45,664 nucleotides of DNA from Pararcticibacter amylolyticus (GTDB lineage Bacteria > Bacteroidota > Bacteroidia > Sphingobacteriales > Sphingobacteriaceae), in the NCBI RefSeq assembly GCF_003130405.1, contig NZ_QEAS01000016.1:30339-76002 (forward strand). Direction: 5' to 3'. Made by a program: the position numbers and the translations under genes. Below the pieces are notes generated by a model. That model made no database searches. It worked only from the letters and a program-made list of their open reading frames with translations, and was not told the origin of the DNA. Positions 1 through 45,664 of the stretch are shown piece by piece. How positions within the stretch are numbered: the stretch's first letter is position 1; each line of letters opens with the position of its first letter.

Positions 1-89
1 CCAAACCCCAGTTTGGAAGTGCCAGGGGAATGTTTATAATGCACGATGATTTCGACGATCCTATTGAGGATTTTAAGGATTACATGTGA
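1..89 (+). CDS. C-terminal end of DUF2281-type antitoxin (partial)
   Basis: An open frame enters from the left edge (first full codon at 3) and stops at 87-89. Its last residues read FGSARGMFIMHDDFDDPIED followed by FKDYM. This matches the usual tail of short DUF2281-type antitoxins, where a glycine-rich turn precedes an acidic segment ending in DFxDY. In known systems this tail wraps the partner PIN-domain ribonuclease. The stop codon overlaps the start of the next gene (TGATG), the tight coupling typical of type II toxin-antitoxin pairs. The N-terminal DNA-binding part lies outside the window, so integrity cannot be judged. The call rests on the tail motif plus the toxin-like neighbour. Confidence 0.65.
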   Translation, partial: KPQFGSARGMFIMHDDFDDPIEDFKDYM

Positions 90-229
90 TGTCTGATAAT
101 TTACTTGACACACATACCTTTATCTGGTTCATTTCCGGAGACGATTCTTTATCTGGCACTGCAAGACAGGCTATTGAAGCCGAGAATGTGATTAACCCGG
201 GATCAATTTTTCCACCACTATCCTGTTAG
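89..229 (+). pseudogene. Truncated VapC-like PIN-domain toxin
   Basis: A 46-codon frame starts at the ATG overlapping the antitoxin stop. It opens with LLDTHTFIW, the first strand and first catalytic Asp (D7) of VapC-like PIN ribonucleases, followed by SGDDSLSGTARQAIEAEN, the usual first helix. PIN toxins run to about 125-140 residues with further acidic catalytic residues. Here homology ends near codon 34 and a stop follows at codon 47. I read the other frames to about 325 and found no continuation, so a deletion fits better than a single frameshift. It is most likely an inactive remnant. A functional short peptide is unlikely because the active site is incomplete. Confidence 0.65.
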
Positions 230-325
230 AATAATCTGGTAGACTACCTTTCTTAACAAATTAAAACGGTCCTTCCGGCAAGAAAAACACTCTATTCCTT
301 AAAACATCTTAATTAAACAAATCTT

Positions 326-1378
326 ATGAAACTATTTAAACTTGCCCATGTGGCGATGATCTGCTATCTGTTTGTAGCCTCATCCTGCGAAAAGAATCTG
401 CAAAGTCCGGCTTCTGAAGAAAACACAGTCAGTTCGAAGGCCGTTGCCAAAACTTCAGATTCTGCCACCTATGTCCCTGGTCAGAAGTATTCATTCAGGG
501 TTACTGATCCCAACGGAGAAGCAAGTTCATTCCTGGCAATTGAATATATTGCCGGAGACCCCGGTTCTCAGCTGATCCTGACAGCCCCGCATGGAGGCAC
601 CACCAGACCCGCTTACATGCATACCCGTACTGACACTTATTCTTATCCCACACTTCCTGCTGATCCTTACAATAACGACATGACTTTCTCGGACACTCCC
701 GACAGCAAGACCAAAGAACTGGCACAGGAAATAGCGGCAGCTATTCAAGCGCAGACGGGACTGAGGCCTCATGTGATCCTCAACTACCTGCACAGGGCTA
801 AGCTGGATGCGAACCGGCGGGTTGAAGTGGCGGCGCAGGGCGACCAGAATGCGATAAATGCATGGACTGCGTTTCATGATTTCATCGAAGATGCAAAAAC
901 GACCGCTTCTGCTAACGGAGAAGTGCTTTTACTGGATATTCATGGCAACGCTCATACCCCTCAAAGAACAGAAGCTGGCTACCTGCTTGCTAAGAACGAT
1001 TTCACTACTTATTATTCTACACTTGGCAATTTAACATGGAAGAGCAGCATTAAGTACATGGTGAAGCCGGGAAGTGTGACAATGACGTCACTGATACGCG
1101 GAAACAATGCTCTGGGCACTCTGATGATGAATCATTTTCCGTTCATTGTTACGCCCAGCAAGCTTTATCCCGAACCCGGAGATACTTCGGTATTCACAGA
1201 CGGAAAATACTTCGATGGAGGATACAACACTGCAAGACATGGGTCCAGGCAGGGAGGAACAGTTTCGGCAATCCAGCTTGAATTTAACCAGGATGTTCGC
1301 TTTGATGACAATACCAGGCCCGGATATGCTGATTCGATTGCAGAAGCCATCGTCGAATATATGAACGTTTATTTTTAA
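326..1378 (+). CDS. N-formylglutamate amidohydrolase-like lipoprotein
   Basis: A 350-residue protein. A hydrophobic leader ends in the lipobox ASSC, and the following EKN makes it a likely membrane-anchored, possibly surface-exposed lipoprotein. The body resembles the N-formylglutamate amidohydrolase family, a metal-dependent hydrolase fold. It has APHGG (His89), HRAKLDANR (His156), LLDIHGN (His206) and IQLEFN (Glu319), which look like the conserved metal and substrate positions. Family members cleave formyl-amino-acid amides in cytoplasmic histidine breakdown. An exported version probably acts on another amide or peptide, which I cannot name. There are no histidine-utilisation genes nearby. 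It is followed by a hairpin and then the GH127 gene on the same strand. The start was chosen because it gives a complete lipoprotein signal. Confidence 0.72.
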   Translation: MKLFKLAHVAMICYLFVASSCEKNLQSPASEENTVSSKAVAKTSDSATYVPGQKYSFRVTDPNGEASSFLAIEYIAGDPGSQLILTAPHGGTTRPAYMHTRTDTYSYPTLPADPYNNDMTFSDTPDSKTKELAQEIAAAIQAQTGLRPHVILNYLHRAKLDANRRVEVAAQGDQNAINAWTAFHDFIEDAKTTASANGEVLLLDIHGNAHTPQRTEAGYLLAKNDFTTYYSTLGNLTWKSSIKYMVKPGSVTMTSLIRGNNALGTLMMNHFPFIVTPSKLYPEPGDTSVFTDGKYFDGGYNTARHGSRQGGTVSAIQLEFNQDVRFDDNTRPGYADSIAEAIVEYMNVYF

Positions 1379-1405
1379 AAATCTTTTTTTTCTGGATGTT
1401 GAACC

Positions 1406-1445
1406 GGGCCGCCTGTCTGTAACAGATCTGGCGGCCCTCTTGTTC
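1406..1445 (+). terminator. Hairpin terminator after the amidohydrolase-like gene
   Basis: Perfect 8-bp GC-rich arms GGGCCGCC (1406-1413) and GGCGGCCC (1430-1437) enclose a second pairing TCTGT/ACAGA. A moderately T-rich stretch (TCTTGTTCCC) follows. The position, 27 bases after the stop codon, fits a transcription terminator separating this gene from the next. Confidence 0.6.
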
Positions 1446-1541
1446 CCTTCCCCGCACAACCCATTACTAACCTGTTAATATCTTACGTTTCTTAGCTAAA
1501 ATATACTTACAGGAACACCAGGTTTCTTAATACTTTTAAGC

Positions 1542-4500
1542 ATGAAAATGTACAAGGTATTCCTGCGCACCATTCTTTCTGTTGCTATTTTAATCCAGGC
1601 CGTTAACTCAGTCCGGGCTCAGAGCGGAGATCAGATATTAGATGGAATTGGAGAAACCGGAATGATTGCCCGTTATGTCTTTAACGGTGACACGAAAGAC
1701 TGGTCACGGAATAATTTGCATGCAAAGGCTCAGGGCACTGGAGTGAAATTCATTCAGGATGAACGATTCGGGAAGGTACTGTCCCTCCCCGGGGATAAAA
1801 ACACGTTTATTACAATCCCTGGAGATGCTTTGACAGATATCGAATCGATTAGTATATCCGGATGGATTTACCTGCGCTCAAAGCAGCCCGGACAGCGTTT
1901 TTTTGATTTCGGGAAGGACATGACCGCTCACTTTTCTGCTGCTCCTGCCGGTACGAAAGGACAGGAAGAATATCAGGCGTTCATTACGGCAAAGGGAAAG
2001 GAAAGCAGAGCGGTTTCACCGGCTATAGAGATGAATAAATGGCATCACCTGGCTATCGTAATAGATGTTCCATCCAGAACGCTGACTACCTATATTGACA
2101 GTAAGCCTGCAGGTGAAGCAAAGAATATTCCGGCAGAGTTAGCCGCCATGTTCATTCAGCAGGCAGGAGAAAAGAAATTGCTTTATATAGGAAAATCGCT
2201 GTCCCCGGAAGACCCTTATCTCAATGCGATGATACACGATTTCCGGATCTACCGTGTGCCGCTTACAAGAAGACAGGTTGCCGGAATCTATTACAATGCA
2301 TTGAGAAGCGCCCAGGAAAATGCGGTCAATACAGGAAAACCTGAAGACAATCTCCAGCAGTTCACCAAAACTGAAACACAGCTCTACAATGCGTATTTAG
2401 TAAAAGTACCGGATGTGGAAGTGGAAACTGAAGCTGGGGATTTACCCCGTCTGCCTGGTTACGTAGAGGGCATTTACAAAGATGGAATCGAGGGTCCGAA
2501 AGTTCGGGTACTGTGGCCTGCTCCTGCCGACAATAGCGAAGTTCTTCAGCCAGGGCACTACAACATTACCGGGCGCGTTGCAGGGACGGATTTTCAGCCT
2601 AAGGCAATTATCACTGTAAAAGAGCCAGGAAAAACCCAAACACCGGATTCGAAATTGACAACATTCAGTCTGGGACAAGTTTCACTGGAAACGGATGTTG
2701 ATGGCCACACAACGAAATTCATAGAAAACCGGGATAAGTTTATCACAACATTATCAAAGACAGACCCTAACTCCTTTCTCTATATGTTTCGCCAGGCTTT
2801 TGGCCAGACACAGCCTGAGGGCGCGAAACCTTTGGGGGTATGGGATAGTCAGGACACCAAATTAAGGGGGCATGCCACAGGGCATTATCTGACGGCAATC
2901 GCACAGGCTTACGCCAGCACGGGGTATGACAAGTCTCTTCAGGAGAATTTCTCCGCGAAAATGACATATATGGTGAACAGCCTTTACGAACTGTCAAAAT
3001 TATCCGGAAAGGCGAAAGAAACTGGCGGTGCTCATGTATCTGATCCCAGGGCGGTACCTCCCGGTTCCGGAAAATCGGATTACGACTCGGATCTCAGCGA
3101 CACAGGCATCCGCACAGATTATTGGAACTGGGGTGAAGGATTTATCAGTGCCTACCCTCCGGACCAGTTCATCATGCTGGAGAAAGGCGCCAAATACGGA
3201 GGTCAGAATAACCAGGTTTGGGCTCCATATTATACCCTGCATAAAATTCTGGCTGGTTTACTGGATGTTTACGAAGTGAGCGGCAATAAAAAGGCTCTTG
3301 AAATAGCAACAGGCATGAGTGACTGGGTATATGCACGCTTGAGCCAGCTGCCCCGTGCAACGCTTATAAGGATGTGGAATACGTACATCGCCGGAGAGTT
3401 CGGGGGGATGAATGAAGTGATGGCCCGCATGTACCGGATCACCAGTAAACCGCAGTATCTGCAAACAGCACAGCTGTTCGATAATATCAAAGTGTTTTTT
3501 GGCGATGCGGAACATTCGCATGGTCTCGCCAAAAACGTCGATACTTTCCGCGGCCTGCATGCTAACCAGCATATACCGCAAATTGTAGGAAGCATCGAAA
3601 TGTACGAAGTCTCCCACCTCCCTGAATATTACCGGGTAGCCGATAACTTTTGGTATAAAGCAGTAAATGACTATATGTACAGCATCGGAGGCGTGGCCGG
3701 CGCGCGTAACCCCGCTAATGCGGAATGCTTCATCAGCCAGCCTGCAACCTTGTACGAAAACGGCTTCTCAGCCGGGGGGCAGAATGAAACCTGCGCAACC
3801 TATAATATGCTGAAACTGACCAGCGACCTTTTTCAGTTCGACCAGCGTGGGGAGTTAATGGACTATTACGAACGTGGATTATATAACCATATCCTGGCTT
3901 CTGTAGCAGAAAACAGTCCCGCTAATACCTACCACGTACCGCTCAGGCCCGGTTCTGTCAAACAATTCGGTAATCCGGATATGACGGGTTTCACATGCTG
4001 CAACGGTACAGCGATTGAGAGCAGCACCAAACTGCAAAACTCCATTTACTTTAAAAGTAAGGATGACCAGGCGCTTTATGTCAACTTGTATATCCCTTCG
4101 GTTCTGCAATGGAAAGAACGCAAGGTAACGGTAAAACAAACGACAAGCTTCCCTAAGGAAGATCAAACACGCCTGACCATCAACGGCAGCGGTAAATTTG
4201 CGGTCCATGTACGCGTACCGGGCTGGGCCACTAAAGGTTTTTCTGTAAAGATTAACGGCAAAGAACAAAAACTGGTTGCAAAACCTGGCACTTACCTGGA
4301 AATAGACCGCAAGTGGAAAGACGGCGATGTGATAGATCTGAAAATGCCCTTCCAGTTTCACCTGGATCCGGTTATGGACCAGCCCAACATAGCCAGTTTG
4401 TTTTACGGCCCGGTATTACTGGCGGCCCAGGAACCGGAAGCCCGCAAAGACTGGCGTAAAATAACCCTCGACGCTCAGGATATCAGCAAATCCATCAAAG

Positions 4501-4604
4501 GTGATCCTCAGCAGTTGCAGTTCACAATTGATGATGTTGTTTTTAAACCATTTTACGACACGTACGGTCGCCATTCTGTCTATCTCAATGTTCAGCTGAA
4601 ATAA
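1542..4604 (+). CDS. Secreted GH127 beta-L-arabinofuranosidase with LamG and Ig-like domains
   Basis: A 1020-residue protein with a signal peptide ending near VRAQS. Residues about 40-245 form a LamG/concanavalin-like domain (WIYLRS, WHHLAIVID). About 288-360 resembles a bacterial Ig-like group 4 domain (VLWPAPADNSEVLQPGHYNI). From about 372 to the end is a GH127 (DUF1680) catalytic domain. Family chemistry is retaining hydrolysis of beta-L-arabinofuranosides with a zinc-bound cysteine nucleophile. The expected residues are present: Glu749-Thr-Cys751 in NETCATYN and the pair Cys819-Cys820 in TCCNG, so the enzyme looks active. The likely substrate is arabinose-decorated plant glycan or glycoprotein in the periplasm or outside the cell. 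No SusCD pair adjoins it. GH127 includes other specificities, so the exact substrate is uncertain. Confidence 0.88.
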   Translation: MKMYKVFLRTILSVAILIQAVNSVRAQSGDQILDGIGETGMIARYVFNGDTKDWSRNNLHAKAQGTGVKFIQDERFGKVLSLPGDKNTFITIPGDALTDIESISISGWIYLRSKQPGQRFFDFGKDMTAHFSAAPAGTKGQEEYQAFITAKGKESRAVSPAIEMNKWHHLAIVIDVPSRTLTTYIDSKPAGEAKNIPAELAAMFIQQAGEKKLLYIGKSLSPEDPYLNAMIHDFRIYRVPLTRRQVAGIYYNALRSAQENAVNTGKPEDNLQQFTKTETQLYNAYLVKVPDVEVETEAGDLPRLPGYVEGIYKDGIEGPKVRVLWPAPADNSEVLQPGHYNITGRVAGTDFQPKAIITVKEPGKTQTPDSKLTTFSLGQVSLETDVDGHTTKFIENRDKFITTLSKTDPNSFLYMFRQAFGQTQPEGAKPLGVWDSQDTKLRGHATGHYLTAIAQAYASTGYDKSLQENFSAKMTYMVNSLYELSKLSGKAKETGGAHVSDPRAVPPGSGKSDYDSDLSDTGIRTDYWNWGEGFISAYPPDQFIMLEKGAKYGGQNNQVWAPYYTLHKILAGLLDVYEVSGNKKALEIATGMSDWVYARLSQLPRATLIRMWNTYIAGEFGGMNEVMARMYRITSKPQYLQTAQLFDNIKVFFGDAEHSHGLAKNVDTFRGLHANQHIPQIVGSIEMYEVSHLPEYYRVADNFWYKAVNDYMYSIGGVAGARNPANAECFISQPATLYENGFSAGGQNETCATYNMLKLTSDLFQFDQRGELMDYYERGLYNHILASVAENSPANTYHVPLRPGSVKQFGNPDMTGFTCCNGTAIESSTKLQNSIYFKSKDDQALYVNLYIPSVLQWKERKVTVKQTTSFPKEDQTRLTINGSGKFAVHVRVPGWATKGFSVKINGKEQKLVAKPGTYLEIDRKWKDGDVIDLKMPFQFHLDPVMDQPNIASLFYGPVLLAAQEPEARKDWRKITLDAQDISKSIKGDPQQLQFTIDDVVFKPFYDTYGRHSVYLNVQLK

Positions 4605-4660
4605 CAGGCCTTTCTGAGGACCTCATGAAAGATACGGGACTGAATAATAATATTTAGAAA

Positions 4661-4676
4661 TGATACATTTGTATCA
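4661..4676 (+). promoter_or_regulatory. Palindrome overlapping a promoter box and the AraC start codon
   Basis: TGATACA-TT-TGTATCA is a perfect 7-bp inverted repeat whose last base is the A of the regulator's ATG. Inside it, TACATTTG (4664-4671) matches the Bacteroidota TAnnTTTG box. That would place the transcript start at or within a few bases of the ATG. Both a self-repression site and a leaderless transcript are possible, and both are inference from position. Confidence 0.4.
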
Positions 4677-5527
4677 TGCCTGCATCAGCTAAAATCCCGG
4701 TCCACCAGCAAAAGACAACTGCTGTCGGAGGCCTCGATATCACTCATTTCCATAACCAGGAAGAGTATACCGACCTGCCGGAGGAACATCGGGATGAATA
4801 TTATATCCTTGCTGTCGTGATTAAAGGAAGCGGCAAGATGAAATGCGACATGGGCACTATAAGTATCCAATCCCAAAGTATATTCCTGATGAAGCCCTAC
4901 CAGGTTCATTCGGCCGATTCGACCGGCCACGATGCCGATGCCTATTTTATGAGTATAGCACCGTTTCTCGTGCCGGAATTTTGCAGGGATATCTTTGAGA
5001 ATACTACAGTGGAGGGGCAATGTATTAAACTGCTGCCTGCGGATATGAACGGCATTATTAAAATGGCTGAGATGTTGTACAATTCATTCGTCGCAGACAA
5101 TATCTTCAAAACTGAGATCACGACAAATCTGCTGAATGCGCTCATCATTAATGCCGCTTCTCATTTTTTGATATCCGGCCAAAAGAACGCACATAATAAG
5201 ACTCAATCCTTTAGAATTACTCAAAAATTTAAAGAACTAGTCAGAGGACATTCGTTCCTTCATACCGCTTCTTTTTTTGCAGAAAGACTGCACATCACTA
5301 CCTCGCACCTGAACGATTGTGTTAAAGTTACTACCGGTCTGTCTGTTACCCAGTTCCTCCAACAGACGATGCTCTTAGAAGCAAAAAGAAACCTATACTA
5401 TACTAATGATGACGTAAAGAAAATCGCATTTGATCTTGGCTTTGAAGATCATACCTACTTTTCCCGTTTATTTAAAAAGCTCACGAACGAAACACCGCTT
5501 GGATTCAGGAAAAGATTCCGCGAATAG
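4676..5527 (+). CDS. AraC-family transcriptional regulator
   Basis: A 283-residue protein. The N-terminal half resembles an AraC cupin-type sensor (VVIKGSGKMKC, MKPYQVHSADS, about residues 15-110). The C-terminal 90 residues carry two helix-turn-helix units, including HITTSHLNDCVKVTTG and VKKIAFDLGFEDHTYFSRLF followed by P-x-x-FR. It starts 71 bases after the GH127 stop with no clear terminator between, and ends 74 bases before the flavoprotein gene on the same strand. AraC regulators often sit next to their targets, so either neighbour could be one. The operator-like palindrome across its own start codon suggests autoregulation. Confidence 0.87.
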   Translation: MPASAKIPVHQQKTTAVGGLDITHFHNQEEYTDLPEEHRDEYYILAVVIKGSGKMKCDMGTISIQSQSIFLMKPYQVHSADSTGHDADAYFMSIAPFLVPEFCRDIFENTTVEGQCIKLLPADMNGIIKMAEMLYNSFVADNIFKTEITTNLLNALIINAASHFLISGQKNAHNKTQSFRITQKFKELVRGHSFLHTASFFAERLHITTSHLNDCVKVTTGLSVTQFLQQTMLLEAKRNLYYTNDDVKKIAFDLGFEDHTYFSRLFKKLTNETPLGFRKRFRE

Positions 5528-5601
5528 TCCAATGACTGCCTGTTTTTATATAATCTTTTAACCTCCGGTATTGCGGTACTTTGCAGTCAAAAGATTAGGT
5601 T

Positions 5602-6327
5602 ATGCCAAAAGTTCCAAAATGGGTTGCAGACGTACTGGAAAATGTCTTTAGCGGGTTTAACAGGAAAGTGATAGTTGCTGAAATCAATCACCTGCATCCC
5701 TTTATCAAGACTATAAAATTCAGAGGAGATCTTTCCGGAGTAAACTTTAAACCCGGACAAGCCATTTCCATCAGGGTGAATGAAACAAACTTCCGTAATT
5801 ATACTCCTTCATTCTGGGATAGTGAAAACGGGGTATTCGAGGTAATTTTCCATCTGCACGGCAACGGGCCAGGCAGCAGCTACATCGACGGACTGGAGTT
5901 AGATGACCTCGTTAATATCGTGCTTCCACGCGGACTGGATCTATATAAAAAAGAGTACGAATATCATTTCTTCTTTGGGGATGAAACCACTATCGGGTTA
6001 TTTAAAAGCCTGAAGCAGGTAATTGAAGAGAACGGGCAGAACTATATCGGGATCCTGGAGCTCAATGAGGATACCATGCATTATGAGCTTAAGACAAGAT
6101 ATGGCCTTGATATCGTTTCTTCATCAATCAATAAGGCCCAAAATGCCATCTCATTTTTACAAAACCTGCCCGACCGCGTATGGGAATTATGGCAGAACGG
6201 CTCATTCTACCTAATGGGAAACGGCCGGTCGATCCAAAACTTCAGAAAAGCCCTGAAAGAAAAGGGAGTGAACAGCAGGAATATCAGGACACAACCTTAT
6301 TGGGTGGAAGGGAAAATAGGGCTGTAA
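5602..6327 (+). CDS. Siderophore-interacting-type FAD-binding oxidoreductase
   Basis: A 241-residue cytoplasmic protein without a signal peptide. Residues about 20-120 form a ferredoxin-reductase-like FAD domain with the flavin-binding motif RNYTPS (Arg65-Ser70) and a later HGNGPGSSYI segment. The second half (FFGDETTIGLFKSL onward) fits the pyridine-nucleotide domain of the siderophore-interacting protein family. Members reduce ferric siderophores inside the cell with NAD(P)H. No siderophore receptor or synthesis genes are in this window, and the family contains reductases of unknown substrate. It lies directly downstream of the AraC gene, a plausible regulator. Confidence 0.75.
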   Translation: MPKVPKWVADVLENVFSGFNRKVIVAEINHLHPFIKTIKFRGDLSGVNFKPGQAISIRVNETNFRNYTPSFWDSENGVFEVIFHLHGNGPGSSYIDGLELDDLVNIVLPRGLDLYKKEYEYHFFFGDETTIGLFKSLKQVIEENGQNYIGILELNEDTMHYELKTRYGLDIVSSSINKAQNAISFLQNLPDRVWELWQNGSFYLMGNGRSIQNFRKALKEKGVNSRNIRTQPYWVEGKIGL

Positions 6328-6338
6328 AAAAAACCTAA

Positions 6339-6367
6339 CAGCCGTTCTGATTTACTCAGAACGGCTG
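6339..6367. terminator. Bidirectional terminator between convergent genes
   Basis: CAGCCGTTCTGA and TCAGAACGGCTG form a perfect 12-bp stem with a 5-base loop. The hairpin is flanked on the left by a run of eight A (a T-run for leftward transcription) and on the right by an AT-rich stretch. It sits between a rightward and a leftward gene and probably stops both transcripts. Confidence 0.85.
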
Positions 6368-6387
6368 CAATATATTGACGCAACTTT

Positions 6388-7509
6388 TTATTTTAACAAT
6401 TCCCTCACCTTATTATACAGCGTTTCTTCCCTTAAATTACTTGCTACGATCCGGCCCTGATCATCAATCAATAAGTTCTGCGGAATAGCCCGGATACCAT
6501 AAAGCACAGCGGCAGGTTCCTTCCAGCCCATTAAACTGGAGACGTGGTACCACGGCATTCCATCTTTCTCAATAGCCTGTTTCCATTTGGCAGAATCATT
6601 GTCGAGTGATACACTCAGTACCGTAAACCCTTTATCCTTAAAAGCATTGAACGTTTTGACTACGTTGGGATTTTCCTTCCGGCAGGGTCCGCACCAGCTT
6701 GCCCAGAAATCTAACAGGGTGTATTTGTTTTTGCCGACTACCTCTTTCAGACTGAGCGACTTACCTTCCGGTGTGATGGATACGAAATCTTTATACGGTT
6801 GACCGTTCAGCTTATTCTTTGCAGCCAGCAATCTTGCTTCCAACTGTTTGCCGAGTGGTGTAGCTTTCAATCCGGCACTTAACTTATCAAAATAGGGATA
6901 GGTGGTTTCATAGTTCACAACGCTTGCCGGTGCACTCTTGTCCAGATAATAAAGTGACACGTACGAAGCCGGATTCTCTGTAACGAATTTATGGATGGCT
7001 TCCCTCCTTTGAACGGAATAGCTGCTGAGCTCTTTCATGAGCCTGGCTATGTACGCTTTTTTCGCCTCGCCTTCAGGCATATTTTTATACATGTTGAACT
7101 GGTCGTATATTTTATCATCAGCCAGCCTGAGCTGCCTGGCCAGGCGTTCATGCACTTCCGTAAGTTCGTTACCTTTTACAGTTGCATGCCGGATCGAATC
7201 TTTAGCCGAAACGCGAATGGTTCCGGCAGACAGAAACACGTCAATACGGTCACCGGCTTCTGAGTTACCGAAACTTAACTTGCCAAGCACAGGTGCAACC
7301 AGGTCTCCTTTTAAGGTAAATGCCCCCTTTTTTACCATGCTGCTGTCTGCAACTTTGGCTTCACCATTTACATAATAGATTTTTACAAATTGTCCGTTAT
7401 ACCGTTGAGGCACTTTTCCCCCGATGGCAAAGGTACCCGATTGGGAAAAAGCCAGGAGAGGACTTACGGACAGCGAAAGGATCACTTTTATCGTTCTTAT
7501 GTTCATCAT
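6388..7509 (-). CDS. TlpA/ResA-like thiol-disulfide oxidoreductase with DUF4369 domain
   Basis: A 373-residue exported protein with a signal peptide ending near LLAFSQ. The N-terminal 110 residues resemble DUF4369, a small beta domain often found before Bacteroidota periplasmic thioredoxins. A helical linker follows. The C-terminal thioredoxin domain carries WASWCGPCRKE with redox cysteines Cys273 and Cys276, then LSVSLDND and a cis-Pro-type AIPQN segment. It should act in the periplasm, reducing or exchanging disulfides in client proteins. It is the last gene of the SusCD operon, 28 bases after the PKD-like gene. The client is unknown. Cytochrome maturation is less likely because no such genes are nearby. 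Confidence 0.9.
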   Translation of the reverse strand: MMNIRTIKVILSLSVSPLLAFSQSGTFAIGGKVPQRYNGQFVKIYYVNGEAKVADSSMVKKGAFTLKGDLVAPVLGKLSFGNSEAGDRIDVFLSAGTIRVSAKDSIRHATVKGNELTEVHERLARQLRLADDKIYDQFNMYKNMPEGEAKKAYIARLMKELSSYSVQRREAIHKFVTENPASYVSLYYLDKSAPASVVNYETTYPYFDKLSAGLKATPLGKQLEARLLAAKNKLNGQPYKDFVSITPEGKSLSLKEVVGKNKYTLLDFWASWCGPCRKENPNVVKTFNAFKDKGFTVLSVSLDNDSAKWKQAIEKDGMPWYHVSSLMGWKEPAAVLYGIRAIPQNLLIDDQGRIVASNLREETLYNKVRELLK

Positions 7510-7537
7510 GATATCTTCTCTGATTTATACCCCGTCT

Positions 7538-9085
7538 TTAATTGACTGCACGCCAGTTGATGTCTTTTACTTTGATCAGCCCCTGCCATGTTGAATTCTC
7601 TGCAGGCAATAAATTGACAAAATCGGGATTACTTCCGACAATAAAGCGGCGTAATGTTCCCTTTGTTGCAGGATTGTAAGTGGCGATATACAGGCTGTTG
7701 GTCAGATAGTCGATCTGGGTGTCAAACTTAAGCATTGTGATTTCGTCTGCTCCCGTTTCAGCTAAAGAGTAAATCTTTTCGTTCCCGGGATTATAATCAT
7801 ATGCATAGAGCTTGTTGTGAACAGAATAAAATACCACGGTCCGGTTAGATGAAAATGCATAAAAGTCAGCGTTGGCGAAATCATCAGCTATTGGCTTTAT
7901 AGTATATGAAGCCCTTTTCACCGGACTCCCGCCATTTGCATAGAATTTATATATATAGTGAACATTTGCAGCGTCCTTCATAATGGCAAATGAGTTACCG
8001 TTAGTTGAGCCTCCGTCTGTATTCCGTGTGTTTTCGGCATAGACAAGCGTGCGGCCCGTCCCCGCCTGGTTCCAGGGAAAAGCACTTCCTGCAGCATCAC
8101 TGAGCACAGCCGAATTTGTCGCCAGCCCAAAGGATGAATAATTCAAAAAGCGCTGATTCTTCGTATCGTACCAGATCACTGACGTCATATTTCCAATCGC
8201 ATAAAGCAGGTAGGGTGCGGCGGCAAGCCGCTCTTCCTGGGCTGTGGCAACGCGGTTAACGGGATTGTTATAATAATCCCCACCTGTGATCAGCATCTGG
8301 GAGGCGAAGATATCTCCTCCTTTTGTCAGTATTGCGCGGTTATAGCTGTTACCAGTGGCTCCTGCTGCTGTCCGGATTTGGGGAGCAATAACAACGGGAT
8401 GCAATGTTTCCGGACTGATCTGATCTGAGATAAACAACAAGCGCTTCATACTGCTGTCCGTCTTCGTTTTCATAGTAATACGGTTGAGATAATATGATCC
8501 CGAACCGGTGAGTACCCACAGCTTATTGTAGGAGTCAGAGATCCCGCCGGTGTGCAGGAAGCTCACCGGCTCACGCAGGCGCGGGAGTCCGCTCTCTGAT
8601 AATAAATGTTTCATCTGAATGGTATCGTTCAGCATAGAGAGCATTTCGGCTTCAGCATATCCTTCCTCATCTTCTCCCATCAGCAATAAACCACGGGAAA
8701 AAGGTGTATTGACTGTCAACCTTGAATTAAAGCGCCAGACTACCCCGGTTTGTTTATCCAGAACATGATAATAGAGGCTGTAAGGAACCGGATTTAATAA
8801 AATGGGATACTCCAGATCGCGTTCCCGGCTAATCGTATCCGTCATGTCTTTACCTGCCGTTAAAATCCACAGGTATTCATAACGCGATTGATCTCCACCG
8901 TCCATAGTTGCCGAAATGACCGGTTTGATACGCAGCGTATCGACATTCCGGAGTACTGTATAATTACTTTGAATACCTGTAATGGCCAGTTCATTGATAT
9001 CTGTATAGTCATAATTGCCAAGGTCTTTACTGCATGAACCAAGCAAAACGAACAGAAAAACGATCGTATATTGATAAATTTTCAT
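7538..9085 (-). CDS. PKD-like family lipoprotein
   Basis: A 515-residue protein with a lipoprotein leader ending LLGSC followed by SKDLGNYDY. The Ser-Lys-Asp after the lipid Cys fits a Bacteroidota surface-export signal. The N-terminal part (LRNVDTLRIKPVISA, RYEYLWIL) resembles the PKD-like family usually encoded after SusCD and DUF4843. The remainder, rich in beta-strand and aromatic residues (RGLLLMGEDEEG, YAYDYNPGNEKIYS), could form a propeller. No catalytic motif is visible. The arrangement suggests a surface accessory to the SusCD pair, perhaps for ligand capture. This role is inferred from gene order only. It lies 26 bases after the DUF4843 gene. Confidence 0.75.
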   Translation of the reverse strand: MKIYQYTIVFLFVLLGSCSKDLGNYDYTDINELAITGIQSNYTVLRNVDTLRIKPVISATMDGGDQSRYEYLWILTAGKDMTDTISRERDLEYPILLNPVPYSLYYHVLDKQTGVVWRFNSRLTVNTPFSRGLLLMGEDEEGYAEAEMLSMLNDTIQMKHLLSESGLPRLREPVSFLHTGGISDSYNKLWVLTGSGSYYLNRITMKTKTDSSMKRLLFISDQISPETLHPVVIAPQIRTAAGATGNSYNRAILTKGGDIFASQMLITGGDYYNNPVNRVATAQEERLAAAPYLLYAIGNMTSVIWYDTKNQRFLNYSSFGLATNSAVLSDAAGSAFPWNQAGTGRTLVYAENTRNTDGGSTNGNSFAIMKDAANVHYIYKFYANGGSPVKRASYTIKPIADDFANADFYAFSSNRTVVFYSVHNKLYAYDYNPGNEKIYSLAETGADEITMLKFDTQIDYLTNSLYIATYNPATKGTLRRFIVGSNPDFVNLLPAENSTWQGLIKVKDINWRAVN

Positions 9086-9111
9086 GAATTTCTTTCGATA
9101 TTAAGTGAATA

Positions 9112-9966
9112 CTATTGCTCCGGAACCCAGGGCACCCCGATATAGGAAGTCCATGGAACAGACTCGATATACATTAAACGTCCGTCATCTTCCAATACGG
9201 GTGTTTTTGCATTGTACCGCGCAATCAGGATGGCTGCTGCATCAGATTTGACCTGCATCGAACGGGCCAGCGGCATCATCTGTTCGGATGCAAAATCCTG
9301 GTAAGAGAGGCCAAGGTTTTCCATTAAAAACTCCATTTTTTTTCTGCTGAATGCTCCCCATAGTCCCGATTCGCGGTTCCCGGATTGTATTGACCCTCTC
9401 CAGACAGACGGTTGTACCATAATGTCATTGATCCTCAGCGTATGCAGGCTGGCATCAAATTCCGGAACAATCGATCCCCCGGTCAGAGAAGGGATAGCAT
9501 CCCATTCAGGGAACGACAAAGCAAAATCACTAGTCGCAACAAGCCGCAATCCAAGGGTTCTTTCCGTATCACGCAGATCCGGAGTCCGTTTTAAACGAAC
9601 CTGAATCGTAGTAAAAACAGCATTGGCAGGAATGGTCCACTCTTCCTGTATAGCTTCGTAATGCACACCTTGAATTGCCGTAGTGGAATCGGGATTTACC
9701 TCTACCCGGAAAGTACGGTCATATTGTTTTACCGGACCAGTGATCATCACCTTCATAGGAAACAGCACGTCATCCCCGGTAAGACGAAGAAATTCAACAT
9801 TGCTGTAGGGCTGGTACGGCCATTGGCTGATACTTAGTGATGACGAACCATGCTGTACTGCAAAATATACGCCTTCCCTGCCTTTGTATTCCATGATTTC
9901 CTTTTCACAACTCCATAAAAAAGAGGACAAAACACACAGAAGAGCTATCAATTGATTTTTATTCAT
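9112..9966 (-). CDS. DUF4843-type lipoprotein
   Basis: A 284-residue protein. I place the start at the ATG at 9966, which gives MNKNQLIALL and a lipobox FLWSC followed by EKEIMEYKG. The open frame extends upstream to 10095, but that extension overlaps the SusD coding end and lacks a signal. The YxGREGVYFAVQ opening and the segment FRVEVNPDSTTAIQGVHYE match the DUF4843 family of small beta-sandwich lipoproteins encoded next to SusCD pairs. Its function is unknown. A surface-exposed accessory to the uptake complex is the usual guess. It lies 19 bases downstream of the SusD stop. Confidence 0.78.
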   Translation of the reverse strand: MNKNQLIALLCVLSSFLWSCEKEIMEYKGREGVYFAVQHGSSSLSISQWPYQPYSNVEFLRLTGDDVLFPMKVMITGPVKQYDRTFRVEVNPDSTTAIQGVHYEAIQEEWTIPANAVFTTIQVRLKRTPDLRDTERTLGLRLVATSDFALSFPEWDAIPSLTGGSIVPEFDASLHTLRINDIMVQPSVWRGSIQSGNRESGLWGAFSRKKMEFLMENLGLSYQDFASEQMMPLARSMQVKSDAAAILIARYNAKTPVLEDDGRLMYIESVPWTSYIGVPWVPEQ

Positions 9967-9985
9967 GATATTTTCTTTTATTCTT

Positions 9986-11452
9986 TCAATTTCTTTGTGA
10001 TATTTCGCTATCGGGCAGGGGAACGACATAGTTATTGAGGACCATAGTTTTAGTGCCTGCCAATGACGAATGACTGGGGATAGTCTGCATCGCATTTCTC
10101 TTATAATAAAAAAACTGTTGCCCCTCCCCTATCATCTCTTTTCTGAATTCATTGGTGATCGCGGTTTTTAAAGCGGTTTCCGTTGCAGGATTTAAGCTGA
10201 CAGCGTTACGGCTGGCCCTCACCTTATTCAGGTAGACGATGCCGCTGGCCAGGTCGGGGCTGCATTCGGCAGCAATAAGCAGTACCTCACTCTGGCGGAT
10301 CAGCGGGATCATATACCGCCCGGGAGCATCGGTCACGTCCTGGTATTTGAGATTGGTAAGCGCAGTAACAGTTCCGGAGGATACTATCTGCCAGATACGG
10401 CGCCGGTAGTCGTTGTCGTCATCATATAGGTTCTTCACCCGGGATTCGTCGGTGCCTCCTCCGTTAAAAGACAATTTACTGCCAGCCTGAAGGTTGACGT
10501 CGAAAAGGCTGGAGTACATTTTCAACCGGTCATTGTCATATAACGAAAACATCACTTCGGTAGAAAACACGCGATCAGGGCGTTCTGCATGCGTTGCGTT
10601 CGCGAACGTAACGTAAGGAAAGACTGTCCTGTCTGACGACTGGATCTCACTTAACAATTCCTGAGCCTGTGCCAGGGCTTCACTTTTATTGGCCTGCCAT
10701 AAATAAGCTCTCGCCAGAAGAGCTTTAGCAGCATAAAAATTCAGCCGGTATTGCCGGTAATAAAGATCGTTAGATCCCGCCGGATTACTTCCATGACGAA
10801 CACCCTCTGTACGGATCGGATCGGTATCTTCCATCAATGATAAAGCGCTCTTGAGATCATCCGTAACATGCTGCATGACTTCTTCTGAACTAAGCATCGG
10901 AGCAATCTCAAATCCGGTTTTCGATATGTATGGAATAGCTGGCCTGGTTTTATTATCCTCCGTATATATAGGACCGAACAAGCGAAGCATATCCAGGTGC
11001 AGAAAAGCACGGAGTGCAAGAGCTTCACCCTTTATAATCCCGTAATACGGTTGCGGCAAGGTGCGGCCGGGGGCATCTCCGCATTTTTCAATGATGACAT
11101 TGCAGTTGGCAATCAGTTCGTATGATTTGCGCCAGGCGTTGTCAAATGTTTTTTTGGTACGCTCACTGGTATAAACAAAAGTTGTATACTCGTAATAACT
11201 ATGTGTCGTAAGCGTCATGTAATAATACTGGGCCAGTACATCCATTGCTCCGGCCGTCATCTCCTTACCGTACAGAGCATTATTGGCCATTTCTACATAT
11301 ACGCCGTTGAGTGCCTTCATGTAGCCTTCCTTACTGATAAACAACTGATCTTCGCCAAGCCTGTCGGTAGGCTGAACGTCGATCCATTTTTTGCAGGAAA
11401 ATGAAAGCATGCTTAGAAAAAGACAGAGAGACAGTTTATATACTATTTTCAT
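9986..11452 (-). CDS. SusD/RagB-family substrate-binding lipoprotein
   Basis: A 488-residue lipoprotein with lipobox LSFSC and CKKWIDVQPTDRL, the classic SusD opening. It has the helical TPR-like features of the family (YELIANCNVIIEKC, GIIKGEALALRAFLHLDMLR) and ends with the late SusD region (QSEVLLIAAECSPD, NEFRKEMIGEGQQFF). SusD proteins act as a lid over the SusC channel and capture the nutrient. It starts 15 bases after the SusC stop, so the two are probably co-translated. The ligand cannot be read from sequence. The hydrolase-free operon leaves a peptide, metal complex or small glycan open. Confidence 0.9.
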   Translation of the reverse strand: MKIVYKLSLCLFLSMLSFSCKKWIDVQPTDRLGEDQLFISKEGYMKALNGVYVEMANNALYGKEMTAGAMDVLAQYYYMTLTTHSYYEYTTFVYTSERTKKTFDNAWRKSYELIANCNVIIEKCGDAPGRTLPQPYYGIIKGEALALRAFLHLDMLRLFGPIYTEDNKTRPAIPYISKTGFEIAPMLSSEEVMQHVTDDLKSALSLMEDTDPIRTEGVRHGSNPAGSNDLYYRQYRLNFYAAKALLARAYLWQANKSEALAQAQELLSEIQSSDRTVFPYVTFANATHAERPDRVFSTEVMFSLYDNDRLKMYSSLFDVNLQAGSKLSFNGGGTDESRVKNLYDDDNDYRRRIWQIVSSGTVTALTNLKYQDVTDAPGRYMIPLIRQSEVLLIAAECSPDLASGIVYLNKVRASRNAVSLNPATETALKTAITNEFRKEMIGEGQQFFYYKRNAMQTIPSHSSLAGTKTMVLNNYVVPLPDSEISQRN

Positions 11453-11467
11453 ATTTACTTAATTCTG

Positions 11468-14400
11468 TTAAAAGCGGACCGCCGCTGAGAAAGAAACTGA
11501 TCTTGCAAAGGGGTAATCAATACCCCGCTCATTCTTAATCGTTGAGATATAGAAGATATCGTTCATATAAGCCCTCAGTGTAATGGAAGAGGCCCTGACA
11601 GACTTAAGCCAGCTAGCCGTGGTATTCTCGTATCCTAATGAAAAGGCCTCGCCGATCAGTGCATTATTGTCTGCTACAAAACGGGAAGATATCGGAGTAT
11701 ACTCTGTACTCGAGATTGCTTTAAACCGGGCATTGTCACCGGGTTGCTTCCACCGGTCGTATAATGCCCGCCGGTCCTGGTTAAGGGCAACCTTTGCAGA
11801 TGAGATATTTTCCACCTTTTCATATAGGGTTTGCATAAACGCCTGCCCCCCGATGCGGTAACGCAGGTTGATGGAAGCCATGAATCCTTTGTATGTAAAA
11901 CTTGTTCCGATGATACCTTCGAGATCTGGTTCGCTATTGCCAACCACCACTTCATCATCGTAGTTATGAACGAAGGTCTGCTCATTATTTTTGTTCAGAA
12001 AGATCTCACGCCCGGTCGCAGGATCAATTCCAAGGGAACGAACTGCCCAGAGATCCGATGGGCTGCCTCCGTTGTAATACCGGACGAGATTACGGCTCTT
12101 ATTTGTTTCGTTAAAATTGCTGAGCTTGTTACCCATATCGCTGTACTCTGCTTTTATCTGGCGCATATTGAGATTGACCCTCCAGTTGAGTTGCTTTCTC
12201 TTCAGAAGTGTGTAATCTGTAGTAAGAGTGAAACCACGCGTTGACTGTTCGCCGATATTCTGGGCAACGGTGGTGACACCAGTAGAGGATGGAAGCGAAA
12301 CCAAAACCAACAGCGGATCGGTATTCTTTACAAAATAATCAATGGTGAAACGCAGACGGCTGTGCAAAGTGGTCAGATCGACGCCAATATTTCGGTCGAG
12401 AGTGGTTTGCCAGCGCAGACCACGATTTCCCATATTGCTGATGATGGCACTCGCTCCGAACGGATTGCGCTTTTCTGTATTATAGCGGTAGATCCGCATG
12501 GAAATATAGTCATCAAAATTCTGATTACCGGGATTTCCTATGGATCCGCGAAGACGGAGCTGGCTGAACCATTCAGACGCACTATTTGCAAAAAAGGGCT
12601 CATTATGTATGTTCCAGCCCAACCCGAATGACCATATAGTAGAAAACTGCCTGCTGGAACCATAAATGGAAGAACCATCAGACCTTACAGTGGCATCAAC
12701 CAGGTACCGCTGATCATATGAATATCCCAGGTTCATGAAAAAACTGGCCGCACGCCGCTTTGACTCCTGGTAGCCAGTCCGCGTACCGGCCTCATAACCG
12801 AGGGCGAAATTAGGATTAGCAAATTCATCGTCAATGAAACCCTGTACCTGGTTGGCCCCCAGGCGCCTGCTGGTTTGCTCAAAGCGTGTACCAGCCACGG
12901 CATTCACCATATGCTTTTCGGCAAACAGCTTTCCGAAAGTCAGGGCGAGGTCACTGTCATAGGTAAGATTTTTGCCGTTGGCTTCATTGTATTTTCCTTT
13001 CTGAAGAGGATCAGTACCCTCGAACTCAGTATTGAAGGGAGAGCGGAATAATACATCACGCGTTGTAGTACTGCGGATACCCAGGCGGCCACGCACACGG
13101 AGCGGTTCAATGATCCGCCACTCCATTTCTAAGTTGTTGGTAAAGCCTTCAGATTCATCGCGGTCGATATTCAGGTTGTTCTTATCGTAAAACGGACTAT
13201 AAATATTGACAGTATGCGGAACCAGGTTTTCGTCGGAATATGTATAGGATTCAAGCAGCTTATTGATATTACCCGTTGCATCATATTTCCGGTAATATGG
13301 ATTAGCCCTTGAAAAATCGGAGAAGCTCAGGGTCTCATGATCGGCTCGTACATGGTCAATACTAAGAGAGTTGTTCACCGACACATTCCCTCTTCTGTAC
13401 ATCAGCCGAACGTTTCCGTTAGTTGTCTTCCTGTCCGAACCTTCCATCACCCCCTGGTTATCGCCATAGCTGAATGAAACACTATACCTCAGGCTGGCGT
13501 CTCCGCCCTCGGCAAAAAGTGTGTGCCGCTGGCTCAGTGCAGTCCGGAGGGGCTCATTTGCCCAATAAGTGTTCACTCCTCTGCGAACTTCCTTAAGACG
13601 GTTGTAATAATTCGCCTGGGAGGCTTCGTTACCCGGACCGACTATGAAATTTCCTTCTTCGTTTAGCTTTCCGTAGAAACCGGAAAGATATTCGAACTGT
13701 AATTTCTCTTCGGCATTCATCAGGTTGTAATCCGTCAGATCTGCGAAACTGACCGAACTGTTCAGACTGTAGTTTATGCGGAGCTGTCCTGCTTTTGGAC
13801 GTTTTGTTTCTATAACGACTACGCCATTAGCAGCCTTTGAACCATATATTGCGGTGGAACTGGCGTCTTTCAGAAGGGTAATGCTCTCCACCCGGTCCAT
13901 ACTGAGATCACTGATAATTGCCAGTGTACTCTCAAAGCCATCTAATATGAAAAGAGGTTGATTTGGATTTGTACTGAATTCATCTGTTAACCCGATGACA
14001 CTGCTTTTGCCGCGTATCTCAATATCCGGTAAACGGTTTGGATCCGAACCGAAGGTATTGTTTTCTACAATGGCAAAAGAAGGATCCAGCGTTTTCAGGC
14101 TTTGAAGAATCCCCTGGTTACCTACGACCTGTAAATCTTTTGCTGAAAACCTGGCAGAAGAACCCGTGAAACTCTCCCGTTCCCTCTGATAGATCCCTGT
14201 GATAACCACTTCGTTCATGGCCTGCTCGTCGGTCTCCAGTTCTATATTAAGTTTTTCCTGCTTCTGATAAGGCACCTCAAGCTTCTTCATCCCTATAAAC
14301 GAGAAAATTAATACCTGCTTTTTATCAGACACAGGAATAATCAGCCTGTACTCTCCCTTTCCGTTTGTCCTGGTTCCGGTACTCGTACCTTTAATCTGCA

Positions 14401-14827
14401 CACTCACCCCCGGCAAAAGCTCTTTGGTATCAGCCTGACGTACTACCCCCGAAACGGTTTGCTGCTGCCAGGAGACAACAACGGGTGCAGAGGTCGCCTC
14501 TGTTTTAGCCTTTCCGGAAATTGAAATAACCTTGTCTTCTATCTCATAACTGACAGGCTGATCACTGGTAATCTTTTCCATGAACTGCGCCAGAGGCATA
14601 TTTTCAACGTCCAGCGTCAATGCCCCCACACTTTCCAGTGTCTTTTTTGTACCAAATACCGTATATCCTGTTTGTTTGCGAATGGCATCCACCACCGCTG
14701 AAAACGGAATGTTCTTTCCTTTAAGAGTAATCTGCTGCGAAAAACCGGAAGCGCTTACCGTTAGAAAGCCCGCTAAAAGAAATAACATGATGATCTTCAT
14801 CACTCTTGTTAAGTAGTAAATATTCAT
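11468..14827 (-). CDS. SusC-family TonB-dependent receptor with STN signalling domain
   Basis: About 1119 residues from the chosen start (MNIYYLTRVMKII, at 14827). An in-frame ATG at 14881 adds 18 residues that do not look like a signal. After the signal peptide (SASGFSQ) comes an STN domain (ITLKGKNIPFSAVVDAIRKQ). Then follow a carboxypeptidase-like domain (VSGVVRQADTKELLPGVSV), a TonB-box-like segment (MNEVVITG), a plug with LFILDGFES and LLKDASSTAIYGSKAANG, and a long beta-barrel ending in an aromatic residue. STN domains pass ligand-binding signals to FecR anti-sigma proteins, which fits the FecR gene just upstream. It imports an unknown ligand across the outer membrane using TonB energy. 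Confidence 0.92.
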   Translation of the reverse strand: MNIYYLTRVMKIIMLFLLAGFLTVSASGFSQQITLKGKNIPFSAVVDAIRKQTGYTVFGTKKTLESVGALTLDVENMPLAQFMEKITSDQPVSYEIEDKVISISGKAKTEATSAPVVVSWQQQTVSGVVRQADTKELLPGVSVQIKGTSTGTRTNGKGEYRLIIPVSDKKQVLIFSFIGMKKLEVPYQKQEKLNIELETDEQAMNEVVITGIYQRERESFTGSSARFSAKDLQVVGNQGILQSLKTLDPSFAIVENNTFGSDPNRLPDIEIRGKSSVIGLTDEFSTNPNQPLFILDGFESTLAIISDLSMDRVESITLLKDASSTAIYGSKAANGVVVIETKRPKAGQLRINYSLNSSVSFADLTDYNLMNAEEKLQFEYLSGFYGKLNEEGNFIVGPGNEASQANYYNRLKEVRRGVNTYWANEPLRTALSQRHTLFAEGGDASLRYSVSFSYGDNQGVMEGSDRKTTNGNVRLMYRRGNVSVNNSLSIDHVRADHETLSFSDFSRANPYYRKYDATGNINKLLESYTYSDENLVPHTVNIYSPFYDKNNLNIDRDESEGFTNNLEMEWRIIEPLRVRGRLGIRSTTTRDVLFRSPFNTEFEGTDPLQKGKYNEANGKNLTYDSDLALTFGKLFAEKHMVNAVAGTRFEQTSRRLGANQVQGFIDDEFANPNFALGYEAGTRTGYQESKRRAASFFMNLGYSYDQRYLVDATVRSDGSSIYGSSRQFSTIWSFGLGWNIHNEPFFANSASEWFSQLRLRGSIGNPGNQNFDDYISMRIYRYNTEKRNPFGASAIISNMGNRGLRWQTTLDRNIGVDLTTLHSRLRFTIDYFVKNTDPLLVLVSLPSSTGVTTVAQNIGEQSTRGFTLTTDYTLLKRKQLNWRVNLNMRQIKAEYSDMGNKLSNFNETNKSRNLVRYYNGGSPSDLWAVRSLGIDPATGREIFLNKNNEQTFVHNYDDEVVVGNSEPDLEGIIGTSFTYKGFMASINLRYRIGGQAFMQTLYEKVENISSAKVALNQDRRALYDRWKQPGDNARFKAISSTEYTPISSRFVADNNALIGEAFSLGYENTTASWLKSVRASSITLRAYMNDIFYISTIKNERGIDYPFARSVSFSAAVRF

Positions 14828-14896
14828 TAATTTTAATTTGGATGGAATGTCTGCTTGTTCAACCAGATTGACTGCTGCCATTCAGATCTTTAAGGT

Positions 14897-14924
14897 GAAG
14901 GGATGGCGGTCCCTTCCCTTTTTT
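14897..14924 (+). terminator. Stem-loop with T-run in the FecR-SusC gap, + orientation
   Basis: GAAGGGA (14897-14903) pairs with TCCCTTC (14910-14916) across a 6-base loop, followed on the + strand by CCTTTTTT. As a terminator it would act on rightward, antisense transcription. In the leftward operon transcript it is a plain stem-loop in the SusC leader. No rightward gene here needs a terminator, so its role is open. Confidence 0.35.
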
Positions 14925-14986
14925 GGCATAAGGGCAGTCTTTTTTATAGTAAAGTTTATTTCATATCATCATTGATCTAAGGGTGT

Positions 14987-16147
14987 TTAAAATCTGTTCT
15001 TTTTTCCTTTGATAGTTAATTTACGATGCGTCACATCCAGCCTGTATTCGATCTCTGCTACATCAAGCAGGCGGAGAACAAAATGGATATTCTGACTCCG
15101 GTAAGCATCACCGGCAAGTTCTTCATCCGGTATCCCGTTTTCATAATCAACGTCGAGGTCATACCAGCGCCCTATTTCGTCCATAGTCTCTTTAAAAGTC
15201 TTATTGTCGAAGCTGAATTTGCCATCGCGCCAGGCTGTATAATTACCCGCGTTAACGAGGCTGACTGTGGTCGTAGCAGCTGTAGTGACAGCCTGCTCAT
15301 TAGGAGTAAGAATAAAACGTTTTTTTGGAGAGGTCACCGCAACTTTCCCTTCCACGAGCGTTGTTTTCACAGCGTCACTTCCGGGATAGGCACTGATGTT
15401 AAACTGCGTACCAAGAACATCTACAACCTGCCGGTTGCTGATGACCTTAAAAGGAATATTCTCCCCGTGTTTCCGGAACATCGGTTTTACATGAAAATAA
15501 GCTTCCCCTTCCAGCTCAACAATGCGTTTATCCGCCTCAAATTGCGAAGGATATTTTAGTGTTGATGCAGCATTCAGCCAAACCTCACTTCCATCTGGCA
15601 GTACAAGTTTATAGGTCCCGCCCCGGGGAGTTTGTAAGATCATGCTTTGCCGGGTACCTTGCGAATGGTCCGGCAAAGCATTTTCTACAGGTGCCCCGTT
15701 TGTATACGTGATCCGGTTTCCCGATACGATTCCGGGCTGCGAACTGCTCAGTGCTATTCTTCTGCCATCCGAAAGCGTGAGGGTGGCTTTATTCCCTCCT
15801 GGCTCTATGCCTGCGGCTGAATCGCCGCCGGACTTAGCGGCTTTATATTCAAAGGTTATCCATAAGCCTGCCGCCACGAGAAGAATAGCTGCTGCTGAGG
15901 CAATCCATTTCAGCCGGAGAAACCGACGGGATGGCTTAGGACGCTCATCCCTGATCCTGTCCATAAGGTTGGTGAACATTCGTGATTTCAACGTCTCATA
16001 AGAATCGTGTTTCCTTAACCGGATGACAACCTCCTGATCGTCGTGTTCGTTATACCAATCCAGTAAAACCTGAAATTCTTCCTGGCTGATATTACCGGTA
16101 TTGAACTTAAATACTAATTGCTCTATATATTCGTACCTGTCGGACAT
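14987..16147 (-). CDS. FecR-family anti-sigma factor
   Basis: A 386-residue inner-membrane protein. The cytoplasmic N-terminal 80 residues should bind the sigma factor. One membrane helix (WIASAAAILLVAAGLWITF, residues 81-99) follows. The periplasmic part holds a FecR domain (RGGTYKLVLPDGSEVWLNAA, FEADKRIVELEGEAYFHVK) and a C-terminal DUF4974-type domain (FKETMDEIGRWYDLDVDYE). In the known mechanism, the STN domain of the loaded receptor contacts this periplasmic part and frees or activates the sigma factor. It lies 65 bases after the sigma gene and 159 bases before the preferred SusC start, matching the standard order. Confidence 0.92.
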   Translation of the reverse strand: MSDRYEYIEQLVFKFNTGNISQEEFQVLLDWYNEHDDQEVVIRLRKHDSYETLKSRMFTNLMDRIRDERPKPSRRFLRLKWIASAAAILLVAAGLWITFEYKAAKSGGDSAAGIEPGGNKATLTLSDGRRIALSSSQPGIVSGNRITYTNGAPVENALPDHSQGTRQSMILQTPRGGTYKLVLPDGSEVWLNAASTLKYPSQFEADKRIVELEGEAYFHVKPMFRKHGENIPFKVISNRQVVDVLGTQFNISAYPGSDAVKTTLVEGKVAVTSPKKRFILTPNEQAVTTAATTTVSLVNAGNYTAWRDGKFSFDNKTFKETMDEIGRWYDLDVDYENGIPDEELAGDAYRSQNIHFVLRLLDVAEIEYRLDVTHRKLTIKGKKNRF

Positions 16148-16212
16148 TCTGCTGGTGTTCTGCCTCTATAGACAGACAAAATCAAACGAAGGGTGAGTGG
16201 GAAAATTTATTT

Positions 16213-16794
16213 TTACAAAAAAGTATAGAAAAAAACCAGGGTCGTCAGCAATTTTATATTCCCCTGAATATCTTTATTTGCCTTTTTCAAATGTGACTTG
16301 ACAGTATTTTCAGACAAATTCAATGTTTCTGCAATTTCTTTATTGGAAAGACCTTGCTGACGGCTAAGTTTAAACACAAGCTGACACTGCGGGGGTAAAG
16401 CGTTAATAGAATCGTCAATTTGCTGCTGCAACTCACGTATAATCAGTTCCCGCTCGGGAGAGAGGAGATAGATATCCTCAGTTGGAGTATAATTTCCGTG
16501 TTTTACGCGTTCGCGATACCGGCGGTCAAGAATATTAAATGCCTGGTTGCGGATAGCCCTTGCAAGGTAGCTCCGTAGTTCGAGACTCACCAGATCAAGG
16601 TCTTCCCTTAGCTTCCACAATTTATACAAGACGTCCTGGACACATTCTTCAGCCTCCTCCAGGTTTCCTAAACGATTATAGGCAACTCCAAGCATTTTAT
16701 CCCAGTACCGGTCATAAATCTCTGCGAACGCACGTTCATCACTCCGCATGAGTTGAACCAGATGCTGATCATCGTATAGTTTATATTCCGTCAT
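16213..16794 (-). CDS. ECF sigma factor (FecI-like)
   Basis: A 193-residue RNA polymerase sigma-70 factor of the extracytoplasmic type. Region 2 spans about 20-90 (RAFAEIYDRYWDKMLGVAYN, EECVQDVLYKLW). Region 4, about 125-175, has the helix-turn-helix LSNKEIAETLNLSENTVKSHL. The short hydrophobic tail (LLTTLVFFYTFL) is often seen in Bacteroidota relatives. It begins the leftward operon and is probably held by the FecR protein encoded next. A likely target is the SusC-to-TlpA segment of its own operon. The nearby promoter box looks like an ordinary housekeeping type. Confidence 0.93.
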   Translation of the reverse strand: MTEYKLYDDQHLVQLMRSDERAFAEIYDRYWDKMLGVAYNRLGNLEEAEECVQDVLYKLWKLREDLDLVSLELRSYLARAIRNQAFNILDRRYRERVKHGNYTPTEDIYLLSPERELIIRELQQQIDDSINALPPQCQLVFKLSRQQGLSNKEIAETLNLSENTVKSHLKKANKDIQGNIKLLTTLVFFYTFL

Positions 16795-16810
16795 TTATAT
16801 CCCCGCTTTA

Positions 16811-16818
16811 CAAATATA
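16811..16818 (-). promoter_or_regulatory. Promoter -7-like box for the sigma factor gene
   Basis: Read leftward, TATATTTG matches TAnnTTTG and lies 17 bases upstream of the sigma factor ATG, leaving a leader of roughly 10 bases. Spacing and orientation fit. No clear -33 element was identified. Confidence 0.5.
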
Positions 16819-16968
16819 TATTTTTCAGCTCTTTGAGGAAGCAGGTTTTTGGTCAATACGCTTCACTTTACCCCGCCGGCAAAAAACCGTAACCATAAAA
16901 ATCCCCTCCCGTAAAAAAGCATCAGGTAATGGATGACGGTTTCCGGACCGGTTTATTTTAACTATGAA

Positions 16969-19900
16969 ATGATAACTACTTTTAAAAACTTCAAAACATC
17001 TTCTGCTGTTGCTTTGCTTCTTTTGACAATATGCGGACTTAAAACAACTCAGGCACAGGTAAATACACAATTTTCGTGGGGAAGTAATTTCAGAGGCATT
17101 CTCGTGGATGGAACTTCTAACACTAGCTATGTACCCAAATTAGTGGCCAACCCAGCTTGGAAAGCTGTAGCAGCGGGAGACGACTTTACCGTTTTTATTA
17201 AGCAGGACGGTACGCTTTGGGGGGTTGGGAACAATTCATGGACCGTAAATACCTACAATTCAGCAACTGATAAATTCGATATTCTACAATTGGGAAACGA
17301 AAGCGACTGGGCTGCTGTTGCAGTCAGCTGGGCTCACGTTTTAGCGCTAAAAACAAATGGAGAACTCTGGACGTGGGGATATAACTACGGAAACCTGGGA
17401 GACGGAACCACCGCAGAACGAAGTCAGTTTGCCAACAGGCGGCTTGTGCTTTACAATGTTAAAAAAATCGCAGCGGGCCCTTCAAATAATGGGACAATTC
17501 CTTACAGCTATGCTATCTCAACTGCCGGGAATCTATTTGCCTGCGGAGGTAATGCTAAAGGCCAGTTAGGCGATGGTTCGACAAGCAGACGTCTTAGCTG
17601 GGTATTGGCAGGAAATGATAACGACTGGGTTGATATACAGGCCGGACAGGAAACAGGTATCGGCTTAAAGCAAAACGGAACAGTGTTTGCCTGGGGAAAT
17701 AATCTTTCAGGGAATTTAGGAGATGGAACCACGACAAACCGCTTGAGTCCTCAACAAGTTCCCTCACTCGCTAATATAACGCAGATCAGCTCCCATGGAA
17801 GTACGGCATTCGCCATCCAAAATAACGGAAAACTATGGGTATGGGGATCCAATGGAAGCGGGCAGGCAGGTGTTACGTCACTCACGAAGATCCTGACACC
17901 CACGGAAGTAATGCCCGGAAGCACCTGGGCATCCGTCTCCTCTAGTTCATATTATTCTATGGGCATACAAACAAATGGATCACTATGGGGATGGGGCGAG
18001 AATATGTCGGGTGAACAAGGAAATGGAGGTACCTGGGGCAGTTCAACTCCTGCCTTGGTGGATGGAGGTTCCAGTTATGTTTCTGTCTATACAAATCTGG
18101 CATGGGGAGGTTCAACTTTCGCTGTAAGAAAGGGTGTGACGTGTACAGGCATCAGCCGTGTATCCGGACAAAGCGCGAATAACAACAGCGCCAGCCAGGA
18201 CTTCATAGTCTCATTTAATGCGGCGATTACAGGATTGGAAACCAATTACACGAAATATTTTAACCTTACCAGTCAGAAATCCGCTTTAACAAGCGCAACC
18301 CCGGTAGCAGGAACTAGCAATACACAGTGGAAGATCTCCGTTTCCGTTCCTGATAACGTAACAGATGTTCTATCTTTTGTAACACAAACGGGAAACGGCG
18401 GAAGCGCAGCGATCATAAACTCAATAACCAGTCCTCAAAATACCGTCGACCGCCAGGCCCCTTCTTTCAACGGCATCACCTTCGCCAGTAATAACAGCAA
18501 TCCTTCTCTGGCTAAAAACGGAAATATTATCTCTCTTACGTTTTCAACAAGCGAGAGCGTGAGCACACCTTCTGTCACTATCGGAGGCAAAACCGCAACT
18601 GTAACCAGCACCGGCACAAACGCCTGGAAAGCAGTATACACGATGACCAGCTCTGACACAGAGGGAACATTCGGCTACAGCATCAGTGCCAGCGACAATT
18701 TAGGCAATACAGGCACTACATCATCCCCCGGCGGCATCACCTATGATAGTACCAGCCCCTCTTTAATAGGTATAACGAGAGCCACACCCACTGCCTCACT
18801 AACGAAAGCAACAAGTGTGGTTTATAAAATAACATTCAGTGAAAACATAACAGGCCTGGATCTGACAGACCTCAATATAACAGCAGCCAGCACCCTTACT
18901 ACCGGAACTATGACGATGGCTCAGGGTACCACGGCAGCAGAATATAATGTAACCATTCCCGTTACCGGAGACGGAAATCTTCAGCTTGATCTGAAAACAT
19001 CAGGAAACGGGATTACCGATCCGGCAGGAAATGAAACAACGGGAGCTTACCCCCCGGGACAGGTATACACCATCGATCAGACGAAACCGGTCGTCAGCAG
19101 CATTACCAGGCTGACTCCTGCATCGGCTAATACCAATGCAACGTCTGTGATTTATAAAGTCACCTTCAGCGAAAACGTAACAGGTGTAAATGCGCCTGAT
19201 TTCAGTACTGTTGCCGGCAGCGGACTTACCGCCGGAACAATTACCGTAACTAACGGATCTACAGCAGCAGAATATAAGGTAACAGTTCCGGTAACCGGAA
19301 ACGGCACCTTGAAGCTCAATCTGAAAGATACAGGCACGGGTATTGCCGATCTTGCATCTAATGCGATTCCGGGAGGCTATACTTCCGGTGAAGAATATAC
19401 TGTTGATCAGACCAAACCTGCTGTAAGCAGTATTGTACGAATGGCTCCTTTAAACTCCAATACCAATGCAACATCGCTTACCTACAGGGTGACTTTTTCA
19501 GAACCCGTGTCGGGAGTAGATGCAACAGACTTCTCCGCTGTAACTTCCGGAGGAGTCAGTACCGGCGGGTTAACTCTTAAGGTACTCTCCGGACGGGAAT
19601 TCGATGTTACGGTAGCGTCAGTTAGCGGAACAGGAGACCTCCGTCTTGACCTGAACGCTTCGGGAACCGGAATTATCGACTGGGTAAGCAACCCTGTCTC
19701 AGGAGGATATAATTCGGGAGAGGCCTATTCGATCGATCAGACTCCGCCGTCTGTCAGCATTGTAAGACAAACGCCGTCCACAGAAAATATTAACGTCACT
19801 TCGGTTACTTACCGCGTCACTTTCTCGAAAAAAGTGAATAACGTCGATGCCTCAGACTTCGCAGCTATAGTCGTTTCAGGTAACATCGGTAAAGGCTCCA

Positions 19901-22900
19901 TAACAGTTGCGGCTGTTTCACCAGCCATTTACGATGTAACCCTGCCATCCTTAAGCGGAAACGGTACTCTCCGGCTTGATCTGAAACCGGGTACCGATAT
20001 TTACGACGACTTTGGAAATGCAGCTCCGGCTTATACTGCGGGTGAAGTTTATACCATAGACCAGGTGGTACCCGCTGTCAGCAGCATTGTGAAACAATCT
20101 CCTGCTGCGGCGAATACCAACGCTTCCTCCGTGACGTATAAAGTTACCTTCACTGAAAATGTAACAGGTGTAAAGGCAGCTCACTTCAATGCGACAACAA
20201 GCGGCGGACTTACAGCCGGAACGGTCACGCTTACAGCCGGCTCTACGGATGCAGAATATCTTGTGAGTGTACCGGTAACCGGAAGCGGTGCCGTACGCCT
20301 GGATCTGAAAGCCGGGTCTGTGATCAGCGATGCGGCAGGCAACACGGTTGCGGGCGCATATACTTCCGGCGAATTCTATACCATTGACCAGGCCAAACCT
20401 CAAACTACAGGCATCGTTCGGTATTCGCCTGCTACTGCCACTACAAATGCAGCGTCGGTTACTTACAAAGTAACCTTTAGCGAAAATGTAAATGGTGTGG
20501 ATGCAACTGCATTCAACGCGACGGCAGGCCCCGGCCTTACTGCCGGAACGCTTACAGTCTCGCAGGGCTCTACAGCAGCAGAATATATGGTGAGTATACC
20601 GGTGTCGGGAAGCGGCAGCTTGCGCCTGGATGTGAAATCTTCGGGTACAGCCATTGCCGACCTTGTGGGGAATACGATCCTGGGAGGGTATTCTTTAGGA
20701 GAAATTTACACGATCGACCAGGACGTACCTGCTGTCAGTTCAATCGTCAGACAAACACCTGCGACAGCTGCTACTAATGCTTCGCCGGTTGTTTATAAAG
20801 TTACTTTCAATAAAAATGTAACAGGTGTAGACGCACCTGACTTCATAGCGGCCGCAGGGACTGGTCTTACTACAGGGACCATCTCGGTCAGCAATGGAGC
20901 CAATGCAGCTCAGTACCTGGTGAGCATCCCTGCCACCGGCAACGGAACACTTCGCCTTGACCTGAAAGCCAGCGGAACGGGTATTTCAGATGCTACAGGA
21001 AATGCAATTGCAGGCGGATATACTTCAGGCGAGGTCTATACTATTGATCAGACAAAGCCTGTCCTGACTAGCATTGCGAGGCAGACGCCGCTGGCGGCTA
21101 ACACCAATGCCGCTTCGGTTACCTATAAAGTGACCTTCAGTGAAAATGTAACCGGCGTAAATGCGCCGGATTTCAGTGCTGCCGCAGGCAGCGGCCTTAC
21201 TGCAGGAACAATTACTGTCGTAAACGGCTCTAATGCCGCTGAATACCTGGTAACAGTCCCGGTAACCGGCAACGGAACACTCCGCCTTGACCTGAAGGCA
21301 AGCGGAACGGGCATCACGGATGCTGCGGGCAATGCCATCCCCGGAGGCTTTACTTCCGGTGAGATGTATACCATTGACCAGGCGCTGCCTGCTGTCAGCA
21401 GTATACTGAGACAAATACCGGCAGCTGCTGTTACCAATGCTGCTTCGGTTACTTACAAAGTCACCTTTAGTGAAAATGTATCGGGTGTAGACGCTGCTGA
21501 TTTCAGCACAACAGCTGGAAGCGGCCTGACAGCCGGTGCTCTGTCGGTTACTGCTGGTGCTTCCGCAGCTGAATATACTGTTACCATACCGGTTACAGGA
21601 AACGGTACCCTCCGGCTTAACCTGAAATCTTCCGGAACGGGCATTACAGACGGATCAGGTAACACGGTCTCAGGCGGATATTCCTCCGGCGAAATCTATA
21701 CCATCGATCAGATAACCCCAGCTGCAACCAGCATTACCAGGTTAACGCCCTCTACAGCGAAGGCCAATGCGGTTTCAGTTACCTATAAAGTTACTTTCAG
21801 CGAAATTGTATCGGGCGTGGACGCCGCTGACTTCAGCACGGTAGCGGGCACCGGTCTTACTGCCGGGACCCTCTCGGTAACGGAAGGCTCTTCTGCTGCT
21901 GAATACCTGGTGAGTGTGCCGGTAACAGGCAATGGAACTCTTCGTCTCGACCTGAAGGCATCGGGAACAGGAATTTCGGATCCCGCAGGCAACATGATTT
22001 CTTCCGGATACACGACCGGGGAGAGCTACACCATTGATCAGACATACCCTGTTGTGGCCGGTATCACCAGGCAAATGCCGTCGGCGGCAAATAACAACGC
22101 CACTTCAGTAATTTATAAAGTTCTCTTCAGCAAAAATGTATCCGGCGTGGATGCCGCCGATTTCACGGCAGTTACTGCCGCTGGCCTGACAGCCGGTACC
22201 ATCTCGGTTAGCCCGGGTTCATCAGCCGCCGAATATCTGGTAACCGTACCGGTGACCGGCAACGGAACCATCCGGCTCGACCTCAAAGATTCCGGCACAG
22301 GGATCGCCGATCCGGTCGGCAATGCGGTACAGGAAGGATATAACTCGGGTGAAGTCTATACCATTGACCAAACCCGTCCTCTGATCAGCAACATCGCGCG
22401 TCAAACACCATCAACTGGAGTTACAAATGCCTCCTCAGTAACATACAAGGTGACATTCAGCGAAAATGTCTCGGGGGTAAATGCTCCAGACTTTACCGCA
22501 ACAGCCAGCACTGGTGTTGTTACCGGTACCTTAACGGTAACTCCGGGCGCTACCGCAGCTGAATACCTGGTTTCCATGCCGGTAGCAGGAAATGGCACCC
22601 TCCGTCTGGATCTGAAGGCCAGTGGAACGGGTATCTATGATGCTTCAGGGAATGCGGTCGCAGGGGCGTTTACTTCCGGTGAAGTGTATACGATCGACCA
22701 GGTAAAACCTTCAGTTGGCAGTATTTTAAGGGAAAATCCTCTGGCTGCTAATGTCAACGCGGCCAGCGTCACATACAAAGTTACGTTTAGCGAACCGGTG
22801 CTGGGTGTGGATGTAACTGATTTTTACACTACCGCAGGTACTGGTCTTACAGCAGGTACTATTTCCATTATTCAGGGGGCAACTGCTGCTGAATACCTGG

Positions 22901-25656
22901 TGACAGTGCCGGTGACAGGAAGCGGCACCCTTCGCCTGGACCTAAAGTCCGGCGGTACAGGAATCGCCGATGCCGGTGGCAATGCCATCATGGGAGGCTA
23001 CACTTCAGGTCAGGTCTACACGATTGATCAGGCACTCCCGGCAGTCACCGGTATCGTGAGACAAAGCCCTGCGGCAGCCCTTACGAATGCGGCTTCGGTA
23101 ACTTATAAAATTACCTTCAGCAAAAATGTATCGGGCGTAGATGCCAGCGACTTCAGTGCATCTGTCACCGGTCTTACTGCAGGCACCATTTCGGTGAATC
23201 CGGGATCAACGGCAGCCGAATACATGGTAACAGTACCCGTGACAGGAAGCGGCACCATCCGCATGGACCTGAATACTTCTGGCACGGGCATTTCCGATGC
23301 TACCGGAAACGCAATAGCAGGCGGGTATACCTCAGGGGAGGCTTACACGGTCGACCAGGTAAAACCTGTGATCAGCACGATCAGTATTGCATCGGCCAAT
23401 ACAAATACAAGCATGGCAAAAGAAGGCGACATGGTGACCGTTTCCTTCCTGGCCAGTGAAGAACTAAAACTGAATATTACAGGAGGTTATAAGATACAGA
23501 TCGGCAGCCAGATGGTAACGGTAAAAGCCGATGCTGCCCGTTCCACCCCGACTGCATTCTGGTATAAAGCAGAAGCTTCCATGAACAAATCGGAAGCAGC
23601 AGACGCCAGCGGAAACATTAAAATTGCAATAGACGGATACAGTGACCCGGCAGGCAACACCGGGGTTTCACGGTCATCCACTACTGACGGCAGTAAAGTC
23701 ACACTCGACACCAGCGTTCCCGGCAAACCCGAACCTCCCGGGAAACCAGGCAATGACGGGCATGTCGATACCTCCACTCCGACGATCAGCGGAGTAACGG
23801 AGCCGAATGCTACGGTAGAGATCTATGTTGACGGAGTGAAAGTAGGTGAAGCTAAAGCAGACGCTAATGGCAACTGGCAATATACCTTTAACCCGCCGCT
23901 TAGCGAAGGCAGGCACGAGATCGTTATCCGGATACGGAACAGCGCAGGTACTGTCAGCGATCCGGCACCTCCTGTCGTGGTCTATGTAGATACCGAGCCT
24001 CCGGTTCAGCCAATGCCTCCGGATAAACCGGGGAATAACGGACATGTGAATACCGCCACCCCGACCATCAGCGGAACCGCTGAACCGAATGCGATCGTAG
24101 AGGTGTATGTAGACGGGGTGAAGGTTGGCGAAGCGAAAGCAGATGCAAACGGAAAATGGCAATACACGTTCAACCCGCCGCTTTCTGAAGGGGAACATGA
24201 AATACGTATCCGGATCCGGGATGAAGCAGGGAACAAAGGGGAACCTTCTTCTCCGGTCATCATTATCGTGGATATTGATATTCCGGATCAGCCCGAGCCT
24301 CCGGGTATACCTGGCAACAACGGACATGTAAATACCGATACTCCGACTATCAACGGGGTGGTTGCACCTAACGTAATTGTAGAGATTTATATAGACGGCG
24401 TGAAAGTGGGCGAAACCAGGTCAGATGAAAACGGGAAATGGCAATATACATTCAATCCGGCACTGGCACAGGGAGAACACGAGGTGACCATCCGCATACG
24501 TGATGAGGCTGGCAATACAGGCGAGCCTTCTGCTCCGGTTAAGATTATCGTAGATACAAAGGTTCCGGAGAAACCCAAAACACCGGAAGTAACAGGCAGC
24601 AATAACGGGAAAGTTGAAACCAATACTCCCACCCTGACAGGTACTGCAGAGCCTGGTACTACAGTAGAGATCTATGTTGACGGGAAGAAAGTGGGCGAAG
24701 CAAAGGTAGGAGCCGATGGCAAATGGGAATACACGTTCACAGAGCCTATTACAGAAGGCGAACATACCATCCGCGTGGTGATAGTAGATGCTGCCGGAAA
24801 CAGGAGCGAAAGGGCAAATGCTGTCATTATCAACGTTGCCGTTCCTAAAGGGAATACGACCATACAGCCTGCTGCTATCCCTGCCAAAACTTACGGTGAC
24901 GCTGCCTTTAAACTGGAAGCAACAAGCAACAGCCCTGCACGATTCACCTACTGGAGCAGCAACAAGCAGGTAGCTGCTATTAACGAAAACGGGATCGTGG
25001 AAATCTATCACGCAGGGACTACTACGCTGACCATTTCGCAGGCTTCTGCAACCGGGTTTGATCCGGCGACCGTATCGGTTGAGCTGGTGATCGCTAAAGC
25101 GGGTCAGCGGATCACCCTGATGCCTCTGCCGGAAATGGAAAGGCATGGGGCTCCTTATTCGCTGACGGTGAGCTCTTCTTCCGGCCTGCCGGTTGAAGTG
25201 ATCAGCTCAAACCCGCTTGTAGCAGGTATTTCGGGTACCAGCCTGAGTCCTCTGGGTATCGGAACGGCAAGAATCATTGCATCTCACCCTGGAAATGAAG
25301 ATTATCTTCCGGCTACCGCCGAAACGGAACTGAAGGTATTCGATCCTGTGGGTGAAGAGATCCGGATCAACAAGATCATCACCCCTAACGGCGACGGAAT
25401 AAATGATGAATTGTATATCGAAGGCCTCAGCAATGTGACGGAACACCGCCTGGTGCTCTTCAACCGCAACGGCACCAGGATGTTCGACAGCAAAACGTAC
25501 CCTACAGGCGATATCTATATTCCTCACGGAAGGTCTTTTGCCGGTCAACTGTATCATACCGGGTACCTGCCGGCAGGAACGTACTTCTATACGTTCGAGT
25601 ACAAGAAAGATGGAGTTTCAAAACTGATGACAGGCTACATTGTTCTGAAGTACTGA
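16969..25656 (+). CDS. Giant T9SS-exported RCC1 propeller / Ig-repeat surface protein
   Basis: About 2895 residues from the chosen start (MITTFKNFK, signal ending TTQAQ). The ATG at 16933 adds 12 residues before the signal. Residues about 33-390 form an RCC1-like 7-bladed propeller (NGELWTWGYN, GQLGDGST), with the first and last half-blades completing one blade. Two spacer domains follow. Residues 597-2132 are 14 Ig-like repeats with SVTYKVTFSENV, LRLDLKASGTGI and VYTIDQ. Next is a divergent Ig-like domain, then four Ig-like repeats (2251-2625: VEIYVDGVKVGEA, GKWQYTF) and two MBG/Ig-like units. The C terminus (IITPNGDGIND to TGYIVLKY) is a gliding-type CHU_C domain, a T9SS sorting signal. It is probably a long cell-surface adhesin or stalk. 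No enzyme motif was seen, and the ligand is unknown. Confidence 0.88.
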   Translation: MITTFKNFKTSSAVALLLLTICGLKTTQAQVNTQFSWGSNFRGILVDGTSNTSYVPKLVANPAWKAVAAGDDFTVFIKQDGTLWGVGNNSWTVNTYNSATDKFDILQLGNESDWAAVAVSWAHVLALKTNGELWTWGYNYGNLGDGTTAERSQFANRRLVLYNVKKIAAGPSNNGTIPYSYAISTAGNLFACGGNAKGQLGDGSTSRRLSWVLAGNDNDWVDIQAGQETGIGLKQNGTVFAWGNNLSGNLGDGTTTNRLSPQQVPSLANITQISSHGSTAFAIQNNGKLWVWGSNGSGQAGVTSLTKILTPTEVMPGSTWASVSSSSYYSMGIQTNGSLWGWGENMSGEQGNGGTWGSSTPALVDGGSSYVSVYTNLAWGGSTFAVRKGVTCTGISRVSGQSANNNSASQDFIVSFNAAITGLETNYTKYFNLTSQKSALTSATPVAGTSNTQWKISVSVPDNVTDVLSFVTQTGNGGSAAIINSITSPQNTVDRQAPSFNGITFASNNSNPSLAKNGNIISLTFSTSESVSTPSVTIGGKTATVTSTGTNAWKAVYTMTSSDTEGTFGYSISASDNLGNTGTTSSPGGITYDSTSPSLIGITRATPTASLTKATSVVYKITFSENITGLDLTDLNITAASTLTTGTMTMAQGTTAAEYNVTIPVTGDGNLQLDLKTSGNGITDPAGNETTGAYPPGQVYTIDQTKPVVSSITRLTPASANTNATSVIYKVTFSENVTGVNAPDFSTVAGSGLTAGTITVTNGSTAAEYKVTVPVTGNGTLKLNLKDTGTGIADLASNAIPGGYTSGEEYTVDQTKPAVSSIVRMAPLNSNTNATSLTYRVTFSEPVSGVDATDFSAVTSGGVSTGGLTLKVLSGREFDVTVASVSGTGDLRLDLNASGTGIIDWVSNPVSGGYNSGEAYSIDQTPPSVSIVRQTPSTENINVTSVTYRVTFSKKVNNVDASDFAAIVVSGNIGKGSITVAAVSPAIYDVTLPSLSGNGTLRLDLKPGTDIYDDFGNAAPAYTAGEVYTIDQVVPAVSSIVKQSPAAANTNASSVTYKVTFTENVTGVKAAHFNATTSGGLTAGTVTLTAGSTDAEYLVSVPVTGSGAVRLDLKAGSVISDAAGNTVAGAYTSGEFYTIDQAKPQTTGIVRYSPATATTNAASVTYKVTFSENVNGVDATAFNATAGPGLTAGTLTVSQGSTAAEYMVSIPVSGSGSLRLDVKSSGTAIADLVGNTILGGYSLGEIYTIDQDVPAVSSIVRQTPATAATNASPVVYKVTFNKNVTGVDAPDFIAAAGTGLTTGTISVSNGANAAQYLVSIPATGNGTLRLDLKASGTGISDATGNAIAGGYTSGEVYTIDQTKPVLTSIARQTPLAANTNAASVTYKVTFSENVTGVNAPDFSAAAGSGLTAGTITVVNGSNAAEYLVTVPVTGNGTLRLDLKASGTGITDAAGNAIPGGFTSGEMYTIDQALPAVSSILRQIPAAAVTNAASVTYKVTFSENVSGVDAADFSTTAGSGLTAGALSVTAGASAAEYTVTIPVTGNGTLRLNLKSSGTGITDGSGNTVSGGYSSGEIYTIDQITPAATSITRLTPSTAKANAVSVTYKVTFSEIVSGVDAADFSTVAGTGLTAGTLSVTEGSSAAEYLVSVPVTGNGTLRLDLKASGTGISDPAGNMISSGYTTGESYTIDQTYPVVAGITRQMPSAANNNATSVIYKVLFSKNVSGVDAADFTAVTAAGLTAGTISVSPGSSAAEYLVTVPVTGNGTIRLDLKDSGTGIADPVGNAVQEGYNSGEVYTIDQTRPLISNIARQTPSTGVTNASSVTYKVTFSENVSGVNAPDFTATASTGVVTGTLTVTPGATAAEYLVSMPVAGNGTLRLDLKASGTGIYDASGNAVAGAFTSGEVYTIDQVKPSVGSILRENPLAANVNAASVTYKVTFSEPVLGVDVTDFYTTAGTGLTAGTISIIQGATAAEYLVTVPVTGSGTLRLDLKSGGTGIADAGGNAIMGGYTSGQVYTIDQALPAVTGIVRQSPAAALTNAASVTYKITFSKNVSGVDASDFSASVTGLTAGTISVNPGSTAAEYMVTVPVTGSGTIRMDLNTSGTGISDATGNAIAGGYTSGEAYTVDQVKPVISTISIASANTNTSMAKEGDMVTVSFLASEELKLNITGGYKIQIGSQMVTVKADAARSTPTAFWYKAEASMNKSEAADASGNIKIAIDGYSDPAGNTGVSRSSTTDGSKVTLDTSVPGKPEPPGKPGNDGHVDTSTPTISGVTEPNATVEIYVDGVKVGEAKADANGNWQYTFNPPLSEGRHEIVIRIRNSAGTVSDPAPPVVVYVDTEPPVQPMPPDKPGNNGHVNTATPTISGTAEPNAIVEVYVDGVKVGEAKADANGKWQYTFNPPLSEGEHEIRIRIRDEAGNKGEPSSPVIIIVDIDIPDQPEPPGIPGNNGHVNTDTPTINGVVAPNVIVEIYIDGVKVGETRSDENGKWQYTFNPALAQGEHEVTIRIRDEAGNTGEPSAPVKIIVDTKVPEKPKTPEVTGSNNGKVETNTPTLTGTAEPGTTVEIYVDGKKVGEAKVGADGKWEYTFTEPITEGEHTIRVVIVDAAGNRSERANAVIINVAVPKGNTTIQPAAIPAKTYGDAAFKLEATSNSPARFTYWSSNKQVAAINENGIVEIYHAGTTTLTISQASATGFDPATVSVELVIAKAGQRITLMPLPEMERHGAPYSLTVSSSSGLPVEVISSNPLVAGISGTSLSPLGIGTARIIASHPGNEDYLPATAETELKVFDPVGEEIRINKIITPNGDGINDELYIEGLSNVTEHRLVLFNRNGTRMFDSKTYPTGDIYIPHGRSFAGQLYHTGYLPAGTYFYTFEYKKDGVSKLMTGYIVLKY
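18757..23364 (+). repeat. Fourteen tandem Ig-like coding repeats of about 330 bases
   Basis: Fourteen consecutive units of 108-110 codons, each running from a Pro before SSIxR to a closing YTIDQ. Units 5-14 are close to one another, while units 1, 3 and 4 are the most divergent. Several units share near-identical stretches such as the TGNGTLRLDLKASGTGI segment, yet codon choice varies. This suggests older duplication with partial later homogenisation. The region is prone to recombination and to short-read misassembly, so the copy number should be treated with care. Confidence 0.92.
23719..24843 (+). repeat. Four tandem Ig-like coding repeats of about 281 bases
   Basis: Four units of about 94 codons, each starting with a Pro-rich linker (KPEPPGKPGN), then HVxTxTPTIxG, EIYVDGVKVGE, KWQYTFNP, GEHEIxIRIRDEAGN and a closing IIVD. 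They resemble bacterial Ig-like domains of large adhesins. The last unit is the most divergent. They are unrelated in sequence to the 14-unit array upstream, so the protein was built from two separate amplifications. Confidence 0.88.
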
Positions 25657-25684
25657 TCCGGAAACAGGGAAACCTGTAAAAAGA

Positions 25685-25723
25685 AAGCCGTCTCATAAAT
25701 CAATTATGAGGCGGCTTCCTTTT
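25685..25723. terminator. Bidirectional terminator after the giant gene
   Basis: AAGCCGTCTCATAA (25685-25698) pairs with TTATGAGGCGGCTT (25704-25717) as a 14-bp stem with one T:G pair and a 5-base loop, followed by CCTTTTTATT. The left flank carries an A-rich stretch, giving a T-run for leftward transcription. It lies between convergent genes. Confidence 0.85.
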
Positions 25724-25740
25724 TATTAAGGATGGCCACA

Positions 25741-26544
25741 TTATAAAGCACCTAAGCCATCAAAATACATTTTCTTCAGTTCTTTTCTGGAAGCTTCAGC
25801 ACCTGTTTCCTGTCGCCTGTCATAGATAGCCTTTGACTCTTTCCCGGCGAAATAGCGCAGCTGGTCCTTGTTATCCGTAGCTGCTTCATAGATGACGTCA
25901 GCAATCTCCTCAGGTGTGGAATCCGGGTTAATCATGCCCAGCATTTTCCTTTCAACCTCAGCGTAATAAGGAAGCGACGTCACGTCCGCGTTGTGGCTGA
26001 ATAATTCTGTCTTCGTAGCACTTGGCGAGACGGTTTTAACTGCTACATTAAACATGGACAATTCGATCGATAAACATTCACTCCAGCCTTCTACCGCCCA
26101 TTTTGTACCATTATAAACGCTTGTAAAGGGGAAGCTGGTATGTCCGGCAATGGAAGTAACATTGATAAACAAGCCACTGTTTGCTTCCCTGAAATAAGGG
26201 ATAAACTCCCGGCTTACACGTACAGTTCCAAGAAAGTTAGTTTCCACCTGACGCACAATATTTTCATCAGTAAAAGCCTCTAAGGCGCCCATCAGTCCAT
26301 ATCCCGCATTATTAACCACCACGTCAATATTGGATAACGATGCCGCTTTTCGGACAGTTGATTTTATTTGTTCCTGGTTGGTAACATCCAGCGGCAGAAG
26401 TGTGACATTTTCCAGTTGCGACAGTTCCGTTTCGTTTTCCGGTCTGCGCATGGTGGCAATGACATTCCAGCCTTTTGCCTGAAAGAGCTTTGCTGTTGCC
26501 TTTCCAATTCCGGAAGAAGCCCCGGTAATGAAGATCGTTTTCAT
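25741..26544 (-). CDS. SDR-family oxidoreductase
   Basis: A 267-residue classical short-chain dehydrogenase. It shows the nucleotide-binding TGASSGIG (residues 7-14), NNAG (78-81), catalytic Ser131, and Tyr144/Lys148 in SVYNGTKWAV. Arginines follow strand 2 (TMRRPE), which suggests NADP(H) preference. It is cytoplasmic, and its substrate cannot be read from sequence. It is divergent from the HxlR regulator with an 80-base shared promoter region, a common pairing in which the regulator controls the reductase, often in response to electrophiles or quinones. The stimulus here is unknown. Confidence 0.9.
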   Translation of the reverse strand: MKTIFITGASSGIGKATAKLFQAKGWNVIATMRRPENETELSQLENVTLLPLDVTNQEQIKSTVRKAASLSNIDVVVNNAGYGLMGALEAFTDENIVRQVETNFLGTVRVSREFIPYFREANSGLFINVTSIAGHTSFPFTSVYNGTKWAVEGWSECLSIELSMFNVAVKTVSPSATKTELFSHNADVTSLPYYAEVERKMLGMINPDSTPEEIADVIYEAATDNKDQLRYFAGKESKAIYDRRQETGAEASRKELKKMYFDGLGAL

Positions 26545-26567
26545 AAATTTAATTTATTTGTGAAGAG

Positions 26568-26575
26568 CAAAAGTA
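26568..26575 (-). promoter_or_regulatory. Promoter -7-like box for the SDR gene
   Basis: Read leftward, TACTTTTG matches TAnnTTTG and lies 24 bases upstream of the SDR ATG. It is 12 bases from the divergent operator-like repeat, close enough for one bound repressor to affect both promoters. Confidence 0.45.
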
Positions 26576-26586
26576 ATCCCGAGAAA

Positions 26587-26609
26587 GTATACATTTGATA
26601 CCTGTATAC
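26587..26609. promoter_or_regulatory. Inverted-repeat operator and promoter for the HxlR gene
   Basis: Arms GTATACA (26587-26593) and TGTATAC (26603-26609) are perfect inverted repeats with a 9-base spacer. The + strand box TACATTTG (26590-26597) overlaps the left arm, so a dimer bound here would cover the HxlR promoter. HxlR proteins bind such AT-rich palindromes. The assignment to this regulator is by position. Confidence 0.5.
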
Positions 26610-26624
26610 AAAAGGATACTTAAA

Positions 26625-27014
26625 ATGACAGCAGAGGACGAAAAAAGATTTCAGGCAAAGATCCGTGCAATACAGGACACGATGTTTGTAATAGGTGGAA
26701 AATGGAAAATCCCTGTTATTCTTTCAATTTACTGCGGCAACAGGCGTTTCAATGATATCCTGGCTTCTATCCCAAGGATTACAAACCGGGTACTATCCAA
26801 AGAGCTAAAGCATCTGGAGGAAAATTTATTGATTAGCAGAACAGTCGTCAGTGAATACCCCGTTAGGATCGAATATGCGCTGACAGAGTATTGTCTGAGC
26901 ATAGATAAGATAGCAAAGCCAATGGAGGAATGGGGCATAGATCACAAAAAGAGATTAGTAAACAAAGTTAAGTTCCGGCAAAATGAGTACCCGGATTGCC
27001 GCCAGCTGCACTAA
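26625..27014 (+). CDS. HxlR-family winged-helix regulator
   Basis: A 129-residue MarR-like regulator of the HxlR type. It has the family's GGKWKIPVILSI opening, CGNRRFNDILASIPRITNRV recognition helices and a wing region (RTVVSEYPVRIEYALTEY). I chose the ATG at 26625. It has AAGGA 8 bases upstream, whereas the in-frame TTG at 26595 falls inside the promoter and operator repeat. It is divergent from the SDR gene and probably represses both. One cysteine (in YCGNRR) could be redox-sensing, as in some relatives. That is conjecture. Confidence 0.87.
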   Translation: MTAEDEKRFQAKIRAIQDTMFVIGGKWKIPVILSIYCGNRRFNDILASIPRITNRVLSKELKHLEENLLISRTVVSEYPVRIEYALTEYCLSIDKIAKPMEEWGIDHKKRLVNKVKFRQNEYPDCRQLH

Positions 27015-27024
27015 GAGTATTCAG

Positions 27025-27055
27025 AATGGAAGCTGTCCCTTCCATTTTCGGGACA
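27025..27055. terminator. Two overlapping alternative hairpins between convergent genes
   Basis: AATGGAAG (27025-27032) pairs with CTTCCATT (27039-27046). TGTCCC (27034-27039) can instead pair with GGGACA (27050-27055), and the two stems exclude each other. There is no strong T-run. The likely role is termination between the HxlR and SatP genes. Confidence 0.4.
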
Positions 27056-27102
27056 ACATCCATTTTATTAAAAGCTCTTTTCCTGCTTACTTGAATAGCC
27101 AT

Positions 27103-27693
27103 TTATTTCTTCACCGGGCCTAAAGGAAGAACAACTCTGCCGGACACCTCGTTGAGAACCTGTGCAATCGCTGTATAGATCGCTATCCCGCCACAAAGAA
27201 TGCCTTCATAACCGGCGAACATCTTAATTCCGGCACTTTCCGTATAATCGCCAACTGCCAGCAGGATAAACAGCAGGGTGAGCGACCCGAACACCAGCTG
27301 AAGGGCGACGCTTTGCTTCAAAGTTGCAAGGAAGAGGAGAAATGTAAATAATCCCCACATCACAAGGTATGCTACCAGGCCGGTAACAGATACAGGCTCT
27401 GCCCATCCCAGCTTCGGAAGAACCAGCAGCCCCACAAATGTCAGCCAGAAAAAGCCGTACGAAGTAAAAGCAGTAAACCCGAATGTGTTGTTCTTTTTAG
27501 CTTCGACGATACCGGCTATGACCTGCGCAATACCACCATAGAAGATCCCCATGGCCAGGATCATTGAATTCAGCTCAAAGAAACCAGCATTGTGAATATT
27601 TAACAAAACAGTGGTCATACCAAACGCAAAAAGGCCGAGCGGTGCCGGATTTGCATAAGAATCTCTCAGAATTACTTCTCTTTCTTCTTTCAT
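27103..27693 (-). CDS. SatP/YaaH-type acetate (GPR1/FUN34) transporter
   Basis: A 196-residue inner-membrane protein of six hydrophobic segments. It has the family signature NPAPLGL at residues 15-21 and the typical order [47 protein letters not shown]. The family moves acetate or succinate with protons, and in bacteria SatP forms hexameric channels. The length is normal. It has its own promoter-like box and stands alone, with no acetate metabolism genes adjacent. Confidence 0.88.
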
Positions 27694-27716
27694 TTAATTT
27701 TATGATTTTTCCGGCG

Positions 27717-27724
27717 CGAAAGTA
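27717..27724 (-). promoter_or_regulatory. Near-match promoter box for the SatP gene
   Basis: Read leftward, TACTTTCG differs by one base from TAnnTTTG and sits 24 bases before the ATG, the same spacing seen for the SDR gene. Confidence 0.3.
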
Positions 27725-27813
27725 GATGTTCCGGGAGAAGAAAAAAAGGATCTGAATCACGAATTGAAGGAAAATTGATACAACAGTAAAAAAATAACCG
27801 CAGCCAGCCTTCT

Positions 27814-28182
27814 TTACCAGGGCTTCTTGATCCGGGGACGCTTTCCGGCACGGGGTGCTACTTTCTTGGCAATCGCAGTAAAGATGTTCTGTAACATCTC
27901 AGATTCCCTCTTACGTTCAGCCTCCGGTATTTCTCTCACTACCGGTACCTCCCGTTTAACACTGATTTCCGCGTCATCAATACTCCCCCCGTCAAGCAGG
28001 CCGATCACTCTCTCAGCCTCCTGCTCAGTTGCCATTTCAACGAAACCAAACCTCCTGCTGATCTGCGTTCTTCTGTTGCGCAAAACCTTTGCTGCAACAA
28101 CAGTCCCGTATTCGCTGAAAATTTCCTTCAATTCCACCTCGTCCATATCCAGGGGGATTCCCCCTATAAAGAGTACACTCAT
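27814..28182 (-). CDS. RRM-domain RNA-binding protein
   Basis: About 122 residues from the chosen ATG at 28182 (MSVLFIGGIPLDM). An upstream in-frame ATG at 28206 adds eight residues. A single RNA recognition motif spans residues 1-80. RNP2 is VLFIGGI and RNP1 is RRFGFVEM, with both aromatic stacking positions kept. The tail (AKKVAPRAGKRPRIKKPW) is strongly basic and could add non-specific RNA contact. Bacteroidota lack Hfq in many species and carry small RRM proteins that bind single-stranded mRNA. A similar regulatory role is inferred here. It lies downstream of the fibre-like gene on the same strand, 166 bases away, and is probably independent. Confidence 0.88.
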   Translation of the reverse strand: MSVLFIGGIPLDMDEVELKEIFSEYGTVVAAKVLRNRRTQISRRFGFVEMATEQEAERVIGLLDGGSIDDAEISVKREVPVVREIPEAERKRESEMLQNIFTAIAKKVAPRAGKRPRIKKPW

Positions 28183-28348
28183 TTCAGTTTTGTTTCTTAT
28201 TATCAACCGGACCAGGCTCCTGATGCAAAGTCAGCAACTATATTTTGCTCAAGCGGCTGATCCGGATTTTATTAATTTATGCTTTTTCCAGGAGACATTC
28301 TATATGTTTCCGGCACGTGATTTTATACGGTACGCAAACGAAAAAGTT

Positions 28349-31300
28349 TTATTTAACACGCATAATCCAGCGTACAGTGAATGACTGCGGACGATTGTCT
28401 ATGGCAGTTTGTGTACCACTGTTCAGGTTGACTGACCCCGTGTGTGAATGCGGTGCCATTTGCGATCCGTAGAAATAAGCATTGTGAGTATGATATCCGG
28501 CTGAAGAAGTCTGGTTAATTGGCCAGCCTTCACCATCACCGCCGTTATTCTTACCACTCCAGCCTTCCAGCGAGAAGGCCATGACATCTGATATACTATG
28601 CGAGTGTTCTCCAGCTCCGGATACGGAGATCGTACCACTAGGAGTTCCGGCAGTCGTCGCCGAGGTTGTAAACGGAAGAGATGTGCCCGGAAGATTAGAT
28701 GCAGTGAGAGTTGTCGAATTATTCCCAACGGTACCACCAGTACCAGTACTGGAGCCCGTCAGGTAAGATCCGCTGTTCAGATTAGGAATCGTAATTCCGT
28801 TCAGAACGCTTTGTGTATCATTTAAAACCTGCCCGTTACATTCTACGAAATTTGGCGATAGCGTAGCACTGCTCAGGAGGTTAGGGAACCAGGCCACTAC
28901 AGAGCCGACCGGGACCAGGCCAACAGTAAGGGCATTCATCTGCTCCTGGATATTCCTGGTTATTCCACTCAATGACTGAAATTCTGTATTAGTAACAGAA
29001 CCGTTTGCTACCCTTGCGGCATCAATCGTTGAAGACAACGCTGCTTTCCCGCTGGCATCGGTCATATAAACCTTATTCGCATCCGCCAGGCCTTCAGTTC
29101 CCAGCTTTGCCAGTGTTACATTGGCATCGGCAATCTTAACTGTTGTTACAGCAGCATCAGCAATCTTCGCTGTTGTGACAGCGACATCAGAAATTTTAGG
29201 TGTCGTTACATTCTGATCTGCGATCTTAACAGTTGTCACTGCATTATCCCGGATGTGATCGGTCGTCACCGCCCGGTTTGCATCCACACTTCCGTCCCAG
29301 GCAAGCTTGGCGGATGTAATAGCTTTATCCCTCACGTGATTAGTGGTGACGGCGCGATAAGCATCGACACTGGCATCTGATGAGAGCTTCGCCGAGCTCA
29401 CAGCATTATTCCGAATGTGGTTAGCTGTCACTGCACGGTTCGCATCCACGCTTCCGTCTGCGGCCAGTTTGTCGGAAGTCACGGCATTATCCTTAATATG
29501 ATTGGTGCTGACAGCACGGTAAGCATCTATGCTGGCATCGGAGGAAAGTTTGGATGATGTGACGGCATTATTCCGGATATGTTGAGTAGTCACCGCCCTG
29601 TTGGCATCAATACTGGCATCCGAAGCAAGTTTGCTTGAAGTAACAGCATTACTTCCTATAGCCAGTTCGCCCGTATTGGAAATCCCGGCGTCCCCGCTCA
29701 TAGGCATGGCCGTTGCCACTCCTGAAGCGTTTCCTACAAAGATCTGGGCACTTGGAAGGGTGCTGGTACCAAACTCTGAACGGTTTGCCAGCACGGGTGT
29801 TCCCGACTCATCTGTGGTATATACTTTATTACCATCACTTGCACCGGCTGTCGCCAGCTTCGCCATCGTTACATTGGCATTGGCGATCTTAACCGTTGTA
29901 ATAGCCGCATCTGCTAATTTTGCAGCAGAAACAGCCTGGTCCTTTATGTGGTCTGTACCAACGGCCCTGTTGGCGTCGGTGCTGGCGTCTGATGCAAGTT
30001 TGGCTGAAGTAACAGCGTTATCCCGGATGTGGTTGGTGGTCACGGCACGATTTGCATCCGTATTAGCGTCAGAGGAGAGTTTAGCCGAAGTTACAGCGTT
30101 GTTTTTGATGTGATTGACCGATACAGCACGGTTAGCGTCAGTACTGGCATCAGAAGCAAGTTTAAGCGAAGTGATTGCATTGTTGCCGATAGTGAGGGCT
30201 CCCGCATTGGAGATCTTTGCATCTCCCGTTAAAGCAGTTGCAGTAGCCACTCCGGAGGCATTTCCTACTGTGATATAGGCACTTGGCAGCGCGCTGGTAA
30301 CAAACTCCGAGCGGTTTATCAGCACTGGCGTTCCAAATGCATCTGTGATATACACCTTATTAGCATCATCTGTTCCGCCTGTCGCGAGTTTCGCTACGGT
30401 TACATTAGCATCGGCAATCTTGTTCACAGTAACCGCATTGTCGGCAATCTTAGCGGCAACAACAGCATTGTCCCTGATATGATCAGTGGTTACAGCCCTG
30501 TTGGCATCTGTACTGGCATCGGAAGCAAGCTTGGATGAGGTAACCGCATTATTCCGGATGTGATTCGTCGTTACAGCACGATTAGCGTCATTAGCAGCGT
30601 CAGAAGAAAGCTTTACTGATGTAATGCTGCCATCAACGACTTTACTGGATGTGATACTGCCATCAGCCAGTTTCCCTGTACTTACTGCGTTATCGGCAAG
30701 CATACTATTCACCACTTTAGAGGCCCCGATAGCCGTGACGCCGCTTGAATTGAGTGTCACATCGCCCGAAAGAGTTACAGTTTGTGCTCTATTGCTGGCA
30801 TCTCCCAGCACGATTTGTCCGCTGCTAAGGGAAGAGCTGACAAACTGCGAACGGTCTATCCATACACTGGCCCCGGTTGCATCTGTCGTAAGCACCTTGT
30901 TATTACCAGCCCCCAAACCTGCTTTTACCGCCGTTACCGCCTGATCAGCCAGCTTACTGGTTGTCACCTTTCCGTTTACTATACTTACAAGACCAGTCCG
31001 GTCAAGCGTAATATCCCCGGATAATGTGACGGCAGCAGCAGTACCTGTTGCATCTCCTACCAGTATCTTGCCATCAGCCAAATTGGTATAGGCAAAAGTC
31101 ACCCAGGTGAAGTTATTACGAACGTAAAACTTCCCTGTGGTCAGGTCGTAAACAATCATTCCCTCTACTGCATTAACGATGGCTGGGTTTGCTGCATCCA
31201 GCAGGTTTGCTACGCGCGGAATCAGAATAGCTTTGTCATTGCCGTTGACCTGCAGGGCGACAGAATGGTTATTTACAGCTGCTGCTGTACCTATAACTGC

Positions 31301-31477
31301 CCCCTGGGCATTGAGTACGCTCACACTGTCGATCCGGTGTGAGTTCATGTTCAAATCACGGGTCGCCTGGTGTGAGCCAAGGTTGTCCCCGTATTTTTGC
31401 TGCGCGAACAGAACGTTACTACAAAAAAGCATGGCGGCTGCAACGCCGCACTTATAAAATTTTATTGAATTCTTCAC
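28349..31477 (-). CDS. Secreted phage tail-fibre-like repeat protein with collar domain
   Basis: A 1042-residue protein with a signal peptide (about 1-26, ending NVLFAQ). Residues about 30-280 include a head region (MIVYDLTTGKFYVRNNFTWV) and fibre-like repeats (KVTTSKLADQAVTAVKAGLG). Residues 284-745 hold ten 27-residue repeats of the type AVTSSKLASDASTDANRAVT plus TNHIRDN, interrupted by two copies of a roughly 95-residue module. The C terminus (about 865-1042) resembles a phage tail-collar domain (VPVGSVVAWFP, FVECNGQVLND, ending NRPQSFTVRWIMRVK). It has three HxH pairs near 958/960, 996/998 and 1010/1012 that could bind metal in a trimer. No phage genes are nearby and no T9SS domain is visible. 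It is probably a surface fibre. Function unknown. Confidence 0.8.
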   Translation of the reverse strand: MKNSIKFYKCGVAAAMLFCSNVLFAQQKYGDNLGSHQATRDLNMNSHRIDSVSVLNAQGAVIGTAAAVNNHSVALQVNGNDKAILIPRVANLLDAANPAIVNAVEGMIVYDLTTGKFYVRNNFTWVTFAYTNLADGKILVGDATGTAAAVTLSGDITLDRTGLVSIVNGKVTTSKLADQAVTAVKAGLGAGNNKVLTTDATGASVWIDRSQFVSSSLSSGQIVLGDASNRAQTVTLSGDVTLNSSGVTAIGASKVVNSMLADNAVSTGKLADGSITSSKVVDGSITSVKLSSDAANDANRAVTTNHIRNNAVTSSKLASDASTDANRAVTTDHIRDNAVVAAKIADNAVTVNKIADANVTVAKLATGGTDDANKVYITDAFGTPVLINRSEFVTSALPSAYITVGNASGVATATALTGDAKISNAGALTIGNNAITSLKLASDASTDANRAVSVNHIKNNAVTSAKLSSDANTDANRAVTTNHIRDNAVTSAKLASDASTDANRAVGTDHIKDQAVSAAKLADAAITTVKIANANVTMAKLATAGASDGNKVYTTDESGTPVLANRSEFGTSTLPSAQIFVGNASGVATAMPMSGDAGISNTGELAIGSNAVTSSKLASDASIDANRAVTTQHIRNNAVTSSKLSSDASIDAYRAVSTNHIKDNAVTSDKLAADGSVDANRAVTANHIRNNAVSSAKLSSDASVDAYRAVTTNHVRDKAITSAKLAWDGSVDANRAVTTDHIRDNAVTTVKIADQNVTTPKISDVAVTTAKIADAAVTTVKIADANVTLAKLGTEGLADANKVYMTDASGKAALSSTIDAARVANGSVTNTEFQSLSGITRNIQEQMNALTVGLVPVGSVVAWFPNLLSSATLSPNFVECNGQVLNDTQSVLNGITIPNLNSGSYLTGSSTGTGGTVGNNSTTLTASNLPGTSLPFTTSATTAGTPSGTISVSGAGEHSHSISDVMAFSLEGWSGKNNGGDGEGWPINQTSSAGYHTHNAYFYGSQMAPHSHTGSVNLNSGTQTAIDNRPQSFTVRWIMRVK
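29243..30628 (-). repeat. Nested array of ten 27-residue repeats in blocks of 2, 3 and 5
   Basis: In reading order the 81-base units occur as 2 copies, a linker module, 3 copies, a second linker module, then 5 copies. The two linkers share KIADANVTVAKLAT, SEFVTSxLPS and VGNASGVATA-type segments, so block and linker form a larger repeat. Within a unit, Ala/Ser-Lys-Leu and Asp-Ala-Asn-Arg-Ala-Val are nearly constant. The pattern suggests unequal crossing-over within an older super-repeat. Confidence 0.85.
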
Positions 31478-31626
31478 TCGTGGGTAAATTTGTTGCTGGT
31501 GCCTGTTTACGGGTTCGATTAACTGGAGTTACGAAAAAAATGCGTTTTAAGCATACTGAGCGTGTTTTTAAGAAAATCTTGCGGTTGAAAACTACCTGTA
31601 TTTGCCCGTAATCAACTCATTTGATG

Positions 31627-31640
31627 CAGGTTGCAACCTG
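31627..31640. promoter_or_regulatory. 14-base perfect palindrome upstream of the MATE gene
   Basis: CAGGTTG followed directly by CAACCTG. ATGC and GCAT flank it slightly off-centre. It lies 57 bases upstream of the TATTTTTG box, a position suited to an operator for the exporter. The binding protein is unknown. Confidence 0.4.
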
Positions 31641-31696
31641 TCGCATTTAGCCCTTCAGATGTCGCTATTATACTCACTGATTCTAAAGCTTAGCGG

Positions 31697-31704
31697 TATT
31701 TTTG
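31697..31704 (+). promoter_or_regulatory. Promoter -7-like box for the MATE gene
   Basis: TATTTTTG matches TAnnTTTG, 84 bases before the chosen ATG. The leader would contain the direct repeat GCGAAGCA x2 at 31718-31733. Confidence 0.4.
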
Positions 31705-31788
31705 TAAAGTTCAATATGCGAAGCAGCGAAGCATTCATCTGCCCTCTTTACAGCATGAACAAACAAACATACACGATTGACAAAACCA

Positions 31789-33225
31789 ATGGAAGAAAGG
31801 AAGACAGACACCCATGCCGTGCAAACCCCGGCTCTTAACAAACCTTTGCTATGGCAGGAGCTTAAGAACGCCATCATCGGAATTGAGGCAGATTATACCA
31901 CCATACATCTGAAACGGGCCATCTTTTTATTAGCTGTTCCCATGATACTTGAACTGGTAATGGAATCGGCCTTTGCCGTAGTCGACATCTATTTTGTCGG
32001 AAAACTGGGAGCTTCAGCAGTAGCGACAGTGGGATTGACTGAAACTTACCTGTTCCTTTTGTATTCGATTGCGATGGGCCTCTCGACAGCAGTAATGGCG
32101 ATCGTATCGAGGCGTATAGGAGAAAAGAAACCCGAGGCAGCAGCAGTAGCGGCGGTTCAGGCCATTTTCCTGGCTTTCTTTGCATCGGTGCCTTTTGCTG
32201 TGGCAGGTATCTTTTTCAGCAAGGAACTCCTCGCTTTTATGGGGGCCGATCAGTGGGCCATTGAAAATGGCTACCGGTATACTCAATGGATGCTGGGAAG
32301 TAATATCGTCATTGTATTGCTTTTTATGATCAACGCAGTTTTCCGCGGAGCCGGTGACCCCGCTGTATCCATGCGTATACTCTGGATCTCAAATGGGATC
32401 AATATGCTGTTGTGCCCTTTGCTGATCATGGGCTGGGGACCTGTACCTGCAATGGGAATAGAAGGTGCAGCAATCGCTACTACCATCGGCCGTGGTACAG
32501 GAGTACTGGTACAATTCTGGCTGCTGTTCAGGGGAGGAAAACATATCCGGGTCAGCCGCAGCCAGATCCGCTGGGACGGTTCAGTTTTTACAGGCATTCT
32601 GCGCACAGGTCTGGGTGGTATGGGACAGATGATCATTGCGATGACTTCCTGGATATTCCTGATGCGCATACTGGCAGAAGTAGGAAGCACAGCGGTGGCC
32701 GGGGCAACCATCGCCATGCGTATCATGATGTTCACTATGATGCCTGCATGGGGAATGGCCAACGCTGCAGCAACACTGGTGGGTCAGAACCTCGGCGCCG
32801 GCAACCCTGACCGCGCAGAATCGGCTGTTTGGAAAACAGGCTTCTATAACATGATTTTCCTGCTGGGAGTGTCTCTGGTGTATTTTTTCTTTAATGAAAA
32901 TCTCATGCAGGTATTTACAAAAGAAAAGCAGGTGATCGCTGTCGGTGCTGAGTGGCTTCGTATACTCTCCTTCTCTTATTTTGTGTATGGATGGTGGATG
33001 GTTTCCACCTCGGCCTTTAATGGCTCCGGTGACACCAAAACACCCACCTTGATCAACCTGGTATTTTTCTGGCTCATACAGATTCCGCTCTCTTACTTCC
33101 TGGCCATCCATCAGGATATGGAGGAACTGGGAGTATTCTGGGCTGTATTTTTCTCAGAAACTTCCGTCGGGATATTCACATTGCTGCTTTTCAGAAGAGG
33201 CAGGTGGAAAGAGACCCGGGTATAG
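31789..33225 (+). CDS. MATE-family efflux transporter
   Basis: About 478 residues from the ATG at 31789 (MEERKTDTH). An in-frame TTG at 31777 is the alternative. Twelve hydrophobic segments form two similar halves, typical of cation-coupled multidrug and toxin extruders. The first helix region reads LAVPMILELVMESAFAVVDI followed by YFVGKLGASAVATVGLTE, and the second half contains GMGQMIIAMTSWIFLMRILA and ANAAATLVGQNLGAGNPDRA, both diagnostic. It exports organic cations or drugs, with Na+ or H+ coupling unknown. The N-terminal 40 residues before the first helix are longer than usual. It is convergent with yeiH, with a 22-base gap. Confidence 0.92.
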   Translation: MEERKTDTHAVQTPALNKPLLWQELKNAIIGIEADYTTIHLKRAIFLLAVPMILELVMESAFAVVDIYFVGKLGASAVATVGLTETYLFLLYSIAMGLSTAVMAIVSRRIGEKKPEAAAVAAVQAIFLAFFASVPFAVAGIFFSKELLAFMGADQWAIENGYRYTQWMLGSNIVIVLLFMINAVFRGAGDPAVSMRILWISNGINMLLCPLLIMGWGPVPAMGIEGAAIATTIGRGTGVLVQFWLLFRGGKHIRVSRSQIRWDGSVFTGILRTGLGGMGQMIIAMTSWIFLMRILAEVGSTAVAGATIAMRIMMFTMMPAWGMANAAATLVGQNLGAGNPDRAESAVWKTGFYNMIFLLGVSLVYFFFNENLMQVFTKEKQVIAVGAEWLRILSFSYFVYGWWMVSTSAFNGSGDTKTPTLINLVFFWLIQIPLSYFLAIHQDMEELGVFWAVFFSETSVGIFTLLLFRRGRWKETRV

Positions 33226-33247
33226 AATGCCATCGCCACTTCCCGCA

Positions 33248-34210
33248 TCAGATGAAATTAAGAATAATGTAAAACTCGAGACTTGCCATTGCCAACCATA
33301 AAAAGGTTCCCTGCAGAAAAGGCCTGACTCCAACGGAGAGAAAAGTACGTCTTGAAAGTCCGGAACCGATCAGAAACAGGGTGAGAGTAAGACCCATTTT
33401 CGCAATCTGTACAAGGTAAGGGTATATAATATCCAGGGACCGGATATATGTATTCGCAGCCATAGCTAAAACAAACAACAGGATAAAATACGGGATCTTC
33501 ACTTTTTGGGAAGATGTCTTAAAAAAATAGTTCGAAAGAAGTGCAACCGGGATTATCCAGAGAGCCCGGGCCAGCTTCACACTGGTAGCTATCTCAAGTG
33601 CCTGGGCTCCGTACTTTGAAGCTGCCCCTACCACCGAACTGGTGTCATGGATGGCAATAGCGCACCATAAACCGAACTGGGTTTGAGACAGATGAAAATA
33701 ATGGCCAATGGCAGGAAAGACAAGAAGAGCGATAGAATTAAGCGTGAAAACGCATCCAAGTGCAACAGAAATATCTTTTTCTCTTGCTTTGATAACAGGA
33801 GAAATAGCTGCAATGGCGCTTCCCCCGCATATTGCCGTACCGTTTGAAATCAGATAAGAAGTCTTCTTTCCTACTTTGAAAAATTTCCCGGCCAGGTATC
33901 CGATAATCAGTGTAACTGTAATCGAGCCGATAGTAAACAACAAGCCCTCTCCACCGGCTTTTATGGCATGGTGAATATTCATACCAAAACCAAGGCCTAC
34001 TACCGACAGCTGCAGGAGAAAGTGAGTAGCTTTCTGATTGAGATGAGAATAAGGGTGCCCGGAGATCTGGGCAACAGCAATTCCCAGAAAAAGTGCAAAT
34101 GCCGGCCCTGCAAATGGCATTAAAGACAACAGGATACAGAGAATAAAAACGACTTTCTGCATCCCTGGCTTCATAACAACAAGATGATCGCGTGTATGAT
34201 GGGTATCCAT
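33248..34210 (-). CDS. yeiH: YeiH-family (UPF0324) putative sulfate exporter
   Basis: A 320-residue inner-membrane protein with about nine to ten hydrophobic segments. It has the family's conserved LGIAVAQISGHP, SVVGLGFGMNIHHAIKAGGE, SNGTAICGGSAIAAISPVIK, IHDTSSVVGAASKYG and LTLTLFLIGSGLSRRTF. The family is annotated as a putative sulfate exporter, with weak experimental support. The length is normal. It follows the LysR gene on the same strand, 106 bases away, echoing the yeiE-yeiH neighbourhood of enterobacteria although there the genes are divergent. A LysR-box-like site sits in the gap. Confidence 0.85.
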   Translation of the reverse strand: MDTHHTRDHLVVMKPGMQKVVFILCILLSLMPFAGPAFALFLGIAVAQISGHPYSHLNQKATHFLLQLSVVGLGFGMNIHHAIKAGGEGLLFTIGSITVTLIIGYLAGKFFKVGKKTSYLISNGTAICGGSAIAAISPVIKAREKDISVALGCVFTLNSIALLVFPAIGHYFHLSQTQFGLWCAIAIHDTSSVVGAASKYGAQALEIATSVKLARALWIIPVALLSNYFFKTSSQKVKIPYFILLFVLAMAANTYIRSLDIIYPYLVQIAKMGLTLTLFLIGSGLSRRTFLSVGVRPFLQGTFLWLAMASLEFYIILNFI

Positions 34211-34278
34211 AGAATTTATTTTAAGCCCAAAACTGGGGCTTTTAAAGACTGGATTTTCATCATCAATCTGAATAGTTG

Positions 34279-34293
34279 ATAACCAAAAATTAT
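34279..34293. promoter_or_regulatory. LysR-type box upstream of yeiH
   Basis: ATAA-N7-TTAT, the symmetric core often bound by LysR-type regulators, with extended TTGATAA/TTATTAA similarity. It lies 69 bases before the yeiH ATG and just downstream of the LysR stop, a good place for activation of yeiH. Confidence 0.4.
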
Positions 34294-34316
34294 TAAACGG
34301 GAATCAGAGGCAGATC

Positions 34317-35237
34317 TCAGGTGATCTTATGATCATTATACCAGTCAGATGAGTTCTTATGAACAAACTCAATAAAAAGGTCAGCAAGCTTTGAAGGCTG
34401 CCCATGCTGAACAGCAATCTGCAGCGGGCGTTCAATGTTCAGGGATTCGACATCAATAACCCGCAGCTCCCGGTGCTTAAGTTCTTTAAAAATAGCGTGT
34501 ACGGAGATAAATGCCAGGCAATCGCTTTTGGCTAAATAGCTTTTAATGCCTTCCGTACTGCCCAGCTGCATCTCAATATTCAGGTCATTCAGCCTGAGAC
34601 CAAAAGGCTTCAGGGCGTGGGCTATTACTTCCAGCGTTCCTGATCCCGGCTCGCGCATCAGCAAGGGATAACGGGTCAGTTCATCAATGCTTAGTGTATC
34701 TTTTTTAAAGGCATGAAAATGACTGGGGCATACCAGGACTATTTCATCGTTCAGGTACCCGGAATAATGGATCCGTGGTTTTTTAGAAAGTCCTTCGATA
34801 AAACCTACTTCTATCTGTTTGTTTATCAATGCCTGTTCGATCTCTTCTGTATTTCCGCTGATCATACTGACCCTTATATCCCGGAACTTTTTATGAAAGC
34901 CCGCCAGCAGCGACGGCAGCAGGTACTGAGCGATAGTTGTGCTGGCCCCGATCCGTAATGTCCCCGAATATTTGTCCCTCAGCATACTCATATCATATTC
35001 CAGGTCCCTTGAAAGACTTAATATCTGCTCGGCGTATTTCAGGAGCAGCATACCAGCGGGTGTGATACTCACTTTACTATTGCCGCTGCGTTCAAACAGC
35101 GGAGATTTATAAAAGTCCTCCAGTTCCCTGATATGTTTGGTAACGGCAGGCTGGCTGATAAACAGCTCAGATGCAGCCCTGGTAAAACTCAGCCTTTGAG
35201 CGACGGTATAGAATACTTTCAGTCTGAAATCGAACAT
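34317..35237 (-). CDS. LysR-family transcriptional regulator
   Basis: About 306 residues from the ATG at 35237 (MFDFRLKVFYTVAQ). The open frame extends to 35393, but those 52 residues have no LysR character. The winged helix-turn-helix spans residues 1-65 (LSFTRAASELFISQPAVTKH, ELEDFYKSPLFERSG) and is followed by a long linker helix. The substrate-binding domain (LRIGASTTIAQYLLPSLLAG, MREPGSGTLEV) is complete and resembles CysB/CbbR/YeiE-like members. The inducer is unknown. It precedes yeiH on the same strand and probably controls it through the ATAA-N7-TTAT site between them. Confidence 0.9.
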   Translation of the reverse strand: MFDFRLKVFYTVAQRLSFTRAASELFISQPAVTKHIRELEDFYKSPLFERSGNSKVSITPAGMLLLKYAEQILSLSRDLEYDMSMLRDKYSGTLRIGASTTIAQYLLPSLLAGFHKKFRDIRVSMISGNTEEIEQALINKQIEVGFIEGLSKKPRIHYSGYLNDEIVLVCPSHFHAFKKDTLSIDELTRYPLLMREPGSGTLEVIAHALKPFGLRLNDLNIEMQLGSTEGIKSYLAKSDCLAFISVHAIFKELKHRELRVIDVESLNIERPLQIAVQHGQPSKLADLFIEFVHKNSSDWYNDHKIT

Positions 35238-35368
35238 TTTGCTAAGGTAAAGAAAGCTGATGGTTCTCCTCTGTTCAGGGATACTATTAAAATGGATAAG
35301 CGTACAATTGACAGGGATGTTGCCAGACGCAAATTGTATAATATTACGCCGTTTACTACTAATTTGTG

Positions 35369-35376
35369 TATTTTTG
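35369..35376 (+). promoter_or_regulatory. Promoter -7-like box for the hybrid sensor gene
   Basis: TATTTTTG matches TAnnTTTG, 51 bases before the ATG of the hybrid two-component gene and inside the LysR divergent gap. Confidence 0.4.
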
Positions 35377-35427
35377 ATTGATAAGCCGGCCAATTAACAA
35401 CTATAGTAATTCCTGCTGCCTCCCGTT

Positions 35428-38400
35428 ATGAAGCTACTGAAAGCCCATGTTTTCTTATTGTTTATTTTTCTGTTCAGATCTCCGCTTTTACTGGGACAGA
35501 GATCTGAGGCCGTTGATCATCTTGGCATCGAAAACGGCTTATCCAACAGCGCTGTGCGGAGCTTCTTCCAGGACAGCAATGGCTTTATGTGGATCGGAAC
35601 AAACGATGGACTTAACCGCTATGACGGTTATGAGTTCAGGATTTTCAGAAGCAGCGATGGAGATACCACCAGTATCATACAAAACTGGATCAATGTTATT
35701 GCTGAGGATAAAGAACAACGCCTCTGGATCGGGACACATGGCGGAGTGAGCATTTACAATGGTCTGACCGGCCATTTCTCTCCCGTTTACTACCAGGCGA
35801 AAGGCTCTGACCCTAAAAAGCTGGTGAAGAATACGGAGGATATCAAATTTGATAAAAGCGGGAATGCGTTTCTCCGGGTGACAGGTGAATGTCTTGTTCT
35901 GTTTGAGAATAACGATTACCGGAGCGGCAGGATTATTCCGCTAAAAAACACCGGGCATAACTATAATTTGCAGGCTATTTGTATTACAGCCGACCAGTCC
36001 GTCTGGGCTTTTGTGGAAGGGAAAGGTCTTTGCAGGTATGACCGGAAAAAGAAACAATTACAGGTTGTGAATAATACACACCAGAGTGCATCCAAGCTCC
36101 TGTTTCACAACAACTTTCTCTGGATGAGTACCTCTGCAGGCATTGAAAGGTATAACATTGCTGAAAATGTGTACGACCGGCACTACGGCAAAACTGAAAG
36201 TATGCTTTCTTCAACACGTGTCTCGGCCATCATGACCGGAAACAACGATGAACTATGGATTGCGACAGATGGCGGGGGGATTAATATTTTAAACGAAAAG
36301 ACAAGCAAGTTCAGCTATATCAACAGCGGAGACGGAAAGCGTTCAATAGCCAGCAATGCTGTACTGGCTCTTTACAAGGATAAGAGATCACGCATCTGGA
36401 TTGGAACCTACCGGGGCGGCCTGAACATTATAGACCCTTACAAATCAGGCTTTGTAAATATTAAACATGAAACGGGTAACCGTAACAGCCTGGCAAATAA
36501 CTTTGTACTGTCAATATGCGAGCAGGATCCCGAAAACTTATGGATAGGTACTGACGGCGGCGGCGTCAGCCTCTTAAACAGGAAGGATAACCTGTTTACA
36601 AATTTCGTTCATCAGCCTGATAACCAGGCCTCGCTCGGTGGAAATTCGATCACCGGCATCAGGAAAGATTCTAATGGTAATATATGGCTTGCATCCTACG
36701 ACGGGTGCATTAGCAGATACATCCCCACTACCAGGTCCTTTGAACGATATTATGCATATGCGGGCTCCAGGAAACTGACAAATGCAACATTCTGGCTGAT
36801 ATATGAAGACCGGAAAAGAAACCTCTGGGCAGGCGATCTCCAGTACGGCCTGTTCCTTTTTAACAGGAAAACGAATCGTTTTGAGCTGTTTGATTCAAAG
36901 TTACGGGATGTCCTGGTGCTTTATGAAGATGGACAAGGACAGCTCTGGGGGGGAGAATGGAACGAGATCGTTCGGATCAACCCGGCCACCAGAAAATACA
37001 AACGCTATAAAACAGGTTACTCTGTACGCTCAGTTTTTGAGGATAAAAAAGGAAGATTCTGGATAGGTACTGAGGGTGGCTTGATGCTGTTTGACCGCAA
37101 ACAGAATAAGATTTTAAAAAGGTATACTTCCGATGATGGACTTGCGAACAACCATATTATGAACATCCTGGGCGACAAGGCAGGCAATCTGTGGTTAAGC
37201 ACTTATAATGGGCTGTCAAAGTTTGACATACCCGGTCAGACTTTTAAAACCTATTCAACAGGCGACGGATTACCTGAAAAGGAATTCAACTATAATGCTG
37301 CAGCAACCTTATCTTCTGGTGAACTGGCATTCGGAAATGTCAGAGGCCTGACCCTGTTTTACCCTGAGAAAGTATCCCAGAGGAGATCGAATCCCGACCT
37401 TGTTTTTACAGGTGTGTCTATAAATAATACACCTGCCGGATTATCCGGATATATCACAGAAACGAGCGGCAGCTCGGTGAAAGAGATCAGGGTACCACAC
37501 GACCAGGCAATTTTTACATTTAATTTTACCGCGATTGATTTCCCTTATACAGAACATATTAACTACCGGTACAGGCTGCTGAACCGTGATCACCAATGGA
37601 ATAATGGGGGTAGCGCACGAAGTGTGTCATATGCACGCCTGGATCCGGGCACCTATGACTTCCAGGTGAATTGCACCAATAAAGACGGCCAATGGGAAAA
37701 AAAGAGCATTTCTATCCGGATCATTGTTTCCCCGCCCTGGTACCAAAGCTGGCTTGCTTATCTCATTTACATTATTGCCGCTATTGCCTGCCTTTACGGA
37801 TATGTCACCTATCGTGTGCGCCAGACCCGCCTGAAATATGAGATCCTGATTGCCCGAGAAAATGAAAAGAAACAGAGAGCGCTGCAGGAAAAGGAACGGG
37901 AGATCTATCATAACAGGCTCGACTTTTTCACAAGCATCACCCATGAGTTCCGTACACCGCTTTCTTTAATCATCAATCCGGTTAAAGATATGATGATGCG
38001 TGATCAGAATAATGATGATAAAGATCTGAAGATCGTTTTCCGTAACGCCCGCCGTTTGCTTAGCCTGGTCGACCAGCTCCTTCTATTCAGAAAAGCTGAC
38101 TCCGGAGCAGGAGAAATGAGAGTGACCGCCCTGAACATTGCCGAGCTCTGTACCGAAGTATTCCACTGTTTTAGCCAGCAGGCCAAAGCAAACGGAATAA
38201 ATTACGAACGTGTGAATACGGATAAAAACATCCTGGTGTTCGGTGATCGCGAAAAGCTTGAAATTATCCTTTTTAACCTTATCTCGAACGCCATAAAGTT
38301 TACCCCGCCGGGAGGAAATGTATCTCTGAGTGTGGTTGAAAAGCCAAACACTGTAAGCATACAGGTTCAGGATACTGGTTGTGGAATTGCAGGCCGGGAA

Positions 38401-39513
38401 GGCGAGAGCATTTTTGAGAAATTCTATCAATCGGGAACAAAGGGCAGGCCCGAAAAAGCGGGATTCGGTGTAGGCTTATACCTCGCCCGCCTGTTTGCAA
38501 ACAAACATCAGGCAAGCCTGAATTATAAGAGCGAAGTAGATAAGGGCACAATGTTTACACTAACCCTGAAAAAAGGAAAAGCTCACTTTGACCCTGATCT
38601 GATTTCGGAAGATACCATAACAGAATCACCCATTTTAGAGGAGCTTCTCGCCGACGACAGTAACATGGATGCCGCTGAACGTTCCGTCGGCGAAACGTTT
38701 AAAGCGGATGATATTTTCACGGAACGGAAAACGATACTGGTGATTGATGATGACAAAGACATACGCCGGTATATAAATACAGTCTTTCAGCCTGACTATA
38801 TCGTGTACGAAGCAGGCGATGGTGAAACCGGCATGTTAATGGTGAAAGAAAAGACTCCTGACCTGGTAATTTGTGACGTCATGATGCCGCGCATGAGTGG
38901 CATTGAGTGGTGCAGCTGGCTGAAAAATGACCCGGCATACGCCTATATTCCTGTCATATTACTGACGGCGAGCCTCTCTTCGGAAAATAAGCTCAAAGGC
39001 ATCGACTGCGGTGCGGATGACTATATAGGCAAACCATTTGAAAAAGATTTGCTGGTGGCACGGGTAGCTAACCTTTTAAATATCCGCAATAACCTCCGCA
39101 GCTACTTCTACAACGAAATTACGCTTAAAACAAACTCCGTCGCCATCTCCGAAGAGTATAAAGCCTTCATGCAAAAATGCATGGAAGTGGTGGAAGCACA
39201 TTTAACCGACCCCCAGTTTAATATCAAGGTGCTGGCCAGAGAAATAGGCATGAGCCATTCAAATTTGTACCGCAAGGTTAAGTCTTTATCCGGGTATACC
39301 GTTACAGCATTTATTCGCCTTATCCGTTTACGAAAGGCAGCAGAGATGCTTATTAATACAGATTACAATATCAACCAGGTTGCCCTCGAAACAGGGTTTA
39401 ACAATATTAAATATTTCCGCAGCCAGTTCGTCAAATTGTTTGGTGTCAATCCTTCTGACTTTGCCCGCCGTAATAAACCTGTATTTCAAAAACGGATTAA
39501 CATAAAGCTTTAG
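35428..39513 (+). CDS. Hybrid two-component system sensor-regulator (HTCS)
   Basis: A 1361-residue membrane protein carrying a whole signalling path. Signal peptide 1-24. Residues about 25-660 hold 14 Reg_prop blades (LWIGTHGGVSIYNG, LWIGTDGGGVSLLNR), i.e. two 7-bladed propellers. A Y_Y_Y domain (FNFTAIDFPYTEHINYRYRL) follows, then a membrane helix near 774-794. HisKA has the phospho-acceptor His839 in THEFRTPLS. The ATPase domain has NLISNAIKFTPPGG and DTGCGIAG. The receiver has Asp1107/Asp1108 and phospho-acceptor Asp1150 in CDVMMPRMSG. The C terminus is an AraC-type helix-turn-helix (FNIKVLAREIGMSHSNLYRK). Such proteins sense glycan fragments in the periplasm and activate the adjacent SusCD locus. 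All key residues are present. Confidence 0.95.
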   Translation: MKLLKAHVFLLFIFLFRSPLLLGQRSEAVDHLGIENGLSNSAVRSFFQDSNGFMWIGTNDGLNRYDGYEFRIFRSSDGDTTSIIQNWINVIAEDKEQRLWIGTHGGVSIYNGLTGHFSPVYYQAKGSDPKKLVKNTEDIKFDKSGNAFLRVTGECLVLFENNDYRSGRIIPLKNTGHNYNLQAICITADQSVWAFVEGKGLCRYDRKKKQLQVVNNTHQSASKLLFHNNFLWMSTSAGIERYNIAENVYDRHYGKTESMLSSTRVSAIMTGNNDELWIATDGGGINILNEKTSKFSYINSGDGKRSIASNAVLALYKDKRSRIWIGTYRGGLNIIDPYKSGFVNIKHETGNRNSLANNFVLSICEQDPENLWIGTDGGGVSLLNRKDNLFTNFVHQPDNQASLGGNSITGIRKDSNGNIWLASYDGCISRYIPTTRSFERYYAYAGSRKLTNATFWLIYEDRKRNLWAGDLQYGLFLFNRKTNRFELFDSKLRDVLVLYEDGQGQLWGGEWNEIVRINPATRKYKRYKTGYSVRSVFEDKKGRFWIGTEGGLMLFDRKQNKILKRYTSDDGLANNHIMNILGDKAGNLWLSTYNGLSKFDIPGQTFKTYSTGDGLPEKEFNYNAAATLSSGELAFGNVRGLTLFYPEKVSQRRSNPDLVFTGVSINNTPAGLSGYITETSGSSVKEIRVPHDQAIFTFNFTAIDFPYTEHINYRYRLLNRDHQWNNGGSARSVSYARLDPGTYDFQVNCTNKDGQWEKKSISIRIIVSPPWYQSWLAYLIYIIAAIACLYGYVTYRVRQTRLKYEILIARENEKKQRALQEKEREIYHNRLDFFTSITHEFRTPLSLIINPVKDMMMRDQNNDDKDLKIVFRNARRLLSLVDQLLLFRKADSGAGEMRVTALNIAELCTEVFHCFSQQAKANGINYERVNTDKNILVFGDREKLEIILFNLISNAIKFTPPGGNVSLSVVEKPNTVSIQVQDTGCGIAGREGESIFEKFYQSGTKGRPEKAGFGVGLYLARLFANKHQASLNYKSEVDKGTMFTLTLKKGKAHFDPDLISEDTITESPILEELLADDSNMDAAERSVGETFKADDIFTERKTILVIDDDKDIRRYINTVFQPDYIVYEAGDGETGMLMVKEKTPDLVICDVMMPRMSGIEWCSWLKNDPAYAYIPVILLTASLSSENKLKGIDCGADDYIGKPFEKDLLVARVANLLNIRNNLRSYFYNEITLKTNSVAISEEYKAFMQKCMEVVEAHLTDPQFNIKVLAREIGMSHSNLYRKVKSLSGYTVTAFIRLIRLRKAAEMLINTDYNINQVALETGFNNIKYFRSQFVKLFGVNPSDFARRNKPVFQKRINIKL

Positions 39514-39893
39514 AAAAAGGGCAGTTACAAAGGTTATTATTAAAGCAGAGAAAAGCCGCTTATATGCCCTCAGCGGGGCTTTACAGTATTTTTGCTTAAA
39601 AAATACCTTATAATTGCTTGATTTGTACCCCTCCTTTTTTGCAATTAAGAGCCATGTTTGCTTCAACTAAAAACTAAATTATGTATAAAGGTTTACAAAG
39701 AAAATTTCCTTCACCATCTACAGATACCTGAGGTGTCTACTAAAGGCAGCAAACGATCTGTCACTTTTCTTCAATAAGCGATCCAGTTTCTCTCGCTCTT
39801 GAACAACTATTTAACCAATTGAGCTATTAGCAGGGATATGCTTATTCCCTTCTGATGCTCCTATCATTCATTTAATCTTTTAGGTATATATCA
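39514..39893 (+). other. Leader/intergenic region before the second SusC gene
   Basis: A 380-base gap. It contains the bulged hairpin after the sensor gene, a TATTTTTG box at 39587-39594 that overlaps the hairpin's T-run, and then about 300 bases with no convincing long frame. A 16-codon frame at 39681-39731 (MYKGLQRKFPSPSTDT) is present. If the promoter call is right, SusC has a leader near 290 bases. HTCS binding sites are expected upstream of SusC, but I could not identify one. Confidence 0.55.
39552..39594 (+). terminator. Bulged hairpin terminator overlapping a promoter box
   Basis: AAAGCCGC pairs with GCGGGGCTTT (39573-39582) through a two-G bulge, followed by ACAGTATTTTTGC. TATTTTTG at 39587-39594 also fits the TAnnTTTG box, so the same bases may end the sensor transcript and start the SusC transcript. 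Confidence 0.4.
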
Positions 39894-42800
39894 ATGGAAA
39901 TATATCAGAACAGTAAAAGTAGAAAGGCCAACCATTATAAAGACATCCTGCCGGCCGGAAGCCTTATATTGATTTTAGTCCTTTATACAACGACAGGGCT
40001 TTACGCCGGTAATGATACCTTCTCTAGGGTAAAAAAATCGTTCTCAATATCCCTGGCAAAAGAGGAAATAACCGGGATGGTCAAAGACGAAACAGGGCAG
40101 CCGATACCCGGCGCCAGTGTAAAAATTAAAGGAACCACCACAGGCGCGGTAACAGACGTAAACGGTAAGTTTAAAATAGCCGCAGACAGAGGGGCGGTAC
40201 TTGTCTTCTCCTTTATCGGCTCCGAAAGTAAAGAAGTCCAGGTAAGAGACAACCAGCCGATAAATGTAACATTAAAAGCGCTGCAAACTTCCCTGACGGA
40301 AGTAGTCGTAAACGGCTATACATCTCAGCGGAGATCAAATGTTACAGCAGCTATCAGTACCGTTTCAGGAAAAGAGCTGTTAAAATCACCCGTTACAAAC
40401 GTGACCCAGGCGCTGGCAGGAGTTGTCCCCGGGCTGATCGTGCAGCAATCGCAGGGACGGGCCGGTATTAATTCTGCCAACTTATATATTCGGGGACGGG
40501 TATCCCCGACCGCTACAGCCCTGATCATTGTAGACGGGGTGGAGAGAAGCAGCTTCGGCGATATCGACCCCAATGAAATAGAAAGTATCAACGTATTGAA
40601 AGATGCTTCTTCAACTGCTCTGTATGGTTTAAAGGGAGCAAACGGGGTATTTGTCATTACCACAAAAAGAGGAAAAGAAGGGCCTGCCAGGGTCAGCTTC
40701 AATATAAACCAGGGCATCTTAACCGCCACTGAGAGGCCTGACATTCTCCCCGCCTATGAGAGCGCCATGCTGTATACCGAGGGTCAGAAAAATATCGGCG
40801 AAACCCGCAACTTTACGGATGAGGATCTGCAAATATTTAAAGATGGCACCGGAGATCCGCTATTATACCCAAACGTTGACTGGTATTCGGCACTGGTGAG
40901 GGACAGCTGGACACAAAACCAGCAGAATGTTACTGTTTCCGGGGGTACGGGCAGAATAAAATATTTTACATCATTTGGCCATCAGTTTGAAGACGGGAAC
41001 TTCAAAGAGTTTAAAACGCCCCTGGATTATAGCACTACCCCCAGCTATAACAGGTATAATTTCAGGGCGAGAGTGAGCTTTGATATCAGCAAAACAACGA
41101 ATTTCGAGGTCAATCTTGCCGGGCGTAATGAGCACAGGTACAGTCTTTCGGGATACAGCGAATACAACGATCCTGCCGGTGTGGTCAGCAACGGCATAGA
41201 AGGACTTGTAGGGCGTTCGCTGAAGATACCGGCATGGGGCCTCCCCTTTTTCCCTGAATATACAAACTCCACAGATCCCGCTGTTATAGCGCTCGACAAT
41301 ACTTATAATCACATTGTGAATATGGCCTTGCTGGGCACAAACAGCTACAATCCATACTCCTATATCACCTACGGCGGTTATGCATTCACCGATACCAATA
41401 TCGGGGAAAGTGTTTTTACACTGGATCAAAAACTCGACTTCATTACGCCGGGCCTATCCGTAAAAGGACAGTTTGGATATGATTCTAATTTTATTTCAGG
41501 CAAGCTCCAGCGCGGAAGCATTGGCTCTTTTAACCTCGACCGCTCTACAAAGCAGCTGAGCCCCTATTCATCCACATACAACGACTATCTAGGCAATCCG
41601 GCCTACACACGCAGTGGTTATAATAAAACGAACCTCCAGTTATTCATCAACTACTCACATAGCTTTGATAAGCATAACGTGAGTGCCAACATCATCGGGC
41701 AGCGCGAACTGAGAGGGGCGACCGATGCAAGCGCTCCGTTTGCTAACCAGGGCATCGTTTCGCAGGTGATGTATAATTATGCCAATAAGTACTTCTTCAC
41801 AGGCAGCGCCACCTATAACGGTTCTGAAAACTACGCGAAGGATTACCGGTACGGTTTTTTTCCATCTCTCTCTGTCGGGTATAATATCGCCAATGAAGAA
41901 TTCATGAACTCTGTTACCTGGTTAAGTATGCTGAAGGTAAGAGGGTCTGTCGGCCGGGTAGGTATCCCGAGTCCGGGCACCGGGCGCTTCTATTACCAGG
42001 ACAAATTTGGTGCTGGTTCAAATGTCCCCTTCGGCAATCCAAACAGCAGCTTCAGCGCTCCGACTTACACACAAACTCAGTATGGAAACCCGATGGTCTC
42101 TTTCGAGACTTCACTCAAAAGAAACCTGGGCCTCGACCTGTCCATGTTTAAAGATAAACTTTCCGTTACGGCTGATATATTCGACGACCGCAGGTCAGAT
42201 ATCCTGACCAGCCGCTCAAATACCAGCTTTAGCTCTTATGGAGCTTCAGTGCCAAGTGTAAATTATGGCGTAAACTATAATCATGGTTATGAGGCAACGG
42301 CAACATATCAGAACCGGGACCATAAGCTTACCTACTCCGTTACAGGAAATATGAGCTTTTCACGGAATAAACGCGAGGTTCTGGATGAAGCGCCGGGTAC
42401 ATTATCTAATTTAAAGGTGACCGGAACACCCATCGGTACCTATTATGGCTATCATGTTTTAGGTTATTACCAGGATCAGGCTGACATTGATGCTAATCCG
42501 GTTAACAACTTAAAGGGCGTAAAGTCAATTCCGGGCGATTTGAAATTCGCTGACGTTAACGGAGACGGGCAGATTACGACAAACGACAGGATGCCTATAG
42601 GATATTCCAACATTCCAGAGTATAATTTCGGACTGAATCTGCAGCTGGGTTACAAAGGGTTCCAGCTATCTGTATTGTTCAATGCCGTTGATCACGTAAG
42701 TTCTGACCTCATTTTCTACAGCGGCGGCTTAAATCAATACTACGCGCCGATGATGGGCAGATGGACGCCGGATAATCCAAATCCGACCTGGCCCGCCATG

Positions 42801-43094
42801 CGCCCGGCACTTTCTCCCAACCCTAATGAAAATGTAAACGACTTTTTCCTGCAGGATGCGTCGTATGTCAAGCTGCGCAACGCACAGTTAAGCTATTCAG
42901 TTCCCGCTAAACTGCTTCGTAAATATAAAATAAGCAATCTCTCTTTAATACTAAGCGGGCAGAACTTGATTACATGGACAAAATTCTATGGAGTTGATCC
43001 GGAAAATAACATTTCCGGCGGCACCTATAACTACAATACTACGGTGGTGCCCACAACCAGGGTATTTAATCTGGGTTTAAATCTTTCTTTCTAA
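39894..43094 (+). CDS. SusC/RagA-family TonB-dependent transporter
   Basis: A 1066-residue outer-membrane receptor. An N-terminal hydrophobic segment (SLILILVLYTTTGLYA, after about 26 residues) is the signal. No STN domain is present, which suits control by a hybrid sensor. A carboxypeptidase-like domain (ITGMVKDETGQPIPGASVKI) and a TonB-box-like stretch (LTEVVVNGY) follow. The plug has LIIVDGVERSSFGDIDPNEI and LKDASSTALYGLKGANG. The barrel ends with the aromatic terminal strand (RVFNLGLNLSF). It imports glycan fragments with its SusD partner, 18 bases downstream. The specific glycan is unknown. Confidence 0.95.
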   Translation: MEIYQNSKSRKANHYKDILPAGSLILILVLYTTTGLYAGNDTFSRVKKSFSISLAKEEITGMVKDETGQPIPGASVKIKGTTTGAVTDVNGKFKIAADRGAVLVFSFIGSESKEVQVRDNQPINVTLKALQTSLTEVVVNGYTSQRRSNVTAAISTVSGKELLKSPVTNVTQALAGVVPGLIVQQSQGRAGINSANLYIRGRVSPTATALIIVDGVERSSFGDIDPNEIESINVLKDASSTALYGLKGANGVFVITTKRGKEGPARVSFNINQGILTATERPDILPAYESAMLYTEGQKNIGETRNFTDEDLQIFKDGTGDPLLYPNVDWYSALVRDSWTQNQQNVTVSGGTGRIKYFTSFGHQFEDGNFKEFKTPLDYSTTPSYNRYNFRARVSFDISKTTNFEVNLAGRNEHRYSLSGYSEYNDPAGVVSNGIEGLVGRSLKIPAWGLPFFPEYTNSTDPAVIALDNTYNHIVNMALLGTNSYNPYSYITYGGYAFTDTNIGESVFTLDQKLDFITPGLSVKGQFGYDSNFISGKLQRGSIGSFNLDRSTKQLSPYSSTYNDYLGNPAYTRSGYNKTNLQLFINYSHSFDKHNVSANIIGQRELRGATDASAPFANQGIVSQVMYNYANKYFFTGSATYNGSENYAKDYRYGFFPSLSVGYNIANEEFMNSVTWLSMLKVRGSVGRVGIPSPGTGRFYYQDKFGAGSNVPFGNPNSSFSAPTYTQTQYGNPMVSFETSLKRNLGLDLSMFKDKLSVTADIFDDRRSDILTSRSNTSFSSYGASVPSVNYGVNYNHGYEATATYQNRDHKLTYSVTGNMSFSRNKREVLDEAPGTLSNLKVTGTPIGTYYGYHVLGYYQDQADIDANPVNNLKGVKSIPGDLKFADVNGDGQITTNDRMPIGYSNIPEYNFGLNLQLGYKGFQLSVLFNAVDHVSSDLIFYSGGLNQYYAPMMGRWTPDNPNPTWPAMRPALSPNPNENVNDFFLQDASYVKLRNAQLSYSVPAKLLRKYKISNLSLILSGQNLITWTKFYGVDPENNISGGTYNYNTTVVPTTRVFNLGLNLSF

Positions 43095-43112
43095 AGCTTT
43101 AAAAAAATTGAT

Positions 43113-44786
43113 ATGAAAACAATTAAGCTTTTACTCCTCTGCATCAGTATACTATGCGCTTCAGCGTGCAAAAAGGATTTCCTTCAGCGCGACGTCGGTG
43201 TGCAAATGACACTCGATGAAGTGTTTGCGAATCCGCTTCAGGCATCACGCTACGCAGATAATACATATACTTTCAGTCTCAATGACTATGGCCGTCTTAA
43301 CGGGTATAAAGGCATGGTATCGGAATTTACAGATGAATCAATAACGAATGCCATTCAGGCCGAAATCACCCCGATGAACCAGGGAAACTTTCTCGATCCC
43401 GGTGCCACCGATGTTACCAGTATTTACACGCAGATGTACAAAGGTATCCGCAATGCCAACGTCGTGTTAGCCAACCTCGATAAAACACCTTGGACTTCAG
43501 AGTACAACGCAAATTATATCCGGGGTGAGCAACTGTACCTCCGTGCCTATTTCTATTCGGAACTGATAAAACGCTATGGAGGCGTGGTGTTGCTTACTGA
43601 ACCACAAAGCTTTACTGAAGCAGCAAGTGATCCGGAACGCAGTTCATTTGATGAAACCCTTGCCCGAATATTGAGCGATCTGGATGAAGCGATTACTTTA
43701 CTGCCGCAAACGAATAACGACTGGCCCAATCCTGCAGCCCAGGCCAACAGGGCAACCGGTGCAGCAGCACTTGCATTAAAAACCCGTATGCTCATGCTGG
43801 CAGCAAGCCCTCTCTGGAACACGTCAAATGATGTTTCCAGGTGGCAGAAGGCCGCTGACGCTGCCAGGGCGATTATGAATATGAACAGATTCTCCCTTGA
43901 ACCCAGTTATGCTAATGTGCTGCAGGTCTCTACGTCTAACGAATATATCAGGATATGGCCGCGTGCACCGCGTTCTTATATCGGGACTTACATCAGCGAC
44001 TTCCTGGTTCCAACAAGTTATGGCGGTGCCCAGTCAAACATGTCCGTCACCCAAAACCACGTCAATCTGTATGAAATGAACAATGGGAAGCCGATCACCG
44101 ATCCGGCATCGGGATATGATCCGCAAAAGCCATACACGAACCGCGATCCGCGGTTCTATGTCAATATCCTCTATAATGGCGCCACCTGGCAGGGACGTGC
44201 TGTTCAAACCTGGCAGACTGCGCCCAACAGTTCAGGATCGGTTACCTACGGCACCGACATTAACGCCTCCAGTACATTCACCAAAACGAGTTATTACCTG
44301 AAACGGCTATGGCCGGAAACAGCTAAGGCTGGCTCCACTGCAAGTGCTTTATTGAATTTTGTCTTTTATCGTTACGCTGAAGTGCTGCTGAATTTTGCAG
44401 AATCACAAAATGAAGCTACGGGTCCCGGCACCGAAGTTTATAATGCCGTAGATGCGGTCAGGCTACGGGCCGGAATGCCAAAACTTCCCGAAGGACTCAG
44501 CCAGGCGCAAATGCGCGACAGGATCAGGAACGAACGTGCAGTAGAATTTGCATTTGAAGATATGCGGTGGTGGGATATCCTGCGCTGGAAAAAAGGACCT
44601 GAAATTGTGGCTCAGCCCATGAAAGCCATACTTGTAGTAAAAAACGCCGACGGCAGCTTTACATATACTCAAACGGATCTGCCTGCCTATCAGAAAGTTT
44701 TTACTGACAGGATGTACCTCTATCCCATTCCTCAGAACGAAATGAACAAAACAGCCGGGAAGCTTCAGCAAAATCCGGGGTGGTAA
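43113..44786 (+). CDS. SusD/RagB-family glycan-binding lipoprotein
   Basis: A 557-residue lipoprotein with lipobox ASAC and CKKDFLQRD, where Lys-Lys-Asp after the Cys suggests surface export. Family features include YKGIRNANVVLANLDKTPWT, YIRGEQLYLRAYFYSELIKR, ALALKTRMLMLAASPLWN and the C-terminal EVLLNFAESQNEATG and RNERAVEFAFEDMRWWDI segments. It ends near YLYPIPQNEMNKT and NPGW, as full-length members do. It should bind the glycan and cap the SusC barrel. It is followed after 33 bases by another SusC-like gene, so this locus probably has two SusC/SusD pairs. Confidence 0.95.
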   Translation: MKTIKLLLLCISILCASACKKDFLQRDVGVQMTLDEVFANPLQASRYADNTYTFSLNDYGRLNGYKGMVSEFTDESITNAIQAEITPMNQGNFLDPGATDVTSIYTQMYKGIRNANVVLANLDKTPWTSEYNANYIRGEQLYLRAYFYSELIKRYGGVVLLTEPQSFTEAASDPERSSFDETLARILSDLDEAITLLPQTNNDWPNPAAQANRATGAAALALKTRMLMLAASPLWNTSNDVSRWQKAADAARAIMNMNRFSLEPSYANVLQVSTSNEYIRIWPRAPRSYIGTYISDFLVPTSYGGAQSNMSVTQNHVNLYEMNNGKPITDPASGYDPQKPYTNRDPRFYVNILYNGATWQGRAVQTWQTAPNSSGSVTYGTDINASSTFTKTSYYLKRLWPETAKAGSTASALLNFVFYRYAEVLLNFAESQNEATGPGTEVYNAVDAVRLRAGMPKLPEGLSQAQMRDRIRNERAVEFAFEDMRWWDILRWKKGPEIVAQPMKAILVVKNADGSFTYTQTDLPAYQKVFTDRMYLYPIPQNEMNKTAGKLQQNPGW

Positions 44787-44819
44787 ATCTCATAGTTTCT
44801 ACATTTAAATCTGAATAAA

Positions 44820-45664
44820 ATGATAAAATATATAAAGTGTTTAGGTGTGTTGCTCGGCTTTGTCATGCTAACAAGCACCAAAGACCAGGCTCAGATACGC
44901 CAGACATCCGGTGGCGCTGTTCCGGATATGAAGGAAGATACCACTGTTTTTGATGAATATATCGATATTCCATTTGCAAAGCGCACAAGGAGGCAGTTAA
45001 ACTATGGTTACAGTGCAATAAAGGCTGATGATCTTCCCAAAACACAGGTAACCAATATGGTCTCTGTGCTGGGTGGACGCTTAAGTGGTTTGCTGGTTAT
45101 GCAAAACGGAAATAAGCCCGGCACGGGCAATGCTGCATTGCAGGTACGGGGAAAGTCTTCCTACGCACAGGGATCCTCCCCTGTCGTTCTGATAGACGGC
45201 GTAGAACGCGATTTATCAAACATAGATCCGAACGAAATAGAAAGTGTCACGGTCTTAAAAGACGCAGCAGCACTTAACTGGTATGGATTAAACGCTGGAA
45301 ACGGTGCAATACTGGTAACCACCCGGCATGGAAAAGCGAATCAGAATTATATTGATTTCACCGCTCAGGCGGGTTTCCAGCAGGCTTACAATGTCATAAA
45401 GCCCTTAAATTCGTATGATTTCGCTTCGTTATATAACCAGGGCCTGAGCAATGCCGGCCAGTCGCCTGCCTATGCTCAAGCAGCTTTAGATGCTTATCGC
45501 GATCATACCGATCCGTATCTCTACCCTGATAACAATTACACAGGCCGCTTTTTAAGAAACAGCGCACCGGGCCAGCGTTACGCTCTGGCACTTGGAGGAG
45601 GGGGTGAAAGAATCCGCTATTATACGACGATAGGTTTTGTGAACCAGGACGGACTATTTAAAGA
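44820..45664 (+). CDS. Second SusC-like TonB-dependent receptor (partial, runs off the window)
   Basis: 281 codons are visible from the ATG at 44820, with no stop before the window edge. A signal peptide (MIKYIKCLGVLLGFVML, ending TKDQAQ) is followed by an acidic linker, then directly by the plug: MVSVLGGRLSGLLVMQNG, VVLIDGVERDLSNIDPNEIE, VTVLKDAAALNWYGLNAGNG, and the start of the barrel. The carboxypeptidase-like domain between signal and plug, present in the neighbour, is missing. SusC proteins without it occur and are often the second receptor of a double pair. A partner SusD is expected to the right, outside the window. Confidence 0.88.
   Translation, partial: MIKYIKCLGVLLGFVMLTSTKDQAQIRQTSGGAVPDMKEDTTVFDEYIDIPFAKRTRRQLNYGYSAIKADDLPKTQVTNMVSVLGGRLSGLLVMQNGNKPGTGNAALQVRGKSSYAQGSSPVVLIDGVERDLSNIDPNEIESVTVLKDAAALNWYGLNAGNGAILVTTRHGKANQNYIDFTAQAGFQQAYNVIKPLNSYDFASLYNQGLSNAGQSPAYAQAALDAYRDHTDPYLYPDNNYTGRFLRNSAPGQRYALALGGGGERIRYYTTIGFVNQDGLFK

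Follow-up and report, generated by a model that had tools for sequence, protein, structure and literature searches.

A chromosomal, likely exported fibre with a phage short-tail-fibre-type tip in Pararcticibacter amylolyticus

Introduction

The members of the MAT superfamily of Bdellovibrio are exported proteins of about 1000 aa which carry a conserved end beside the signal peptide, a beta-rich shaft and a swappable C-terminal tip, and which use phage-type modules without a phage (PMC10769870). The fibre described here, encoded in a 45,664-nucleotide stretch of the P. amylolyticus genome (the whole stretch being called the window below), is like them in all these respects: a signal peptide was recognized by reading, and it is followed by repeats and a tip, with varying ends placed on one base in the family. 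However, the MAT N domain (NF053851; a conserved, beta-rich region of about 130 aa that follows the signal peptide) is absent from the window protein, which gave no NCBIfam match at E ≤ 1, and T9SS genes as neighbours are a feature of its relatives, unlike the MATs. Weak matches to NF053851 that stayed below the 60-bit cut-off were obtained with L141:4965-6074 (41.9 bits), L142:13262-14785 (42.5), L020 (26.4), a gene on contig C71 of the same genome (24.7) and L018 (16.6). The Discussion of the MAT paper lists six tip structures, none of them a collar, and its main text never uses the word "collar" (PMC10769870). Our best reading is that the window fibre would work like the Bdellovibrio MATs, yet it lacks their N domain.

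Other described systems resemble the fibre in part. In the short tail fibre gp12 of T4, zinc was found in the crystal and an HxH motif is present; R-pyocin fibres hold iron by six histidines in octahedral geometry, the sites of gp37 being similar (PMC6116203). With gp12 and further fibres of the collar-domain type (1ocy, 9cuy), the window fibre has in common the tip domain, the HxH motif and the C-terminal strand (YIIKVK in gp12, WIMRVK here), but it has a signal peptide and a base domain and sits outside a phage. The Mdp-type PF07484 proteins (about 180 aa) have the collar fold as well; unlike the window fibre, they are often encoded by tandem genes, are mostly devoid of a signal peptide and have another C terminus, and no match to them was found in the P. 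amylolyticus genome at E ≤ 0.001. Adhesins of T9SS type B, for example SprB, which goes with SprF (PMC9143113), share the idea of a surface adhesin, and PorP/SprF genes stand beside fibre clusters, but a C-terminal T9SS signal is missing from the window fibre. Within the order, L141 and L142 encode exported fibres with S74 and YadA-head modules that have the same base domain, an export signal and a chromosomal setting; they differ by S74 chaperone ends and by their clustering, PorP/SprF and CHU_C genes being close by, whereas the window fibre has a collar tip and is solitary.

Results

Layout and likely export of the fibre

The first-pass annotation, made from the letters of the DNA, had described a signal peptide, fibre-type repeats, a collar-like C terminus and three HxH pairs, and each of these was borne out by reading of the sequence, autocorrelation and the tip profile (Table 1). 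No Pfam family was matched by the whole 1042-aa protein at E ≤ 1, and phmmer found no match in the PDB. The window contains one match to a Bacteroidota-type promoter pattern, where 1.36 would be expected; it lies within the gene and on the other strand, which is no evidence for a promoter.

Table 1. Coordinates, in the window, of the fibre gene and of the parts of its product
Feature	Coordinates	Strand	Basis
Fibre gene, 1042 aa, GTG start	28349..31477	(-)	ORF list and translation
Likely signal peptide, residues 1-25, predicted cleavage before QQKYGD	31403..31477	(-)	sequence reading, hydropathy, Q-rule
Base domain, residues 26-130	31088..31402	(-)	homology to the C71 paralogue and bacterial relatives
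Repeat shaft, residues 131-840, periods 27 and 177 aa	28958..31087	(-)	autocorrelation, PHROGs, phage records
Predicted neck helix, residues 836-854	28916..28972	(-)	AlphaFold2 helix at tip residues 3-21
gp12-type collar tip, residues 855-1042, C-terminal VRWIMRVK	28352..28915	(-)	profile matches to 9cuy and 1ocy, fold matches, alignment A3
First HxH pair (H958, H960), family-wide candidate metal site	28598..28606	(-)	A3 columns, viral tips
Second HxH pair (H996, H998)	28484..28492	(-)	A3 columns; poorly aligned loop
Third HxH pair (H1010, H1012)	28442..28450	(-)	A3 columns; poorly aligned loop

The signal peptide, as read from the sequence, consists of three lysines, the core VAAAMLFCSNVL and the junction VLFA/QQ, which agrees with the Q-rule put forward for Bacteroidetes (PMC5837995). 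An A-Q or G-Q junction was seen by eye in all 12 base-domain proteins compared. Since the hydropathy of the signal core (2.02) is close to that of a stretch within the tip (2.06, residues 850-861), hydropathy alone is not decisive for the signal peptide. Export of the fibre by the Sec route is likely from these sequence features, and the prediction thus points away from the cytoplasmic location which the first-pass annotation had named as speaking against its view. A T9SS C-terminal sorting domain (PF13585, TIGR04131) was not matched in the fibre at E ≤ 1; a domain of this type is present in a 2907-aa protein of the window and also in the cluster partners of related fibres.

The shaft is clearly repetitive. 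Self-identity over residues 130-840 reached 0.38 at a shift of 177 and 0.276 at a shift of 27, against a maximum of 0.151 in shuffles (n = 200), and 13 copies of a DANRAV-type motif were counted, 7 of the 12 spacings between them being 27. These repeats did not appear in a BLAST self-comparison; they did so in the autocorrelation against shuffles. The shaft matches tail-fibre families of PHROGs, and 128 phage records match the fibre, every one of them at less than 60% identity; among the 20 phage records listed, no match lay before residue 133.

The tip is homologous to phage short tail fibres

When the tip was searched alone against Pfam, only Gp10_C (0.022) and DUF2931 (0.027) appeared, both falling short of the cut-off, and the Collar family PF07484 was matched by neither fibre nor tip at E ≤ 1. 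A profile was made from alignment A3, whose 42 rows comprise 38 of 51 viral tip domains, the window tip and L018-L020. This profile matched the PDB entry "Short tail fiber" 9cuy with an E of 2.2e-4 (profile positions 4-126 of 129) and T4 gp12 (1ocy) with an E of 0.007 (positions 4-129 of 129). Sequence comparison places the tip among the homologues of phage short tail fibres, with T4 gp12 as one of them. The predicted structure also had 1ocy as its top fold match, at a weak level (Foldseek E 0.015; VIA Z 6.1, which is below 8, with an rmsd of 4.9 over 71 residues and low confidence in the middle of the model). The model is confident in blocks 21-70 and 201-209 only. A tail fibre of a Photorhabdus injection system, 8on5, was matched as well (VIA Z 5.4).

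The tip-type domain was found in 48 loci of viral contigs, and it is rare in the phylum, where a search with the tip-only alignment A3 found it in 3 of 395 genomes. With tblastn, the window tip matched none of 50,697 phage records at E ≤ 0.01. An order-wide search with alignment A1 had given matches in 71 of 300 genomes; this was set aside, nearly all of the matches being to the MAT_N-like N-terminal halves of L018/L020 and not to the tip. In the viral contigs, the tip genes lie among phage structural (tail) genes (8 of 8 genes tested, in 7 of the 48 loci). Of 56 viral tip ORFs, nine reach a hydropathy of 2.0 within the first 35 residues, and among eight such ORFs listed, L036 has the sole possible signal.

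Histidine pairs of the tip

Residues 834-1042 contain six histidines (958, 960, 996, 998, 1010 and 1012), and all of them fall into the three HxH pairs, an arrangement which arose once in 20,000 residue shuffles of the tip. At the first pair, histidine occupies the first column in 39 of the 42 A3 rows and both columns in 29. At the second pair it is found in 1 of 42 rows in each column, that row being the window itself, and at the third in 2 of 42 in the second column, while in the first column it is outside the five commonest entries; the loops of both pairs are poorly aligned. At least one HxH is present somewhere in 46 of the 51 viral tips and two or more pairs in 7 of 51, so the rarity of pairs two and three is specific to their columns. 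These 51 tips are what remained of 53 after removal of two with identical starts, loci without a qualifying ORF (e.g., L058, L059, L080, L082) having been dropped earlier. The corresponding count within A3, 40 of 42 rows, is too favourable because four of the 13 tips left out of that alignment are without HxH (L049, L054, L070, L076), and 46 of 51 is the fair figure. The blocks of the model with the three pairs have a mean pLDDT of 57, 49 and 53. A trimer with a metal at the HxH motif would be the natural reading by analogy with the phage fibres.

The base domain is shared with other bacterial fibres

Over residues 4-189, the fibre shows 55% identity to a paralogue on C71 of its own genome, a protein of 1424 aa with base and repeats as in the window fibre and a different end, in which Pfam found neither S74 nor collar. 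The base domain is present at nearly full length in G166, G249, G085, G045 and G097, and it recurs in chromosomal fibres of the order. Two of these fibres have YadA_head and S74 modules, at 3.4e-15 and 1e-11 in L141:10539-14768 and at 7.9e-24 and 3e-10 in L142:6091-8820. YadA-head and S74 modules are hallmarks of trimers. Thus the C-terminal ends differ among the base-domain fibres while the base stays. A limited pattern scan of viral contigs with two peptides brought up no viral relative of the base. A profile search of PDB sequences with the base gave nothing convincing (best E 0.44), and its structural model was poor (pLDDT 54.9); the resemblance of its core to the heads of trimeric tailspikes and to the trimerization domains of collagen XV/XVIII was weak, with Z of 4 or less, and a fold assignment was dropped on these grounds.

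An independent protein of 1045 aa from a distant genome of the phylum (L193:6363-9500) combines a signal peptide, recognized by eye, with a related base and the tip; its base aligned with that of the window with an hhalign probability of 95.6 and an E of 1.3e-8 over 68 columns. Its gene adjoins those for a glycosyltransferase, an NAD synthase and a response regulator. An apparent signal peptide together with the tip was also seen in L018 and L020. A holin-family NCBIfam match in L018 (19.5 bits against a cut-off of 39.7) was taken as chance.

Gene neighbourhoods

A cellular Pfam match was obtained for each of the 22 other larger genes in the window, none of which is a phage structural gene, in agreement with the earlier description of a stretch free of phage genes. 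That description had also named phage tail genes flanking relatives as counting against it. None were seen beside the bacterial tip relatives with apparent signal peptides, that is, the L193 fibre (Pfam for four neighbours, the rest by reading) and the L018 and L020 fibres (from translations read), although the tip relatives in viral contigs do adjoin tail genes.

The other six base-domain loci (C71 of the same genome and L141-L145), which come from no more than three lineages (the own genome plus two foreign genera), all have a gene for a CHU_C protein, and five of the six have one for PorP_SprF; the foreign loci hold T9SS type-B and PorP/SprF genes. The window fibre is solitary, with no PorP gene nearby, and the eight PorP_SprF genes of its genome are all on contigs other than C45 and C71. 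A comparison within the genus for a site empty of the fibre did not yield one: relatives of the MATE gene next to the fibre were present in 4 of 5 other genomes, but within about 5 kb of these no other neighbour of the fibre was found, and two weak matches were to other window genes.

Discussion

We consider the fibre to be a chromosomal, Sec-exported, trimeric surface adhesin of mosaic design, encoded outside any phage, with a probability of about two in three; its trimeric state, surface location, metal and ligand are what we infer. The signal peptide, the tip profile and the neighbours all uphold the earlier idea of an exported fibre with a phage-type tip outside a phage. That idea had included a domesticated fibre, and here the result is divided. 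As the tip occurs in 48 viral-contig loci but in only 3 of 395 genomes of the phylum, its move from phage to bacterium is plausible; since the limited scan gave no viral relative for the base, a fibre of bacterial origin bearing a phage-type tip is favoured over a whole phage fibre taken over.

Several other explanations were weighed. The fibre may instead be an exported structural or matrix filament of the envelope, the biofilm or outer-membrane vesicles, whose tip trimerises and caps without binding a target. Caps that act in folding alone are known in trimers, and the 1424-aa paralogue, with the same base and repeats and another end, would suit such a filament; we nevertheless hold it to be unlikely, as the structure ranked first for the tip is a receptor-binding domain of a phage fibre (1ocy) and the ends vary on a kept base, like those of adhesin families. 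A tail-fibre gene stranded by the decay of a prophage would explain why tip and repeats match phage tail fibres and why tip genes of viral contigs adjoin structural genes, yet it appears improbable here. The ORF is long and intact and has a likely signal peptide, which viral tip ORFs seldom have; the limited scan gave no viral relative for its base; its neighbours include no phage structural gene; and its design returns beside housekeeping genes in the distant L193 genome.

A decoy, or a block of the receptor against phages using the same one, had been proposed in the first-pass annotation. The phage-type tip is the sole point in its favour; nothing found points to this role, no neighbour named by Pfam is a known defence gene, and the absence of tblastn matches among the phage records argues against it too, so that we regard it as very doubtful. 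The resemblance of the tip model to the Photorhabdus tail fibre would fit a contractile injection system that has its other genes elsewhere in the genome and uses this protein as its fibre, but no Phage_sheath_1 was detected at E ≤ 0.1 in this 97.7% complete genome (the control search was positive in 3 of 14 known genomes). Contractile injection systems assemble in the cytoplasm, which fits poorly with the signal peptide of the fibre, and we give this explanation hardly any credence.

For the surface adhesin, the following working would be expected. Three chains would be wound around one another over the whole length of the fibre, the base anchoring it at the outer membrane and the shaft projecting the tip outward. 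The tip would adopt the trimeric fold of gp12, with a metal ion on six histidines, two from each chain, as its lock, and may bind a glycan or another polymer on neighbouring cells or surfaces. The crossing of the outer membrane is the least certain step. Because the fibre genes of relatives adjoin a T9SS type-B gene and, in five of six loci, PorP/SprF, we propose that the type-B protein and the porin would carry and anchor the fibres there; the window copy stands alone and would therefore need a partner encoded elsewhere.

We tentatively suggest, as a possibility which we would not yet expect to hold, that the Bacteroidota have a mosaic trimeric-fibre system of their own, with a dedicated base, swapped gp12-collar or S74 ends and YadA heads, no T9SS signal, and co-export with a protein bearing a type-B CTD and a PorP/SprF porin, the window gene being a solitary member with an acquired phage receptor-binding tip. 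No T9SS-linked mosaic fibre system was found among the titles listed from the open-licence PMC literature. Phage-type fibres outside a phage are already known from Bdellovibrio; here, in a different phylum, the export base of a bacterial protein bears a receptor-binding tip of the gp12 type. The T9SS/PorP neighbourhood of the relatives is the most interesting part of the finding, as these clusters could explain how fibres without a T9SS signal are displayed on the surface, and if the link to T9SS is true, passengers can exit together with a signal-bearing partner.

The fibre gene and its surroundings

The open reading frame proposed by the first-pass annotation was recovered in the ORF list and by translation, with a GTG start and a product of 1042 aa. 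A signal peptide had also been claimed, and residues 1-25 read as a putative one of the Sec type; its junction, VLFA/QQ, is as the Bacteroidetes Q-rule predicts (PMC5837995), and its hydrophobicity was matched by a stretch in the tip. No lipoprotein-type cysteine was seen after the junction when the sequence was read, and neither Pfam nor NCBIfam detected a T9SS C-terminal domain. Judged by this sorting signal, the fibre is not T9SS cargo. The G+C content of the gene was 0.496 vs 0.467 for the window, of which the repeats may be the cause.

Among the larger genes, the setting was as free of phage genes as had been stated: a cellular Pfam match was obtained for 22 of 22 other larger window genes, including MatE, YaaH-type, RRM, HxlR, short-chain dehydrogenase, LysR, GH127, SusD-type and two-component genes. 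Profile searches revealed SusC/SusD-type, T9SS-type and PorP/SprF genes, which together with the Q-rule junction point to a host of the Bacteroidota. A contractile-sheath gene was not found in the genome (97.7% complete). Judged by context, the protein is not a phage fibre.

Locations of the fibre gene and of related or nearby features
Feature	Location	Strand	Content
Fibre gene	window 28349-31477	-	putative signal peptide, base, shaft, tip
Base domain	window 31088-31402		weak likeness (Z up to 4) of its best-predicted part to trimeric tailspike heads and collagen XV/XVIII trimerization domain
Large window protein	window 16933-25656	+	2907 aa; RCC1 repeats, many bacterial Ig-like domains, CHU_C type IX secretion domain
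C71 row (own contig)	L021 6203-12725	one strand	paralogous fibre, 352-aa weakly MAT_N-like protein, CHU_C protein
C30 row (own contig)	L188, L189, L032		PorP/SprF gene, 1906-aa fibre, 1698-aa S74 fibre, protein of at least 3998 aa
G695 tip protein	L193:6363-9500		1045 aa
Collar pair just beyond a foreign fibre cluster	L141 15779-17425		two adjacent proteins; apparent signal peptide, Bacteroidota-type base; Pfam Collar (1.3e-18, 3.7e-20) with HSH or HRH motif

A gp12-type collar tip with three histidine pairs

The last 209 residues alone gave nothing strong in Pfam, whose Collar model does not reach the tip, and matched PHROGs tail families at best at 2.3e-5; tblastn of the tip against phage records gave no match at E<=0.01. 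Relatives of the tip were found in a Bacteroidota MAG (locus L018), a Goldiibacteriota MAG (L019 and L020) and 48 viral-contig loci, and eight of eight near-tip genes tested, from 7 of these 48, matched PHROGs families of tail or head/packaging proteins, least strongly a portal (L069, 1.9e-6) and a tape-measure protein (L045, 4.6e-8). With the profile of 42 tips, both 9cuy, a short tail fibre, and T4 gp12 (1ocy) were found, at 2.2e-4 and 0.007. The AlphaFold2 model of the tip, confident in the collar core only, ranked 1ocy first (Foldseek E 0.015, VIA Z 6.1; neither strong by itself), and of its BFVD matches at E<=0.001 four bore a name (collar-domain protein twice, tail-fibre protein once, uncharacterized phage protein once) and four did not. 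By profile, the tip is classed with the gp12-type collar domains. In L018 and L020 the same kind of tip stands on a base with a weak match to MAT_N, the N domain of the Bdellovibrio mosaic adhesive trimers (MAT).

Of 201 genomes of the order, 84 gave a match to the Collar family itself; among L150-L179, the ten of 30 loci read held Mdp-like collar proteins of ~180 aa, most of which lack a signal peptide and which are often encoded as tandem pairs or triplets.

The three HxH pairs noticed earlier indeed account for all six tip histidines. The first sits at the usual position of the family, where both histidines occur in 29 of 42 rows, and the second and third, which may be further metal sites, are located in a poorly aligning loop. 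At least one HxH was present in 46/51 viral tips and two or more in 7/51. According to PMC6116203, zinc sits at this motif in the gp12 crystal, although it is uncertain which metal is the natural one; the iron of R-pyocin fibres is coordinated octahedrally by six histidines, contributed by three chains. Two viral-contig proteins (L071, L073) carry seven HxH motifs per collar tip, possibly a stack of metal sites.

Shaft, base and fibre clusters

Shaft residues 130-840 repeat every 27 and every 177 residues, with a signal well in excess of that in shuffled sequences, and the repeats matched PHROGs tail-fibre families (best 1.3e-43) and 128 phage records, every one below 60% identity; repeats of this sort show style, not descent. 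When viral contigs were scanned for patterns taken from the alignment of the base, no viral relative was found. The base profile matched 55 of 300 genomes of the order at E<=0.001, mostly over part of its length, with near full-length matches in six (own, G166, G249, G085, G045, G097).

The paralogue on C71 (1424 aa) shares 55% identity with the window fibre over residues 4-189 and has similar repeats and a different end. Adjoining it are the weakly MAT_N-like protein (24.7 bits, cut-off 60) and a 351-aa protein with the CHU_C domain (5.2e-23). In five of five foreign loci (L141-L145) the fibre genes lie next to a PorP/SprF gene and one for a CHU_C protein; since L141 and L142 are of one genus and L143-L145 of another, these count as two lineages. 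No PorP_SprF gene lies on the own contigs C45 or C71, all eight of the genome sitting on other contigs. One fibre each of L141 and L142 with this base bears YadA_head repeats and an S74 domain, both typical of trimers.

A second exported-fibre locus is kept in the genus. It encodes a 'GIGTTTPD' fibre and one of the S74 type, joined in most genomes by a PorP-like gene and a repeat protein of great length (S74 and PorP by profile in own C30, by eye elsewhere). By eye, the four further loci read in the genus contain both fibres; three show the PorP-like gene, the stretch of the fourth ending before its position, and in one the fourth gene differs.

An independent example and the proposed mode of action

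When the tip profile was run against the 395 genomes sampled from the phylum, three gave a match at E<=1e-5: the own genome, G019, whose 149-aa protein lacks a signal peptide, and G695. In the protein of G695 a signal peptide was recognised by eye; its base is related to that of the window fibre (hhalign probability 95.6), its shaft is a different one, and its tip matches PF07484 below cut-off (7.6e-4). Its four tested neighbours were two glycosyltransferases, an NAD synthase and a response regulator. Base and tip thus occur together in two distant chromosomes, with phage genes not seen nearby. Mixed bases and tips are the pattern of mosaic adhesins.

A domain like MAT_N seems to be common across the order: an alignment that included the MAT_N-like N-terminal halves of L018 and L020 matched 71 of the 300 genomes sampled, nearly always through these halves, and the matching open frames (L084-L112 among them) were 160 to about 3000 aa long.

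The fibre would work like the MAT of Bdellovibrio, but judged by their N domain it is not a MAT. Most likely, it would be exported by Sec, as its sequence reads, would form a trimer through base, shaft and tip, by homology and the trimer modules of its relatives, and would be displayed on the outer membrane, in a proposed route via a type-B protein and PorP/SprF, suggested by gene neighbourhood and PMC9143113, where the metal-locked tip would do the binding.
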